Shown one piece after another: positions 1-64,000 of a stretch of DNA of 64,000 nt. Positions within the stretch are counted from its first letter, which is position 1, and each line of letters starts with the position of its first letter. Position numbers and translations under genes: made by a program. The stretch lies in NCBI GenBank assembly GCA_030431455.1, contig JAUIJE010000001.1, positions 620,001 through 684,000 of the forward strand, in the 5' to 3' direction. The stretch comes from a bacterium (lineage in GTDB: Bacteria; Myxococcota; UBA727; JAUIJE01). The notes beneath the pieces were generated by a model. The model was not told the DNA's origin. It ran no database searches and worked only from the letters and a program-made list of their open reading frames with translations.

Positions 1-1
1 C

Positions 2-1168
<1,167 letters not shown>

Positions 1169-1185
1169 CGGTCACCCCCCGAACC

Positions 1186-1214
1186 AAGCCTGCGATTCCG
1201 CAGGCTTTGTTTTT
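1186..1214 (+). terminator. Rho-independent terminator of rpoD
   Basis: A 9-bp perfect stem (AAGCCTGCG / CGCAGGCTT) with an ATTC loop is followed by a T-rich run (TTGTTTTT). It lies 18 bp after the rpoD stop and before the tRNA gene, so it probably ends the rpoD transcript. Confidence 0.85.
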
Positions 1215-1258
1215 GCCTCCGGGCCCTCGTCGAGGGTGCGGGGCGCTCGATTGCTTCT

Positions 1259-1333
1259 GGGCCTGTAGCTCAGCGGTAGAGCATTCGGCTCATAACCGAC
1301 CGTGCGCAGGTTCGAATCCTGCCAGGCCCACCA
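1259..1333 (+). tRNA. tRNA with CAU anticodon (elongator Met or Ile2)
   Basis: A complete cloverleaf can be drawn: acceptor stem GGGCCTG / CAGGCCC, D arm starting TAGCTCAG, anticodon loop CTCATAA with CAT at 1291-1293, T arm GGTTCGAATCC, and an encoded CCA at the 3' end. The paired G1:C72 argues against the initiator tRNA. A CAU anticodon can be elongator Met or, when lysidine-modified by TilS, Ile2; sequence alone does not decide this. It sits between the rpoD terminator and the zinc-ribbon gene. Confidence 0.93.
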
Positions 1334-1368
1334 TTTTTTGTTTTGCCCCCCACCTTTGAGGTCCCGCC

Positions 1369-2130
1369 ATGGAAATTGCCGAACAGTTGACCAAGCTCGC
1401 CGAGCTCTCGAACATCGAGTTGAAAATTCGTGACAAGCGGGACCGCTTGGAGGTCGTGCCCAAGTTGGCCAAGGACGCTGAGGACGAGGCCGCGACCAAG
1501 GCCACCGCGGTGGAGGTGCTGGACCGCAAGCGGTTCGACAAGGACCGCGAGCGCCAGGCCAAGGAAAAGGACCTGCAGGGCGAACGCGACCACCTCCGCA
1601 AATGGAACGCCCGCCTCGACAAAATCCGCGACGACCGCGAGCACGCCGCGCTCCAATCCGAGATCGGAACCCTCAAGCGGGTCATCGGCCGCCTGGAGAA
1701 CGACATCCTCGAGCGCATGCAGGAGATCGAGGACATCGACAAAGACATGGCCAAGGCCAAGGACGTGCACGCGGCGGCCCAGACCCACGCCCAGGAGGAG
1801 TGGAGCAAGGTGCAAGAGGAGGTCGCCACCCTCGAGGGCGAGCTCAAGGAGCTGGAGGCCAGCCGCACCAAGTTCACCGAGGGGCTGCCCGCGGCGTTGG
1901 TCAACCGCTACCGCAAGATCGCGGACAAGCGGCAGGGGCAGGGGGTGGCGTTGATCAAGGGCGAGACCTGTTCGGCCTGCAACACCGTGCTCCCCCCGCA
2001 GCTGTGTTTGCAGGTGTGGAAAGGGGTGGTGCTGGAGGGGTGCCCCTCGTGCAGTCGCATTCTGGTGCACGAGGAGATGACCCGCTCGACCACCGCCGAA
2101 CAGGCCCAGCAAGACGGCGCCCCCGCCTGA
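1369..2130 (+). CDS. Coiled-coil C4-type zinc-ribbon protein
   Basis: A 253-residue protein of the widespread bacterial family with a long antiparallel coiled coil followed by a C-terminal C4 zinc ribbon (Pfam zf-RING_7 / DUF164 type, related to Chlamydia CdsZ/CT398). Residues 1-185 are rich in Glu, Lys and Arg with heptad character. The ribbon is CSAC near residues 203-206 and CPSC near 225-228, spaced by a hydrophobic segment. The family has been linked to nucleic acid binding and to secretion-system chaperoning, but no single role is established; I do not assign one. It lies 35 bp after the tRNA and 13 bp before rpiB, so it may be cotranscribed with the metabolic operon. Confidence 0.88.
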   Translation: MEIAEQLTKLAELSNIELKIRDKRDRLEVVPKLAKDAEDEAATKATAVEVLDRKRFDKDRERQAKEKDLQGERDHLRKWNARLDKIRDDREHAALQSEIGTLKRVIGRLENDILERMQEIEDIDKDMAKAKDVHAAAQTHAQEEWSKVQEEVATLEGELKELEASRTKFTEGLPAALVNRYRKIADKRQGQGVALIKGETCSACNTVLPPQLCLQVWKGVVLEGCPSCSRILVHEEMTRSTTAEQAQQDGAPA

Positions 2131-2143
2131 GCCGGAGACGGAC

Positions 2144-2602
2144 ATGACAACCGACAACCAACGCGTGGCGGTGGCGTCCGATCACGCGGGTTTTGCCCTC
2201 AAGCAAAAGGTCGTGGCCTGGCTCACCGCCCGGGGCCGCACCGTCGACGACTGTGGCCCGGCCTCGGCCGAGCGGGTGGACTATCCCGATTTCGCCGACA
2301 AGGTCGCGGCCAAGGTCGCCACCGGGGAGGCCGGGCTCGGCGTGCTCGTGTGCGGCAGTGGCATTGGTATGGCGATGCGGGCCAACCGCGTGCCCAGGGT
2401 CCGCGCCGCCAACTGCACCCTGGTGCACCAAGCCAAGATGACCCGCCTGCACAACGACGCCAACGTGCTCTGCCTCGGCGAGCGGGTGGTGGGCGAGGGG
2501 CTGGCCGAGGACATCCTGGATACATTTCTGAACACCGCGTTCGAGGGCGGACGGCACCAGGCGCGGGTGGACAAAATCGATAACGACGTCCCCGGGGCGT
2601 GA
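2144..2602 (+). CDS. rpiB: Ribose-5-phosphate isomerase B (RpiB/LacAB family)
   Basis: Interconverts ribose 5-phosphate and ribulose 5-phosphate in the non-oxidative pentose phosphate pathway. At 152 residues it has the normal family length. The N-terminal SDHAGF phosphate-binding motif, the DYPD motif, the active-site loop CGSGIGMAM (catalytic-base Cys near residue 70) and a downstream HNDANVLCLG motif are all present. The ATG is preceded by a GGAG element. glyA follows 9 bp after its stop, an arrangement common in bacteria. LacA/LacB or allose-phosphate isomerase activity cannot be excluded, but context favours RpiB. Confidence 0.95.
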   Translation: MTTDNQRVAVASDHAGFALKQKVVAWLTARGRTVDDCGPASAERVDYPDFADKVAAKVATGEAGLGVLVCGSGIGMAMRANRVPRVRAANCTLVHQAKMTRLHNDANVLCLGERVVGEGLAEDILDTFLNTAFEGGRHQARVDKIDNDVPGA

Positions 2603-2611
2603 GGGCTATTC

Positions 2612-3886
2612 ATGATTGAAGACCTGAAAAAGACCGATCCCGAAGTGTTCGCGTGGATGCACAAGGAAGTGCACCGCCAGGCCGAGGGCCTGGAGCTCAT
2701 CGCCAGCGAGAACTTCGTGAGCCGGGCGGTGCTCGCCGCCGCGGGCAGCCCCCTGACCAACAAATACGCCGAGGGCTACCCCGGCAAGCGCTACTACGGG
2801 GGCTGCGGCTACTACGATGAAATCGAGGACCTGGCCCGGCAGCGGGCCCAAGCGCTGTTCGGGGCCGACCACGCCAACGTGCAGCCCCATTCCGGGGCCA
2901 CCGCCAACTTCTCCGCCTACCACGCGTCGGTGGAGCCGGGGGACAAGGTCCTGGCCATGAGCCTCGACGACGGGGGGCACCTCACCCACGGCTCCCCGGT
3001 GAACTTCTCGGGGCGGTTTTTCGACATCATCCCCTACCACGTGACCGCCGACGGGGTGCTCGACTACGAACAGATCCTGAAGCTGGCCAAAGAGCACCAG
3101 CCCAAGCTCATCGTCGCCGGGGCCTCGGCGTATCCGCGCACCATCGACTTCGACGTGTTCAAGCAGGCGGCCGAGTCCTGCGGGGCCAAGCTCATGGTCG
3201 ACATGGCCCACATCGCGGGCCTGGTCGCGGCCGGGGTCCACCCCTCGCCGGTGCCCCTGGCCGACTACGTCACCACCACCACCCACAAGACCCTGCGCGG
3301 TCCCCGCGGCGGGCTCATCCTCTGTCCCGAGAAGCGCAAAAAGAAGCTCGATTCCCGGGTGTTCCCCGGGACCCAGGGCGGCCCCTTGATGCACATCATC
3401 GCGGCCAAGGCGGTGTGTTTCCAAGAGGCCAACACCGACAAGTTCAAGGCCGATCAGCGCCGCACCGTCGACAATGCGCGTGCATTGGCCGAGGCGCTGC
3501 AGGGACATGGTTTCTCCCTCGTCTCGGGCGGGACCGACAACCACCTGATGCTCCTCGACCTGCGTGATCACCCCCTCACCGGCAAGAGCGCGGAGGAGGC
3601 GCTCGGGCGCGCGGACATCACCGTCAACAAGAACAAAGTGCCCAATGACCCTGAATCGCCGTTTGTGACCTCGGGGGTGCGCATCGGGACCCCCGCGCTC
3701 ACCACCCGGGGCATGGGGCCGGGCGAGATGAAAGAGGTCGCCCAGGCGATCAGCGACGTTCTCGGCCACCCCGATGACGACAAGGTCATCGCCCGGGTGC
3801 GCGACGAGGTGCGGGAGCTGGCGGGGCGTTTTCCGCTGTATCCCGACCTGGTGCGCCGGTACGATGAGGTCGCCCAAGGGGGCTGA
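2612..3886 (+). CDS. glyA: Serine hydroxymethyltransferase
   Basis: A PLP enzyme that converts serine and tetrahydrofolate to glycine and 5,10-methylene-tetrahydrofolate, the main one-carbon entry point. The 424 residues match the family length. Clear motifs are LIASENFVS near residue 31, the [16 protein letters not shown] segment, and the PLP-lysine motif [14 protein letters not shown] with the Lys at about 226. It is the second gene of the rpiB-glyA-dCMP deaminase-nrdR-ribD run, with 14 bp to the next gene. No glycine riboswitch is visible upstream; the gap to rpiB is only 9 bp. Confidence 0.98.
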
Positions 3887-3900
3887 TCGAGCCGGAGGCA

Positions 3901-4443
3901 ATGATGTTGCACATCCTCGACGAAGCGGCGCCGGGACACGCCGGCAACGAAGCCGGGCTCGAACGCGTGCGGTCCCGCCCGCCCTGGGACGCCTACTTCA
4001 TGAAGTTCGCCGAGCTCGCCCGCGAGCGGGCCACCTGCATCCGTCGCGGGGTGGGGGCGGTGATCGTCAAGGACCGCCACATTCTCGCCACCGGGTACAA
4101 CGGCGCGCCCAAGGGATTGCCCCACGCCGAGGAGGTGGGCTGCCTGCGCACCCAGCTCAACATCCCGTCGGGCACGCGCCACGAGATTTGTCGTGGCCTC
4201 CACGCCGAACAGAACGCGATCATCCAGGCCGCCTACCACGGGGTCGCGATCAAAGACGCGGACATCTACATCACCACGCACCCTTGTGCGATCTGCGCGA
4301 AGATGTTGATCAACGCCGGCATCCGCCGGGTGTTTTACCTCGAGGGGTACGCCGACCCCATCGCCAAGATGATCATCGAAGAGAGCCATCTCGAGCTGTA
4401 CTGCACGGGGCCCGGTGGCCTCGACGGGCCGGAGGACGCATGA
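3901..4443 (+). CDS. dCMP deaminase (ComEB-type, zinc-dependent)
   Basis: A cytidine/deoxycytidylate deaminase family protein of 180 residues, expected to convert dCMP to dUMP and so feed thymidylate synthesis. The zinc and catalytic signature is complete: HAE at residues 101-103 and PCAIC with Cys129 and Cys132. The segment [24 protein letters not shown] (start only cited) is typical of dCMP deaminases rather than tRNA or riboflavin deaminases. Two adjacent ATG codons begin the frame and I use the first. Its stop overlaps the nrdR start (ATGA), which suggests translational coupling and a dNTP-linked role. Confidence 0.9.
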
Positions 4444-4907
4444 GGTGCCCGCACTGTGACGCCGACAAGAGCAGCGTGGTCGACAGCCGCGACGCCGACG
4501 AGGGGCGCGCCACCCGTCGTCGTCGGGTGTGCCAGTCGTGCCACCGCCGCTTCACCACGTATGAGCGCGTCGAGGAGATGCCGCTGTTCGTGGTGAAAAA
4601 GGACGGCTCCCGCGAGACCTTCTCCCGCGACAAGCTCGCCGGGGGCATGCTGTTCGCGGCGCAGAAGCGGCCGGTGCCGCCCGCCGACATCGAGCACGCC
4701 GCGGGCCGGATCGAACGCGAAGCGCAGCTGTCCTTCGACCGCGAAGTGCCCTCGACGTGGATCGGCGAGAAGGTCATGGACTTTTTGCGCGAGACCGACC
4801 ACGTCGCCTACGTGCGGTTCGCGAGCGTGTACCGCAGCTTCCGCGACGTGTCCGAGTTCGCCGAGACCGCGGACGCCCTCAAGCGCGAGTCCGCGCCCAC
4901 CGCGTGA
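4440..4907 (+). CDS. nrdR: Transcriptional repressor NrdR
   Basis: A 155-residue ATP-cone repressor that senses ATP/dATP and represses ribonucleotide reductase genes by binding paired NrdR boxes. The N-terminal zinc ribbon has Cys3, Cys6, Cys31 and Cys34, followed by the [10 protein letters not shown] motif and an ATP-cone domain starting [16 protein letters not shown]. The ATG at 4440 overlaps the preceding stop by the ATGA arrangement. The frame is open further upstream, but the zinc ribbon begins right at this Met. Neighbouring dCMP deaminase and ribD genes fit the common nrdR-ribD arrangement. No NrdR box pair was recognised in the window. Confidence 0.97.
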
Positions 4908-6055
4908 TGCGGCCGCGCGACTCGGCGCTGTCCTGTCTGCTTGTCCCCGGCCACGCCGACGACGACCCCATGGCCCGGGCGTTGTTCGAGGCGGAAAAGG
5001 GCGTGGGCCGCACCAGCCCCAACCCCGCGGTGGGGGCGGTGATCGTCAAGGGGGGGCGGGTGCTCGCGGTGGGCCATCACCGGCGGGCGGGCACCGACCA
5101 CGCCGAAAAAGCCGCGCTCAAACATGCCAAGCGGAGCGTCCAGGGCGCGACCATGTACGTGACCCTCGAGCCCTGTGACCACACCGGGCGCACCGGGCCC
5201 TGCACCGAGAGCATCATCGCCGCCGGCATCGCCCGCGTGGTCGTCGCGCAAAAGGACCCCAACCCCCTCGTCAACGGCCGCGGCCTCCGCCGGCTCCGCC
5301 GCGCCGGGCTCGACGTGGAGGTGCTCGCGCGCGGCCCCCACCGCGACCGGGCCGAGGCCCTGCTGCGGCCCTTTCGCACCGCGGTGGTCGAGGGCCGGCC
5401 GTACTTTGTGGGCAAGATCGCCACCACCCTCGACGGCCACGTCGCGGCCCGCCCCGGGGTCCGCGAAGCGTTGACCGGGCCCGCGGCCTGGCAGCTGGTG
5501 CACCGACTCCGCGACCACGTCGACGCGATCCTCGTCGGGCGCGGGACGTGCGCGGTGGACACGCCCCGGCTCACCGCGCGCCCCAAAGGGGGGCGCCGGG
5601 CGCGCCATCCCCGCCGGGTGGTGCTCGACGGCCGGCTGCGCCTCGACCCCGGCGCGCCGGTCTTCGACGGCCACCCCGCGGACAAGGGGCCCCCGCTGGT
5701 GTTCTGCACCCGACGCGCCCCCGCCGCGCGCCGCGCGCGCTTGGCCGCGCGCGGGGTGGAGGTGGTGGTCGCCGACGCCGACACGGTTCCGTTCGACTTT
5801 GTGCGCGAGCAGCTTCACCGCCGCCAGGTGCAGACCGTCCTCGTCGAGCCGGGGCCGACCTTGATGGGCACCCTCGTCGAGCACGCGGCGCTCGACGAAC
5901 TGTTCTGGTTGCGCGCGCCCAAGCTCGCGGGCCCCGGCGGCGCCGGCGCGGCCCTGATCGGGGGCGGGCCCCGCGCGGTGCCGGTGGGCCTTTTGCCCCG
6001 GCATCACCAGACCCTCGGCGACGACGCGCTCACCGTGTGGGTGCGACCCTCCTGA
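4907..6055 (+). CDS. ribD: Bifunctional riboflavin biosynthesis deaminase/reductase RibD
   Basis: Catalyses the deaminase step (pyrimidine ring) and then the NADPH reduction of the ribosyl side chain in riboflavin synthesis. The 382 residues carry an N-terminal deaminase domain with HAE at 65-67 and zinc-binding Cys90 and Cys99 (motif EPCDHTGRTGPC). A reductase domain runs from about residue 155 (YFVGKIATTLDGHVA) to the end. The start ATG shares its A with the nrdR stop (TGATG). An alternative internal Met at residue 22 would shorten it slightly without touching a domain. No other riboflavin gene follows in this window. Confidence 0.95.
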   Translation: MRPRDSALSCLLVPGHADDDPMARALFEAEKGVGRTSPNPAVGAVIVKGGRVLAVGHHRRAGTDHAEKAALKHAKRSVQGATMYVTLEPCDHTGRTGPCTESIIAAGIARVVVAQKDPNPLVNGRGLRRLRRAGLDVEVLARGPHRDRAEALLRPFRTAVVEGRPYFVGKIATTLDGHVAARPGVREALTGPAAWQLVHRLRDHVDAILVGRGTCAVDTPRLTARPKGGRRARHPRRVVLDGRLRLDPGAPVFDGHPADKGPPLVFCTRRAPAARRARLAARGVEVVVADADTVPFDFVREQLHRRQVQTVLVEPGPTLMGTLVEHAALDELFWLRAPKLAGPGGAGAALIGGGPRAVPVGLLPRHHQTLGDDALTVWVRPS

Positions 6056-6073
6056 GGGGTGCTAAGGTTCGAT

Positions 6074-7171
6074 ATGGCCCGCGCACGCCGCCTGTGGACT
6101 TGGCGCCTCGGCCCGCTGCTGGTGGTGGCGGGCGCGACCGGGCTTTGGACCGGCTGTCCCCCCGGCGACGATGGGCCCGAGCCCGAGCCCGAGCCGGAGC
6201 CCGAGGTGGGGGGCTTCGACTTGGCCGACGTCGGCGCGCCCTGCGCGTACGTCAACGGCACGGGGGACAACCCCACCAGCGGGTGTGCCCAGGGCCTGAC
6301 CTGTTTGATCACGTCCTCGGACGGCGTCTACACCAACAACCGCAGCAACAGCTTCTGGGAAGACCAGACCACGGTGTACACGGACCAAATACAGAACGGT
6401 GCCTTCGTCGACGAGGGGTATTGCACGAAGGTGTCCACCACCGACGACACCGCGTTCACCTGCCCGGGGGGGACCGCGGCCAAGGTGTTCTCCCCCAATG
6501 TGATTGCGTGCATGAAGACCTGCACGCAGAACGAGGACTGCGGGCGGCAAGGCTACGTGTGCGACGTGCGCCACTTCGACATCGCCCAGGGACATTGCGT
6601 GCGGGCGTGCCGGTGGGACGCGCCGGACTGCGTTCGCTCCGGGGTGGGCAGCACCGCCGACGGGAGCAACCCGCTCCAGGCGTTCGTCGCTCTCGAGGAC
6701 CTGCAGGGCGCGTCGATGTGCGACGTGGGCACCGGTCTTTGCGTCGACGCGCCGGGCAACGGGGGCTCCGGTCCCGGCGAAGCGTGCACCACCACCGCGG
6801 ACTGCGCGGGGGGGCTGACCTGCTACCAAGGGGAGCGGTTCTTTGACGGCGCCACCGCCGACCAAGGGGTGTGCGGGTTCGCGTGCGCCCCCGACCCCGC
6901 GGGCGACGCCGACGCCAACCGCGCGGCCTGCGCCGGCGCGGTCGGGCATGTGTGCCAAGCGGCGTTTCGCGGAGGCTTTGTGCCCTTCGCGGCCAAATCG
7001 CTCTCTGACGGCAATGACTTCGTCGCCGGGGGGCTTTGTTTCCCCGACTGCACCCTCGATCCCAACATCTGTCTCAGCCACCCGGGCACGGCCTGCGCGG
7101 CCCTCAACGACAGCCTGGGCGAACCCTGGAATGGAGTGTCAATGTGTCTGCTTCCACCGCTTCGCAACTGA
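6074..7171 (+). CDS. Cys-rich secreted protein, first of two tandem paralogs
   Basis: A 365-residue exported protein of unknown function. The N-terminus has a positively charged start, a hydrophobic stretch (LGPLLVVAGATGLW) and a Cys at TGC, so a lipoprotein is likely although the lipobox is imperfect. An acidic linker of alternating Pro-Glu follows. The mature part contains some twenty Cys in repeated units such as DCGRQGYVCD, GHCVRAC and CQAAFRGG, similar to Cys-rich surface proteins of myxobacteria. I use the ATG at 6074 rather than the upstream in-frame GTG at 6059, because AAGG lies at suitable spacing. Its 3' end overlaps the next gene by 28 bp. Confidence 0.75.
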   Translation: MARARRLWTWRLGPLLVVAGATGLWTGCPPGDDGPEPEPEPEPEVGGFDLADVGAPCAYVNGTGDNPTSGCAQGLTCLITSSDGVYTNNRSNSFWEDQTTVYTDQIQNGAFVDEGYCTKVSTTDDTAFTCPGGTAAKVFSPNVIACMKTCTQNEDCGRQGYVCDVRHFDIAQGHCVRACRWDAPDCVRSGVGSTADGSNPLQAFVALEDLQGASMCDVGTGLCVDAPGNGGSGPGEACTTTADCAGGLTCYQGERFFDGATADQGVCGFACAPDPAGDADANRAACAGAVGHVCQAAFRGGFVPFAAKSLSDGNDFVAGGLCFPDCTLDPNICLSHPGTACAALNDSLGEPWNGVSMCLLPPLRN

Positions 7172-8289
7172 CCCGCGTCGTCGTCCGCAGCGCCGGTCTC
7201 GGGCTGTTCGTGATCGTTCTCATGGGCGCCAGCCGGTGCGGCGGGACCATCACCCCCCGGGACGCCGGCACCGACCTGCCCGACGGCGGGGTCACCGCGG
7301 ACATGATCGGCACCCCCTGCGAATACGTCGACGGGTCTGGCGAAAACCCCACCAACGACTGCGAGGCCGGCCTGACCTGCCTCATCCGCACCTATGACGG
7401 GCTGTATGGCGCGGCGTTGACCAACTACTTCTGGGAAGACCAGTTCACCGTCTACACCGACCGCATGGTCGGCAACAGCTTCGTCGACGAGGGCTACTGC
7501 ACCCTGGTGTCGGCGTGGAACGACCCCAACTTCCGCTGCCCCGCGGGCACGTTCCCCAAGCTGCTGTCCACCAATGTGCAGGCGTGCATGAAGCTCTGCA
7601 CCAGCAACGCCGACTGCGGCCGGCAAGGCTACGTGTGCGACTACCGGTATTTCGACATGCCCTCGCAAGGGCAGGGCGGGGCCCAGGTCGGCCATTGCGT
7701 GCGCGCGTGCCGCACCGACGCCCCCGACTGCGTCCGGTCCGGCATCGTCACCACCCAGATGGACCCCAACCAAGTCGCGGCCTACGTGGCGTACGAGGAC
7801 CTCGAGGGCCAAAGCGTGTGCGACGTGGGCACCGGCATCTGCGGCGTCAACCCCGACGGCGCGGGCGGGGACGTGCTCCCCGGGGGCGCGTGCAACGACA
7901 CCACCGAGTGCGCCGGGTTCCAGCTGTGCTACCAGGCCTCGGCGTTCTTCCCGCAAATCCCCGATGGCGACGGCATCTGCGGCTTGCCGTGTGCGCCCTC
8001 GGCCAACCCCGATCCCACCCAGCGCGCCCAAGAGAACCGCGCCTCGTGCAACGCGGCTCCCGGATATGTGTGCCAGGCCGCGTTCCGCAACGGCCACGTG
8101 CCCTTCGCGGTGAAGTCGCTGCTCGAGGGGGTCGATTTGCAGGCGGGGGGCATTTGTCTGCCCGATTGCAGCGCCAACCCCAACGCGTGCGCAAGTTTTC
8201 CCGGGACGACGTGCGGGCAGCTCAACAACAACCTGCTCGAGCCCTGGAACGGCGTGTCCATGTGTCTCATGCCCCAGCTGTCCCAATGA
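7144..8289 (+). CDS. Cys-rich secreted protein, second tandem paralog
   Basis: An exported protein of about 381 residues, clearly paralogous to the preceding gene: both share WEDQ-TVYTD, FVDEGYCT, CGRQGYVCD, DAPDCVRSG and a closing EPWNGVSMCL block in the same order. A signal-like segment (GLGLFVIVLMGASRC) starts the protein. GTG 7144 is the most sensible start because it places this segment at the N-terminus; a longer frame reaches upstream inside the neighbour. Function is unknown. The pairing suggests a local duplication with translation coupled through the 28-bp overlap. Confidence 0.72.
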   Translation: MSASTASQLTRVVVRSAGLGLFVIVLMGASRCGGTITPRDAGTDLPDGGVTADMIGTPCEYVDGSGENPTNDCEAGLTCLIRTYDGLYGAALTNYFWEDQFTVYTDRMVGNSFVDEGYCTLVSAWNDPNFRCPAGTFPKLLSTNVQACMKLCTSNADCGRQGYVCDYRYFDMPSQGQGGAQVGHCVRACRTDAPDCVRSGIVTTQMDPNQVAAYVAYEDLEGQSVCDVGTGICGVNPDGAGGDVLPGGACNDTTECAGFQLCYQASAFFPQIPDGDGICGLPCAPSANPDPTQRAQENRASCNAAPGYVCQAAFRNGHVPFAVKSLLEGVDLQAGGICLPDCSANPNACASFPGTTCGQLNNNLLEPWNGVSMCLMPQLSQ

Positions 8290-8410
8290 GCTTGCCTGCC
8301 GCGCGCCGCGGCGCGCCCGGGTTTGTGCGGGCGGCCGGGGCGGCAAAAAGCGGGGCAGAGTTGGGTGTGGGTGGGGTTTCGGGGTAAGTTGCTCCTCGGT
8401 GACCACCACG

Positions 8411-8794
8411 ATGCGCGCCCTGATCGTTGACGATTCCAAGTCCGCCCGAGAGGTGGCGCGGGTGTCGTTGGAGGCGGCGTTGGCCGACCTCGGGATCGAG
8501 GGCGAAGTGGTGGTGGCCGAGAACGGCATGCAGGCCCTGAAGATCCTCGCCCAGGACGGCATCGACCTGATGGTGGTGGATTTGCACATGCCCGACCTCA
8601 ACGGCCTCGAGGTGCTCGCGTTCTGGCAAGAGCGGCGGGTCGAGGGGGCGGTGGCGTACGTGTCGAGCACGCTGGTGTCCGATCGCGACGCCGAGAAGGC
8701 GCGCGACGCGGGGGCGGCGGGCTTTTTGGAAAAGCCGGTCACGGTGGAGGCGTTCGCCGCGGTGCTCCAACCACGCGGGGATGGCGGTGTCTGA
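8411..8794 (+). CDS. CheY-like single-domain response regulator
   Basis: A stand-alone receiver of 127 residues. All signature residues are present: the acidic pair Asp7-Asp8, the phosphoacceptor Asp57 (VVDLHMPD) and Lys108 (EKPV). Ser85/Ser86 occupy the switch Ser/Thr position. I choose ATG 8411 because the fold begins immediately after it; an in-frame GTG at 8399 is also possible. It opens the chemosensory operon and overlaps cheA by 14 bp, so it is probably a phosphorylation target of that CheA. Output partner unknown. Confidence 0.9.
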   Translation: MRALIVDDSKSAREVARVSLEAALADLGIEGEVVVAENGMQALKILAQDGIDLMVVDLHMPDLNGLEVLAFWQERRVEGAVAYVSSTLVSDRDAEKARDAGAAGFLEKPVTVEAFAAVLQPRGDGGV

Positions 8795-10865
8795 ACCTCT
8801 CGATCGCCGGTCGATGCGAGAGTTTCTCGTCGAGGCCAGCGAAATTGTGGAGAGCATGGCCACCGGGTTCTCGCTCCTCGACGAGGGGCGGCGCAAAGGG
8901 CGGGTCAAGCCCTCCCAGCTCAACGATGTCTTTCGGGCCGCGCACAGCCTCAAGGGGCTCGCGGGCATGTTCGGGGTCGAGGCCATCGGCATCCTCGCCC
9001 ACGAGATGGAGACCCTGCTCGACGGGCTGCGCCTCGGGCGGGTGACCCTCGACGACGGGGTCATGGACCTGCTCTATGCCTGCGCCGACGCGTTCACCCG
9101 GTCGCTCGGGGCGCTCAAAGCCGGCGAGCCCGACGACATGGAGACCGCCAGCAACCTCGTCGAGCGCCTCCAGCGCGCCGCGAGCAAAGCCGGCGGCGGG
9201 GCCAGCGAGGCCGCGTCGGTGCTCAAGCTGTCGGCCCAAGCCCTCAGCGTGCTCACCGAGTACGAGGAGCACCGACTCTCCGAGAACCTCCGCGAGCGCC
9301 GGCCCATCTACCGGGTCAGCGCCCCGCTGCCGCTGGACACCTTCGAAAGCGACCTGTCGATGCTCACCGAGCTGCTCACCAGCATCGGCGAGGTCATCAC
9401 CACGTTGCCGTCGGCGGACAACACCGGGACCGGCATCGACTTCGACCTCATCGTGGCCACCAACGCCCCCGACCACGAGCTGACCACCAAGCTGCGCGGC
9501 CTGTCCACCGCGTACGGGGTGGAGCGCGTCGATCGCCAGACCGCGGCCCCCACCGGGTCCGGGGATGGCGGCGAGGGCGCCCACCTGGCCGAGGACGACA
9601 TGTTGTCCCTTCGGCAGGTGGCCGACACCGTGCGCGTGGACATCGACAAGCTCGACGAACTCATGGGCATTGTGGGCGAGCTGGTGCTCGCCCGCGGCGG
9701 CCTGACCCGGGTCACCGACGAGCTCAAGAACCAGCTCGGCTACCGCGGCATCGCCGTCGACCTGCATCGCTTGGTGCGCACTGTCGAGCGCCGCATCTCC
9801 GATCTCCAATCTGCGATCATGCAGGTGCGCATGATTCCGCTCGGCCAGGTGTTTGACCGCTTGGCCCGGGTCGTGCGCCGGGTGGCCAGCGGGCTCGGCA
9901 AAGAAGTCGACCTCCGCCTCGCCGGCGAAGAGACCGAACTCGACAAGCTCATCGTCGAGGACCTCGTCGACCCCTTGATGCATTTGGTGCGCAACGCCAT
10001 CGACCACGGGCTGGAGGCCCCCGACGACCGGGAGGGGATGGGCAAGCCCCGCGCGGGCACGCTGCGCATGCGCGCCTTCCCCCGCGGCAACCACGTGGTG
10101 CTCGTGGTCGAGGACGACGGCCGGGGCATCGATGAGGTCGCGGTCCGCCGCACCGCCCTCGAGCGCGGGATCGTGAGCGAGGATCAGGTGGGGGCCTTGA
10201 CCCAGCGGGACGTGTGGAACCTCATCTTCGACCCGGGCTTTTCCACCAAAAAGGCGGTGAGCGAGACCAGCGGCCGCGGGGTGGGGCTCGACGTGGTCAA
10301 GCACAACATCGCCCGGTTGTCTGGCATCATCGATGTGCACAGCGAAGCGGGGCAGGGCACGACCTTCACCATCACCCTCCCCATCACCCTCGCCATCATC
10401 CAGAGTCTTATTGTGCACTGCCGCGACCAGGTGTTCGCGTTGCCCTTGGCCTCGGTGCTCGAGATCGTGCTCATCACCGAGACCGACCTGTGCTTCGTCG
10501 ACGGGCGGGAGATGGTCGAGGTCCGGGGCGACACCTTGCCGTTGCTCCGTCTCGACGAGCATTTTGCCATCTCCGGCCCGCGCCCGGTGAGCGCGGACGA
10601 TGAAGAACACTTCGAGGGCCTCGGCTACGTGGCGGTGGTGGGCCTGGCCCAACACCGGGTCGCCTTGTTCGTCGACGACGTCACCGGCCAGCAAGACATC
10701 GTGATCAAATCCCTCGGGGCCTACCTGTCCAACGTGCGCGGCTTCGCCGGCGCCACCCAGCTCGGCGACCACGAGACGATCCTCGTCCTCGACGTGGCCG
10801 CGTTGGTGTCCGAGTTCATCGAGCGCAACGAGCGCCGCCCCGGCCGGGCCCCCCTGCCGGGATAG
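8781..10865 (+). CDS. cheA: Chemosensory histidine kinase CheA
   Basis: The central kinase of a chemosensory array, 694 residues. It has an N-terminal HPt (P1) with phospho-His55 in AAHSLKG; a middle segment at about 173-255 (YRVSAPLPLDTF and onward) that resembles a P2-type domain; a dimerisation helix pair from about 275; an ATPase domain with N box HLVRNAIDHGLE, G1 VEDDGRGID and G2 GRGVGLDVVK; and a C-terminal CheW-like regulatory domain. No receiver is fused at the C-terminus, unlike the Myxococcus Frz kinase. ATG 8781 overlaps the upstream CheY gene. Ten bases separate it from the AAA ATPase gene. Confidence 0.96.
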   Translation: MAVSEPLDRRSMREFLVEASEIVESMATGFSLLDEGRRKGRVKPSQLNDVFRAAHSLKGLAGMFGVEAIGILAHEMETLLDGLRLGRVTLDDGVMDLLYACADAFTRSLGALKAGEPDDMETASNLVERLQRAASKAGGGASEAASVLKLSAQALSVLTEYEEHRLSENLRERRPIYRVSAPLPLDTFESDLSMLTELLTSIGEVITTLPSADNTGTGIDFDLIVATNAPDHELTTKLRGLSTAYGVERVDRQTAAPTGSGDGGEGAHLAEDDMLSLRQVADTVRVDIDKLDELMGIVGELVLARGGLTRVTDELKNQLGYRGIAVDLHRLVRTVERRISDLQSAIMQVRMIPLGQVFDRLARVVRRVASGLGKEVDLRLAGEETELDKLIVEDLVDPLMHLVRNAIDHGLEAPDDREGMGKPRAGTLRMRAFPRGNHVVLVVEDDGRGIDEVAVRRTALERGIVSEDQVGALTQRDVWNLIFDPGFSTKKAVSETSGRGVGLDVVKHNIARLSGIIDVHSEAGQGTTFTITLPITLAIIQSLIVHCRDQVFALPLASVLEIVLITETDLCFVDGREMVEVRGDTLPLLRLDEHFAISGPRPVSADDEEHFEGLGYVAVVGLAQHRVALFVDDVTGQQDIVIKSLGAYLSNVRGFAGATQLGDHETILVLDVAALVSEFIERNERRPGRAPLPG

Positions 10866-10875
10866 GAGACGCGGC

Positions 10876-11754
10876 GTGTACGAAGAGCACTTCGGGCTGA
10901 GCAAGCGGCCGTTTTCCAAGACCCCGGACCCGGCGTTCTTGTACGAGGGCAAGATTCACGGCGAGGCCCTGGCCCGGCTGCAATACGCGGTCGAAGAAAA
11001 AGAGATCGCGCTGCTCACCGGCGAGGTGGGCGCGGGCAAGACCACGCTGTCGCGGGCGCTGATCGATCGACTCGACGAGAAGTTTCGCGTGGTCCTGGTC
11101 ATCAACCCCCGCTTGTCCGCCACCCAGCTGCTCGCCCTCATCGCCGAGCGCCTCGGGGTCGACCCCGTCCCCCGGGGCAAGGTCAAGTTGCTCGACGCCC
11201 TCACCGCCCAGCTGTTCGCCCTGTACGAAGCCGGCCACAGCCCGTTGGTGATCGTGGACGAGGCCCAGCTCATCCCCAGCAAGACCGTGTTCGAGGAGCT
11301 GCGCCTGCTCACCAACGTCCAGCTCGACGAGGACCCCCTGGTGGGGTTGCTCCTCATCGGGCAGCCCGAGCTTGCCACCAAATTGGCCAAGAAGGCCTAC
11401 GCGAGCTTCGCCCAGCGGGTGGGCATGGCCTACCACCTCGGCCCGCTCGACGAGGCCGGGGTGTTCGAGTACGTGCGCCATCGCCTCGCGGTCGCGGGGG
11501 GCGGAGCCCAGCTGTTCACAGATGACGCATTGGCATTGGTGTTCCGCGGCAGCGAAGGCATCCCCCGCCGCATCAACACCATCTGCCAGTCCGCGCTCCT
11601 GGTCGCCTTCGGGGAGGGCGCGCCCCGGGTGGAGGCGTCGGCGGTGGCGGACGTGCTCGACGACCTGTCCCGCCACCTCGGCAGCGTCTTCCCCGCGGTG
11701 GCCCCCGCCCCCGACCTCTCGGGCCTCGACAAGGGGGGCGCGTGGACATCCTGA
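10876..11754 (+). CDS. ExeA/GspA-like AAA ATPase within the chemosensory operon
   Basis: A 292-residue P-loop ATPase of the ExeA/GspA type. It starts with the family hallmark MYEEHFGLSKRPFSKTPDP, has Walker A GEVGAGKTT (Lys55) and Walker B LVIVDEAQ (Asp128-Glu129), and ends with a helical lid including GIPRRIN. ExeA proteins help assemble type II secretion secretins using a peptidoglycan-binding domain; this copy has no such domain and no transmembrane segment, so it should be cytoplasmic. The start is GTG 10876. It lies between cheA and a cheW gene, overlapping the latter by 13 bp. A role in placing or assembling the chemosensory array is only inference. Confidence 0.85.
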   Translation: MYEEHFGLSKRPFSKTPDPAFLYEGKIHGEALARLQYAVEEKEIALLTGEVGAGKTTLSRALIDRLDEKFRVVLVINPRLSATQLLALIAERLGVDPVPRGKVKLLDALTAQLFALYEAGHSPLVIVDEAQLIPSKTVFEELRLLTNVQLDEDPLVGLLLIGQPELATKLAKKAYASFAQRVGMAYHLGPLDEAGVFEYVRHRLAVAGGGAQLFTDDALALVFRGSEGIPRRINTICQSALLVAFGEGAPRVEASAVADVLDDLSRHLGSVFPAVAPAPDLSGLDKGGAWTS

Positions 11755-12530
11755 AGATCCGCAAGAAGGGACGGGGGGCCGCCCCGGGGGACAAGCCCGC
11801 GGGACCCGAGGCGAGCGCCGCGCCGCCGCCGCCCACAGATCCGGCCCCCCCGGCGTCGGACGCCCCCGCGCCAGCGCCGGACGCCCCTGCGCCCGCGCCC
11901 CCCGGTCCCCCGCCCGCGGCGGCCCCGGACAGCGCCGCGGGCGCGGCCTGGACGTCCCGGGCCGCGGTGCGGGTCAAAGACGAGGCGGTGGCGATCGAAC
12001 CGCGCGAGGTCGATCCCCTCGGCGAGTTCTTGGCCCGCTACGACGAGGCCGAGGCGGGCACGCTGGGCGAGGCCAACGACGTCAGCGACGCCCCGCGCTA
12101 CCTCGCCTTTGACCTCGAGCGCGAACGGTACGCGACCTCGATCCTCTCGGTGCGCGAAATCCTCAAGACCGCCCAGGTCACGCCGGTGCCGCGCTGCCAG
12201 CGGGGCGTGCTCGGGGTCTTGTCCAAACGCGGCGTGGTGATGCCGGTGGTCGACCTCGCCGCGTGCCTGGAGCTGCGCGACATCGAACAGCGGGTGGACA
12301 CCCGGCAGCGCATTCTCGTCGTGGGCGAGGGCGATCACATCTGCGGCCTGCGGGTGGACGCGGTGCACGGCGTGGTCGAGCTCCCCGCCGGCGACATCGG
12401 CCCGGTGCCGGCCGGGGTGGAGCCCCGGGGGGTCGGGGTCCTGCATGGCCTTGGCCGGGTCGGCGGGGTGTTGCACATCCTGCTCGATGCAGATGCATTT
12501 TTGGCCTTCTTGGAGAACCTCGCGGAATGA
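11742..12530 (+). CDS. CheW-domain protein with Pro/Ala-rich N-terminal tail
   Basis: A 262-residue adaptor. Residues 1-15 are basic, residues about 20-70 are almost entirely Ala, Pro, Asp and Gly (a flexible linker), and a CheW-like SH3-fold domain occupies roughly 110-260 (YLAFDLERERYATSILSVREIL, start of domain). CheW proteins bridge receptors and CheA; the long disordered extension is unusual and could tether the adaptor to another partner. GTG 11742 overlaps the ATPase gene by 13 bp, and the stop overlaps the next cheW gene by 4 bp. Confidence 0.86.
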   Translation: MDILKIRKKGRGAAPGDKPAGPEASAAPPPPTDPAPPASDAPAPAPDAPAPAPPGPPPAAAPDSAAGAAWTSRAAVRVKDEAVAIEPREVDPLGEFLARYDEAEAGTLGEANDVSDAPRYLAFDLERERYATSILSVREILKTAQVTPVPRCQRGVLGVLSKRGVVMPVVDLAACLELRDIEQRVDTRQRILVVGEGDHICGLRVDAVHGVVELPAGDIGPVPAGVEPRGVGVLHGLGRVGGVLHILLDADAFLAFLENLAE

Positions 12531-13048
12531 GCACCGCCAAGCCCCCGCGCAAACCCGGCCTCTCGCCCGAGGAGCCGCTTCGCCTGGCCACGTTCCGGGT
12601 CCAGGGCCGGATGTTCGCGGTGGACATCATGCGCATCCGCGAGATCGTCCGGCCCCTGCGCATCACGTCGGTGCCGCAGGCGCCGACCCACATGGTCGGG
12701 GTGTTCAACCTGCGGGGCACGGTGTTGCCGCTGTTCCGCATGACCACCGACGACAGCCGCTTTGGCGCGCACAACCTCGGGCGGTACTTGATCCTCAGCG
12801 TCGACGGGCGGCACGTGGCCCTCATCGTCGATGATGTGCTCGACGTGTTGCAGATCCGGCGCAAGGACGTGCGCCTCTCGGAAGCGGTGCTGTCCGGCAA
12901 CGCCGCCGACCTGTTCGTGGGCGTGGTCACGGTCGAGGACGAAGTGGTGTTTTTGGTCAATGTGCGGGCCCTGTTGCAGGGGGCCGACGCGGTGGATTGG
13001 ACGCAGTTTGCCCCCGAGGCGATGTCCGCCCCCGAGGGAGAACCATGA
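12527..13048 (+). CDS. cheW: CheW adaptor protein
   Basis: A compact 173-residue CheW that couples receptors to CheA. The CheW domain runs from about residue 20 (ATFRVQGRMFAVDIMRIREI) to 160, with the FNLRGTVLPLF motif in the centre. The ATG at 12527 overlaps the preceding stop as ATGA, and its own stop overlaps the next ATG the same way. The in-frame extension upstream lacks CheW sequence, so it is not used. Two different CheW proteins in one operon suggest either two receptor classes or an adaptor with a second task. Confidence 0.93.
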   Translation: MSTAKPPRKPGLSPEEPLRLATFRVQGRMFAVDIMRIREIVRPLRITSVPQAPTHMVGVFNLRGTVLPLFRMTTDDSRFGAHNLGRYLILSVDGRHVALIVDDVLDVLQIRRKDVRLSEAVLSGNAADLFVGVVTVEDEVVFLVNVRALLQGADAVDWTQFAPEAMSAPEGEP

Positions 13049-13925
13049 GCGAGTCGGTGGTGTTCTGCCCCCATTGCGGTGGTCGTTTTGTCGGCCCCGA
13101 GGCCCTGCTGTCCGACGAGGCGGTGGTGATTCTGTGCGGGTTGTGTCGCCAGGCCTCGAAGGTCGCGGACCTCTCGGTGGAGCCGGATCGCGAGGCCCCG
13201 GAGGAGGCGCCCACGGTGGGGCCCCGGGTGGTGGTGGGCCACGAGCAGCCCGGGGCGAGCCGCACCTTGGCCCGGGTGTTGCGCGCCGGTGGCTACGACC
13301 CGGTGCTGGTCGGGACCGGGGACTTGGTGTTGCAGGCCTGTGACCCGGCCTTGCCCGCGGGGGTGCACGCGGTGCTCCTCGACGTGGCCATCCCCGGCGT
13401 GCTCGCCTTCGAGGTCGTGCAGCAACTCAAAGACCACCCCGCGACCCAAGACGTGCCCATCGTGTTGCTGGCTTCGGTGTTCGAAAAGACCCGCTACAAG
13501 CGCCAGCCCAATCAGTTGTACGGGGCCAACGCCTACCTCGAGCTGCACCACGTGCCCGACCGCCTCTTGCCGCTGCTCGCCGCCCTCGAGGGGGGCGAAG
13601 AGTTCTCGGACGTGCACCGCCAGTCCCCGTCGGAGCGGGCCGCGGCCGCCCCCTTTCGCACCCGGGTGCAGGTGTCCAGCGAGGAGGGCCGGCGCATCTA
13701 TGCCCGCCGCTTACTCAGCGACATTGCGCTCTACCACGGCCAGGAGATCGACCAGGGCATTCGCTCCGACGACCCCCTGCAGCACGTCCAGGGCGCGGTC
13801 GAGGAGGCCCGGACCGCGTACCTCGCCGCCGCCCCCGGCCCCACCGCGGCGCGGACGTTTGACGAGGAGCTCGCCTCCTTCCGGGATCGCCTGGCCGAGC
13901 GACGCCGCGCCCGGGGCCAGTCACA

Positions 13926-13929
<4 letters not shown>
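13045..13929 (+). CDS. Zinc-ribbon plus degenerate receiver protein
   Basis: A 294-residue protein with an unusual layout. An N-terminal C4 zinc ribbon has Cys8, Cys11, Cys31 and Cys34 (CPHC and CGLC). A receiver-like domain covers about 60-180. It keeps the phosphoacceptor position Asp113 (LLDVAIPG), but the acidic pair is reduced to VGHE and the conserved Lys is replaced in AYLELHHVP, so normal phosphotransfer may not occur. A C-terminal helical tail of about 90 residues follows (YARRLLSDIALYHGQEIDQGI region), with no recognised domain. ATG 13045 overlaps the cheW stop. It may read CheA output without switching in the classical way. Confidence 0.82.
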
Positions 13930-15853
<1,924 letters not shown>

Positions 15854-15857
<4 letters not shown>

Positions 15858-16879
15858 GCGAACGTCCCCCCCGCGTCGTCGTCGTCGACGACAGCGCCGT
15901 GTCCCGGGGCGCGTTGTCCGAAGCCCTGTCCGAACACGGCATCGACGTCGTGGGCCGGGCCATGGACGGCAGCTTTGGTCTGCGCCTGGTGCTCGACCTC
16001 GACCCCGACGTGGTCACCTGTGACCTCGAGATGCCCCGCATGGACGGCTTCACCTTCCTGCGGGTGATCACCCAAAAGGCCCCGGTGCCGGTCATCGTCG
16101 TCACCTCCGACGCGCGCCCCGAAAGCGCGCTCCTCGCCCTCGAGCTCGGGGCCCGCGACTTTGTGGTCAAGCCCGAGGGCTCCACCGTCGCCATCCGCAA
16201 TCTCTCCGACACCTTGGCCCGGCGCATCTTTGCCCTCACCGAGGAGCATCGGCGGGTCAAGGACTACCGACCCTCGGTCGAGTTCGCCGTCCCCGAACAC
16301 ATCGAGCTCGCGGTGCTCGGCGCCTCCACCGGCGGCCCCAGCGCCATCCGCACCATCATGACGGGGATGAGCACGCCCAAGGTGCCGCTGCTCATCGCCC
16401 AGCACATGCCGCCCCGCTTCACCGCGGCCTTCGCGCACCGTCTGGAGAAGCTCACCGGGCTCGACGTCACCGAGGCCAAAGACGGCGAGGCCCTGCGGCC
16501 CGGCATGGTGCGCATCGCCCCCGGGGGGTTGCACCTCGGGCTCGGCCGCAGCCCCGACGGCCAACACCTGATCACGTTGTTGCATAAGCCGCTGGCGGGG
16601 GAGCTGTATTGCCCCAGCGTCGACCACCTGTTTCGCGACGCGGCCGAGGTGGCGGGCGCGGGCTGCCTCGCGGTGGTCCTGACCGGCATGGGCCGGGACG
16701 GCGCCGAGGGCGCGGCCAACATCCACGAGGTGGGCGGCACCGTTTGGTGCGAAGCCGAAAGCACCGCGGTCATCGCGGGCATGCCCAACGCCGCCGCGGC
16801 CCGGGCCCGGTCCTCGGTGCGCATCCCCCTCGACGGCATCGCGGACGCGCTCACCCGGGCGCTGGCGCGCGTCCCCTGA
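15854..16879 (+). CDS. cheB: Chemosensory methylesterase/deamidase CheB
   Basis: Removes receptor methyl groups and is normally activated by CheA phosphorylation. The 341 residues comprise an N-terminal receiver with Asp57 (CDLEMPRMDG) and a C-terminal esterase domain. The catalytic triad is visible: Ser near 158 (GASTGGPSA), His near 183 (QHMPP) and Asp near 281 (GMGRDGAEG). ATG 15854 overlaps the cheR stop by 4 bp. CheR and CheB imply a methylated receptor, although none is encoded here. A 67-bp gap follows, larger than other gaps in this operon. Confidence 0.96.
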
Positions 16880-16946
16880 ATGGTGTCCGGCGGGGCCAAG
16901 CGCTTGCCCCCGCGCCGAAAAGCGTGCGAAGTTCCCTCCCGACACA

Positions 16947-17771
16947 ATGAGCGACGCCAACAAAAAACCCGAGGACGATCACGAGGACTTCCTCAAGCTG
17001 TTCCGTCGCGGCCTCGCGTTCACCGAAGAGCTGCTCAAAGAAAATGAGCGCCTGCGGTACCGGCTCGCCGGCTACGAAGCCAAATCCGCGGAGCCCGAGA
17101 GCACCGCCACCGTGGACCTCGTCGAGAAGACGGTGGCCGAGCTCAAGGATCGCATCAACGAGCTCGAGGCCGAGAAGGCCGGGCTTTTGCGGTCCTACAC
17201 GGAGGCCGAATCGTCGAACGTCGACTTCAAGTCTCGCTATGCAGAGATTGAAGAGGAGCACAACAACCTCGCCAACCTCTACATCGCATCGTTCCAGTTG
17301 CATTCGACGCTGGTGTTCCCCGAGATCGTGCGGGTGGTCGCGGAGATCGTGATCAACTTCGTCGGGGTGCAGCGGTTCGCCATCTACCTGCACGACGCCG
17401 CCGGCGCGCGGCTGGAGGCGGTGTTCGCCGAGGGCCAGGAGGTCTCTGCGGCGGCGCCCATCGTGCTCGGCGATGGCGCGGTGGGGGCCGCGGTGCAGGC
17501 CCGCGACACCTTTTTGGACGAGGACGCGAGCAGCGACCCGCGGGCGGTGATCCCGTTGGTCGCCGGCGAGCACCTGGTGGGCGCGATCGTGATCAACGAG
17601 TTGCTGGTCCAGAAGGAAGCGTTCTCCCGTGTGGATCACGAGCTGTTTCATCTTTTGTCCGCCCACGCGGCGACCGCGCTGTTGAGCGGTCTGTTGCGCC
17701 ACGCGGCGGGGGAGGGCGCGGAAGGCGAGGTCATGAATTTGACGACCGCCCGCTCCCTCCTCCAAAACTAG
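16947..17771 (+). CDS. Coiled-coil/GAF domain protein
   Basis: A 274-residue cytoplasmic protein. Residues about 15-115 form a coiled coil (LLKENERLRYRLAGYEAK and later heptads), followed by a GAF domain at about 120-255 (TLVFPEIVRVVAEIVINFVGVQRFAIYL region) and a short tail. No kinase, cyclase or DNA-binding output is attached, so it may act as a sensor or scaffold through its coiled coil. It sits 67 bp after cheB and 19 bp before a second cheY, in line with membership of the chemosensory operon. The ligand is unknown. Confidence 0.8.
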   Translation: MSDANKKPEDDHEDFLKLFRRGLAFTEELLKENERLRYRLAGYEAKSAEPESTATVDLVEKTVAELKDRINELEAEKAGLLRSYTEAESSNVDFKSRYAEIEEEHNNLANLYIASFQLHSTLVFPEIVRVVAEIVINFVGVQRFAIYLHDAAGARLEAVFAEGQEVSAAAPIVLGDGAVGAAVQARDTFLDEDASSDPRAVIPLVAGEHLVGAIVINELLVQKEAFSRVDHELFHLLSAHAATALLSGLLRHAAGEGAEGEVMNLTTARSLLQN

Positions 17772-17790
17772 GGGCGGAGACGAGCCGAAG

Positions 17791-18171
17791 ATGTCTGAGA
17801 CGCTACAAGCGCTGGTGGTGGAAGATTCCCCGACGATGAGGCAGCTCATCGTGTTCGCCCTCTCGCGCATCAAGCAGCTCAAGGTGGTCGAGGCCGACGA
17901 CGGGGTCGACGCCCTGAAGAAGCTCAGCGGCCAACGCTTCGACATCCTGATCACCGACATCAACATGCCCATGCTCGACGGGCTCAAGCTGGTCTCCATG
18001 GTGCGCAAGGACGAGGTCCACCAGGACATCCCCATCGTGATCATCACCACCGAGGGCGCGCAGGAAGACCGGCAGCGGGCCCTGTCCCTCGGGGCCAACG
18101 CCTACATCACCAAGCCCATCCAGGCCCCCCAGGTGATTTCCAAGGTCAAAGAGCTGCTCAAACTCTCCTGA
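17791..18171 (+). CDS. CheY-type response regulator
   Basis: A 126-residue single receiver domain with every key residue: Glu11-Asp12, phosphoacceptor Asp56 (ILITDINMPMLDG), Thr87 and Lys108 (AYITKPI). It ends the chemosensory operon and is followed by a hairpin that may be a terminator. Compared with the first CheY in this operon it looks closer to the canonical motility type, but no flagellar or pilus gene lies nearby, so its output is not known. Confidence 0.93.
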   Translation: MSETLQALVVEDSPTMRQLIVFALSRIKQLKVVEADDGVDALKKLSGQRFDILITDINMPMLDGLKLVSMVRKDEVHQDIPIVIITTEGAQEDRQRALSLGANAYITKPIQAPQVISKVKELLKLS

Positions 18172-18240
18172 GCCCGCCCCCCGCGGGGCCGGGCCACGAT
18201 CCCGGTCACGCCCCGCCCCGCGTCAGCCTGGCAACGGTTT

Positions 18241-18261
18241 GAAAACCCACGGGTTTTCTTT
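18241..18261 (+). terminator. Probable terminator of the chemosensory operon
   Basis: A 7-bp perfect stem GAAAACC / GGTTTTC with a CACG loop is followed by a short T run. It lies 70 bp after the last cheY stop. The T tract has only three bases, so termination may be partial. Confidence 0.5.
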
Positions 18262-18331
18262 CATACTGAACCACACGGGGACGAACCCGCCAAAACCGCG
18301 GGCCCATCGCTAGACCCCCCGGAGGCTGATC

Positions 18332-18901
18332 ATGCGCATCAACAAACCCGGTCCGAAGCACGCCGTCCGCGCCCGCGAGCAGAGCGAAGGCCAAGGCAAA
18401 GCCAAGCCCTTCGACCAGGCCAAGTACGACGAGAGCTGCGAAAAGCTGCGCAGCCACATGCGCCGCGGCTACCAGGTGGCCAAACGCTCCGGCCGCGACA
18501 AGATGAGCCAGGCCGACCTCCGCCGCACCCTGGCGGACGCCGGCATCGACAGCAAAAATCTTCTCCCCGAGGAGATGAAGGCCATCGTCGACACCCTCGG
18601 GGCCTCCACCAACGTCCTCGACGAAGGCGCGCAGAAGTTCACCAACACCCTGCGCGACGCCTACTACGCGGACATGATCGACACCGCCAACGCCGACTAC
18701 AACCGGCGCGCCCGGGAGCAGCTCGCCCAGGACATCCAGAGCTTCCACGAGTTTGTCGTCGACTCCCACGACCGCGCGGACAAGCGTGATTTCGACGACT
18801 TCAAAAAGCAGCTCAAAGAGGACCGCATCGAGACCTCGGAGTGGCAAACGATGATGCTCTGGCTGACCACCGGGGCCAAACAAAGCCAAATCACCTCCTG
18901 A
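18332..18901 (+). CDS. Protein of unknown function
   Basis: A 189-residue hydrophilic, mostly helical protein with a highly charged N-terminus (basic residues 1-35), no Cys pattern except one, no signal peptide and no membrane segment. A clear ribosome site (GGAGG, 6 bases before the ATG) supports the start. The pattern KMSQADLRRTLADAGIDSKNL looks like a helical EF-hand-like or regulatory unit, but I do not recognise a family. It stands alone between the chemosensory operon and the EVE-domain gene, 26 bp upstream of the latter. Confidence 0.7.
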   Translation: MRINKPGPKHAVRAREQSEGQGKAKPFDQAKYDESCEKLRSHMRRGYQVAKRSGRDKMSQADLRRTLADAGIDSKNLLPEEMKAIVDTLGASTNVLDEGAQKFTNTLRDAYYADMIDTANADYNRRAREQLAQDIQSFHEFVVDSHDRADKRDFDDFKKQLKEDRIETSEWQTMMLWLTTGAKQSQITS

Positions 18902-18927
18902 CCCCGCCGGGTCGTTGAGGGGGCGCG

Positions 18928-19413
18928 ATGGCCCGCCGCCACTGGCTGTTCAAGTCTGAGCCGGATTCGTATTCGTTCGACGACTTGCTCGCCGAGCCCG
19001 ACCAGGCTTGTTTTTGGGACGGGGTGCGCAACTACCAAGCCCGCAACCTGCTCCGCGACGAGGTCAAACCCAAGGACCGGGTGTTGTTCTACCACTCGCG
19101 GGCCAAGCCCCCCCACGTCGCGGGCGTGGCCGAGGTGATCGAAGGCGGGACCCCGGACTGGACCGCGCTGGACAAAAAAAGCGCGTACTACGACGACAAG
19201 GCCACCCGCGAGGCGCCGCGCTGGTACGGCGTGCGCATTCGCGCCGTGCGCAAGCTCGAGCCGGGCGTGGGCTTGCCCGCCCTCAAAGACAACCCCGCGC
19301 TCGAGGGCATGCGGGTGGTGCAGAAGGGCCAGCGGCTCTCGGTGCAGCCGGTGGACAAAGCGCACTACGACGAGGTGTTGCGCATGCACAAGAGGCTCGC
19401 CGCCGGGGCGTGA
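18928..19413 (+). CDS. EVE domain-containing protein
   Basis: A 161-residue single EVE domain, a PUA/YTH-like fold that binds modified bases in nucleic acids (human THYN1 is the eukaryotic relative). The family hallmarks are present: WLFKSEPDSYSFDDL at residues 6-20, the WDGVRNYQARNLLRD segment and the VLFYHS motif. A ribosome site (GAGGGGG) lies upstream of the ATG. Many bacterial EVE proteins are single-gene and conserved without a settled role. The stop overlaps the next gene's GTG start. Confidence 0.93.
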   Translation: MARRHWLFKSEPDSYSFDDLLAEPDQACFWDGVRNYQARNLLRDEVKPKDRVLFYHSRAKPPHVAGVAEVIEGGTPDWTALDKKSAYYDDKATREAPRWYGVRIRAVRKLEPGVGLPALKDNPALEGMRVVQKGQRLSVQPVDKAHYDEVLRMHKRLAAGA

Positions 19414-20588
19414 CCGTGGACAAGCTGCCCACCCCTGACGATCAAGTGGCATTGTGCACGGCGTTTGCCGACGTGCTCGCGTCGGGCGCCGCCGACCAGG
19501 CGGTGAACGGCCCGCTGATCTGGCCCGACGACGAGTGGTTCCCGGACGCGGTGGAGCCGGACGAAGACGGGGTGGCGGTGCTGTTGTTGCGGGTCTTGGG
19601 CTACGCGGGTCTCGATGATGTCGAGGTCTCGGTGCGGTTGTTCGATCACAACGAGGACGCGCTGGCGTGGTGGACGGTCTCGGACGACGACGAGGTCGAG
19701 CTCTGGATCGATGCCGAGGCCACCGAGGACGCCGACCGGCTGGTGGGGCTTTTGTGCCGGATGGTGGCCGGCCTGTGGCGTTTGTTGCACGACCTGCACG
19801 AGGACGACGACGATGACGAGCAACGTCTCATCGACGTCACCGGGGTCGCGCTCGGGTTCGGCGCGATCTTGGCCAATGCCGCCGACCTCACGCGGACCAC
19901 CGGCGGCCTCGACGGGCGGTGGGCGTGGTCCACCCTCACCCGGTCGTCGCTGGGGGCGCTTCATCCCGTCCAGTTCGCGTACTTGTTGGCCATCCAGTGT
20001 CATGTGCGCGATGACCCCGCCGAGACCAAACGCATGCGCGGCTTTTTGGAATCGAACCCGCGGGCCGCGTTCGACGCCGCCCGGCGGTCGGTGACCGCCG
20101 CGCCCCCCGCGATCAGCGCCGGTCTGATCCGCCGGCGCCCGCGCGCGGCGTGCGAGGCGGACTGGTCCGCGCTGAAAGCCCCGTACGCGTTTGAGCCGAT
20201 CGCGGCGGGCGACGCCGCGTCCTTCGCCGCCGCCGATGTGGAGAGCGCGGTGGGGGGCGCGCCGACCTTCGCGGTGTGGCGCAACCAGACCTGGACCTGG
20301 GCCGGGCTCGGCGGGGGCGTGGGCGTCCTCGGGGGCCTCGCGGGGGCGGCGATCGCCGCGACCCCGGTGGTGCTGGGGCTCGGCATCGCCGCCGGACTGG
20401 GCGGGGGGTGGGCCGTCGGGCGGCAGCGCAGCGGCTGGGTCTGCGCCGACCCCGACTGCGAGGCTGGGCTCGACGAGCCGGACGGCACCTGTCCCGGGTG
20501 TGGCCGCGCGGTGGCCGGCGCCATCGCCCGCGCCGACGACCGGCTCGACGCCGAAGACCGCTGGCGCCGGGAGCGCGCGTCAGATTGA
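19410..20588 (+). CDS. Unknown protein with glycine-zipper segment and zinc ribbon
   Basis: A 392-residue protein I cannot assign to a family. The first 250 residues are acidic, with an extreme run of Asp near 132-137 (DLHEDDDDDE). A hydrophobic Gly/Ala-rich stretch at about 290-335 (GGVGVLGGLAGAAIAATPVV) looks like one or two membrane helices with glycine zippers. A C-terminal zinc ribbon follows: CADPDC then CPGC. The start is GTG 19410 (overlapping the EVE stop) or GTG 19416. Membrane anchoring with a cytoplasmic or external ribbon is inference. Confidence 0.7.
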   Translation: MTVDKLPTPDDQVALCTAFADVLASGAADQAVNGPLIWPDDEWFPDAVEPDEDGVAVLLLRVLGYAGLDDVEVSVRLFDHNEDALAWWTVSDDDEVELWIDAEATEDADRLVGLLCRMVAGLWRLLHDLHEDDDDDEQRLIDVTGVALGFGAILANAADLTRTTGGLDGRWAWSTLTRSSLGALHPVQFAYLLAIQCHVRDDPAETKRMRGFLESNPRAAFDAARRSVTAAPPAISAGLIRRRPRAACEADWSALKAPYAFEPIAAGDAASFAAADVESAVGGAPTFAVWRNQTWTWAGLGGGVGVLGGLAGAAIAATPVVLGLGIAAGLGGGWAVGRQRSGWVCADPDCEAGLDEPDGTCPGCGRAVAGAIARADDRLDAEDRWRRERASD

Positions 20589-20603
20589 ACGCGGCCGTTC
20601 GGT

Positions 20604-20918
20604 CTACTCAGCGAACACCACGTCGAGACCGATCAGGGCCACCCCCGACAACATGCCGAGGCCGCCCACCGCGGTGACCGCCACCCCGGTCCCGAGGATG
20701 CCCCACTGCACCGCGCGCGGGGTGTTGCGCTCCCCGCTGTCGAGGAGCGACGCGCCCCCCATGACCGCGGCCGCGCCGAGGGCGGTGACCGCGCTGAACA
20801 CCCCGATGCTGATCGCGCCCGCCGCCGACAGCGGCGCGCTCCCGGTGTCGACCTCTTCGGCCGCGCCCGCGGGACGGCACAGCGCACACACCAACAACAA
20901 AACCAACCAGGGACGCAT
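20604..20918 (-). CDS. Small secreted or membrane protein of unknown function
   Basis: A 104-residue protein. It begins with a signal peptide (MRPWLVLLLVCALCRPAGA, cleavage near AGA-AEE) and continues with two hydrophobic Gly/Ala-rich segments (GAISIGVFSAVTALGAAAV and WGILGTGVAVTAVGGLGML) that could span the membrane. I use ATG 20918 rather than the in-frame GTG at 20942 because the signal peptide begins there. It converges with the preceding gene (15-bp gap) and diverges from the beta-oxidation operon. No family recognised. Confidence 0.65.
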   Translation of the reverse strand: MRPWLVLLLVCALCRPAGAAEEVDTGSAPLSAAGAISIGVFSAVTALGAAAVMGGASLLDSGERNTPRAVQWGILGTGVAVTAVGGLGMLSGVALIGLDVVFAE

Positions 20919-21067
20919 CCTGCGACATGTAGCACCTCGCACGACCTGACAAAAGCGACCCGGACGGGGTGAAGGTGCTCGTCGGGGCAGGGCCGATTTG
21001 CTACCCGGCTCTCGAGGGTGGACCCGCCGTCGGGGTGGGATCGGAGCCCGGCCGTTTCGGAGGATTC

Positions 21068-23473
21068 ATGCGACACAAGCCGTTCAAAAAAGTCTGCGTC
21101 ATCGGCGCGGGGATCATGGGGCAGGGCATCGCCGCTCACCTCGCCAACGCGCGCACCGAGGTGCTGCTCCTCGACATCGTGCCCCCCAAGCACGGCGAGG
21201 GCGATCCCCCGAAAGACAGCAAAGCGTTTCGCAACAAGTTCTCCGCGGGTGGGCTGCAAAAAGCGATCAAAGCCAAGCCCGCGCTGTTCCTCACCAAGGA
21301 CGACGCCCGCCTGGTCGAGGTGGGCAACCTCGAAGACGACCTGGACCGGCTCAAGGAATGTGACTGGGTCGTCGAGGTGGTGATCGAGAACCTCAAGATC
21401 AAGCAGTCGCTGTTCGAGAAGCTCGAGAAGGCGGTGGGCGACGACACCATCATCACCTCCAACACCTCGGGCCTGTCCATCGAGGGCATGACCGAGGGCC
21501 GCAGCGAGAGCTTCAAGAAGCGCTTCTGCGTGACCCACTTCTTCAACCCCGTCCGCTACATGGACCTCCTCGAGATCGTGGCCGGCAAGGAGACCGACCC
21601 CGCGGTCATCGAGCGCATGACCTGGTTCGGCGAGAACGTGCTCGGCAAGGGCATTGTGATGGGCAAGGACACGCCCAACTTCGTGGCCAACCGCATCGGC
21701 GTGTTCGGCATGATGGAGACCATGCGGGTGATGATGAAGGACGGCCTCAGCCTCGAGGAGGTCGACGCCACCTTCGGTCCCGCCATGGGCCGGGCGAAGT
21801 CCGCGGTGTTCCGCACCGCCGACGTGGTCGGTCTCGACACCTTCGTGCACGTCGCGCAGAACTGCTGGGACAACCTCGGCCACGACGAGCGCCATGATGT
21901 GTTCGAGGTGCCGGCTTGGCTCAAAAAGATGGTCGACGAGGGCTATCTCGGGTCCAAGACCAAGCAGGGGTTCTACAAAAAAGAGGGCAAGACGATCATG
22001 GCCCTCGACACCCAGAAGCTCAAAGACGGGGTGCTCGAGTACCGCGAAAAGGAAAAGGTCCGCACCGAGTCGCTGGGCGCGATCCGCAACATCGAGGACC
22101 TCGACGAGAAAATCGCGTCGCTCACCTTCGGCGAGGACCAGACGGCCAAGCTCGCCTGGCAAGTGACGATGGCGACCGCGGTCTATTCGGCCAACCGCAT
22201 GGGCGAAATTGCGGACAGCGTGGTCGACATCGACAACGGCGTGAAGTGGGGCTTCAAGTACGAGCGCGGTCCCTTCGAGACCTGGGACGCGATGGGCGTG
22301 GCCCGCTCGGTGGAGCGCTGGGAAAAAGAGGGCGGCACCGTGCCCGGCTGGGTCAAGGACATGCTGAAGGCCGGGCGGGAGTCGTTCTACGCGTTCGAAA
22401 ACGGCGCCCGCACGGTGTGGGATCCCAACCAGAAAAAGGCCGTGCCCGTCGAGACCGGGCCCGCGGAGATGACGTTCCTCGACATCAAACGCGAAAAGTC
22501 CAACATCGTGAAGGACGGGTTCTCGGCCAGCCTCGTCGACCTCGGGGACGGCGTGCTCGCGTGCGAGTTCCACTCCAAAATGAACGCCCTCGACACCGAG
22601 ATCATGGACTTCCTCAACGAGGGCATGGACCTCTGCGAGGAGGGCAAGTTCGAGGCGCTGGTGGTGGCCAACGACGGCCCCAACTTCTGCGTCGGGGCGA
22701 ACATTCTGATGATTTTCATGGCCGCGCAGCAGCAAGAGTGGGAGCAGCTGGGCAACACCATCCACGCGTTCCAGTCGACGATGCAACGCCTGAAGTACTC
22801 GAGCATCCCCACCGTGGCCGCGCCGTTTCAGCTCACGCTCGGCGGGGGCTGTGAGGTCGCGATGTGGTGCAATCGCATTCGGGCCCACGCCGAGACCTAC
22901 ATCGGCCTGGTCGAGGTGGGCGTCGGCCTGCTCCCCGGGGCGGGCGGCAACATCGAGCTGCTCGCGCGCACCCTCGAAGGGGCGCCGGACACCCCGACGT
23001 TCCCCGTCGAGCCCTTGCTCCAGCGCGTGTTCGAACAGATCGCGATGGCCAAGGTCGCGACCTCGGCCGAGGAGGGCCGCGACATGTTGTTCCTCGCCCC
23101 CTCCGACGGGGTGACGCTCAACCGTCGTCAGCTGCTCAACGCGGCCAAGCAAGAGGCGCTGGGCATGGCCCGGGCCGGCTTCGTGCCCCCGAAAAAGCGC
23201 GTGTTCCGTCTGCCCGGCAAGGGCGCGATGGCCACCTTCGAAATGGTGGTGCAGTCGATGAAAGACGGCGGCTTTGTGTCCGAACACGACATGAAGATCG
23301 CGATGAAGATCGCGAGCGTGCTCACCGGCGGCGATACCTCGTCGACGGTGAAGGTCACCGAGGATCGTTTGCTCGAACTTGAGCGCGAAGCGTTCCTCTC
23401 GCTGTGCGGCGAGGAAAAGACCCAAGCCCGCATCGCCCACATGCTCGAAAAGAACAAACCGCTCCGGAACTGA
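21068..23473 (+). CDS. fadN: FadN-type 3-hydroxyacyl-CoA dehydrogenase/enoyl-CoA hydratase
   Basis: A beta-oxidation enzyme of 801 residues with the dehydrogenase domains first and the hydratase domain last, the order of Bacillus FadN and the reverse of E. coli FadB. The N-terminal NAD-binding motif VIGAGIMGQGIAAHLA is at residues 11-26, with THFFNPVRYMDLLEIV further on; the crotonase-fold domain begins near residue 480 and contains NFCVGANI and the oxyanion-hole region LGGGCEVA. A GGAGG five bases before ATG 21068 decides the start; the frame is open 99 bp further upstream. The thiolase gene follows 21 bp later. Confidence 0.93.
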   Translation: MRHKPFKKVCVIGAGIMGQGIAAHLANARTEVLLLDIVPPKHGEGDPPKDSKAFRNKFSAGGLQKAIKAKPALFLTKDDARLVEVGNLEDDLDRLKECDWVVEVVIENLKIKQSLFEKLEKAVGDDTIITSNTSGLSIEGMTEGRSESFKKRFCVTHFFNPVRYMDLLEIVAGKETDPAVIERMTWFGENVLGKGIVMGKDTPNFVANRIGVFGMMETMRVMMKDGLSLEEVDATFGPAMGRAKSAVFRTADVVGLDTFVHVAQNCWDNLGHDERHDVFEVPAWLKKMVDEGYLGSKTKQGFYKKEGKTIMALDTQKLKDGVLEYREKEKVRTESLGAIRNIEDLDEKIASLTFGEDQTAKLAWQVTMATAVYSANRMGEIADSVVDIDNGVKWGFKYERGPFETWDAMGVARSVERWEKEGGTVPGWVKDMLKAGRESFYAFENGARTVWDPNQKKAVPVETGPAEMTFLDIKREKSNIVKDGFSASLVDLGDGVLACEFHSKMNALDTEIMDFLNEGMDLCEEGKFEALVVANDGPNFCVGANILMIFMAAQQQEWEQLGNTIHAFQSTMQRLKYSSIPTVAAPFQLTLGGGCEVAMWCNRIRAHAETYIGLVEVGVGLLPGAGGNIELLARTLEGAPDTPTFPVEPLLQRVFEQIAMAKVATSAEEGRDMLFLAPSDGVTLNRRQLLNAAKQEALGMARAGFVPPKKRVFRLPGKGAMATFEMVVQSMKDGGFVSEHDMKIAMKIASVLTGGDTSSTVKVTEDRLLELEREAFLSLCGEEKTQARIAHMLEKNKPLRN

Positions 23474-23494
23474 GCCTTCCGAGGAGAACAGATC

Positions 23495-24655
23495 ATGAAA
23501 GAAGTCGCTATTCTCTCGGCCGTGCGCACGGCCATCGGCAAAGGCAACAAGGGCACGCTCAAGGACACGCGTCCAGATACATTGGCGGGCCACGCGATCC
23601 AGGCCGCGGTGGCGCGCAGCGGGGCCAAGCCCGCGGACGTCGAGGACGTGATCCTCGGCTGCGCGATGCCCGAGGGCGAACAAGGCATGAACGTGGCCCG
23701 CATCGCGAGCTTCCTCGCCGGCCTGCCCGACGAGACCTCGGCCGCGACCCTGAACCGCTTTTGCAGCTCGGGCCTCAACGCCGTGGCCGAGATCGCCAAG
23801 TCGATCATGGTCGGCCAGATCGACGCCGGGGTCGGCGGGGGCGTGGAGTCCATGAGCATGGTGCCCATGGGCGGTCACAAACCCTCGGCCAACCCCGAGC
23901 TGATGCACGACTACCCCGCGGCCTACACCCCCATGGGCATCACCGCGGAGAACGTCGCCCAGAAGTACAAGGTGTCGCGCGAGGACCAGGACGCGTTCGC
24001 CTTCGAGAGCCACCAGCGCGCGAGCAAGGCCATCGCCGCGGGGCACTTCAAGGACGAGATCGTGCCCATCGAGGTCGACGTGTTCACCGACGCGGGCAAG
24101 AAGACCGTCACCTTCGACACCGACGAAGGCCCGCGGGCGGACACCTCCCTCGAGGTGCTCGGCAAGCTTCGGCCGGTTTTTGCCATCAAGGGCACGGTGA
24201 CCGCGGGCAACGCCTCGCAGATCTCCGACGGGGCCGCCGCGGTGATGATGATGGAAGCGGACAAAGCCAAAAAGGAAGGGCGCGACATCGTGGCCTACTT
24301 CCGTTCGTTCGTGACCGCGGGGGTCGACCCTTCGATCATGGGCATTGGGCCGATTCCCGCGGTGCGCAAGCTGCTCGAAAAGACCGGCGTGGACCTGAAG
24401 GACGTGGGCGTCATCGAGCTCAACGAGGCCTTCGCCGCGCAGTCGTTGCCCTGCATCCGCGAGCTCGGCCTCGACGTGGAGAAGGTCAACCCCAACGGGG
24501 GCGCCATCGCCCTCGGCCACCCGCTGGGCTGCACCGGGGCGCGCCAAGTCGCGACCATCCTGCCCGAGATGAAGCGCCGCAAAGCGCGCTACGGCATCGT
24601 GACGATGTGCATCGGCGGGGGCATGGGCGCGGCCGGCCTCATCGAAATGGCCTAG
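23495..24655 (+). CDS. fadA: Acetyl-CoA acyltransferase (3-ketoacyl-CoA thiolase)
   Basis: Cleaves 3-ketoacyl-CoA to acetyl-CoA and a shortened acyl-CoA, the last beta-oxidation step. The 386 residues match thiolase length. The catalytic residues are Cys90 (RFCSSGLNA), His342 ([10 protein letters not shown]) and Cys372 ([10 protein letters not shown]). A GAGGAG ribosome site precedes the ATG. It forms an operon with the FadN-type gene upstream, the arrangement seen in Bacillus fadNA. Its stop overlaps the end of the convergent minus-strand gene by 4 bp. A biosynthetic acetoacetyl-CoA thiolase role is less likely in this context. Confidence 0.94.
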
Positions 24656-25755
24656 CGCGGGCCACGACGAGCGCCCGAGCGGGCGTCTGGGACGTTCCCC
24701 TCGGAAAACCAGTCCGCGTCGTCGGTGTCGCGCTCGCCCGCCGCGGCGGGCGCGTCCTCGGCGCGGTTCGGCTCTCGGTAAATCGGGAGCCGAATCTCCT
24801 CGAACACGTCCTGGGCAAACGGCGGGAAGGCCTTTTTCCCAGGGCGCCTGGCGCGCAGCTCCATCACACACACCGCGTCGTCGTCGGCCACCACCGCCAC
24901 CCCCACGTCGCGGGGGCTGAACGCGTCCTCGTCGACGCGCATGAACGCGGTGGCGGCCCGGGCCCCCACCGTGGGCAGATCTGGCGCGCGCAACGCTGTA
25001 TCATTGTCACGGGCCCAGGCCCGGGACCGCTCGTCGACCGCGGCGTGGGGGTCGTCGGTCCCCGGGGTGAGCGGGGCGCAGTAGACCCGCAGCCATGACT
25101 TCGTCCGGGGATGAACAAAAAGCGCGGTCAGGTCGGGCCGGTCCTCGTCGTCGGGGTCGAGGGCGTAGGGGGCCCAGTCGTGCAACCACAGCTCGACCCG
25201 GCCGTCCCCCCAGGTCCACCGCTCACCCACCGCGCCGAAACGGCTCGCTTCATACACCGACGTGCCTTGGCCCCACACAAACAGCGCCAGCATGAGCACG
25301 CTCATCGCCGTTCCCACGCGCGTGCGGCGCGGACCCGGTCGGCCCACGAGCAACAGCCCCCAGCCGAGCGCGACCGCGAGGCCGAGGCCTCCCACCGCCA
25401 CCGAGTCGTTGGCCACGCCCCCGGCCCCCAACAGGGCCACGCCCGCGACAAGCCACAGGGCCACCCCCCGCGCCAGCCGGACCCGGCGCAACAGCCCGAG
25501 CGAGATGGGACCGACGACAACCGCGAGCGCCCACATCGTCCCCGCCCCCGTGTTCGGCACGCGCTGGGCCACCGCGGACGCGACCAGAAAGCCCACCGAC
25601 CAGCTGAGCAGCACCCAGCCGGCCGCGCGCCAGGCGCGGGGGAACGCTTGTTCGGCCGCGTCGGGCTGCCACAGGGCCGAGGCCCGGGCGTCGTCGTCGT
25701 CGAAAGGCTGCGCCGCGCTGGTGGCGGCCGGTCCGGTGGGGGGCACATCGCTCAT
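24652..25755 (-). CDS. Multi-pass membrane protein of unknown function
   Basis: A 367-residue protein. After a 45-residue acidic cytoplasmic-type N-terminus, about five hydrophobic helices can be traced between residues 45 and 160 (for example GWVLLSWSVGFLVASAVA, TMWALAVVVGPISLGLL, GVALWLVAGVALLGAGG). A soluble domain of about 200 residues follows, including LFVHPRTKSWLRVYCAPL. I do not recognise a family. It converges on fadA with a 4-bp overlap and diverges from the lipoprotein gene at 25851. Confidence 0.7.
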   Translation of the reverse strand: MSDVPPTGPAATSAAQPFDDDDARASALWQPDAAEQAFPRAWRAAGWVLLSWSVGFLVASAVAQRVPNTGAGTMWALAVVVGPISLGLLRRVRLARGVALWLVAGVALLGAGGVANDSVAVGGLGLAVALGWGLLLVGRPGPRRTRVGTAMSVLMLALFVWGQGTSVYEASRFGAVGERWTWGDGRVELWLHDWAPYALDPDDEDRPDLTALFVHPRTKSWLRVYCAPLTPGTDDPHAAVDERSRAWARDNDTALRAPDLPTVGARAATAFMRVDEDAFSPRDVGVAVVADDDAVCVMELRARRPGKKAFPPFAQDVFEEIRLPIYREPNRAEDAPAAAGERDTDDADWFSEGNVPDARSGARRGPR

Positions 25756-25850
25756 GCCTCAGTCTCGCGTTCCCGGGCGCGCGGGTAAAGGGTGGGCCCA
25801 GGGGGACGGGAGCGGTTGTGCGCCGGACCGCGGGATGCGACATCGACGAC

Positions 25851-26504
25851 ATGCCCCGCGCGACCGCAGCTTGGTTGGCCCTTTGGGCGCTCGCGTTCGT
25901 GGGCGCCTGTACCGGGGGCGTGCCCGACGACGACGCGGGGGTGCTCGTCGACGGGGGCGTCGAGCCCGGTCCGTTCATCGCCCGGGTCGTGTCCTACGCA
26001 TTGGGCGCAGGCGCCGGCCACGGCGAGGACGCGCTCCCCGGCATCGTGATGGGCCCGCCCGACGGCTATGGCGACGCGGCGGGGTCGGTGGACGTGCTCA
26101 GCCTCGGCCGCGGGGGCCACGTGGTGGTCGAGCTCGGCCAGGATGTGGTCGACGGCGAGGGCGCCGACTTTGTGGTGTTCGAAAACGCGTTCGAGTACGG
26201 CACCGGCCTGTTCACCGAGCCGGGCGAGGTCGCGGTCAGCCTCGACGGTGATGCGTTCGAGACCTTCCCCTGCGACCCCGAGACGGGAACTGGATGCGCC
26301 GGCCAGCGCCCGGTCTACGCGGCCTCAGGCAATGACATTGACCCCCTCGGCCCCGACGCGGGGGGCGACCGCTTCGATCTCGCCGAGGTGGGCCTGGACC
26401 GCGCCCGGTTCATCCGCGTCACCGACGTGGGCGACGCCCCCATCCCCCCCGACACCACCAACAACGGCTTCGACCTCGACGCCGCCGCCGCCCTCCATCG
26501 CTAG
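25851..26504 (+). CDS. Lipoprotein with cell-surface-type domain
   Basis: A 217-residue predicted lipoprotein. The signal peptide LALWALAFVGAC contains a good lipobox (VGAC), followed by an Asp/Gly-rich linker. The mature domain has the pattern VDVLSLGRGGHVVVEL and DFVVFENAFEYG, and later GDRFDLAEVGL and FIRVTD. Proteins with this pattern are annotated as cell surface proteins in Myxococcota and related bacteria, with a probable beta-sandwich; function unproven. I use ATG 25851 so the protein starts with the signal peptide, although the frame opens at GTG 25818. Confidence 0.75.
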   Translation: MPRATAAWLALWALAFVGACTGGVPDDDAGVLVDGGVEPGPFIARVVSYALGAGAGHGEDALPGIVMGPPDGYGDAAGSVDVLSLGRGGHVVVELGQDVVDGEGADFVVFENAFEYGTGLFTEPGEVAVSLDGDAFETFPCDPETGTGCAGQRPVYAASGNDIDPLGPDAGGDRFDLAEVGLDRARFIRVTDVGDAPIPPDTTNNGFDLDAAAALHR

Positions 26505-26584
26505 CGGGCCCGCGCAGCGCGTTCGCCTCGCTCGGCTCACGTTGCGCGGCGAGCCCAACGGGCGAGCATCGCCGCAACGTCGAA

Positions 26585-27430
26585 TCAATACTGGACGGGG
26601 GCGACGCGAAAGGCGCTGATCATCGACTCTTCGGGGCCGTCCCCCGAGAGGTTCACCACCGTGAACTCGCCGTCCCCCTCGTCGACCTTGGTCAAGCGGT
26701 ACCGCATCTGGCTGTTCTTGCCGTGCACGGTGAACCGCACGTATTTGCCCGTGGCCGACCACTTGCCGGTGATGCGGCGGGGCTTGCCCTCGAGCAGGGG
26801 CTCGTAGCTGTACTTGAACGACCCGTCGAGGCTGAACGTCAGGGTGCGCTCGGGCGCGTCGGGGTTGTCGATCCAGGTGTGCAGCAGGCGCCGCGACGGG
26901 GTGTTGAGGCCGCGGAGCTTGGACCCAATGCTCGAACCCGTGAGTTCTGTTCGGCGGTCCTTGAGCAGGACTTCGGCGATGCAGACCGGCGCGTCCGGCT
27001 TCTTGCCGTCGCGCACCTCGACCACTTCGACGATGAGGCGCGAGCTTTTGATCGGGGGGTCGAGCTTGACCGCTTGCATCTGGTCGCTGTCGCGCAGCTC
27101 GAGGTTCCGCTGGGTTTGGCCGTCGAGCAGGCGCACGACCTTCGGCCGCGCGTTTTTCTTGTCGATCTTGCCGCCCGAAACCGGCCCGACGATGAAGCCG
27201 ATCTCGGTGATGCGCTGGGATTTTTCAAAGCCGAACACCAAGCGCTCGCGCGACGGCCCCTTGGACGAACACCAGGTGGTCGTGTCTTTGCCATCGACAG
27301 CGTTGTAGGCGTAGCTCGCGGGCGTACCCTTGTGCAGCTCCGTGCTGGCCTCGACGTACGCCAATTCGCCGGCCGCCGCCGGCATGGCCAGGCCCAGGCA
27401 CAACATCAGGGGCGTCATCTCGCGCATCAT
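26585..27430 (-). CDS. Secreted protein with discoidin-like (NADase-type glycan-binding) domain
   Basis: A 281-residue exported protein with a signal peptide (LMLCLGLAMPAAAG) cut before ELAYVEAS. Residues about 25-160 form a discoidin-like beta-sandwich with NAVDGKDTTTWC, ITEIGFIVG and CIAEVLL, the layout seen in the NADase-type glycan-binding domain. The C-terminal part (SLDGSFKYSYEPLLEGKPRR onward) looks like a small beta-rich domain. Two Met codons open the frame, preceded by AGGGAG. A related domain ends the protein at 44207-45541. Sugar binding is inferred from the domain type. Confidence 0.72.
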   Translation of the reverse strand: MMREMTPLMLCLGLAMPAAAGELAYVEASTELHKGTPASYAYNAVDGKDTTTWCSSKGPSRERLVFGFEKSQRITEIGFIVGPVSGGKIDKKNARPKVVRLLDGQTQRNLELRDSDQMQAVKLDPPIKSSRLIVEVVEVRDGKKPDAPVCIAEVLLKDRRTELTGSSIGSKLRGLNTPSRRLLHTWIDNPDAPERTLTFSLDGSFKYSYEPLLEGKPRRITGKWSATGKYVRFTVHGKNSQMRYRLTKVDEGDGEFTVVNLSGDGPEESMISAFRVAPVQY

Positions 27431-27561
27431 TCTCCCTGTACCCTAGCAACCTAGACCCAATCGCGGGGGGAAGCCACCTTCGAGTGCGGCCGGTGGCGGG
27501 GAGGGGCATTGACCCCGGGCCGGTTCCATTGCACCGACGGGAGAAGCTTGGGAGGTATTCG

Positions 27562-29157
27562 ATGATCTGGTTGCCGAAGCTGCGCGTTGTGGGCGCGTTT
27601 GTGTTGATGGGGGCGCTCGTTGGTGCCTGTGAAAGCGGTCCGAAAGAGGGCGAAGAAGCCACCTACTACGGGAAGAAGTTGGTCGAGCCGGGAGTGGCCA
27701 AAAAAGAGCGCGAGGCGGCGATGACCCACCTCGAGCAGCTCAACAGCAAAGACTCGCTCCCCTACTTGCACCAAGCGCTCGAAGGCACCGAGGTGGAGAT
27801 CAAACCCAAGGCTGCGCAGCTGGTGGGCAACCTCGGCACCAAGGACAGCGTGGGTTCGCTGATCAAGGCCATCGACTTCAAAGCCGGGGCGGGTCGCGAC
27901 AAAAAAGCCCGGGCCGCGGCCTCGACCAACGAGCGGGTGGCCAAAGCCCTGGGCAAGCTCGCCAGCCCCGACAACAGCAATGCCATTGAAGCCTTGAAGC
28001 GGCTGGTGGACAACCGCCACCTCGAGACGCAACTGGCGGCCATCGTGGCGTTGGGCAACCTCAAGGCCACCGACGCGGTGCAGTCGCTGATGGACATCGC
28101 CGAAGGCCACACCAACAACTTCATGGTGAAGAACGCCGCCGAGGCCCTGGGCAAGATCGGCGACGAGAAGGCGGTGCCGATCCTGGTGCGGTTGATGTTC
28201 TTCGAACGCGCGGGGGTCTCGTTCTACGCCGAGTCCAGCTATGCCCTGTTCCAAATTGGCAAGTCCGCGGTCGACCCGTTGTTTGCGGTGTACAACAACA
28301 AGTTCGAGCCCATCGCGGAGTTCCACGTCGAGCCCGGGGTGCAAAAAGCCAAGGCCCTCCAGGTGTTGATGGACATCGGCGGCGACCCCCGCATCAAGAA
28401 GCTCTGCATCGAAGCCGCCGGCATCGACCCCAGCGACACCGCCAACTCGCTCGCCCGGGTGTACGGCTCGCAGTGCGTGGGCCGTCTCGGCTACACCGAG
28501 GCGCTCCCGGTCCTGAAGAAGGGGTGGGACGCCCTCGACCAATCGATCAGCGAGCACGCGCTCAACGCCATGGCCCAGATGGGGGCGAAAAGCGTGGCCA
28601 AGGAGCTCCTCGCGATGACGACGTTCGACGGCTTTGTGCGGCAGTGCCAAGCGCTGGATCGCCGCAACAAGAAGGAAGTGTGCGAGAAGGCCTCGCCGCA
28701 GGTCCGGCCGCCGCGGGTCGAGACCCTGTCCCGCATCGGGTCGGGCGACATGCTCGGTGCGTTCGAGAAGATGATCGCCGACGAGCAGGACGCGAAGCTC
28801 AAGAAGAAGCTTGTCAAAGGCAAAGACCGCATCGCCGCGGCCAAGGACTGCGAGGGCAAAGGCGTCGATTGCTGGATCGAAAAGCTCAAGCACGACAACG
28901 CCCAACAGCGCGAACGCGCCGCCTACGAGTTGACCTGGGACGGCTCCGACAAGGCGGTCGACGCCTTGCTGGGGGCGCTCGGCGACCAAGACAACGAGGC
29001 GCGGTTCGCGGCGATCTTGGGCGTCTGGCGGGCCCTGCCCAAAAAGGGCGTGGCCCGCATCGACGAGATCCTGGCCGACGAAAAAGGCAAGACCCAGTTC
29101 GTGCGCATCAACCAAGACCTGAAGCGCCTGCGCATCAAGCTCGAGCGCGGGTACTGA
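27562..29157 (+). CDS. HEAT-repeat lipoprotein
   Basis: A 531-residue predicted lipoprotein. The signal peptide ends in the lipobox LVGAC at residue 22 to 26. The rest is mainly HEAT/PBS-lyase-type helical repeats, for example VEIKPKAAQLVGNLGTKDS, HLETQLAAIVALGNLKATD and NNFMVKNAAEALGKIGDE, covering about residues 60-270, with more divergent repeats to the end. HEAT arrays normally bind proteins, here in the periplasm or at the envelope. A GGAGG seven bases before ATG 27562 decides the start; the frame is open 78 bp further upstream. It lies just before the 180-bp tandem repeat. Confidence 0.85.
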   Translation: MIWLPKLRVVGAFVLMGALVGACESGPKEGEEATYYGKKLVEPGVAKKEREAAMTHLEQLNSKDSLPYLHQALEGTEVEIKPKAAQLVGNLGTKDSVGSLIKAIDFKAGAGRDKKARAAASTNERVAKALGKLASPDNSNAIEALKRLVDNRHLETQLAAIVALGNLKATDAVQSLMDIAEGHTNNFMVKNAAEALGKIGDEKAVPILVRLMFFERAGVSFYAESSYALFQIGKSAVDPLFAVYNNKFEPIAEFHVEPGVQKAKALQVLMDIGGDPRIKKLCIEAAGIDPSDTANSLARVYGSQCVGRLGYTEALPVLKKGWDALDQSISEHALNAMAQMGAKSVAKELLAMTTFDGFVRQCQALDRRNKKEVCEKASPQVRPPRVETLSRIGSGDMLGAFEKMIADEQDAKLKKKLVKGKDRIAAAKDCEGKGVDCWIEKLKHDNAQQRERAAYELTWDGSDKAVDALLGALGDQDNEARFAAILGVWRALPKKGVARIDEILADEKGKTQFVRINQDLKRLRIKLERGY

Positions 29158-29169
29158 TTCTACGCGTGC

Positions 29170-29568
29170 GCAGGCGGCCGCAGGCCGCGCGCACGCGTGA
29201 CCTCAGCGAGTCGCGCCGGGTGCATGCCCCGTGCGTTTGGGGCTCGCAACGATCGTCTGGCCCAGCCGCGTGAGTGGCTGGGCTTGTTCGTTTGGTTTCG
29301 CTCGGGGCTCGTGCGTGGCACGCACGAGGCAATGGCGACGGGTTTGGCCGCAGGCGGCCACAGGCCGCGCGCACGCGTGACTTCAGCGAGTCGCGCCGGG
29401 TGCGTGCCCCGTGCGTTTGGGGCTCGCAACGATCGTCTGGCCCAGCCGCGTGAGTGGCTGGGCTTGTTCGTTTGGTTTCGCTCGGGGCTCGTGCGTGGCA
29501 CGCACGAGGCCATGGCGACGGCGCAGGCGGCCGCAGGCCGCGCGCACGCGTGACTTGAGCGAGTCGGA
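29170..29568. repeat. Tandem 180-bp non-coding repeat, about 2.2 copies
   Basis: Position 29170 aligns with 29350 and 29523: the first two units are nearly identical (about four mismatches over 170 bp) and the third is a 45-bp partial unit. Each full unit holds two hairpins. One is GCCCAGCC / GGCTGGGC (29260-29283 and 29440-29463) followed by TTGTTCGTTT, which looks like a terminator. The other is a 9-bp perfect stem CTCGTGCGT / ACGCACGAG with a 3-base loop (29308-29328 in unit 1). Both strands carry open frames here only because the repeat has few stops; codon use and content do not look coding. This fills the 512-bp gap between the HEAT lipoprotein and the M3 peptidase. Confidence 0.88.
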
Positions 29569-29669
29569 CCGGATTTGTGCGCCCGGACGGACCTGTCGCC
29601 AGCCGGACCCGTCGGCTCAATTCGGGGCTGCGCGCAGATTTTCCGGCGCATTTTGGTTAGAACCTCGAC

Positions 29670-31760
29670 ATGGCAAATCCCCTTCTTTTCGAAGCCGACA
29701 CCGTCGATCGCGTGCCCCCTTTTCCCCAAATCGAGCCCGCCCACGTCGAGGACGCGGTGGCCACGCTGTGCGATGCCTACGAGGCGGCCGTGGCCGACAT
29801 CGAGCAAAACGCGCCCGCGACGTACGCGGGCGTGATCGACGCGCTGGCCGAGGCCGAGGCGCGGCTGGAAAAGTGCTGGGGGGTCGTCGAGCACCTCATG
29901 GGCGTGCGCAACAGTGACGAGCTGCGGGCGGTCTACGAAAAGGCCCAGCCCCGCATCGTGGCCCTCTCGAGCCGGGTTCGGCAGAGCAAGGCGCTGTACG
30001 ACAAGCTCGCCGCGGTGAAGGCGAGCGATGACTTCGCCCAGCTCTCGCCCGGGCAACGCCGGGTGGTGGAGCAACGGCTGCTGTCCGCGGAGCTGGCCGG
30101 GGTGGCCTGCGCCCCCGACGAGAAGAAGAAGTTCGAAGAGCTCGATCGCCGCTTGGCACAGTTGTCCACGGATTTTTCGAACGCGGTCCTGGACGCGACC
30201 AAGGGGTTCGCCAAGATCCTCACCAGCGAAGAGGACGTGCGGGGGTTGCCCGAGACCTGGCGGCGGATGGCCGCGGCCGCCGCCCAGGCCCGCGACCACG
30301 CCGGGGCCACGCCGGAGAAGGGCCCGTGGGCGGTGACCTTGGATGGACCCAATGTGACTGCTTTTCTCCAGCACGCCAAGCGGCGCGACCTGCGCGAAGA
30401 GGTATGCCGCGCGTTCGTGACCCGGGCCGCGACCGGTCCCGCGAGCAACGAGCCGCGGGTGCGCGAGATCTTGTCCCTCCGGCAGGAGCAGGCGGCGCTG
30501 CTCGGCTACGCCAGCTACGCCGAGATGAGCTTGGCCCAGAAGATGGCGTCCAGCGTCGACGAGGTCGAGGCCCTGCTCGGCGAGCTGTCGGCCAAGGCCC
30601 GGCCCTTTGCCGAGCGCGAACACCACGAGCTCGAGGCGATGAAAAAGAGCACCGATGGCATGGACCCCAACGCGGCGCTCATGCCCTGGGACACGGGATT
30701 TTTGGCCGAGCGCCAAAAAGAAGCGAAGTTCTCGTTCACCGACGAGGAGACCCGGCCCTACTTCCCGCTGGAGCGGGTGCTGCAGGGGCTGTTCTCCCTG
30801 GCCGAGGAGCTGTTCGAGGTGCGCATCACCGCGGCCGACGGCCAAGCCCCGGTGTGGGACGACGACGTGCGGTACTTCGCGGTGCAGAACCTCGACGGCA
30901 GCCCGCGGGCGGCGTTCTACCTCGACCCCTACGCCCGGCCCGCCAACAAGCGCGGCGGGGCCTGGATGAACGACTGCATCGGCCGGAAAAGCACCGACCG
31001 CGGGGTGCGTCATCCCGTCGCCTACCTCTGCTGCAACCAGACGCCCCCGTCGGGGGACGTGCCCTCGCTGATGTCGTTTTACGAGGTGGAGACCCTGTTC
31101 CACGAGTTCGGGCACGGGCTGCAGCACATGCTCACCACCGTCGACGTGCCCGAGGTCGCGGGCATCAACGGGGTCGAGTGGGACGCGGTCGAGGTCCCGA
31201 GCCAGTTCATGGAAAACTGGGTGTACGAAAAGGACATCGCCCAGGGCATGAGCGGCCACTACCAGACCGGGGCCAAGCTCCCCGACGACCTGTTCGCCAA
31301 GATCAAAGCCGCGCGCACCTTCCGCGCCGCCACCGCGATGATTCGGCAAGTGTACTTTGCCCGGCTCGACCTCGCGCTGCACCACACCTACGACCCGTCC
31401 GGTCCCGAGGCCCCCCTCGACGTCAAGCGGCGCATCGCCCGCGAGGTCTTGGTGCAGCAGCCCCTCGACGAGGACCGTTTCCTCTGCGCGTTCACGCACA
31501 TTTTCGCCGGGGGCTACTCCGCCGGCTACTACAGCTACAAGTGGGCCGAGGTCCTGGCCGCAGATGCCTTCGGCGCGTTCGAGGAGGCCGGGCTCGACGA
31601 CGCGGCGGCCCGCCAAAAGCTGGGCCACAAGTTTCGGGACACGATCCTGTCCGAGGGGGGCGCGCGCCACCCGATGGCGGTGTTCGAGGCGTTTCGCGGC
31701 CGCAAGCCCGAGGTCGATCCCCTGCTGCGGGCGTACGGGCTGCTCGACCAGGCGGCGTGA
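29670..31760 (+). CDS. M3 family metallopeptidase (oligopeptidase A-like)
   Basis: A 696-residue thimet-oligopeptidase-family zinc peptidase. The zinc motif HEFGH is at 478-482, followed by GLQHML and a Glu ligand in the VEWDAVEVPSQFMENW region. Length and lack of a signal peptide match cytoplasmic oligopeptidase A (PrlC) and Dcp, which degrade short peptides, including cleaved signal peptides. The ATG has no strong Shine-Dalgarno sequence. It stands between the tandem repeat and a convergent minus-strand gene (10-bp gap). Distinguishing oligopeptidase A from Dcp needs alignment. Confidence 0.93.
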   Translation: MANPLLFEADTVDRVPPFPQIEPAHVEDAVATLCDAYEAAVADIEQNAPATYAGVIDALAEAEARLEKCWGVVEHLMGVRNSDELRAVYEKAQPRIVALSSRVRQSKALYDKLAAVKASDDFAQLSPGQRRVVEQRLLSAELAGVACAPDEKKKFEELDRRLAQLSTDFSNAVLDATKGFAKILTSEEDVRGLPETWRRMAAAAAQARDHAGATPEKGPWAVTLDGPNVTAFLQHAKRRDLREEVCRAFVTRAATGPASNEPRVREILSLRQEQAALLGYASYAEMSLAQKMASSVDEVEALLGELSAKARPFAEREHHELEAMKKSTDGMDPNAALMPWDTGFLAERQKEAKFSFTDEETRPYFPLERVLQGLFSLAEELFEVRITAADGQAPVWDDDVRYFAVQNLDGSPRAAFYLDPYARPANKRGGAWMNDCIGRKSTDRGVRHPVAYLCCNQTPPSGDVPSLMSFYEVETLFHEFGHGLQHMLTTVDVPEVAGINGVEWDAVEVPSQFMENWVYEKDIAQGMSGHYQTGAKLPDDLFAKIKAARTFRAATAMIRQVYFARLDLALHHTYDPSGPEAPLDVKRRIAREVLVQQPLDEDRFLCAFTHIFAGGYSAGYYSYKWAEVLAADAFGAFEEAGLDDAAARQKLGHKFRDTILSEGGARHPMAVFEAFRGRKPEVDPLLRAYGLLDQAA

Positions 31761-31770
31761 CCGCGCGGGC

Positions 31771-32064
31771 TCAGCCGTTGCGCAACGAGCCCACCGTCAA
31801 CGACACGTCCCCGGTGTTCGCGGGGGCGGCCGCGGGCTGCTCGGGTGGGGCCACGCGGCCGGCCGATCGCGCGACCGCGGCGGGGGCGGGCGCACCGGAC
31901 AAGATCGCGGTGATCTCCTGCCACCGGGTGCGCTCCTCGGCGATGAGCGTGCGGTACCGCTTCTGGTGCTCGGCGGGGACTTGAGACGCGTGGGCCTCGA
32001 GCTTGTCGAAGAACTTGGCCAGGTAGCCCAGGTCTTTGGCAAACGCACCTTCGGGATTGGCCAT
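31771..32064 (-). CDS. Small coiled-coil protein of unknown function
   Basis: A 97-residue protein. Residues 5-60 form a charged amphipathic helix region (DLGYLAKFFDKLEAHASQ), followed by an Ala/Pro-rich tail. A strong GGAGG lies seven bases before ATG 32064. The frame stays open far upstream, but that part is an antisense reading of the transporter gene. It starts 11 bp after the transporter stop, so the two are probably cotranscribed. No family recognised; it could be a small partner of the transporter. Confidence 0.7.
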   Translation of the reverse strand: MANPEGAFAKDLGYLAKFFDKLEAHASQVPAEHQKRYRTLIAEERTRWQEITAILSGAPAPAAVARSAGRVAPPEQPAAAPANTGDVSLTVGSLRNG

Positions 32065-32075
32065 CGCTTCCTCCT

Positions 32076-33425
32076 TCAAACCGAAAACAGCACCAAGCAC
32101 ACCGCGTACACCGGCGCGGCCGCCATCATCACCAAAAGGGTATAGCCCATCAAGTCGCGCGCCTTCAGCCCCGTCACCGAAAGCAGGGGCAGGGCCCAAA
32201 ACGGCTGCAACATGTTGGTGAGCTGGTCGCCGTACGAAAACGCCATCACCATCGTGCCCGCATCCGCGCCCACGCTCGTGGTCGCCTCGACGATGAGCGG
32301 GGCCTGCAGCACCCATTGCCCGCCGCCCGAGGGCACCAGCAGGTTGACCACCGCGGCCGAGATGTAGGTCATCACCGCCGCGGCCGCGTCGGGCGCGGGC
32401 AGGCTGTGCGCCACCGCGATCAACGCCTGACTCAGGGCGGTGAGGATGCCGCTGGCCTTCGCCGCCCCGAGGATGCCGAAGTAGATCGGGAACTGCAGCA
32501 GAATGCCGGCCGCGCCCTGGGCGCCGGCCGAGAACGAGCGCGCATAGGCGAGGGGGCGCGCGTGCAGGGCGAGCCCGAGCACCAAGAAGAACAGGATCAC
32601 CGCGTTGAGCCCGACCGCGCCCGCGCCTTTTTCCCCGACCTCGACGGCGAGGTACACGACGATGGGCAGGACCAGAATCGCCGTCACCCCCCGCGCGCGG
32701 GACAGCCGCGAGACCAGCCCCGCGTCGTCCGCCTCGTCGGGACCGGCCGCCTCGTCGTCGAGCGGCGGGCCGGGGCCGTCCACCACCGGGCCGCTGCCGA
32801 GCACGTACAGCAGGCCGGTGACCACGATCAGGACCAAACCCGAGGCCACGAGGTTGAGCGGGGTGAACAACGTCTCCCCCACCGTGATCGCGCGTGCAAA
32901 GACATTGTCCGCGGCCGCGACCTTGAGCGGGGCCGAGCCGGACAAGCCGCCGTGCCAGACCAGAAGACCGCAGTAACCGGCCGCGCCGACGAGGGGATAG
33001 GTCAGCGGTTGTCCCCGGCGGGCGAACGCGCGCCCGACTTCTCGCGCCAAAAACGCGCCCCCGACGAGGCCGAGCCCCCAGTTGAGCAGACCGAGCCCCA
33101 TCGCCGCCGCCCCCACCAGCGCCGCGGCCTGGCCCCCCGTGCGCGGCCGCTGCGCCACCCAGCCCAAGCCCCGCCGCACCGCGGGCGCATCGGCGAGGGC
33201 GTGCCCGGTCACGAGGATGAGCGCCATCTGGAACGCAAACGCGATGCCGGCCTGGCCGAGCATGCCCGCGGCAAAGCCCGTGAGCACGGATGTAGGGGCC
33301 TGTGAGTATGTGGCCCCCATCACCATCACCAACCCGGCGAGCAGCACCGCGAGGATGAACGGATCCGGCACCACCCGCTGGGCAAGCGCCGCGCACCGCT
33401 GGCCGAACCGGCTCCACCACAACAT
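32076..33425 (-). CDS. atoE: Short-chain fatty acid transporter (AtoE/TIGR00366 family)
   Basis: A 449-residue polytopic inner-membrane carrier of the AtoE type, expected to move short-chain fatty acids such as acetoacetate or butyrate. About ten to twelve hydrophobic helices are visible. Family motifs include VPDPFILAVLLAGLVMVMG near residue 18 and NLLVPSGGGQW near residue 364, plus LLNWGLGLVGGAFLA. A charged loop rich in Asp/Glu (GPDEADDAG) divides the protein near residue 228. With the fad genes in this window it fits fatty acid use. The substrate is inferred from the family. Confidence 0.88.
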   Translation of the reverse strand: MLWWSRFGQRCAALAQRVVPDPFILAVLLAGLVMVMGATYSQAPTSVLTGFAAGMLGQAGIAFAFQMALILVTGHALADAPAVRRGLGWVAQRPRTGGQAAALVGAAAMGLGLLNWGLGLVGGAFLAREVGRAFARRGQPLTYPLVGAAGYCGLLVWHGGLSGSAPLKVAAADNVFARAITVGETLFTPLNLVASGLVLIVVTGLLYVLGSGPVVDGPGPPLDDEAAGPDEADDAGLVSRLSRARGVTAILVLPIVVYLAVEVGEKGAGAVGLNAVILFFLVLGLALHARPLAYARSFSAGAQGAAGILLQFPIYFGILGAAKASGILTALSQALIAVAHSLPAPDAAAAVMTYISAAVVNLLVPSGGGQWVLQAPLIVEATTSVGADAGTMVMAFSYGDQLTNMLQPFWALPLLSVTGLKARDLMGYTLLVMMAAAPVYAVCLVLFSV

Positions 33426-33464
33426 GGCGCGAGCCTAGCCGAGCCCGGCCGGGGTGTCTTCAAG

Positions 33465-33493
33465 TTGCGGGGGTTCGCACCGGTGACTACAAT
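33465..33493 (+). promoter_or_regulatory. Sigma-70 promoter for the candidate small RNA
   Basis: TTGCGG (33465-33470) and TACAAT (33488-33493) are separated by exactly 17 bases, close to the TTGACA-17-TATAAT consensus. Initiation near 33500 would start the hairpin transcript. No plus-strand gene follows, so this promoter only makes sense for an RNA, or as chance. Confidence 0.5.
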
Positions 33494-33499
33494 CTGACG

Positions 33500-33578
33500 T
33501 TGAGCGCTTCGCCTCCCCCGAGCGCTCTCCTGCCAATAGGGCATCAACTCCCCTGATGTCCTATTGGCCTCTTTATTT
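33500..33578 (+). ncRNA. Candidate small RNA, two hairpins with C-rich loops
   Basis: An untranslated stretch between divergent and convergent neighbours, in the 255-bp gap between the transporter start and the pseudo-receiver gene's stop. It has a promoter-like element upstream, a first hairpin GAGCGCT / AGCGCTC (33502-33526) and a 15-bp terminator hairpin ending in CTCTTTATTT. Unpaired or loop segments read CGCCTCCCCC, CTCTCCT and ACTCCCC, which could pair with Shine-Dalgarno sequences, as C-rich-loop sRNAs such as the RsaE type do. No protein frame is present. The RNA itself and its targets are inference. Confidence 0.42.
33532..33578 (+). terminator. Strong Rho-independent terminator (plus strand)
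   Basis: A 15-bp stem with one G-T pair (GCCAATAGGGCATCA / TGATGTCCTATTGGC) and a 7-base loop is followed by CTCTTTATTT. The T-rich side is on the plus strand, yet no annotated plus-strand gene ends here; the neighbouring genes are both on the minus strand. It is therefore assigned to the candidate small RNA. Confidence 0.78.
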
Positions 33579-33680
33579 GCGGCTGCGGTCGAGACGCGTT
33601 TTTGTGGGCGCGGCGCCTGCACAGTGACATTGATCTGCCGGGGCGGGATGTCCGCGTCCCATCCAATGCTTTTGTGTGGG

Positions 33681-35129
33681 TCAGGAGCTGATCTTGTCGC
33701 GCAGGGCGCGCAGCTCTTTGAGCTCGTCGAGCATCGCTTCCATCTTCTGGTAGGCCTCGGCCGAGCCGGCCTGCTCTTGGGCTTCCACCAAGCGCAGCTT
33801 CTCTTGGCGGAACCGGCGCTCGGCGGCGATGCGTTCGGCGTTGGCTTTTTTCACCAACTCCTTGTGGCGGTCGATCTCGGCCAGGAGCTCGTCGTGCTCC
33901 AGCTCCTTGTCGATGGCGCGCTCCTCGGCTTTGGCCGCGGCGCGGTGCGCTTGTTTGATCTCGTCCTGCAGCTCGGCCCGCACGCGCTCGGCTTCGGTCT
34001 CGGCCTTGCGCTCAGCCTCCTCCGCCGCCTTGACCGCGGCCGCGGCTTTGCCGTCGGCCTCGAGGCGGGCGGCCTCGGCTTGTTCGGTGCGTGCCTCGAG
34101 CGACGCGGCGCGCTCCTCGGCGGCGGTCTTGGCCGCGGTCAGGGCCGCGACCTCGTCGGCGAGCGTCGACTTCTCCGCCGCGCCCTCGCTGGCCAGGGCG
34201 TCGAGCCGTTGCTGGGCGGCGGCGAGCTCGTCCTGCAGCCGGGCGGTCTCCTTTTCGGCCGCGGCCTGGTCGCTGCGCAGCCCGTCGAGCTCGGCTTTGG
34301 CCTCGGCCAGCTCGGCCTCCAGGGCGGTGACGGTCTCGGACAACGCGTCACCCCGGCGGGCGGCCTCCTCCCGTTCCCGGAAGAGCTGGTTGCGCTCGTC
34401 GTCGAGGGCCCCCGCGTTCTCGTCGCGGCGATCGATCTCCCCGCGCAGGGCCACGACCTCGGCCTCGAGGTCGGTCTTTTCGCGCTCGACGCGGGACAGC
34501 TGCTCGGTGAGCAACACGGACTTGTCGTCGCCGGCGTCGGTGGCCGCGGTCTCGACGTAGGCGAGGTCGTCGCGCGCGTTCTGCAGTTGTTTTTGCAGGG
34601 ACTCGATCTCCGCCCGAAGGGCGGCGGTCTCGTCGTCGGCCTCGGCTTGTACCTCGATGGGCGCGGCGGGCCGTTCGCGCAGGCGCTGCTCGAGCTCGGC
34701 GTTGCGTTGGCGGAGTTTTTTGAGCTGCTCGTCGGGGCCGTCGGAAAAAACCGCGCTGGTGCCGATGCGGTTTTCCAGCAGGCGCTCGACCTCCAAGAAC
34801 AGCTCGTCCTCGTCGGGCGGGGTGGCCACGTAGGCGTCTGCTCCCGCGCGCAGGGCCTTGAGGATCAGGCCCGCCTTGGTGGGATCGTCGAGGAGCAGGT
34901 AGCGCGCGTCGGGCTGGATGCCGCGGGCGAGGGCGAGAAAATCCGCGGCCGCGTAGGTGCCCAGGTTGAGCTCCAGGCACACCAAATGACGCGAGCTCTC
35001 CTCGAGGGCTTCGACGGCGTCGGCCCCATCTGCGCACGCCACCACCGCAAACCCACGCCGATCGAAGTAGGGGGCGAGATGGGCCACGCGGGGCCCGATC
35101 AGCAGGACATCGATGTTGCCGGCGTCCAT
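33681..35129 (-). CDS. Pseudo-receiver/long coiled-coil protein (FrzS/AglZ-like layout)
   Basis: A 482-residue protein. Residues about 6-125 fold like a receiver (IDVLLIGPRVAHLAPYF, then ILKALRAGADAYVATPPDEDEL), but the phosphoacceptor is Glu53 (CLELNLG), the acidic pair is missing and the conserved Lys is Thr103. The rest, about 135-475, is one continuous coiled coil rich in Glu, Ala and Arg. This layout matches Myxococcus FrzS and AglZ, gliding-motility scaffolds with a pseudo-receiver and a coiled coil. ATG 35129 is chosen because the fold begins there and GGAG precedes it; the frame is open 198 bp upstream. Orthology is not proven. Confidence 0.8.
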   Translation of the reverse strand: MDAGNIDVLLIGPRVAHLAPYFDRRGFAVVACADGADAVEALEESSRHLVCLELNLGTYAAADFLALARGIQPDARYLLLDDPTKAGLILKALRAGADAYVATPPDEDELFLEVERLLENRIGTSAVFSDGPDEQLKKLRQRNAELEQRLRERPAAPIEVQAEADDETAALRAEIESLQKQLQNARDDLAYVETAATDAGDDKSVLLTEQLSRVEREKTDLEAEVVALRGEIDRRDENAGALDDERNQLFREREEAARRGDALSETVTALEAELAEAKAELDGLRSDQAAAEKETARLQDELAAAQQRLDALASEGAAEKSTLADEVAALTAAKTAAEERAASLEARTEQAEAARLEADGKAAAAVKAAEEAERKAETEAERVRAELQDEIKQAHRAAAKAEERAIDKELEHDELLAEIDRHKELVKKANAERIAAERRFRQEKLRLVEAQEQAGSAEAYQKMEAMLDELKELRALRDKISS

Positions 35130-35350
35130 TGCGCTCCGGGCTGAGGTGGGAACTCCACCGAGAGAAAACTCCTCTTGATACCAGAGGTTTACAAGCGGGC
35201 CCAAGAAACCAAGGGCACGCTTATCGGTCACCTTTCCGATGTTCGCGCGCCCGGGTTCGTGGGCGTCGACGGATCGCCCGACGGCTGGTAAGAGAAATGA
35301 GTCGCTCCGTCGACGACATAGTCCCACCTTTGCCTACATCGAGGTCCCCA

Positions 35351-35998
35351 ATGTTTCGACTCTTCCGCATGACGACGATTGCGTGGGCGGCGTTTTCCGC
35401 CCTGGTGTTTGCCACCTCGGCGCAGGCCACCGTGGTGGTGATGCACGACCTCGATCAGATGACCCAACGCGCGGACGTGATCGTGCATGCCCGGGTGTTC
35501 GAGACCCACACCGTCAAAGAGGACGGCCGCATCATCACCCTGACCACCGTCGAGGTCATCGACGGGCTCAAAGGGGCGCGGACCGGCGACATCCTCACCA
35601 TCGCCCACCTCGGCGGGGAATATCAGGGCGAGCGCCTCGTCATCGTGGGCAATCACAAGTTCGAGGCCGACGAAGAGATGGTGTTCTTCGGGGTCAACCA
35701 CACCAACAACCGCGTGATCGCGTACGGGGTGGGCGTGGGCAAGTTCAGCGTGGAGCGCGACGCCGACGGGACCAAGGTGGTCGAGCAGCTCGGCGACATC
35801 GTGGCCGCGGAAAAGTCGCCCGATGGCCGGGTGAACATCAACCGGCCGCGCGCCCGCCGCTACGAGAGCGTCGACGCGTTCAAGCAGCGCATCCAGGGAC
35901 ATTTGTACGCCCAAGAGACCGGCCTGCAGGTGAAAATGCCCGCCGCCCTGGGGGCGGTGAAGATGCCGCAGAAGCCGCTCGGTGAGGGGGCGCACTGA
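35351..35998 (+). CDS. Secreted protein of unknown function
   Basis: A 215-residue exported protein with a signal peptide (MTTIAWAAFSALVFATSAQA, cut before TVVVMHDL). The mature part looks beta-rich (VIVHARVFETHTVKEDGRI, VIDGLKGARTGDILTI, ERLVIVGN), similar to secreted OB-like or beta-barrel domains in myxobacteria, but I do not recognise a family. The start is ATG 35351, although the frame is open to 35129. Its stop TGA overlaps the ATG of the metalloprotease gene by one base, so the two are probably made together. Confidence 0.72.
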   Translation: MFRLFRMTTIAWAAFSALVFATSAQATVVVMHDLDQMTQRADVIVHARVFETHTVKEDGRIITLTTVEVIDGLKGARTGDILTIAHLGGEYQGERLVIVGNHKFEADEEMVFFGVNHTNNRVIAYGVGVGKFSVERDADGTKVVEQLGDIVAAEKSPDGRVNINRPRARRYESVDAFKQRIQGHLYAQETGLQVKMPAALGAVKMPQKPLGEGAH

Positions 35999-38133
35999 TG
36001 CGCGGGGCCCAGGTCGCGTTCGCCGCGCTGGTGGGCCTCTGCGCCACCAGCGCCCAAGCCCAAATCGGCATGTGTCCCAACGAGTTCGTGCCGAGCCAAC
36101 CTTGCTACCGCTTTTACTGCAACAGTCTCGACGTGCAGGGCAACATCAGCAACGACGGGTGTTCGCCCGCGTGCTCCGACGCCGCCCCGTCGCGCTGGGG
36201 CATGAGCACCCTCGGGGTGCGCATCGACGACACCACCGTGCCCACCGGCAACCCCAGCGTGTCCACCGCCGAGTGGCAGGCGGTCACCGCCAACGTGCTG
36301 AGCGCCTGGAGCAATGTCTCTGGGTCGAACTTCACGATGCAGGACCAGGGCAGCACCATCTATCGCTCGTTCGGCCAGAACGACGACAGCCACGAGATGT
36401 TCTGGATCACCTCCGCCAGCGAGTGGAACAACAAGGTGATGAGCGGCATCAACAACGCCCTCGGCGTGACCTCCGCCTATTACCCGTTCTGCGATCGTGA
36501 GTTCTCCGACGCGGACCTGGTGATGAACGGCGCCGGGTTCAACGACTGGGCCGCGGACGATGACGACTGCAGCAACAGTGGGTTCTTTGGGTGCAACAAC
36601 ACCACCGCCACCTTGCTCCACGAGGTCGGCCACTTCATCGGCATCGGCCACCCCTGCGGCAACGACGCATGCTCCAACTGGTCGGTGATGGCCGCGCAAT
36701 CGAGCGGCTTCAACGAGCCCGAGTCCCTGCGGTCCGCGGACTTCGCGGTGATGGAGGTGCTCTACCCGGGTACCCCCGGCGGCATGGGCTACGGCTGCAA
36801 CGGCAACGGCGACTGCAACGGCGGGCTCACCTGCGAGACCCTCAGCGGGGTCGACTACTGCACCGACACGTGCACCAGCAACGCCCAGTGCCTGGCCGGC
36901 TTTGAGTGTGACGTGGCCGGGACCGGGTTCTGTGTGTTCGCGGGGTCGGTGCTCGTCGGCGAAGGCGGCGTGTGCAACATCCAACAACAGAATTGCGAGC
37001 CGGGCCTCGACTGCTTGGGCGCCCAAGGCGCGACCAACGGCCAGTGCTACCAACACTGCACCGGTCCGGGCACGTGCGACGCGGGCGAGACCTGCATTTA
37101 TTACGACGACGCCCAACCGCAGTTCGGCGGGTTCTGCACCGGGGCCGCCGGGATCGGCGAGTACTGCGACCAGACCATCGCCTGCACCGAGGGCGCGTGT
37201 GTGCTCGAGAGCCCAACGTCTGGGTTCTGTCGTCAAGATTGCAACCTCAGCAACGGCACCGGGTGCAGCGGCGGCAACGACCACTGCTTGGACATCGGCT
37301 CGCCCGAGGGCTACTGCTTCCCCGGTGGGGCCGGCCTCGAGGGCTCGCCGTGTGACGACATCCTCGACTGCGCGGGCGGCAACCTGTGCGTGGGCAGCGC
37401 GGGCGAGTTCTTCTGTTTCCACCGCTGCGACCAGGGCTACACCTGCCAAGACTTTCAGTCCTGCCAGCCGCTCCAGGACGTCTCGTACTGCACGCCGCTC
37501 GACGCCCCCGGTGACGGGGACGGTGATGGCGACGGCGATGGGGACGGCGATGGTGACGGGGACGGCGACGGGGACGGCGACGGGGACGGTGACGGTGACG
37601 GTGACGGTGACGGGGACGGTGATGGCGACGGAGACGGCGATGGCGACGGTGATGGCGACGGTGACGGGGATGGCGACGGCGACGGCGAGTGCGATGAGCG
37701 CCGCGGTCACTGGGACTGTCCCAACGGCACCGGCTGCGTCGACGGCGCGTGCGTGGAGGACGCACAGGGCGACGTCGGGGCCTGGGGCTTTTGCAACAGC
37801 AGCGAAGACTGCAACAGCGGCATCTGCCTGAACGGCGTGTGCACCCGTCCCTGCGACGTCAGCGACGGTTGTCCCGGTGGTTATGAATGCGACGAGGAGG
37901 CTGGGGTGCCGGGCGGGGTGTGCCGCGCGTTGTCCTGCGCCGATGACGAGTCCATCTGTGACGACGGGTTCAACTGCCAGACCACCCCGGCCGAACGAAC
38001 CGCGTGCACCACCGAGGAGGCGCCGATGTGTTCGTGCGCCCAAGGCGGCGACGGCGACTCGTCAGGTCCGATGTTCGCGCTGATGAGCATCGGCGCGCTG
38101 GGGCTGTTCAGCCGTCGGCGTCGTCGACGCTGA
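35998..38133 (+). CDS. Secreted metzincin-like metalloprotease with MYXO-CTERM-like tail
   Basis: A 711-residue exported protein. A signal peptide (ends SAQA) is followed by a protease domain with the metzincin zinc motif HEVGHFIGIGH at 208-218 and a Met-turn in NWSVMAA. Cys-rich modules (EGF-like spacing) run from about 260 to 500. A pure (Gly-Asp)29 linker covers residues 505-562, then more Cys modules, and the C-terminus is CSCAQG, a hydrophobic stretch MFALMSIGALGLFS and RRRRRR. This resembles the MYXO-CTERM signal, which retains proteins at the myxobacterial cell surface until processing. Proteolytic activity is inferred from the motif. Confidence 0.85.
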   Translation: MRGAQVAFAALVGLCATSAQAQIGMCPNEFVPSQPCYRFYCNSLDVQGNISNDGCSPACSDAAPSRWGMSTLGVRIDDTTVPTGNPSVSTAEWQAVTANVLSAWSNVSGSNFTMQDQGSTIYRSFGQNDDSHEMFWITSASEWNNKVMSGINNALGVTSAYYPFCDREFSDADLVMNGAGFNDWAADDDDCSNSGFFGCNNTTATLLHEVGHFIGIGHPCGNDACSNWSVMAAQSSGFNEPESLRSADFAVMEVLYPGTPGGMGYGCNGNGDCNGGLTCETLSGVDYCTDTCTSNAQCLAGFECDVAGTGFCVFAGSVLVGEGGVCNIQQQNCEPGLDCLGAQGATNGQCYQHCTGPGTCDAGETCIYYDDAQPQFGGFCTGAAGIGEYCDQTIACTEGACVLESPTSGFCRQDCNLSNGTGCSGGNDHCLDIGSPEGYCFPGGAGLEGSPCDDILDCAGGNLCVGSAGEFFCFHRCDQGYTCQDFQSCQPLQDVSYCTPLDAPGDGDGDGDGDGDGDGDGDGDGDGDGDGDGDGDGDGDGDGDGDGDGDGDGDGDGDGDGDGECDERRGHWDCPNGTGCVDGACVEDAQGDVGAWGFCNSSEDCNSGICLNGVCTRPCDVSDGCPGGYECDEEAGVPGGVCRALSCADDESICDDGFNCQTTPAERTACTTEEAPMCSCAQGGDGDSSGPMFALMSIGALGLFSRRRRRR
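37510..37683 (+). repeat. Hexanucleotide repeat encoding (Gly-Asp)29
   Basis: A 174-bp run of GGN GAY codon pairs inside the metalloprotease gene, coding 29 Gly-Asp units. The third codon positions vary (GGT, GGC, GGG; GAC, GAT), so the DNA is degenerate while the peptide is exact. This suggests selection on the peptide as an acidic, flexible, possibly calcium-binding linker, and also a place where slippage could change length. Confidence 0.95.
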
Positions 38134-38153
38134 GCCGCGGACACCCCCTCATC

Positions 38154-38180
38154 AAAGCCCCGCGAAAGCGGGGCTTTTTT
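38154..38180. terminator. Bidirectional terminator between convergent genes
   Basis: A 10-bp perfect stem AAAGCCCCGC / GCGGGGCTTT with a GAAA loop is followed by a T run. It sits 20 bp after the metalloprotease stop and 62 bp before the convergent glycosyltransferase stop, so it can serve the plus-strand gene and weakly the minus-strand one. Confidence 0.88.
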
Positions 38181-38242
38181 GTACACCCGTCGCGTGGGCC
38201 AGGACGCGTGTGGGCCGGCGCGGGCGCCACCGCGCGGGGACG

Positions 38243-39919
38243 TCAGCGCGGCCGCTCGTACACGGTGTACAGCGGCACACCGTCGATGCGTTTTTCGTGC
38301 ACCACCCGCCAGCCGCGCACGCGGTCGAACAGCCCGGGGTAGGTGCTCCAGCGGCGTTCGTGGGTGAGCACCAGAAGGTCGGCCTTGTCGAACGACGCGG
38401 ACAGGCGCACGTCGTCGATCACCCCGTCGCGTTTGAGCCAGCGGTAGGTGCGCACGTACTCTTTGTGGTTGGGCTCGAAGTGGATGCTTTTGCCTTGGGC
38501 GTTTTTGTCGAGCCAGCGGGCGAGGGGTTTGTCCGCAATGTCATAGTAGGTGCGCTCGTACCCGCGGGCGGTGGCGCCGCGCAGGCCCCCCACGGCTTCG
38601 GCGTAGTAGGACAGGCCGTAGCCGCCGAAGGTGCGCACGGTGCCGGCGAGGCCGGGCAGGGCACAGAGCACGGCGAGCCCCACGACGAGGGCGGGGGCGG
38701 GCGCGCGGGGCAGCCGGCGCGCCAGGCCCGTGGCCGCGGCCTCGAGCCCGAAGGCGGCGAGCACCACAAACAGCGGGAAAAAGGGCATGAACAGTTTTTC
38801 GCCGCCGTACTTGGGCACGTTGGTGAACGCGACAATGCCAATGGCGAACAGCGCCTGCAGGAGCACGAAGTTGAGCACGTGATCGCGCCAGGGCGAAGGC
38901 TGGCCCGCGCGCGATTTGGTGAACAGCCGCCAGGTCGCGCCCACCGCAAGCCCGGTGCCGACGAGCCCGAGGGCGAGCAGCGGCGCGGGGATGGTCCCCG
39001 CCGCCATGACGAACGGCATGTGCCAGGGGGCGATGTCTTTGTGGTGAATGACCCCGTCGTAAAAGAGATAGATCGGGTAGTGGCCGAGGTGGAACTTCAG
39101 GTAGTCGCCCAGGCGTTGGATGGTGTCGAACCACATCCACGGCCAGCCGAGGAAAAACACCACCGGGCCGATGAGCGCCATCGAGATCAGCGCGTGGGGG
39201 ATCGCGGGCAGCTTGAACGCGGGCTGGATCACGAGCGGCCCGGTGCGGGCGACGAGCTTGAGGTCGCGTGAGCGCGACATCAGCGTGTACAGAATGGCCG
39301 GGAACACCGCGAAGGGCGCGTTGAGCTTGGTCAAGGTGGCGAGGCCGAACACCACCCCGCACAGGATGACCCAGGTGCGCGAGCGCTCGGCCCACAAAAA
39401 CGCGGCCGCGGTGAACACCACCATCGTGGCCACGGGCACGTCGAGGGTCGCGACCTGGCTGTGAAAGAAAAACCGCGGCAGCGACAGCAACAAAAGCGGC
39501 GCGACGCCCGCGTACACCGGGCCGAGCACGTCGTAGAGCAAGAGCACGAGCAGCGCGCACAGAAGCGCGCACATCAACGCCACCCCCGCGCGCGCCCCGT
39601 CGAGCCGACCGAACAGCCCGAGCTTGGTGGTGACCGCTTGGCTCACCCCCATCACAAACTTCGCGAACGTGGGGTGTTCGTGATTGGGCTTGAACGCGCG
39701 GCTCACCGCGTCCTTGCTGAAGGCTTTTCCCGGCGTGGTCACCGCGTCGCCGAGCCAGCCCGCGTAACTCTCGCCCGCGGGCGCGTAGAAGTCGTCGTCG
39801 TCGGTCAGGCCCTGTTGCGGCAGGCACACAAACAGCACGCCCGCGGCGAGCACAAACCACGCGGTGGCCAGGAGCCGGCGCGGGTGTTTGACCCAGGTGA
39901 GCACGGCGGCCGCGTTCAT
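38243..39919 (-). CDS. GT39/ArnT-like membrane glycosyltransferase
   Basis: A 558-residue polytopic protein of the GT39 (PMT/ArnT) type, expected to transfer a sugar from a lipid-linked donor on the outer face of the membrane. The luminal DDDD motif (GLTDDDDFYAPAGESY) near residue 40, the HEHPTFAKF segment and about ten hydrophobic helices support this. The C-terminal soluble domain (from about 430) is typical. The ATG overlaps the stop of the upstream unknown gene as ATGA, and that gene in turn overlaps rlmN. Acceptor and donor are unknown. Confidence 0.85.
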   Translation of the reverse strand: MNAAAVLTWVKHPRRLLATAWFVLAAGVLFVCLPQQGLTDDDDFYAPAGESYAGWLGDAVTTPGKAFSKDAVSRAFKPNHEHPTFAKFVMGVSQAVTTKLGLFGRLDGARAGVALMCALLCALLVLLLYDVLGPVYAGVAPLLLLSLPRFFFHSQVATLDVPVATMVVFTAAAFLWAERSRTWVILCGVVFGLATLTKLNAPFAVFPAILYTLMSRSRDLKLVARTGPLVIQPAFKLPAIPHALISMALIGPVVFFLGWPWMWFDTIQRLGDYLKFHLGHYPIYLFYDGVIHHKDIAPWHMPFVMAAGTIPAPLLALGLVGTGLAVGATWRLFTKSRAGQPSPWRDHVLNFVLLQALFAIGIVAFTNVPKYGGEKLFMPFFPLFVVLAAFGLEAAATGLARRLPRAPAPALVVGLAVLCALPGLAGTVRTFGGYGLSYYAEAVGGLRGATARGYERTYYDIADKPLARWLDKNAQGKSIHFEPNHKEYVRTYRWLKRDGVIDDVRLSASFDKADLLVLTHERRWSTYPGLFDRVRGWRVVHEKRIDGVPLYTVYERPR

Positions 39920-40785
39920 TCGGTCACGTCCAGGGTGAAACAGAAGTGGCGCATCCCGTCGTCGGCGGTGGTCACGTCCACCACCAGGTCCACCGGCTGT
40001 TTGTACGCGGACAGGTCGAGCGCGGTGGTGCGAAACCCGGCTTCATTGCGGTGCCGGATGCGCGCCACCCGGGTGCCGCCCACGGTGGCCTCGACCACCA
40101 CCGAGGCCCCGTCACGTTTGCGCAGGGCGCTTTGCTGAAACGCGGCCCCCAGCGACAATGTCTGTGCAGGGTCCACGCCTTTGAACGTGGTGCGCACGTG
40201 GCCGCCGGACACCGGGTGCGACCAAAAACAGCGCCGGGAGGTCTCGCCCGAGGTCACGTCCTTTTCGCCCACCCACACCCAGTCCGGGTGGGGGGCGCAG
40301 GTGTGTTTTTTCTGGGCCGCGTCCCACCGGCACGCGGTCTCTTGGCCCGCGGCGTCGACGACCACGACCGCGGCCCGTTCGATGCCGGACAAGAGCCGGG
40401 GCCCGCCCGCGTCGCGCCCTTGGGAGAGGCGCACCACCCGGACCGGCCCGTGGTCGGACACGGGTTCGGCCACGCGCCGCCAAGCCCGCGGCAAGGGGAA
40501 GGCGTCGTCGTGCACCACAATGAGATTGCGCAACGGCTCCACGCTCTTTTTCGACACCGCCAAGGTCACGGCAAAGGGCAGCCCCGCCTCGTCGGCCGCG
40601 CGCAATACATCGTCGCGCCAGGGCGGCTGGATCACCACGGTGTCGCGCGGGCTCGGCGAGAGCGTGCGCAGCGCGGTGACATACGCCTCGGCGCTCGCCC
40701 CATCTCCGTCGGTGAGCGGGACCCACACGCTCAACGCGAGCCCAAGCCCGAGCGCGACCAACGCGAGGGTCTCGTTCACCCTCAT
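39916..40785 (-). CDS. Membrane-anchored protein of unknown function
   Basis: A 289-residue protein. One hydrophobic segment at residues 5-23 (TLALVALGLGLALSVWVPL) forms a signal anchor, followed by a soluble domain of about 260 residues with four Cys (CRWDAAQKKHTC, RRCFWSH) and beta-rich segments (VVVEATVGGTRVARIRH). The ATG at 40785 is inside the 3' end of rlmN and overlaps its stop; the frame is open upstream but only as an rlmN shadow. Its stop overlaps the glycosyltransferase start, so it may partner that enzyme in surface glycosylation. No family recognised. Confidence 0.75.
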   Translation of the reverse strand: MRVNETLALVALGLGLALSVWVPLTDGDGASAEAYVTALRTLSPSPRDTVVIQPPWRDDVLRAADEAGLPFAVTLAVSKKSVEPLRNLIVVHDDAFPLPRAWRRVAEPVSDHGPVRVVRLSQGRDAGGPRLLSGIERAAVVVVDAAGQETACRWDAAQKKHTCAPHPDWVWVGEKDVTSGETSRRCFWSHPVSGGHVRTTFKGVDPAQTLSLGAAFQQSALRKRDGASVVVEATVGGTRVARIRHRNEAGFRTTALDLSAYKQPVDLVVDVTTADDGMRHFCFTLDVTE

Positions 40786-41852
40786 GGGGCCACCACCGAC
40801 AGGCCGCGTCCCTGTCCGCGCCGGGCTTGGTCGATGAGCTGGCCGCACGCGCCGAGCACGTCGGGCCCGCGCGAGCGGCGGGTGGTGGCCCGGCACCCGT
40901 CTTCGTAGAGCCACGCGCAGAACCGTTTGACGTGATCGTCACCGGGGCGCACGGACGTGGTGCCGTCGTGTTCGTTCAGGGGGATGACGTTGACCGTGGA
41001 CGGGAACCGCGCGGCGATGGCGGCGAGCTGTCGCGCGTGGGTGCGGGTGTCGTTGTCCCCCGCGCGCAAAACGTACTCGACGAGGATGCGTTCGCGCGGG
41101 CGCAGCGGGTAGCGGGCCAGACACGCGACCAGCGCGTCGAGGCCGTGCACGTCCTCGATGGGCATCGTGCGGCGCCGGCCGGCCGAGGTCGTGTCGTTGA
41201 GGCTGACCGCGAGCAGGGGGCGCGGGGACATGCGCGCGAGGCGTTCGATCCCCGGGACCAGGCCCGAGGTGCTCACGGTGATGCGGCGGGGGGCGATGCC
41301 GAGCCCGGCCTCGTGACAGAGCACGGCCACCGCGCGCTCGACCGCGGAGAGGTTGGCCAAAGGCTCGCCCATGCCCATGAACACGAGGTTGAGGTCGTGG
41401 CCGCGCAGGTCCGTTCGGGCCAAAAGCGCCACCAGCACCTGGGCCACGATGTCGCCCGCGTCGAGGTCGCGCAAAAGCCCCATGCGCCCGGTCGCGCAGA
41501 ACGTGCAGCCCATCGCGCAGCCCACCTGCGAGCTCAGGCACAGGGTGGTGCGCGGATTTTCCAGGTGCGCCCGGGGCATGACCACGGTCTCGATCAGGTG
41601 ATCGTCCGCGAGCCGCAGCACGAGCTTTTCGGAGCCGTCGGCGGCGGCTTCGCGGCGCTCGATGGCGGGCAGGGCCAGCGAGAGGCCGGCCACCGCGCTC
41701 ATCATCCGGCGGCCGAGCGCGGGCCGCCCGCCCTGGTAGGTCCAGGGCCGCATGAGCCGCTCGAACACGCGCGCTTTGGTGGTCGCGCCGGGGCCGAGCT
41801 CGTCGGGGAGCCGGCCGTAGGCCGAGGGCAGGGGCTCAACCGGATTCGCCAA
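40782..41852 (-). CDS. rlmN: 23S rRNA/tRNA adenine-C2 methyltransferase RlmN
   Basis: A radical SAM enzyme that makes 2-methyladenosine at position 2503 of 23S rRNA and position 37 of some tRNAs. The 356 residues contain the CxxxCxxC cluster at Cys112, Cys116 and Cys119 (GCAMGCTFCATG), the MGMGEPL motif and a C-terminal catalytic Cys336 (GACGQL). TTG 41852 is the start, with GGGAG eight bases before it. It overlaps the next gene by 4 bp. Cfr-type resistance (C8) is not suggested; alignment would be needed to exclude it. Confidence 0.92.
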   Translation of the reverse strand: MANPVEPLPSAYGRLPDELGPGATTKARVFERLMRPWTYQGGRPALGRRMMSAVAGLSLALPAIERREAAADGSEKLVLRLADDHLIETVVMPRAHLENPRTTLCLSSQVGCAMGCTFCATGRMGLLRDLDAGDIVAQVLVALLARTDLRGHDLNLVFMGMGEPLANLSAVERAVAVLCHEAGLGIAPRRITVSTSGLVPGIERLARMSPRPLLAVSLNDTTSAGRRRTMPIEDVHGLDALVACLARYPLRPRERILVEYVLRAGDNDTRTHARQLAAIAARFPSTVNVIPLNEHDGTTSVRPGDDHVKRFCAWLYEDGCRATTRRSRGPDVLGACGQLIDQARRGQGRGLSVVAP

Positions 41853-41875
41853 AGCTCGTCTCCCGCCCGCCGCGC

Positions 41876-41902
41876 AAAAAAAATGCCTCGCCGAAGCGAG
41901 GC
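41876..41902 (-). terminator. Rho-independent terminator of tRNA-Ala
   Basis: Read on the minus strand: GCCTCGC / GCGAGGC with a TTCG loop, then A and eight T. It starts four bases after the tRNA CCA end and separates the tRNA from the rlmN operon. Confidence 0.93.
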
Positions 41903-41905
41903 TGA

Positions 41906-41981
41906 TGGTGGAGCTGATCGGGCTCGAACCGACGACCTTTGCAATGCGAATGCAACGCTCTCCCAGCTGAGCTACAGCCCC
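41906..41981 (-). tRNA. tRNA-Ala (anticodon CGC)
   Basis: On the minus strand the cloverleaf is GGGGCTG / CAGCTCC (with the G3:U70 identity pair of tRNA-Ala), D arm TAGCTCAGCTGGGAGAGC, anticodon stem TTGCA/TGCAA with loop TTCGCAT, T arm GGTTCGAGCCC, and an encoded CCA. The anticodon CGC reads GCG, a common Ala codon in this GC-rich genome. Promoter-like and terminator sequences flank it on both sides. Confidence 0.95.
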
Positions 41982-41992
41982 ATTCCAGCCTG

Positions 41993-42021
41993 TAGCTACG
42001 GGGCGTGTGCGCCCCTGTCAA
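41993..42021 (-). promoter_or_regulatory. Promoter of tRNA-Ala
   Basis: Read on the minus strand: a perfect TTGACA (42021-42016), a 17-base spacer, then TAGCTA (41998-41993). The expected start is near 41986, a few bases before the tRNA 5' end. The spacer holds an inverted repeat (GGGGCG / CGCCCC). The -10 element is weak, so confidence is moderate. Confidence 0.5.
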
Positions 42022-42047
42022 CAACCTCGTGCGGTCGTTTCCGCGAT

Positions 42048-43220
42048 TCAGGTCGTTTGTGGGCTGGGGCCGCCGAGGGCGGCCAGGAGGTGTTCGACCG
42101 CGCCCCGGTCCTCGACCTCCTGGTCGAGCTCGGGCACGACGAGCATGCGGCCGGGGCCGGCGGCGCGCCGCATGTTGCCCAGGCCTTCGGAGTCGCGCCG
42201 GGCGAGCTGGCGGCGGGTGGCGCGCGCGCCGAGCAGGACCTTGGTGAGGTCGACCTCGGACAAGGCCGCGTCGGGGGCGGTGGCGAGCGCTTGGCGGATG
42301 CCCTCGGCGCTGGGGACCTCGTCGGGGGCGCTCACGGTGTGCACGCGGTTGGCGATGAAGGCCTTGGGCTCGACCTTGAACCGCTTGAGCGTCCGGGAAA
42401 ACTCGAGCGCTTCGCTCACCCGCACCGGGTCGGCGCCGCTGATGACGATGAAGCTGGTGGTGGGGTCGGCGAGCAGGCGCTCGATGGCCTGGCCGCGTTC
42501 GCGGAACGCGCCGAACAGCCCTTGGAACGCGGTGGCGAAGTCCTGCACGTCCTCGATGAAGGGTTCGCCCAGGGTCTTGCCCAGCACCTGCAGGGCCATT
42601 TCGCCGGCGCGGTCTTTGAGCTTTTGGAACAAGCCGCGTTTTTGTTCGTCCGAACGGTTGATGAAAAACCGCTGGATTTTTTCCGAGAAGAAGTTGGCCA
42701 CCCGGGTGGGGGCGTCGAGGAAGTCGAGGGCGTTCACCGAGGGGGGCGTGTCGAGCACGATGAGGTCGTAGTCGCCGCTTTGGTACAGCGCGAACAGTTT
42801 TTCGACCGCCATGTACTCGTGGGTGCCGCCGAGCTGGCGGGCCACGACCTGGTACAGGCGGTTGTTGAGCAGCTTTTGCTGGCGCTCGGGCTCGGGCACC
42901 AGCCGCTGGATGAGGTCGTCGAAGGCCTCGGCGGTCTCGAGCATCATCGCGTCCACGCTGCCGGGGGCTACAATGTCACTGGAGAGCGGGCGCGGCTCGT
43001 TGCCCATCTTGGGCAGGCCGAGGGCTTGGGCCAACCGGCGGGCGGGGTCGATGGTGAGCACCGCCGCGCGTTTGCCCAGGCGGCCGGCGTAGATCGCGAG
43101 GCCGGCCGCGGTGGTGGTCTTGCCCACGCCCCCCGAGCCCACGCACACGATCACGCGGCTCTTCTTGACCAGGCTGTGCAGCGTCTGCTGGCCGGCGGAG
43201 GTGTCGAGCGGCGCGTTCAT
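42048..43220 (-). CDS. ArsA/Get3-like ATPase, subunit lacking the signature lysine
   Basis: A 390-residue ATPase of the ArsA/Get3 (anion pump/tail-anchor targeting) superfamily. The P-loop reads VGSGGVGKTT (residues 27-36), so the signature Lys found in KGGVGKT is a Ser here. Switch I TIDPARRLAQALG is preserved and Walker B-like LIVLDTPPS is present. It has no transmembrane segment and is soluble. The ATG overlaps the stop of the second ArsA-like gene as ATGA. The pair may form a heterodimer, with one partner supplying the lysine. Its substrate is not indicated: there is no arsenite-type Cys triad and no arsB/arsC nearby. Confidence 0.85.
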   Translation of the reverse strand: MNAPLDTSAGQQTLHSLVKKSRVIVCVGSGGVGKTTTAAGLAIYAGRLGKRAAVLTIDPARRLAQALGLPKMGNEPRPLSSDIVAPGSVDAMMLETAEAFDDLIQRLVPEPERQQKLLNNRLYQVVARQLGGTHEYMAVEKLFALYQSGDYDLIVLDTPPSVNALDFLDAPTRVANFFSEKIQRFFINRSDEQKRGLFQKLKDRAGEMALQVLGKTLGEPFIEDVQDFATAFQGLFGAFRERGQAIERLLADPTTSFIVISGADPVRVSEALEFSRTLKRFKVEPKAFIANRVHTVSAPDEVPSAEGIRQALATAPDAALSEVDLTKVLLGARATRRQLARRDSEGLGNMRRAAGPGRMLVVPELDQEVEDRGAVEHLLAALGGPSPQTT

Positions 43221-44176
43221 GCAAGCTCCGCGGCCAGCCGACCCGCTTGGGTCTCGTCGGGGGAGAGGTCAGAGATGTAGGGCAGGGCCACGCACTCGGC
43301 CCCGCGCTCCACCGCGCCTTCGGCCAGGCGTTGGGCCTCGCGGGTGGCGCGCCGGGCCCAGGAGCGCAAAAAGCGCAGGTCGTGGCCAAACGACTCGAGG
43401 GTGGGGTTGGCCGTGAGGTCCTCGAGGAGCGCGTCGGGCAGGTGCGGCTTGGGCTCGACGAACACCCCGTTGGCCACCACCGGCCCGAGGGGCGCGCCGA
43501 GCTCGTTGAGCTGGTCGAGGAACTCGAGCAGCTCGGTCACGGGCAGCTCCTCGGGGAGCGCGACGGTCACCATGGCGGTGCGCGACTTGTCATTGACGAA
43601 CTCGCGCACTTTTTTGGCCCGCTCGTACACCGGGCCCGCGCGCAGGACGCGCATGATGCCGTCGGGGGCGCGCAACATCGCGAGGGCGTGACCGGTGGCG
43701 TGCAGGTCGACGATCACCGGGCCCTTGTCCGCGCGCTCCTCGGCCAGCTGCACCACGCGCCCGATCAATGCCATTTCATTGACCGACGGGGACGCGCGCA
43801 AGAAGAGGCGCGAGACCCGATTTTGGAACAACAGGTCGGCGAGGGCTTTGCTCGGCAGCGACGCGTGCGCGTAGGCGCGCACCGCTTCCTCGGAGTCTTG
43901 GTTGACCGCGAGGATGCCGGGCACGACCTCGCGCAGCTCGTCGGTGATGGCCCGGCCGCCGGGGAACGGCGACGGCCGCCGCGGCGCATCGCACTCGAAC
44001 AGCACCGGGCTTTTGCCCATCTCGCGCGCGAGCAGCGCGAGCAGCGCGCTGACCACGCTCTTGCCGACCCCGCCCTTGCCGGACACGAACACCAACGCGC
44101 GCGAAGACAGGATCTCTTCGAACGCCCCGCGCACGGAACGCGTCGACAGGCCAGGCACGTCGGTCAGAGCACTCAC
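43217..44176 (-). CDS. ArsA/Get3-like ATPase, subunit with the signature lysine
   Basis: A 319-residue partner of the preceding ATPase. The P-loop reads SGKGGVGKS (residues 32-40) with the signature Lys34, but Switch I is degenerate (FECDAPRRPSP instead of DPA). The adenine and base-recognition region is less conserved, and the protein is shorter. The start is GTG 44176. The overlap with the next gene indicates coupled synthesis. Complementary degeneracy between the two partners suggests they work together. Client unknown; tail-anchor-like or cofactor delivery are alternatives. Confidence 0.82.
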   Translation of the reverse strand: MSALTDVPGLSTRSVRGAFEEILSSRALVFVSGKGGVGKSVVSALLALLAREMGKSPVLFECDAPRRPSPFPGGRAITDELREVVPGILAVNQDSEEAVRAYAHASLPSKALADLLFQNRVSRLFLRASPSVNEMALIGRVVQLAEERADKGPVIVDLHATGHALAMLRAPDGIMRVLRAGPVYERAKKVREFVNDKSRTAMVTVALPEELPVTELLEFLDQLNELGAPLGPVVANGVFVEPKPHLPDALLEDLTANPTLESFGHDLRFLRSWARRATREAQRLAEGAVERGAECVALPYISDLSPDETQAGRLAAELA

Positions 44177-44206
44177 GCGGTGACTATAACGGCTCGCGGC
44201 CCGGGC

Positions 44207-45541
44207 TCAATGCACGGAGACCTCGGAAATGCACGTGAGGTTGTCGCGGCCTTGTCGCTTGGCGCCCAGGATGGTCAGGCGCACCTTCGAGGCCTTCTGT
44301 TTGCCGTCGAAAAACACGAGCACCTGGCGCGCGAAGCGCTTGTTCTTGACCCCGATCTGTTTGATCGCGACCGCGGGCTTGAGCGGCCGGCCGGGCTCGT
44401 CGAGGTTGACGAAGGTCCGCGCGTCGTCGTCGAGCAGGATCTCGATCTTGTGCGGCAGGTTGAACCGGCGGTAGGTCGGTTTGTCCTTGATGCAGCCAGG
44501 CACGAAGCGCACCATGTGCACCTCGCGTTCGCCCCCGAGGTCGATCTCGATCCACTCCCGTTCGCCCACGCCCTTTTGGTCCTCGGCCCAGCCGGTGGAC
44601 AGGTCCTTGTCGATCACCGGGTCGATGTACGGCTGCCGGTCGACCTTGGTCGACGGGACCTTCTTGCCGCCGCCCTCGCTGGCCGCGTACACCGCCGCGG
44701 CCAGGGCCTCGCTCTCGAGCTCGGCGAGGATCTTGGGCGGCACCCACGCCGAGGACGCGGTCACCCCGGCCAGATCGTAGGCGGGCAAAAAGTCACGAAA
44801 GGCGCGGCCCTCCTGTTCGACGTATTTTCCGTTCGTGGCGGTGCCGACAAAGGAAAACACTTTCTCTTTCACCCCCGTGACCAGGTACGCGGGCTCGCCG
44901 TCGTCCCGCGCGATCTCGAGCAGCTGGGGCTTGCCCCGGACCAGGACCTCGGTGGTGCCATCGCCGTTCTCGTCGACGAAGTACCAGCCCGGGCGGGGGT
45001 TGCCGTAGGTGATGACCCCGGGGAGCCGCTCCCACTGGGGGCGTTTGTCCTTGTCCTTGGACCGGAAGATCACACTGGTGAACACCTCGCGGGTCTTGCC
45101 CACGCCGCTGTACACCCGCACGCGTTTGATCTTCTCGTCGGGGTTGTCCCCGTAAAACTCGAACGCGATCTCCTTGGCCTCGGCGGGCGGGAAGAGGTCG
45201 ATGGCGTCGAGCGACTTGAACTTGTTCCCGCCGCCGCCGTCGAACTTCTCGACGAGCTTGGGCACCCCGGCGCCCGCCCACCGGCACACGAACACCGCTT
45301 TGGTCTTCTGGTCCTGGCAGGCGCCGATGAAATCTTCGGTCCCGTCGCCGTTGAAGTCGGTGACCACGTGGCCCACCAGGGACAGCCGCATCGACGCGGC
45401 GGCTTTTTGCACCGCCTTGTCGGTGGGGGGCTTTTCTTGGGCCGAGGCCCCACGGGCCGCGAGGACGACGACCAGCGCCGTCGTCCACCGCGCGAGGCGG
45501 CTACTCGTACATGGAATCGAACACATCCTTGTAGCGTTCAT
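44207..45541 (-). CDS. Secreted protein with NADase-type glycan-binding domain
   Basis: A 444-residue exported protein. The signal peptide (ALVVVLAARGASAQ) is followed by a beta-rich region with an FG-GAP-like unit (DFNGDGTEDFIG) near residue 62 and YFVDENGDGTTEV later. The C-terminal discoidin-like domain (about 300-444) contains DKDLSTGWAEDQKG, EWIEIDLGG and NLPHKIEILLDD, as in the protein at 26585-27430. ATG 45541 is preferred over 45526 because GGAAGG is at proper spacing; it overlaps the acyl-CoA synthetase gene by 41 bp. Function inferred to be polysaccharide or glycan binding at the envelope. Confidence 0.78.
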   Translation of the reverse strand: MNATRMCSIPCTSSRLARWTTALVVVLAARGASAQEKPPTDKAVQKAAASMRLSLVGHVVTDFNGDGTEDFIGACQDQKTKAVFVCRWAGAGVPKLVEKFDGGGGNKFKSLDAIDLFPPAEAKEIAFEFYGDNPDEKIKRVRVYSGVGKTREVFTSVIFRSKDKDKRPQWERLPGVITYGNPRPGWYFVDENGDGTTEVLVRGKPQLLEIARDDGEPAYLVTGVKEKVFSFVGTATNGKYVEQEGRAFRDFLPAYDLAGVTASSAWVPPKILAELESEALAAAVYAASEGGGKKVPSTKVDRQPYIDPVIDKDLSTGWAEDQKGVGEREWIEIDLGGEREVHMVRFVPGCIKDKPTYRRFNLPHKIEILLDDDARTFVNLDEPGRPLKPAVAIKQIGVKNKRFARQVLVFFDGKQKASKVRLTILGAKRQGRDNLTCISEVSVH

Positions 45542-47303
45542 TCACGACCTTCCGTTTGACCTTGAGCGACGGGGTCAGCTGATCGCCGATCTCGAAGTCG
45601 TGGTCGAGGATACGGAACTTCTTCAACGTTTCGTAGCGCGCGAGTCCCTGATTCAGAGCATCGACGGCCTTTTCGATCTCGTTGTTCAACGCGTCGGACT
45701 GGCTGACCTGGGCGAAGTCGAACGAGCCGTTGGCGCCCATGTTGTCTTGGGCCCAGGACTTGAGGGTGTCGGGGTCGACCGTGATCACGGCGGTGAGGTA
45801 CTTGCGCTTGTCACCGTGCACGACCACCTGCGAGATGAGCGGGCTTTTGGTCTTGAGCGCGCCTTCGATGTTCTGGGGGGCGACGTTCTTGCCCCCGGCG
45901 GTGACGATGATGTCTTTTTTGCGGTCGGTGATGCGCAGGTACCCGTCCTTGTCGAGCTCCCCGATGTCGCCGGTGTGGAACCAGCCGTCGTCGTCGAGCG
46001 CTTCCTTGGTCGCCTCGTCGCGCTTCCAGTACCCCTTCATCACCCCGCGGCCGCGGATGAGGATCTCGCCGTCGCCCGCGATCTTCAGCTCGGTGCCGGG
46101 CAGCACTTTGCCCACGGTGCCGATCTTGATCTCGTGGGGGAGGTTGACCACGGTGGCGGCCGAGGTCTCGGTGAGGCCGTAGCCCTCACAGATTTTGACC
46201 CCGGCATACTTGAAGAAAAACGCGAGGTCGGGCGACAGCGGCGCGCCACCGGAGATGAAGAACCGCAAGCGCCCGCCGAACTTCTGGTCGAGGGTCTCGG
46301 CGATCTTCGCGAACACAAGCTTCTGGGCGAGGTTCCAGCCGAAGCTCGACGGGTCTTTGCCCGCTTTTTCGAGGGCGGCGGCTTCCTGGCCTTTCTTGAG
46401 CGCCCAGCGGCCCAGCTTGCCACCAATGCCGCCCTTGTTGATGATCTGGCCGGTGACCGCGGCGTGCACCTTTTCATAGATGCGCGGCACCGACGCCATC
46501 AGCGTGGGGCGCACCTCGGCGAGGTTGTCCACGATCTTCTTTTGGTCGCCTTCCCAGAACGCCATCACGTGGCCGGTCTGGATCCACGCCACCTCGAGCA
46601 CCTTGGCGAACACGTGGGCGAGGGGCAAAAAGAGGTACTGCACGTCGTCGGGGGTGACGAGGCCGGTCTTCTGCACCACCTCGGCTTCGTAGAGCATGGC
46701 GTCGTGGGTGAGGATGGTGCCCTTGGGCTTGCCGGTGGTGCCCGAGGTGTAGATCAACGTGAGCACGTCGTCGGGGGTGAGCCCCGCCGACCGGGCCGCG
46801 ATCTCGTCGGCGTGGTCCTTCTTGTACTCTTCGCCCTCGGCGAGGAAGTCTTCCCAGCTCGACTCCCAGGCGCTGTCGAAGTCGCAACCGGCGCTGTCGA
46901 TCACGACCACGCGGCGCACGTTGGGGATGCTGGATTTGATCTCGCGGAGCTTTTCGAGCTGGTCTTTGTTCTCCGCGAACACAAAGGACGTGCCCGCGTT
47001 GTCGAGGATGTACTGCACGTCCTCGGCGGTGCTGGTCTCGTAGATCGGCACGGTGGTGGCGTCGGCGCCGAGGATGCCGAAATCGGCCATGCACCACTCG
47101 ACCCGGGTCTTGGACAGGATGGTCACGCGGTCTTTGCTCGCCACCCCGTGTTTGATGAGGCCGGCGGTGATCTTCGCCGAGATCGCCCCCATCTCCCCCC
47201 AGGTGATGTCGCGCCAAGCGCCGGCCACTTTGTACTGTGCAGCAACTTTGTCGCCGCGGTTTTTGACGGTGGTGTCGAAGATGTCGAAGATGTTTTTGGC
47301 CAC
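45501..47303 (-). CDS. Long-chain acyl-CoA synthetase (FadD-like)
   Basis: A 600-residue AMP-binding enzyme that activates long-chain fatty acids as acyl-CoA using ATP. The P-loop-like motif YTSGTTGKPKG near residue 186, the LCA-type motifs GYGLTE and DGWFHTGD, and the C-terminal KDIIVTAGGKNVAP with the catalytic Lys in KVKRKVV fit the family of eukaryote-like long-chain acyl-CoA synthetases. GTG 47303 is the start with an AGGGGG site. It feeds beta-oxidation encoded at 21-24.7 kb in this window. It diverges from pfkA with a 158-bp shared upstream region. Confidence 0.92.
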   Translation of the reverse strand: MAKNIFDIFDTTVKNRGDKVAAQYKVAGAWRDITWGEMGAISAKITAGLIKHGVASKDRVTILSKTRVEWCMADFGILGADATTVPIYETSTAEDVQYILDNAGTSFVFAENKDQLEKLREIKSSIPNVRRVVVIDSAGCDFDSAWESSWEDFLAEGEEYKKDHADEIAARSAGLTPDDVLTLIYTSGTTGKPKGTILTHDAMLYEAEVVQKTGLVTPDDVQYLFLPLAHVFAKVLEVAWIQTGHVMAFWEGDQKKIVDNLAEVRPTLMASVPRIYEKVHAAVTGQIINKGGIGGKLGRWALKKGQEAAALEKAGKDPSSFGWNLAQKLVFAKIAETLDQKFGGRLRFFISGGAPLSPDLAFFFKYAGVKICEGYGLTETSAATVVNLPHEIKIGTVGKVLPGTELKIAGDGEILIRGRGVMKGYWKRDEATKEALDDDGWFHTGDIGELDKDGYLRITDRKKDIIVTAGGKNVAPQNIEGALKTKSPLISQVVVHGDKRKYLTAVITVDPDTLKSWAQDNMGANGSFDFAQVSQSDALNNEIEKAVDALNQGLARYETLKKFRILDHDFEIGDQLTPSLKVKRKVVNERYKDVFDSMYE

Positions 47304-47461
47304 GGGCGCGCCCCCTGTTGGGTGTGAAAACCAGAACGGGGATCTCTAGCAAACCTCTGGCCAGGAAAAAACGGACCAGAACTCTTTGAAAAGATTCACC
47401 TTTCGGGCTCGTCCGCCCCGGACCCCCGTGGTATCCTGCCCGGACAGCCAACGGAGGGCTC

Positions 47462-48571
47462 TTGGCAGAGAAGGCGCGACGGGTGGGGGTGCTCACCGGC
47501 GGCGGGGATTGTCCCGGTCTCAACGCGGTCATTCGCGGGGTCGTCCACCGTTTGTTGCGGCATCACAAAGTCGAGGTGTTCGGGTCCGAGGACGCGTTCA
47601 ACGGGTTTCTCGACGAGCCCGCGCGGGTTTACCCATTGGCATTGGGCTCGGTGAGCGGCATCCTGGGCAAAGGCGGGACCATCCTCGGCACCACCAACCG
47701 CGGCAACCCCTTCGCGTTTCCCACCAAGGTCCCGGGCGGGACCGAGCTGCTCGACGTCACCGACCGCCTCAAGGCCGCGGTCGAGGGCTTCGGGCTCGAC
47801 GGTCTCATCTGCATCGGGGGGGACGGCACCCTGGGCATCGCCCACCGGCTGATGGCGGAGTGTGGCATCAACGTCATCGGGGTGCCCAAGACCATCGACA
47901 ACGACGTGGCCAGCACCGACTACACCTTTGGGTTCTGGACCGCGGTCCAGCGGGCCACCGACGCGATCGACACCCTGCACTCCACCGCCGAGAGCCACGA
48001 CCGGGTCATGGTCGTCGAGCTCATGGGGCGGGACGCGGGCTTCATCACCCTCGCGGCGGGCCTGGCCGGCGGGGCGGACGTCATTTTGATCCCTGAGATT
48101 CCGTACGATTTGACCGTGCTCAAATCGAAAATCCAGCGCCGCCGTTTGTATGGACGATCGTTTTCCATCGTGGCCGTGGCCGAGGGGGCGCATGCCAAAG
48201 GCGAAGGGCAGAAGACCGAGACCCTCACCGACGACCGCCAGAAGGGCCGCGAGCGCAAGCTCGGCGGCATCGGCCGGTGGGTCGCAGGGCAGCTCGAGGA
48301 AGTGACCGGCATCGAGACCCGGGTCACTGTACTGGGCCACCTGCAGCGGGGAGGCTCGCCGGTGGCGTTTGACCGGGTGCTGGCCACCAGCTTTGGGGTC
48401 GCGGCCGCCGACGCCGCCGCCGAAGGGGATTGGGGCAAGATGGTGACATTGCAGACGCCCCACGTGGTCCGGGTTCCCCTCGCCGAAGCGGTGGGGCAAA
48501 AACGCATCGTGGATCTGGCCAGCACCTGGATCGAAGCCGCCCGTGGCGTCGGGATTTGTTTGGGAGACTGA
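47462..48571 (+). CDS. pfkA: 6-phosphofructokinase
   Basis: Phosphorylates fructose 6-phosphate in glycolysis; 369 residues. Active-site motifs are LTGGGDCPGLN at the start, GGDGT at 119-123, PKTIDND at 142-148 and the MGRDAG segment. Gly at the position after GGD suggests ATP as donor, but Lys143 in PKTIDND is typical of PPi-type and of group III ATP enzymes (for example actinobacterial PfkA), so donor use should be tested. TTG 47462 is preceded by GGAGGG. A Ser/Thr kinase gene follows 6 bp after the stop, as in the Myxococcus xanthus pfk-pkn4 operon. Confidence 0.95.
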   Translation: MAEKARRVGVLTGGGDCPGLNAVIRGVVHRLLRHHKVEVFGSEDAFNGFLDEPARVYPLALGSVSGILGKGGTILGTTNRGNPFAFPTKVPGGTELLDVTDRLKAAVEGFGLDGLICIGGDGTLGIAHRLMAECGINVIGVPKTIDNDVASTDYTFGFWTAVQRATDAIDTLHSTAESHDRVMVVELMGRDAGFITLAAGLAGGADVILIPEIPYDLTVLKSKIQRRRLYGRSFSIVAVAEGAHAKGEGQKTETLTDDRQKGRERKLGGIGRWVAGQLEEVTGIETRVTVLGHLQRGGSPVAFDRVLATSFGVAAADAAAEGDWGKMVTLQTPHVVRVPLAEAVGQKRIVDLASTWIEAARGVGICLGD

Positions 48572-48577
48572 GAAGCG

Positions 48578-50665
<2,088 letters not shown>

Positions 50666-50727
50666 GCACGCCGCGGGGTCGCGGAAATCGGGCACGGTCC
50701 CGGGCAGTGCGCTAAAACCCCGCACCA

Positions 50728-51672
50728 ATGGGTCGCGCGCCGCCGTCCTGGCTTTTTCCCTGGCTGTTGTTCGCCGCTGTCGCCGGCGCGGGCGCGGCGG
50801 GGGCGCAAGAAGACCCGGTGGCGGACCTGCCCGCCGAGGACGACGGCCCCGACGAGCCCATCGACGCCCCCGCGCCCCCGGCCGACCCGGGCGGGGCCGG
50901 GGTCGCGCTGTCGGACGCGGAGCGTTTCGGCCGGGCCCAGAACCTCTTCCAGTTCGGCGACTGCGAATCGGTCATCGACGTGCTCGGGGACTTCACCCTC
51001 GGGGCGGCCGAGAAAGATCAGCGCCAGCTCGTCGAGGCCCACCGCATGTTGGGCGTCTGCTACGACCAGCTCGGCCGCCACGACGAGGCCGAGCGCGAAC
51101 TGAAGAGCCTGCTCTACCTCGACCCCGACTACGTGCTCGACCCGTTGATCACCCCGCCGCCCCTGATCGACAAGTTCGCCGCGCTCAAAGAGGAGCTCAA
51201 CCAAAAGCTCGAAGAAATCCGCAAGGCCAAGGCCGAACGCGACCAGCAACAACAAAACGACAAGGCCCCGGAGAAGGTCATCGTCGAGCGCGAAAAGACC
51301 GTGCGCACGACGCCGTGCGCGGTGGTGTTGTTGCCCTTTGGGGTGCCCCAGTTCGTCAACAACGAGCCCGGCCTCGGCATGCTGTTCTTGTTCCTGCAGG
51401 CGATTCCCCTCGTGCTCAACGTCGGTGCGTTCGCCGCCCTGCAGGTTGTGCGCGATCAACCGTTTGGGCTCGCCGAGCAGGTGTTCCCGCTCGCGGACCC
51501 GGGGCAACAGCTCGTGATCGAATACGCCCTGTGGGGCACGCATCTGGCCGCGATCGCGGCCTGGGGCGTGGCCTATGTCTCGGGGGTGGCCACCGCGTGG
51601 TTTACCCTCGAGGACGAGGTGGTCATCGACGAGCGGGAGCTGCGGCCGGTGCCCGCGGTGGGCACCGAATAG
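50728..51672 (+). CDS. TPR-containing exported protein with C-terminal membrane helices
   Basis: A 314-residue protein. The signal peptide (LFPWLLFAAVAGAGAAGAQ) is followed by an acidic Pro/Asp linker, a TPR-like helical repeat (AHRMLGVCYDQLGRHDEAERELKSLLYLDP) near residues 110-140, a coiled coil rich in Gln and Lys, and two hydrophobic helices near 215-260 (FGVPQFVNNEPGLGMLFLF, WGTHLAAIAAWGVAYVSG). This layout resembles myxobacterial envelope proteins of unknown role. No ribosome site is obvious. Its position after the kinase suggests a joint transcript. Confidence 0.75.
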   Translation: MGRAPPSWLFPWLLFAAVAGAGAAGAQEDPVADLPAEDDGPDEPIDAPAPPADPGGAGVALSDAERFGRAQNLFQFGDCESVIDVLGDFTLGAAEKDQRQLVEAHRMLGVCYDQLGRHDEAERELKSLLYLDPDYVLDPLITPPPLIDKFAALKEELNQKLEEIRKAKAERDQQQQNDKAPEKVIVEREKTVRTTPCAVVLLPFGVPQFVNNEPGLGMLFLFLQAIPLVLNVGAFAALQVVRDQPFGLAEQVFPLADPGQQLVIEYALWGTHLAAIAAWGVAYVSGVATAWFTLEDEVVIDERELRPVPAVGTE

Positions 51673-51799
51673 CCGCCCGGTGCGGCGCGCGGCGCGCCTG
51701 TGCTTGCGCCGCGGCGGGATATAAAGCAGTTTCACGGTTGCGGCGTCGTCCACGCGCGGGCAGGGCGCACGGGAAGGTCCCGGGCGCGAGGAGGAGTTG

Positions 51800-53599
<1,800 letters not shown>

Positions 53600-53720
53600 C
53601 CCGGCGGTCCCGGCCGCAGATCGCACCCCTATGACGGGGCTGTCGCGACCGGCGCGGCCCAGGCCGGCCACGTCCCGAACGAAGCCGAGCAAAAACAAGC
53701 GGTTGTGCCATACTCCGAGC

Positions 53721-54338
53721 ATGGGCACGGTCCTCGCAATGTGCATGGGCAGATGCAGCGTCCTCGTCCGGGGGGCCCTGTGGGTGTGCCTGCTGGCGAT
53801 GTGGTCGGCGTGCATCGACCCCCGGATTCCGACCACGCCGGAGATTGCCCCCGTGGTGAACTTGCCGCCCCTGATCCTGTTCGATGAGTCGGAGCCCGTG
53901 CTGTCGCCGGACCCGATCACCATCGACATCGGCGCGGGGTGTGTGGCCCAGTCGTTCACCCTCAGCGTCGTCGACGATGACCTCGCCGAAGGCTCGGCGC
54001 TCAGCTACCGCTTCAACATGGTCGCGCAGCTCGACGGGGTCGCGTCCGCGTCCGAGGTGCTGTTCGGCAGCACCACCGCCAATCCCCCCAACAGCGGCGC
54101 CACCGGCATCGCGGTCACGCTGCAGCCCTTCACCGTCACCCGCAACATCCTCAACGGGGCGTTTTTTGGCGTGGTGGACCAGCTGAAGGCCGGCCAAACC
54201 CATCTCTTGGAGTTCCACATCACCGACGACCCCCTCGGGTTTGCCCAGCCGCGCGGCTCGGAAGTCCACGAGGGGTTCGAGAAGGACAGCGCGTTTTGGC
54301 TGGTCCAGGTGGTGGAATCCAATTGCATGGGTTTGTAG
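53721..54338 (+). CDS. Lipoprotein of unknown function
   Basis: A 205-residue predicted lipoprotein. The signal sequence (ALWVCLLAMWSAC) ends in a Cys, with Ser-Ala before it but a Trp at -3, so the lipobox is imperfect. The mature domain is beta-rich (FTLSVVDDDLAEGSALSYRF, NGAFFGVVDQLKAGQTHLLEF). ATG 53721 is chosen because the signal begins there. It lies 9 bp before the next lipoprotein gene, so the two form an operon. No family recognised. Confidence 0.72.
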   Translation: MGTVLAMCMGRCSVLVRGALWVCLLAMWSACIDPRIPTTPEIAPVVNLPPLILFDESEPVLSPDPITIDIGAGCVAQSFTLSVVDDDLAEGSALSYRFNMVAQLDGVASASEVLFGSTTANPPNSGATGIAVTLQPFTVTRNILNGAFFGVVDQLKAGQTHLLEFHITDDPLGFAQPRGSEVHEGFEKDSAFWLVQVVESNCMGL

Positions 54339-54347
54339 GAGATCGAG

Positions 54348-55946
54348 ATGGACGCGCGGCGAACGACCGAACTGACGATGTGGGCGATGGTGTCGATGGC
54401 GGCGGCGGGCTTGGCCGCGTGCGCGTCCTATGGCGGCGACGACGGGCTGGTGTCGTGCCTGTCCGACGTCGACTGTCTGCAGAACGAAGTGTGCGTGTTG
54501 GGGGCGTGCTCCGAGAGCGACGCCTTGTCCGGCGTGCACGTCGAGGTCGACCCCCTGGATGACTCCGGCCTGTTGGCCCAGCAGTACTTCAACCTCGAGA
54601 CGATGCAAGAAGAGCGCGCGGTGTTCCGGTTGCGCGACACCGTCGACATCACCGGCACGGTGCTCGACGTCGACGGCAGCCCGTTGCCCGGTCGCTTGGT
54701 GGCGGTGCCGCGGGACCGCATCCCCGGGCGGTCGTTGTTGCGCCAGACCTTGCCCGACGGCACCGGGGCCTACGCATTGCCGCTCATCGAGGGGGACGTC
54801 TACCGCGTGACCTTCTATCCCGACGATCCCCACACCCCGCCCTGGACGGAGTCGGAGGCGTTCGTGGGCTCGGCGTTCGCCTCGACGTTGAACGTCAGCC
54901 TGCCCGGAGAAGAAGGATATTTCGCCATCACCGGACAGGTCGCGGCCGGAGATGGCGCGGCCGCGTTGCCCATCCCCGGCCTCGAGGTCCAGCTCAGCCT
55001 CGAAGGCCGGGTGGTCTCCTCGGTGGACCGGACCGACGAGGACGGCACGTTCGTGCTCCGTCTGCCGGCGATGGCCGCGGGGGCGCTGACCTTGGTGGTG
55101 CGCCCCACCGAAGCCAACCCCCAGTTCCCGGTGGTCGAGGTCGACGCGGACATTCTCGAGCCCCAGGACGTCGGGGTGATCAGCCTCGGCCCGGTCGCCT
55201 CGCCCGTCCCCTTCACCGGGCGGGTCCTCGGCCCCGGCGGTGATGCAGTGGCATACGGTCAGATCTACCTGCGCGGCACCATCGGCAACGGGGAGGTGCT
55301 GCGGCAGGTCACCTGCGACGAGCGCGGACGGTTCGCGGGGGAGCTTCCGCCCGGCAACTACGACGTGGTGGTCGTGTCCCCGGTCAACGAGACCGAGCCC
55401 GGCATGGTGCGGCAATCCAATGTGGCTGTGCCCGGCGACGGCGCGGGCTATGTGTTCGCGGTCGAGGAGCGGGTGCGCCTCACCGGGGCGGTGGTCGACG
55501 CGGTGGGCCAAGCGGTGCAGGGCGCCACCGTCGAGTTCGAGCGCATCGCCCGGCCCGGCGACGGCGCCGGTCCCGACCCCGTCCTGCAGAACACGACCTG
55601 GACCTTCGCCACCACCACCAGCTCGGACGGCTCGTACGCCACCCGGGTCGACCCCGGCCGCTACCGGGTCCGCATCGTGCCGAGCCCCGAGGCCCAGCTG
55701 CCGGTGTGGACCACCGTCATCGACGTGTTCGCGGACAGCAGCGTGCGGCAAGACCTGACCTTGCCCGAGGCGCTGCTGTTGGCGGGACAGGTCGTGGGCC
55801 CCACCGACACCGCCGTGCCCGGCGCCACCGTGCGCGTGTACTCGCTGGCCATCGGCGAAGACGGGGCCGCGCTGTACCTCGGCGAGAGCCGCGCCGACGA
55901 GACCGGCGCGTTCGGGGTCGTGCTGCCCCAGCTCGGCGGCGGCTGA
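54348..55946 (+). CDS. Lipoprotein with carboxypeptidase-regulatory-like repeats
   Basis: A 532-residue lipoprotein with lipobox GLAAC and a short Cys-rich start. It then contains five to six Ig-like units of the carboxypeptidase-regulatory (CarboxypepD_reg) type, each opening like ITGTVLDVDGSPLPGRLV, FTGRVLGPGGDAVAYGQIYLRG and LAGQVVGPTDTAVPGATVRV, and ending with a YxV or YRV strand. Such repeats act as structural spacers in surface proteins. ATG 54348 follows a GGAG site. The C-terminus ends in a Gly-rich tail without a sorting signal. Confidence 0.83.
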   Translation: MDARRTTELTMWAMVSMAAAGLAACASYGGDDGLVSCLSDVDCLQNEVCVLGACSESDALSGVHVEVDPLDDSGLLAQQYFNLETMQEERAVFRLRDTVDITGTVLDVDGSPLPGRLVAVPRDRIPGRSLLRQTLPDGTGAYALPLIEGDVYRVTFYPDDPHTPPWTESEAFVGSAFASTLNVSLPGEEGYFAITGQVAAGDGAAALPIPGLEVQLSLEGRVVSSVDRTDEDGTFVLRLPAMAAGALTLVVRPTEANPQFPVVEVDADILEPQDVGVISLGPVASPVPFTGRVLGPGGDAVAYGQIYLRGTIGNGEVLRQVTCDERGRFAGELPPGNYDVVVVSPVNETEPGMVRQSNVAVPGDGAGYVFAVEERVRLTGAVVDAVGQAVQGATVEFERIARPGDGAGPDPVLQNTTWTFATTTSSDGSYATRVDPGRYRVRIVPSPEAQLPVWTTVIDVFADSSVRQDLTLPEALLLAGQVVGPTDTAVPGATVRVYSLAIGEDGAALYLGESRADETGAFGVVLPQLGGG

Positions 55947-56055
55947 GCGCGCGACGCCGGCCCCGGCGACCTCAGAAATCTGTGTGCCCGCGGGGCGATA
56001 GGTGGCGTCTTTGCGCGCTCGTCCCCGCGGAACGGGGTTTGCTCGGCCTGCGCCC

Positions 56056-56937
56056 ATGACCCGCACGCCCTCTGTCGCCCTGGTTGCTTTTTTGGCCTCT
56101 GCCGGCCTGTTCCCCGCCGGTGGCGCGGTCGCGTTCGCGGCCATCGACGACCGCTCGTGGGTGCCGGAGACCGCGTGGATCGGTGTCCTGCCGGGCTTTT
56201 TGCCCGCGGGGGGCGAAGCCGGCCTGCCCACCAACCTCGTGCTGCGTTTTGTCTCGCCGGGCTTTGGCGACGAGGGCCTGCTGGTGCTGAGCGACGAGAG
56301 CGGGGAGCTGTTCGAGCAGCGCGTCGACCTGTCCCTCGGCCGGGGGCAGGGCCCGGGCGAAGAGCCGGCGCCCCTGACCCCGCGGGTGGTGCCCATCGGG
56401 GTCGTGCCGGTCCAGCTCGACCTCGCCCCCCACCAAAACCACCGCGCGCGCTACTTCGAGGCCGAGCGGCGCGCGTTCGACGAGGTGTTTCAGACCGGGG
56501 CCGGGCCCGACGAGACCCCGCCCACCATCGGGGCGCTCGCGATCGAGCCCGTGCCCGAGGAGATTTGGTTCTGTGACTTTCAGCCCTGTCCGGACGAGCA
56601 GGCCCAGATGAGCATCTCCTGGACGGCGGAGGATGACTTCGGGTTGGCCCTGTACGAGTTCTGGCAGCGCGATGACGCGGGGGATTGGGCGCTGGTGGGG
56701 CGGCGTCCGGCCGCCGACGGGCCCGAGGTCGTGCTGTGGCTGCGGACCGACCGCGACGTCGAGGTCCGGGTCACCGCGGTCGACTTCGCCAACCACCGCA
56801 CCGATTCGCCCCCGGCGCGCTTCGCCGCGCGCGTGCAGTGGGGGTGTCAGGGGGCCGGGGTGGGGGCGCCGGGCACGGGGTTGGTCCTCGGGCTGCTCGT
56901 CCGGCGCCGCCGCCGCCGAACCTGCGCAAATGGGTAG
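56056..56937 (+). CDS. Secreted protein with MYXO-CTERM-like tail
   Basis: A 293-residue exported protein. A signal peptide (VALVAFLASAGLFPAGGAVA) precedes a beta-rich domain (LVLRFVSPGFGDEGLLVLSD) and an Ig-like second part (TPPTIGALAIEPV). The C-terminus carries CQGAGVGAPG, a hydrophobic stretch GLVLGLLV and RRRRRR, much like the MYXO-CTERM signal of surface-retained myxobacterial proteins. ATG 56056 starts at the signal peptide; the frame is open to 56002. It lies 109 bp upstream of lon in the same direction. Confidence 0.75.
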   Translation: MTRTPSVALVAFLASAGLFPAGGAVAFAAIDDRSWVPETAWIGVLPGFLPAGGEAGLPTNLVLRFVSPGFGDEGLLVLSDESGELFEQRVDLSLGRGQGPGEEPAPLTPRVVPIGVVPVQLDLAPHQNHRARYFEAERRAFDEVFQTGAGPDETPPTIGALAIEPVPEEIWFCDFQPCPDEQAQMSISWTAEDDFGLALYEFWQRDDAGDWALVGRRPAADGPEVVLWLRTDRDVEVRVTAVDFANHRTDSPPARFAARVQWGCQGAGVGAPGTGLVLGLLVRRRRRRTCANG

Positions 56938-56971
56938 GGTGTGTCGATAAAAAGGACGGGGGGGGTCAGGC

Positions 56972-56999
56972 TTGTCGCCGGCCCGCGACTGAATATATT
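56972..56999 (+). promoter_or_regulatory. Probable promoter of lon
   Basis: TTGTCG (56972-56977) and TATATT (56994-56999) are separated by 16 bases, close to sigma-70 consensus. It lies 47 bp upstream of the lon ATG and just after the previous gene. A heat-shock element such as CIRCE was not seen. Confidence 0.55.
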
Positions 57000-57045
57000 T
57001 CGTCGTATGGGCGCGCGTTTGCGCCCAGCGCCAGAGAGGCCAGCG

Positions 57046-59481
<2,436 letters not shown>

Positions 59482-59743
59482 GCTGGGCTCAGGCCGGCGC
59501 TGCGTATTTTACGGCCCGGCGCAGGCTCGGCTTACGCCTCGCGCGCGGGCCGTGACTTGAGCGAGGCGGAGGGTCGCGCTCAACAAAGACAGAACGGGCT
59601 CGTGAGCGGACGCTTGCGGGCTCGTTTTGCGTTTTGGGCGATGATTCGTGTGAGCGGGCACGCGCCTGGCGGCATCGCGGACCCGACCGGTTTGGGGGGC
59701 GGACCCCGGTGCCGGATGTGGATTTGTCGACTACACTTCCGGG
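59482..59743 (+). other. Intergenic region sharing a 15-mer with the 180-bp repeat
   Basis: This gap of about 260 bp has no gene. It contains GC-rich imperfect hairpins near 59500-59550. The sequence CGTGACTTGAGCGAG at 59551-59565 is identical to 29549-29563 inside the tandem repeat, and similar to the inverse sequence at 26527-26541. A dispersed intergenic element family is suggested. No strong terminator for lon was identified. Confidence 0.6.
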
Positions 59744-61525
59744 ATGCGCGCATCCTATGTCTTGATTTTGTTGGCTTTTTCACTGCTGTTCGCCGGCTGT
59801 CCGCCGGGCGGGGACGGCGCCGACGCGGGGGGCGAACCCGAGCCCACGGTCGATGTGCAGGCGGTCTACACCCCGGCCTGGGCGTTTGAGCCGTGGATTT
59901 CAAAAGACATTTCGGACGGACCGGACACCTACGCGTTCGTCGAGGGGTTCATGTCGCGGGACATTCCCGTCGGCGCGGTGGTGCTCGATTCGCCCTGGGA
60001 GACCAACTACAACACGTTCATCCCCAACCCCAATCGTTACCCCGACTTCGACGTCATGGTCGGCGATCTCAAGGCCCAAGGGGTGCGCACCGTCTTGTGG
60101 ATCACCCAGATGGTGAACAACGACAGCATCGATTTCGAAAACGGCGGCGACACCTACGACGGAGAAGCGGACAACTACCGCGAAGGCGCGCGGGCCAACT
60201 ACTACATCAACGACGGGCAGACGTACTTTTGGTGGAAAGGCACCGGCGCGGCGGTCGACTTCTTCAACCCCGACGCGCGCGACTGGTGGCACGCCCAGCA
60301 GGACCACGTGCTCGACATGGGCATCGCGGGGTGGAAGCTCGACTTCGGCGAGGAGTACATCGACGACGACCCGGTCACCACCGCCGACGGGGAAAAGCCC
60401 CTGCAGGAATACTCCGAGGCCTACTACGACGACTTTCTGTCCTACGGGCGACAAAAGCAGGGGCTCGAGGAGTTCGTGACCATGGTGCGCGCCTACGACA
60501 AGAGCTACAGCTTCGACGGGCGCTTCTTCGCCCGGCCCGAGGACGCCCCGGTGGCCTGGATGGGCGACAACTACCGCGACTGGCGCGGCATGGCCGACGT
60601 GATGGATCATTTGTTCCGCTCGGCCAACGCCGGCTACGCGGCCATCGGCAGTGACATTGGCGGGTACCTGCAGATCGACAACGACAACATGCTCGCGGAC
60701 ATCCCGTTCGACCTCGACGTGTTTTGGGCGTGGACCGCGCAGGCGTCGATGACCCCCTTCTTCCAGTTGCACGGCCAGCAGAACCTCACCCCCTGGACGG
60801 TGGAGGAGCGCACCGACGAGACCATCGCCATGTACCGCAAGTGGGCCACGCTCCATCACGAGATGGTGCCGCACTGGTACAGCCTCACCCGCAGCCACGA
60901 CGTGGACGGGGCCGGGACCCCGCTGCGGCCCATCGGCACCGCCGACCAGGCGGTGGGCGATTACCGTTACTTTGTGGGGGACGCGTTCTTCGTGGCCCCG
61001 TTCCTCGACGAGACCTTGGCCCGCGACATCGAGCTGCCCGCGGGCAGCTTCCTCGCCCTGCGCGACCTCGGCGGGGACGTGATCCCGGGCGGCCAAACCC
61101 TCGCGTGGGTCGGGCAGGACGCGGACGACATCGGGCTGTTCCTCGTCGAGGGCGCGATCGTGGTGTTGGCCGAGTCCCGGGGCCTGACCCAGCTCGCGCC
61201 GGTGTACGACGGACCCGTGGTGGTGACCTATCCCGCCGCGGGCGAGACCACGCAGTTCGATTGGTGGACGGACAAGGACAATCACCTGGCGCTGACCGCG
61301 ATCAACGACGGCGGCGCGCGCACCGTGACATTGGGCGCGGTCGCGGCCGACACCCTGGTGGTGCTGCACGACATCGACGGGGCCTCGTCGGTGACCGTGC
61401 GCGGCGAGGCCGCCACCGCGGGCAGCGGCGTGCCCGGGCCGGGCGAATACGTCGTCGACGAGGCTGCGCGGGCGGTCTACGTCGGGGTCGCGACCGGAGG
61501 CGAAGCCGCGGTGGTGGTCGAGTAG
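59744..61525 (+). CDS. Glycoside hydrolase family 31 lipoprotein
   Basis: A 593-residue exported GH31 enzyme, probably an alpha-glucosidase or alpha-xylosidase. The signal peptide ends in the lipobox LFAGC. The catalytic nucleophile is in GWKLDFGEEY, the acid/base region is WMGDNYRDW, and the domain starts around residue 40 (AFEPWISKD). The C-terminal half has beta-sandwich segments (VWPGG-type folding, ending with the LVVLHDIDGASSVTVRGE region). Being lipid-anchored it likely acts on oligosaccharides at the cell surface. The exact substrate cannot be read from the sequence. Confidence 0.9.
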   Translation: MRASYVLILLAFSLLFAGCPPGGDGADAGGEPEPTVDVQAVYTPAWAFEPWISKDISDGPDTYAFVEGFMSRDIPVGAVVLDSPWETNYNTFIPNPNRYPDFDVMVGDLKAQGVRTVLWITQMVNNDSIDFENGGDTYDGEADNYREGARANYYINDGQTYFWWKGTGAAVDFFNPDARDWWHAQQDHVLDMGIAGWKLDFGEEYIDDDPVTTADGEKPLQEYSEAYYDDFLSYGRQKQGLEEFVTMVRAYDKSYSFDGRFFARPEDAPVAWMGDNYRDWRGMADVMDHLFRSANAGYAAIGSDIGGYLQIDNDNMLADIPFDLDVFWAWTAQASMTPFFQLHGQQNLTPWTVEERTDETIAMYRKWATLHHEMVPHWYSLTRSHDVDGAGTPLRPIGTADQAVGDYRYFVGDAFFVAPFLDETLARDIELPAGSFLALRDLGGDVIPGGQTLAWVGQDADDIGLFLVEGAIVVLAESRGLTQLAPVYDGPVVVTYPAAGETTQFDWWTDKDNHLALTAINDGGARTVTLGAVAADTLVVLHDIDGASSVTVRGEAATAGSGVPGPGEYVVDEAARAVYVGVATGGEAAVVVE

Positions 61526-61602
61526 GCGGGCGGGATTCGCCCGCCGCCCACCGCGCGCGCGAAATCGACACGGGGGCGATCACCAACGGCGCCCAGGGCA
61601 CA

Positions 61603-61632
61603 GAAAAAGAGACCCTCGTCGGCGACGAGGGT
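61603..61632 (-). terminator. Rho-independent terminator of the minus-strand lipoprotein
   Basis: Read on the minus strand: a 9-bp stem ACCCTCGTC / GACGAGGGT with a 3-base loop and a following CTCTTTTTC tract. It lies 56 bp after the stop of the gene at 61688-62224. The convergent GH31 gene ends 78 bp on its other side. Confidence 0.85.
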
Positions 61633-61687
61633 GTCTTATCGTCCACCGGTTGTGACGGTCGGCCCGGCGTGAGCGCGGCCGGTGGCG

Positions 61688-62224
61688 TTAGTTGGTGGCC
61701 AAGGCTGCGAACACGATCGAGGGGAACGTACGGTTCAGCGTTTTGCTGTGGAAGTCGGTCATGGTCAGGGACTCGATGAGCGTGACCTGCTGGCCGACGG
61801 CCATTTGGGTCTCGGTGACCGCGGCCCAGAGCTCGCCGGTGTTGGTCTTGACCTTGAGATAGGTGTAGCCGGCCGCGTTCATTGTCTCGAGTACAGTGCC
61901 ATTGTAGCGCTGGCCCTTCTCGTTCGACCCGGTCGGGGTGGGGGTGGCGCCTTCGCCTTTGACCACGGTGGGCATCGCCGGCATCGAAGACGGCGCGGCC
62001 GCGGGCGCGGTGCCGGTGGGGTGGCCGGCGGGCATCGACGAGGGCGCGGCCATCGCGGTGGCGCCCGGTTGGGACGAGGCCCCGGGCAACACGCCCGCCC
62101 CCGACGGCGCGGTCGCGCCCACGCCCGCGGGGCCGACCGGGGCGATGGTGGGCTTGTTGGTGTCCTGGGGGCAGCCGGTGAGGGCGAACAGGGCGGCACA
62201 GCCGAGGAGCAACGTCTTGGTCAT
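61688..62224 (-). CDS. Lipoprotein with OB-fold-like domain
   Basis: A 178-residue lipoprotein (lipobox ALTGC). A long Ala/Pro/Met-rich low-complexity linker (about 20-95) is followed by a compact domain (GTVLETMNAAGYTYLKVKTN to QQVTLIESLTM) that resembles the OB-fold of NrfJ-type or related periplasmic proteins. GGAGG lies 6 bases before ATG 62224; the frame is open 114 bp further upstream. A 6-bp inverted repeat with a possible -10 element is close by. Function unknown. Confidence 0.75.
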   Translation of the reverse strand: MTKTLLLGCAALFALTGCPQDTNKPTIAPVGPAGVGATAPSGAGVLPGASSQPGATAMAAPSSMPAGHPTGTAPAAAPSSMPAMPTVVKGEGATPTPTGSNEKGQRYNGTVLETMNAAGYTYLKVKTNTGELWAAVTETQMAVGQQVTLIESLTMTDFHSKTLNRTFPSIVFAALATN

Positions 62225-62236
62225 ACAAAGCCTCCG

Positions 62237-62255
62237 AACTTGTCTATAGCAAGTT
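62237..62255 (-). promoter_or_regulatory. Operator-like inverted repeat upstream of the lipoprotein
   Basis: AACTTG / CAAGTT separated by 7 bases, 12 bp upstream of the start codon. On the minus strand the spacer contains TATAGA, a possible -10 element; no good -35 is seen at 17 bases. It could be a binding site for a dimeric regulator or chance. Confidence 0.35.
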
Positions 62256-62372
62256 TGTCGTCGCGTGGGATGGGCCAGAATGTGGACAGAATCTGGGGAA
62301 TACCGCGCCCGGCTGCGCGGTTGGCGCGCGGCCGACACGACGGTGCGCGGGGGCCAGACGCGCGGCGCGGCA

Positions 62373-63296
62373 TCAGAAGCGGCAGAGTTTGCGCAGGGGC
62401 TTGGCCGCTTCGGAGAGGCCCTTGGTCGCGAACGTGAGGGTCTTGGTCCGCCCCCGGGCCGGGCGCAGCGACAACGACAGGCTGTCGCCGGCCTGGAGCG
62501 ATTTGTACGCGTCCTTGGCGTCCTTGAAGAACACCGACTTTTTGTCTTGGCCCATGTTGGTCGCGAACGAATCGCGCCGCTTGCCCACCTTGGCGGACAC
62601 TTTTTTGTTCTTTCGCTTGTGCAACGTGAAGGGGGTGGTCACGTAGGCCTCGAGCTTGCGCTTCTTGCCCCCCATGCAGCGAAACGCGAGCTTGGGCGCG
62701 TCCCGGTCTTCGCTCCCGTCGTCGAGGCGGATGACCGCGGACTTGGATCGGCCTTTGCCTTTGACCGACAAGATCCACTCCCCGGTGGGCAGCTCCGGGG
62801 GCGCGCCGGGGTCGGGGCAGTTGAAGTTGATCGCGTTGCGTTGGATGCCTTCGGCGCGGGCGTCGCCCTTGCGGGGGAGTTGCTGCGCGAGGGCGTCGCA
62901 GATCGGGCCGCGCAGCTCGTCGGGGCTTTTGTCGTCGAAGTCTTTGAGCCCGAGGCGCTTGGCCTCGTCCCGGTAACGACGGGCCTCGTCGGCGGCCTTT
63001 TTCTCGGACTGGGCGGTCTCCTCGCAGGCGCGCATCAGGTCACGGGCGACCTGGGAGAGGTTCTCGACCGGGGCCATGCCGATGAAGTTGAGCTCGAGGT
63101 CGGCGGCGGGGACCTCGACCGCTTCGTCGTTGTTGCACACGGCCTTGACCGACTCGCCCTCGATGGTCACCGACTTGGCCACGGTGGCGAGCACCTCGGC
63201 GAGCTTGTCCTCCATCGAGCCCTGACACGCGAGCAGCGCGATGGCGGCGGCGCCGACGACGGCCGCGGCGAGCGGAGTGCGCAGGTCAGAACCCAC
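62373..63296 (-). CDS. Lipoprotein of unknown function
   Basis: A 307-residue predicted lipoprotein. GTG 63296 opens a signal peptide with lipobox LLAC (AIALLACQG). The mature part has a helical segment (QVARDLMRACEETAQSEKKAADEA) and a beta-rich C-terminal half, very rich in Lys and Arg around KGKGRSKSAVIRLDDG. Three or more Cys are scattered. The start overlaps the SNF2 helicase stop by 11 bp, so it is probably translated with that gene. No family recognised. Confidence 0.75.
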   Translation of the reverse strand: MGSDLRTPLAAAVVGAAAIALLACQGSMEDKLAEVLATVAKSVTIEGESVKAVCNNDEAVEVPAADLELNFIGMAPVENLSQVARDLMRACEETAQSEKKAADEARRYRDEAKRLGLKDFDDKSPDELRGPICDALAQQLPRKGDARAEGIQRNAINFNCPDPGAPPELPTGEWILSVKGKGRSKSAVIRLDDGSEDRDAPKLAFRCMGGKKRKLEAYVTTPFTLHKRKNKKVSAKVGKRRDSFATNMGQDKKSVFFKDAKDAYKSLQAGDSLSLSLRPARGRTKTLTFATKGLSEAAKPLRKLCRF

Positions 63297-64000
63297 GGGC
63301 GGCCTCGTCGTCGAGCAAGCCCCGGATCTCGTCCAGGGTCAGGCTGCGGGGGCCGGCCCCGTCTTGGCCGAGCACGCCCTCGGCCGCGGCGCGCTTGTCC
63401 TCGCCGAGGGCGAGCATGCGCTCCTCGATGGAGTCGCGGCAGGCGAGCTTGATCACGTGCACGGTCTTGGTCTGGCCGATGCGGTGGGCGCGGTCGGTGG
63501 CCTGGTCTTCGACCGCGGGGTTCCACCAGGGGTCGTAGTGGATGACGGTGTCGGCCGCGGTGAGCGTCACCCCGGTGCCGCCGGCTTTGAGGCTGACCAC
63601 GATGACGGGGGGGCCGTCTTCGGCCTGGAACTGCGCCACGACCTCGCCGCGTTTTTTGGTGCCGCCGTGCAGCCACAGGGCGTTGTCGACCCCGATGCGC
63701 TCGAGCACCTCGTGAAGAATCTTTTGCATCTCCACGAACTGCGAAAACACGATCACCCGGCGGCCGGCGTCGATGGCCTCGGTCATCACCTCCTCGAACA
63801 GGTCGAGCTTGGCCGACGAGATCGGGTCTTTTGGCTTCTTCTTGTTGCCCTTGAACACCAGGCGCGGGTCGCAGCACACCTGCCGCAGCCGCATGAGCGC
63901 GGCGAGGATCGGGGCCCGGGCCCGGCCCTTGGTGTGCAGTGACAATGCCTTCTCGACGTCGGAGCGGACCTCGGACAGCACCTTGAGGTACAGGCCGCGT
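63286..64000 (-). CDS. SNF2-family DNA/RNA helicase, C-terminal part
   Basis: A partial gene: the frame is open to the end of the window, so the N-terminal part lies beyond it. About 238 residues are visible and contain helicase motifs IV-VI: SSAKLDLFEEVMTEA, VIVFSQFVEMQKIL, motif V SLKAGGTGVTLTAADTVI and motif VI QATDRAHRIGQTK. This marks a SNF2/RapA-like ATPase that remodels nucleic acid-protein complexes. Short acidic tail. The lipoprotein gene follows with an 11-bp overlap. Confidence 0.93.
   Translation of the reverse strand, partial: RGLYLKVLSEVRSDVEKALSLHTKGRARAPILAALMRLRQVCCDPRLVFKGNKKKPKDPISSAKLDLFEEVMTEAIDAGRRVIVFSQFVEMQKILHEVLERIGVDNALWLHGGTKKRGEVVAQFQAEDGPPVIVVSLKAGGTGVTLTAADTVIHYDPWWNPAVEDQATDRAHRIGQTKTVHVIKLACRDSIEERMLALGEDKRAAAEGVLGQDGAGPRSLTLDEIRGLLDDEAARGF

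Follow-up and report, generated by a model that had tools for sequence, protein, structure and literature searches.

The che cluster and its ATPase gene

The window, by which we mean the whole stretch of 64,000 nucleotides analysed here, comes from a Myxococcota genome of 7.7 Mb and contains a chemosensory cluster at 8399-18171, whose genes all lie on the + strand with short gaps or overlaps between them. The genes and features of the cluster are as follows:

8399-8794, + strand: CheY-like response regulator, first gene of the cluster (Pfam Response_reg, E 7e-19)
8781-10865, + strand: cheA, with Hpt, H-kinase_dim, HATPase_c and CheW domains (Pfam)
10876-11754, + strand: AAA+ ATPase of the ExeA clade (ORF, Pfam, TIGR03015, tree, fold)
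11742-12530, + strand: CheW with an N-terminal tag and a long Pro/Ala-rich linker, ParP-like layout (Pfam CheW 120-255; AlphaFold)
11742-11774, + strand: N-terminal tag of this CheW, MDILKIRKKGR (PSSM from other phyla, 28.7 bits)
12009-12044, + strand: second short motif of this CheW, DPLxxFLxxYD, residues about 91-101 (sequence comparison)
12527-13048, + strand: second cheW, lacking the tag (Pfam CheW, E 1e-25)
13042-13929, + strand: zinc-ribbon and degenerate receiver-like protein (weak receiver matches; homologs in the same place in relatives)
13926-15857, + strand: HEAT repeats fused to CheR (Pfam HEAT_2, CheR)
15854-16879, + strand: cheB (Pfam)
16947-17771, + strand: coiled-coil GAF protein (Pfam GAF_2; conserved in relatives)
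17791-18171, + strand: cheY, end of the cluster (Pfam; 59-69% identity in other phyla)

A CheY-like gene is found 5' of cheA in nearly all relatives. The protein encoded at 13042-13929, which returned no Pfam match, begins with a zinc ribbon (CPHC...CGLC) and is kept in the Geobacter, Acidobacteriota and Myxococcota clusters. The Anaeromyxobacter and Geobacter clusters have one gene for HEAT and another for CheR. The host genome has three CheA and seven MCP genes, and none of the seven lies in this cluster. Two MCP genes of the same genome (L337, 819-2210; L338, 715-1965), one of them of the MCP-CZB kind, lack transmembrane segments, and their products are possibly cytoplasmic receptors for the MCP-less cluster. 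On the 5' side of the cluster, two adjacent genes (6059-7171 and 7036-8289) encode similar cysteine-rich, probably secreted proteins and represent a tandem duplication.

The ATPase ORF runs from a GTG start to a TGA stop, encodes 292 amino acids and is preceded by a ribosome-binding-like GGAG. The cheA stop codon (TAG) at 10865 leaves a gap of 10 bp, and the GTG start of the tagged cheW at 11742 produces an overlap of 13 bp, in agreement with the spacing given in the original prediction. That prediction also described the protein as an ATPase of the ExeA/GspA type devoid of a peptidoglycan-binding domain, and this description holds: the protein has the ExeA N-terminal signature and a single AAA_22 domain (E 4.7e-23), and Pfam and profile searches of the protein found no peptidoglycan-binding domain. 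Its score against TIGR03015 (the XrtA/PEP-CTERM ATPase, an ExeA-like family) is 238.2 bits and falls below the curated cut-off of 324.5 bits. The AAA_22 module and the N-terminal signature are common to the che ATPases, ExeA/GspA, the XrtA-system ATPase (TIGR03015) and MshM-like AAA_22 ATPases, but the che ATPases are only 265-290 amino acids long, lack the membrane and peptidoglycan-binding part, form a separate clade and carry residues of their own. Because the membrane and peptidoglycan parts are missing, the che ATPase is not ExeA proper.

The catalytic motifs of the ATPase are intact (Walker A LTGEVGAGKTT, Walker B VIVDEAQ, and GxPRRIN); its P-loop is not the deviant Walker A (KGGxxK[S/T]) of the ParA superfamily. 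The protein shows no convincing membrane segment, with a maximum 19-residue hydropathy of 1.65 that is located inside the AAA+ core, and Pfam detected no receiver or sensor domain. The predicted structure (pLDDT 89.5) resembles Cdc6/ORC and the MuB and TnsC filaments (Z 19-21 in structure comparison), and profile matches to ORC2 and MuB likewise place the protein in the ORC/MuB/TnsC-type AAA+ fold. The calculated pI is 5.5 (median 5.6 across che ATPases), and this acidity argues mildly against DNA binding. One other ExeA-like gene exists in the same genome; its product is 37% identical to the che ATPase, and it adjoins a TPR gene away from che genes.

Conservation of the cheA-ATPase neighbourhood

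A search of 195 Myxococcota genomes split the matches into 13 of at least 50% identity, including the one in the window, and a remainder of about 41% or less. All 12 other orthologs (50-56% identity) sit between cheA and a tagged CheW; no che gene was found near the 8 Myxococcota paralogs (36-41% identity) that were examined with flanks of about 9 kb. The alignment of the 13 members was used to scan 84,980 GTDB species genomes, and among the 80 best loci, selected by similarity alone, the ATPase lies directly 3' of cheA in every case (80/80). These best loci belong to Nitrospirota, Acidobacteriota, Aminicenantota, Desulfuromonadia (Geobacter, Geomonas, Desulfuromonas), Anaeromyxobacter and unplaced MAGs. 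In the tree, a single clade (SH-aLRT 88) holds the che-linked ATPases, and 34 paralogs fall outside it. What stays invariant across 155 che ATPases plus 33 paralogs is the set of catalytic residues, and residues exclusive to the che clade include K15, D18, E40, E41, R79, F139, Q149 and D151.

The cheA-ATPase neighbourhood is therefore conserved far more than chance would allow, and the original assignment of the ATPase to a chemosensory operon is borne out by this survey of adjacency to cheA and cheW, since every close relative examined is linked to che genes and the secretion-like paralogs fall in a clade of their own. A secretion-operon origin was rejected on the same grounds. No ATPase-CheW gene fusions were seen among the loci examined. 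In a different setting, contig C3 of genome G415 bears several near-identical copies of a 280-amino-acid ExeA-like protein, 28% identical to the che ATPase, which are probably transposition ATPases.

Judged from gene order and sequence, the ATPase has descended together with the cheA cluster, of which it is a standing component in at least four phyla. We regard it as a component dedicated to one class of chemosensory system, namely the Geobacter 'beta group'/Esn type together with its Myxococcota relatives. Its presence within that range is uneven: it was found at 47 of the 50 Desulfuromonadia CheA loci examined, and in only 13 of the 195 Myxococcota genomes, 127 of which have an ortholog of this cheA.

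The ExeA relationship raises the possibility that the ATPase joins the chemosensory array to an envelope machine, either a type IV pilus or a secretion secretin, with the CheW tag recruiting it to make that connection and the position of the array a secondary matter. ExeA-family ATPases act on secretins, ExeA itself functions in type II secretion, PA5037 is encoded beside pilMNOPQ and its loss by mutation lowers pilus number and twitching (PMC6321873), and pil genes are also needed for electrode colonisation by Geobacter (PMC5585712). We nevertheless consider this explanation unlikely: Pfam searches of the cluster genes revealed no secretin, pilus or peptidoglycan-binding part, the ATPase has no convincing membrane segment, and the paralogs fall outside the clade of the che ATPases.

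An N-terminal CheW tag that accompanies the ATPase

The CheW encoded immediately downstream consists of an N-terminal peptide, a long linker and a C-terminal CheW-like domain, and AlphaFold predicts residues 1-118 to be without structure and the CheW domain to be confidently folded. The tag has the consensus M[DN][ILF]xxIR[KN]KA[KR] across members; its first ten residues are nearly fixed, and R7 and K9 are nearly invariant. Between the tag and the second motif, the linker is hypervariable in both length and composition. The second motif, DPLxxFFxxDE in relatives, precedes the CheW domain and is kept with or without the ATPase; it is possibly another docking site.

When a tag PSSM trained on 65 non-Myxococcota CheWs was applied to the Myxococcota clusters, all 13 clusters with the ATPase scored 22-32 bits, and none of the 36 orthologous clusters without it exceeded 6.6 bits (Fisher 4e-12, computed without phylogeny). 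The CheWs of the ATPase-less clusters retain the second motif and the CheW domain. On the CheA tree (69 rows), both traits change 6 times and every change is coincident, and independent pairs on supported branches agree in 4 of 4 cases, which are too few to give a small p (sign test, p 0.125). The closest ATPase-less cluster, a sister cluster from the same taxonomic order (L136, G183), encodes a CheA of 63% identity, and there the ATPase and the tag have both been lost. Of the three Desulfuromonadia loci without the ATPase, the tag is likewise missing from L257 and L263; L261 (G454) keeps the near-tag MNLAETRKKAQ with no che ATPase, and this one true exception is best read as a recent loss of the ATPase.

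Across all orthologous clusters, the tag is present in 128 of 129 with the ATPase versus 0 of 39 without it, one of the 39 being the near-tag case. The odd one of the 129 (L128) has a one-residue variant, MDLAKIRKLS, and one extra residue (MVDL.., MIDL..) occurs in L059, L063, L066, L067, L075 and L130. Five further loci (L055, L057, L093, L099, L119) were rejected as exceptions, their ORFs having been wrongly chosen. The tag motif has a background rate of 1 in 8,659 start codons in ORFs, and it was absent from the 24 CheW loci scanned in four ATPase-less genomes.

In an Acidobacteriota/Aminicenantota group the ATPase is 3' of cheA without an adjacent CheW. If the tag and the ATPase work together, a tagged CheW is to be expected elsewhere in genomes in which cheW is unlinked. 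This was found in five of the six genomes scanned (L272, L273, L274, L276, L279), each of which holds three to eight CheW domains and exactly one tagged CheW; the candidate CheW of the sixth runs into the end of a contig and is truncated. Similarly, L106, L118 and L132 have no CheW adjacent to the ATPase, and a tagged CheW occurs elsewhere in the L106 and L132 genomes. By this distribution, the ATPase is tied to one CheW carrying the N-terminal tag. We did not find an earlier description of either the ATPase or the tag in the open-access literature.

Such a pattern could in principle arise by hitch-hiking in an operon, that is, by co-inheritance of an old gene pair that does not interact functionally, with the tag as a lineage marker of one CheW version. 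The small number of changes on the tree (6) is compatible with this reading, but the coincident losses occurred in separate lineages whose clusters were otherwise kept, and ATPase and tag are still found together in genomes that have the two genes unlinked; we judge hitch-hiking to be very unlikely.

Another explanation is that the tag serves as an amphipathic membrane anchor or DNA anchor for the array, makes no direct contact with the ATPase, and is retained with it as both serve location. The tag is indeed short, basic and N-terminal, and the AAA+ fold is nearest to the DNA-binding ORC/MuB/TnsC proteins. The helical hydrophobic moment of the tag is low (0.26-0.34), and a membrane anchor was rejected on that basis. 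The near-invariance of R7 and K9 exceeds what charge alone would need, the acidity of the ATPases does not favour DNA, and the tag is gone where the ATPase is gone. We find an anchor quite improbable, and docking of the ATPase on the array by the tag is, in our judgement, likely.

Discussion

In Geobacter sulfurreducens, GSU2222 (CheA), GSU2221 ('ATPase') and GSU2220 (CheW) show the same cheA-ATPase-cheW order in che cluster 5/Esn of the 'beta group', which has no mcp in the cluster (PMC2577667, PMC5585712). The CheAs are orthologous, and we infer from gene order, rather than from sequence, that GSU2221 is the ortholog of this ATPase. Tran et al. gave the name 'beta group' to che clusters of delta-proteobacteria that lack mcp genes, and described them as of unknown function, with preliminary effects on the extracellular matrix (PMC2577667). 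In the electrode Tn-Seq of Chan et al., GSU2220, GSU2221 and GSU2222 scored -2.4, -2.1 and -2.8, respectively, and deletions confirmed the need for the CheW and CheA genes on electrodes, while GSU2221 was left without follow-up (PMC5585712). A polar effect on cheW could account for the GSU2221 result in this screen. Neither study discusses the ATPase or the CheW tag, both of which are traced here through several phyla.

The resemblance of this Tn-Seq phenotype to those of cheA and cheW (PMC5585712), together with the fixed 1:1 association of the ATPase with cheA and one cheW, might indicate a signalling output or modulator that senses ATP or the kinase state, acts via the CheW tail to alter the activity of CheA and plays no part in locating the array. 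This appears unlikely to us, as orthologous CheA clusters work without the ATPase in most Myxococcota and the ATPase lacks a receiver or sensor domain. Since the same cheA cluster operates in most Myxococcota (Che8-like clusters, for example) with no such ATPase, the protein is not needed for signalling as such. By locus tags, Che8 of Myxococcus xanthus has the same order cheY-cheA-cheW-cheW...cheR-cheB-cheY (PMC3945109) but neither ATPase nor tag, going by the Myxococcaceae genomes searched, whose loci we presume to be Che8.

The original prediction likened the ATPase to Vibrio ParC. In Vibrio and other polar-flagellated gammaproteobacteria, ParC and ParP are likewise an ATPase and a CheW-like adaptor encoded in the cheA operon, and ParP comprises an N-terminal ParC-binding domain, a long proline-rich linker and a CheW-like domain (PMC5706961). 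The che ATPase shares this genomic context, and the analogy is strengthened by the ParP layout of the downstream CheW and by the co-occurrence of its peptide with the ATPase, from which an interaction may be surmised. The likeness does not extend to the ATPase family: ParC is of the ParA type with a deviant Walker A, whereas the che ATPase is an AAA+ protein with a classical P-loop; the N-terminal part of ParP is a domain, whereas the tagged CheW has a tag of about 11 residues; and ParC-ParP occurs in other phyla and in another cluster type. By analogy, then, the che ATPase may work like ParC-ParP without being a member of that system. PpfA-TlpT of the Rhodobacter cytoplasmic arrays also involves a che-encoded ATPase, which acts in array segregation (PMC9178275), but PpfA belongs to the ParA family and its partner TlpT is a soluble receptor rather than a CheW.

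We propose that the tag is a docking site for the ATPase, which would be a self-assembling AAA+ protein of the ORC/MuB/TnsC type. The tagged CheW would be built into the CheA-receptor array by its CheW domain, and its long flexible linker would enable the tag to bring the ATP-bound ATPase there. The conserved basic tag residues R7-K8-K9 may contact the acidic, che-only residues D18, E40, E41 and D151, which would face the tag, and this contact may trigger ATP hydrolysis. The ATP cycle would then place, seed or remodel the array, as ParC-ParP does in Vibrio. Array positioning or assembly as the output of the ATPase is a reasoned guess to which we give nearly even chances. Taken as a whole, a dedicated ATPase that is docked by the tag and acts in array placement or assembly is probably the best explanation of the data.

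To our knowledge, array handling is known to be performed by ParA-type ATPases only. We tentatively raise the possibility, toward which we lean less than to its alternative, that a second, independently evolved, ATP-driven array-handling system exists in Nitrospirota, Acidobacteriota, Desulfuromonadia and Myxococcota, in which an AAA+ protein of the ORC/MuB/TnsC fold is recruited by the tag, and that this system is needed for the growth of Geobacter on electrodes. The tag provides a simple sequence marker for locating such systems, the peptide-ATPase interface is defined and open to test, and the uncharacterised GSU2221 acquires a likely role. If the proposal is true, array handling would have evolved convergently, with a wholly different ATPase fold paired with the same adaptor layout.
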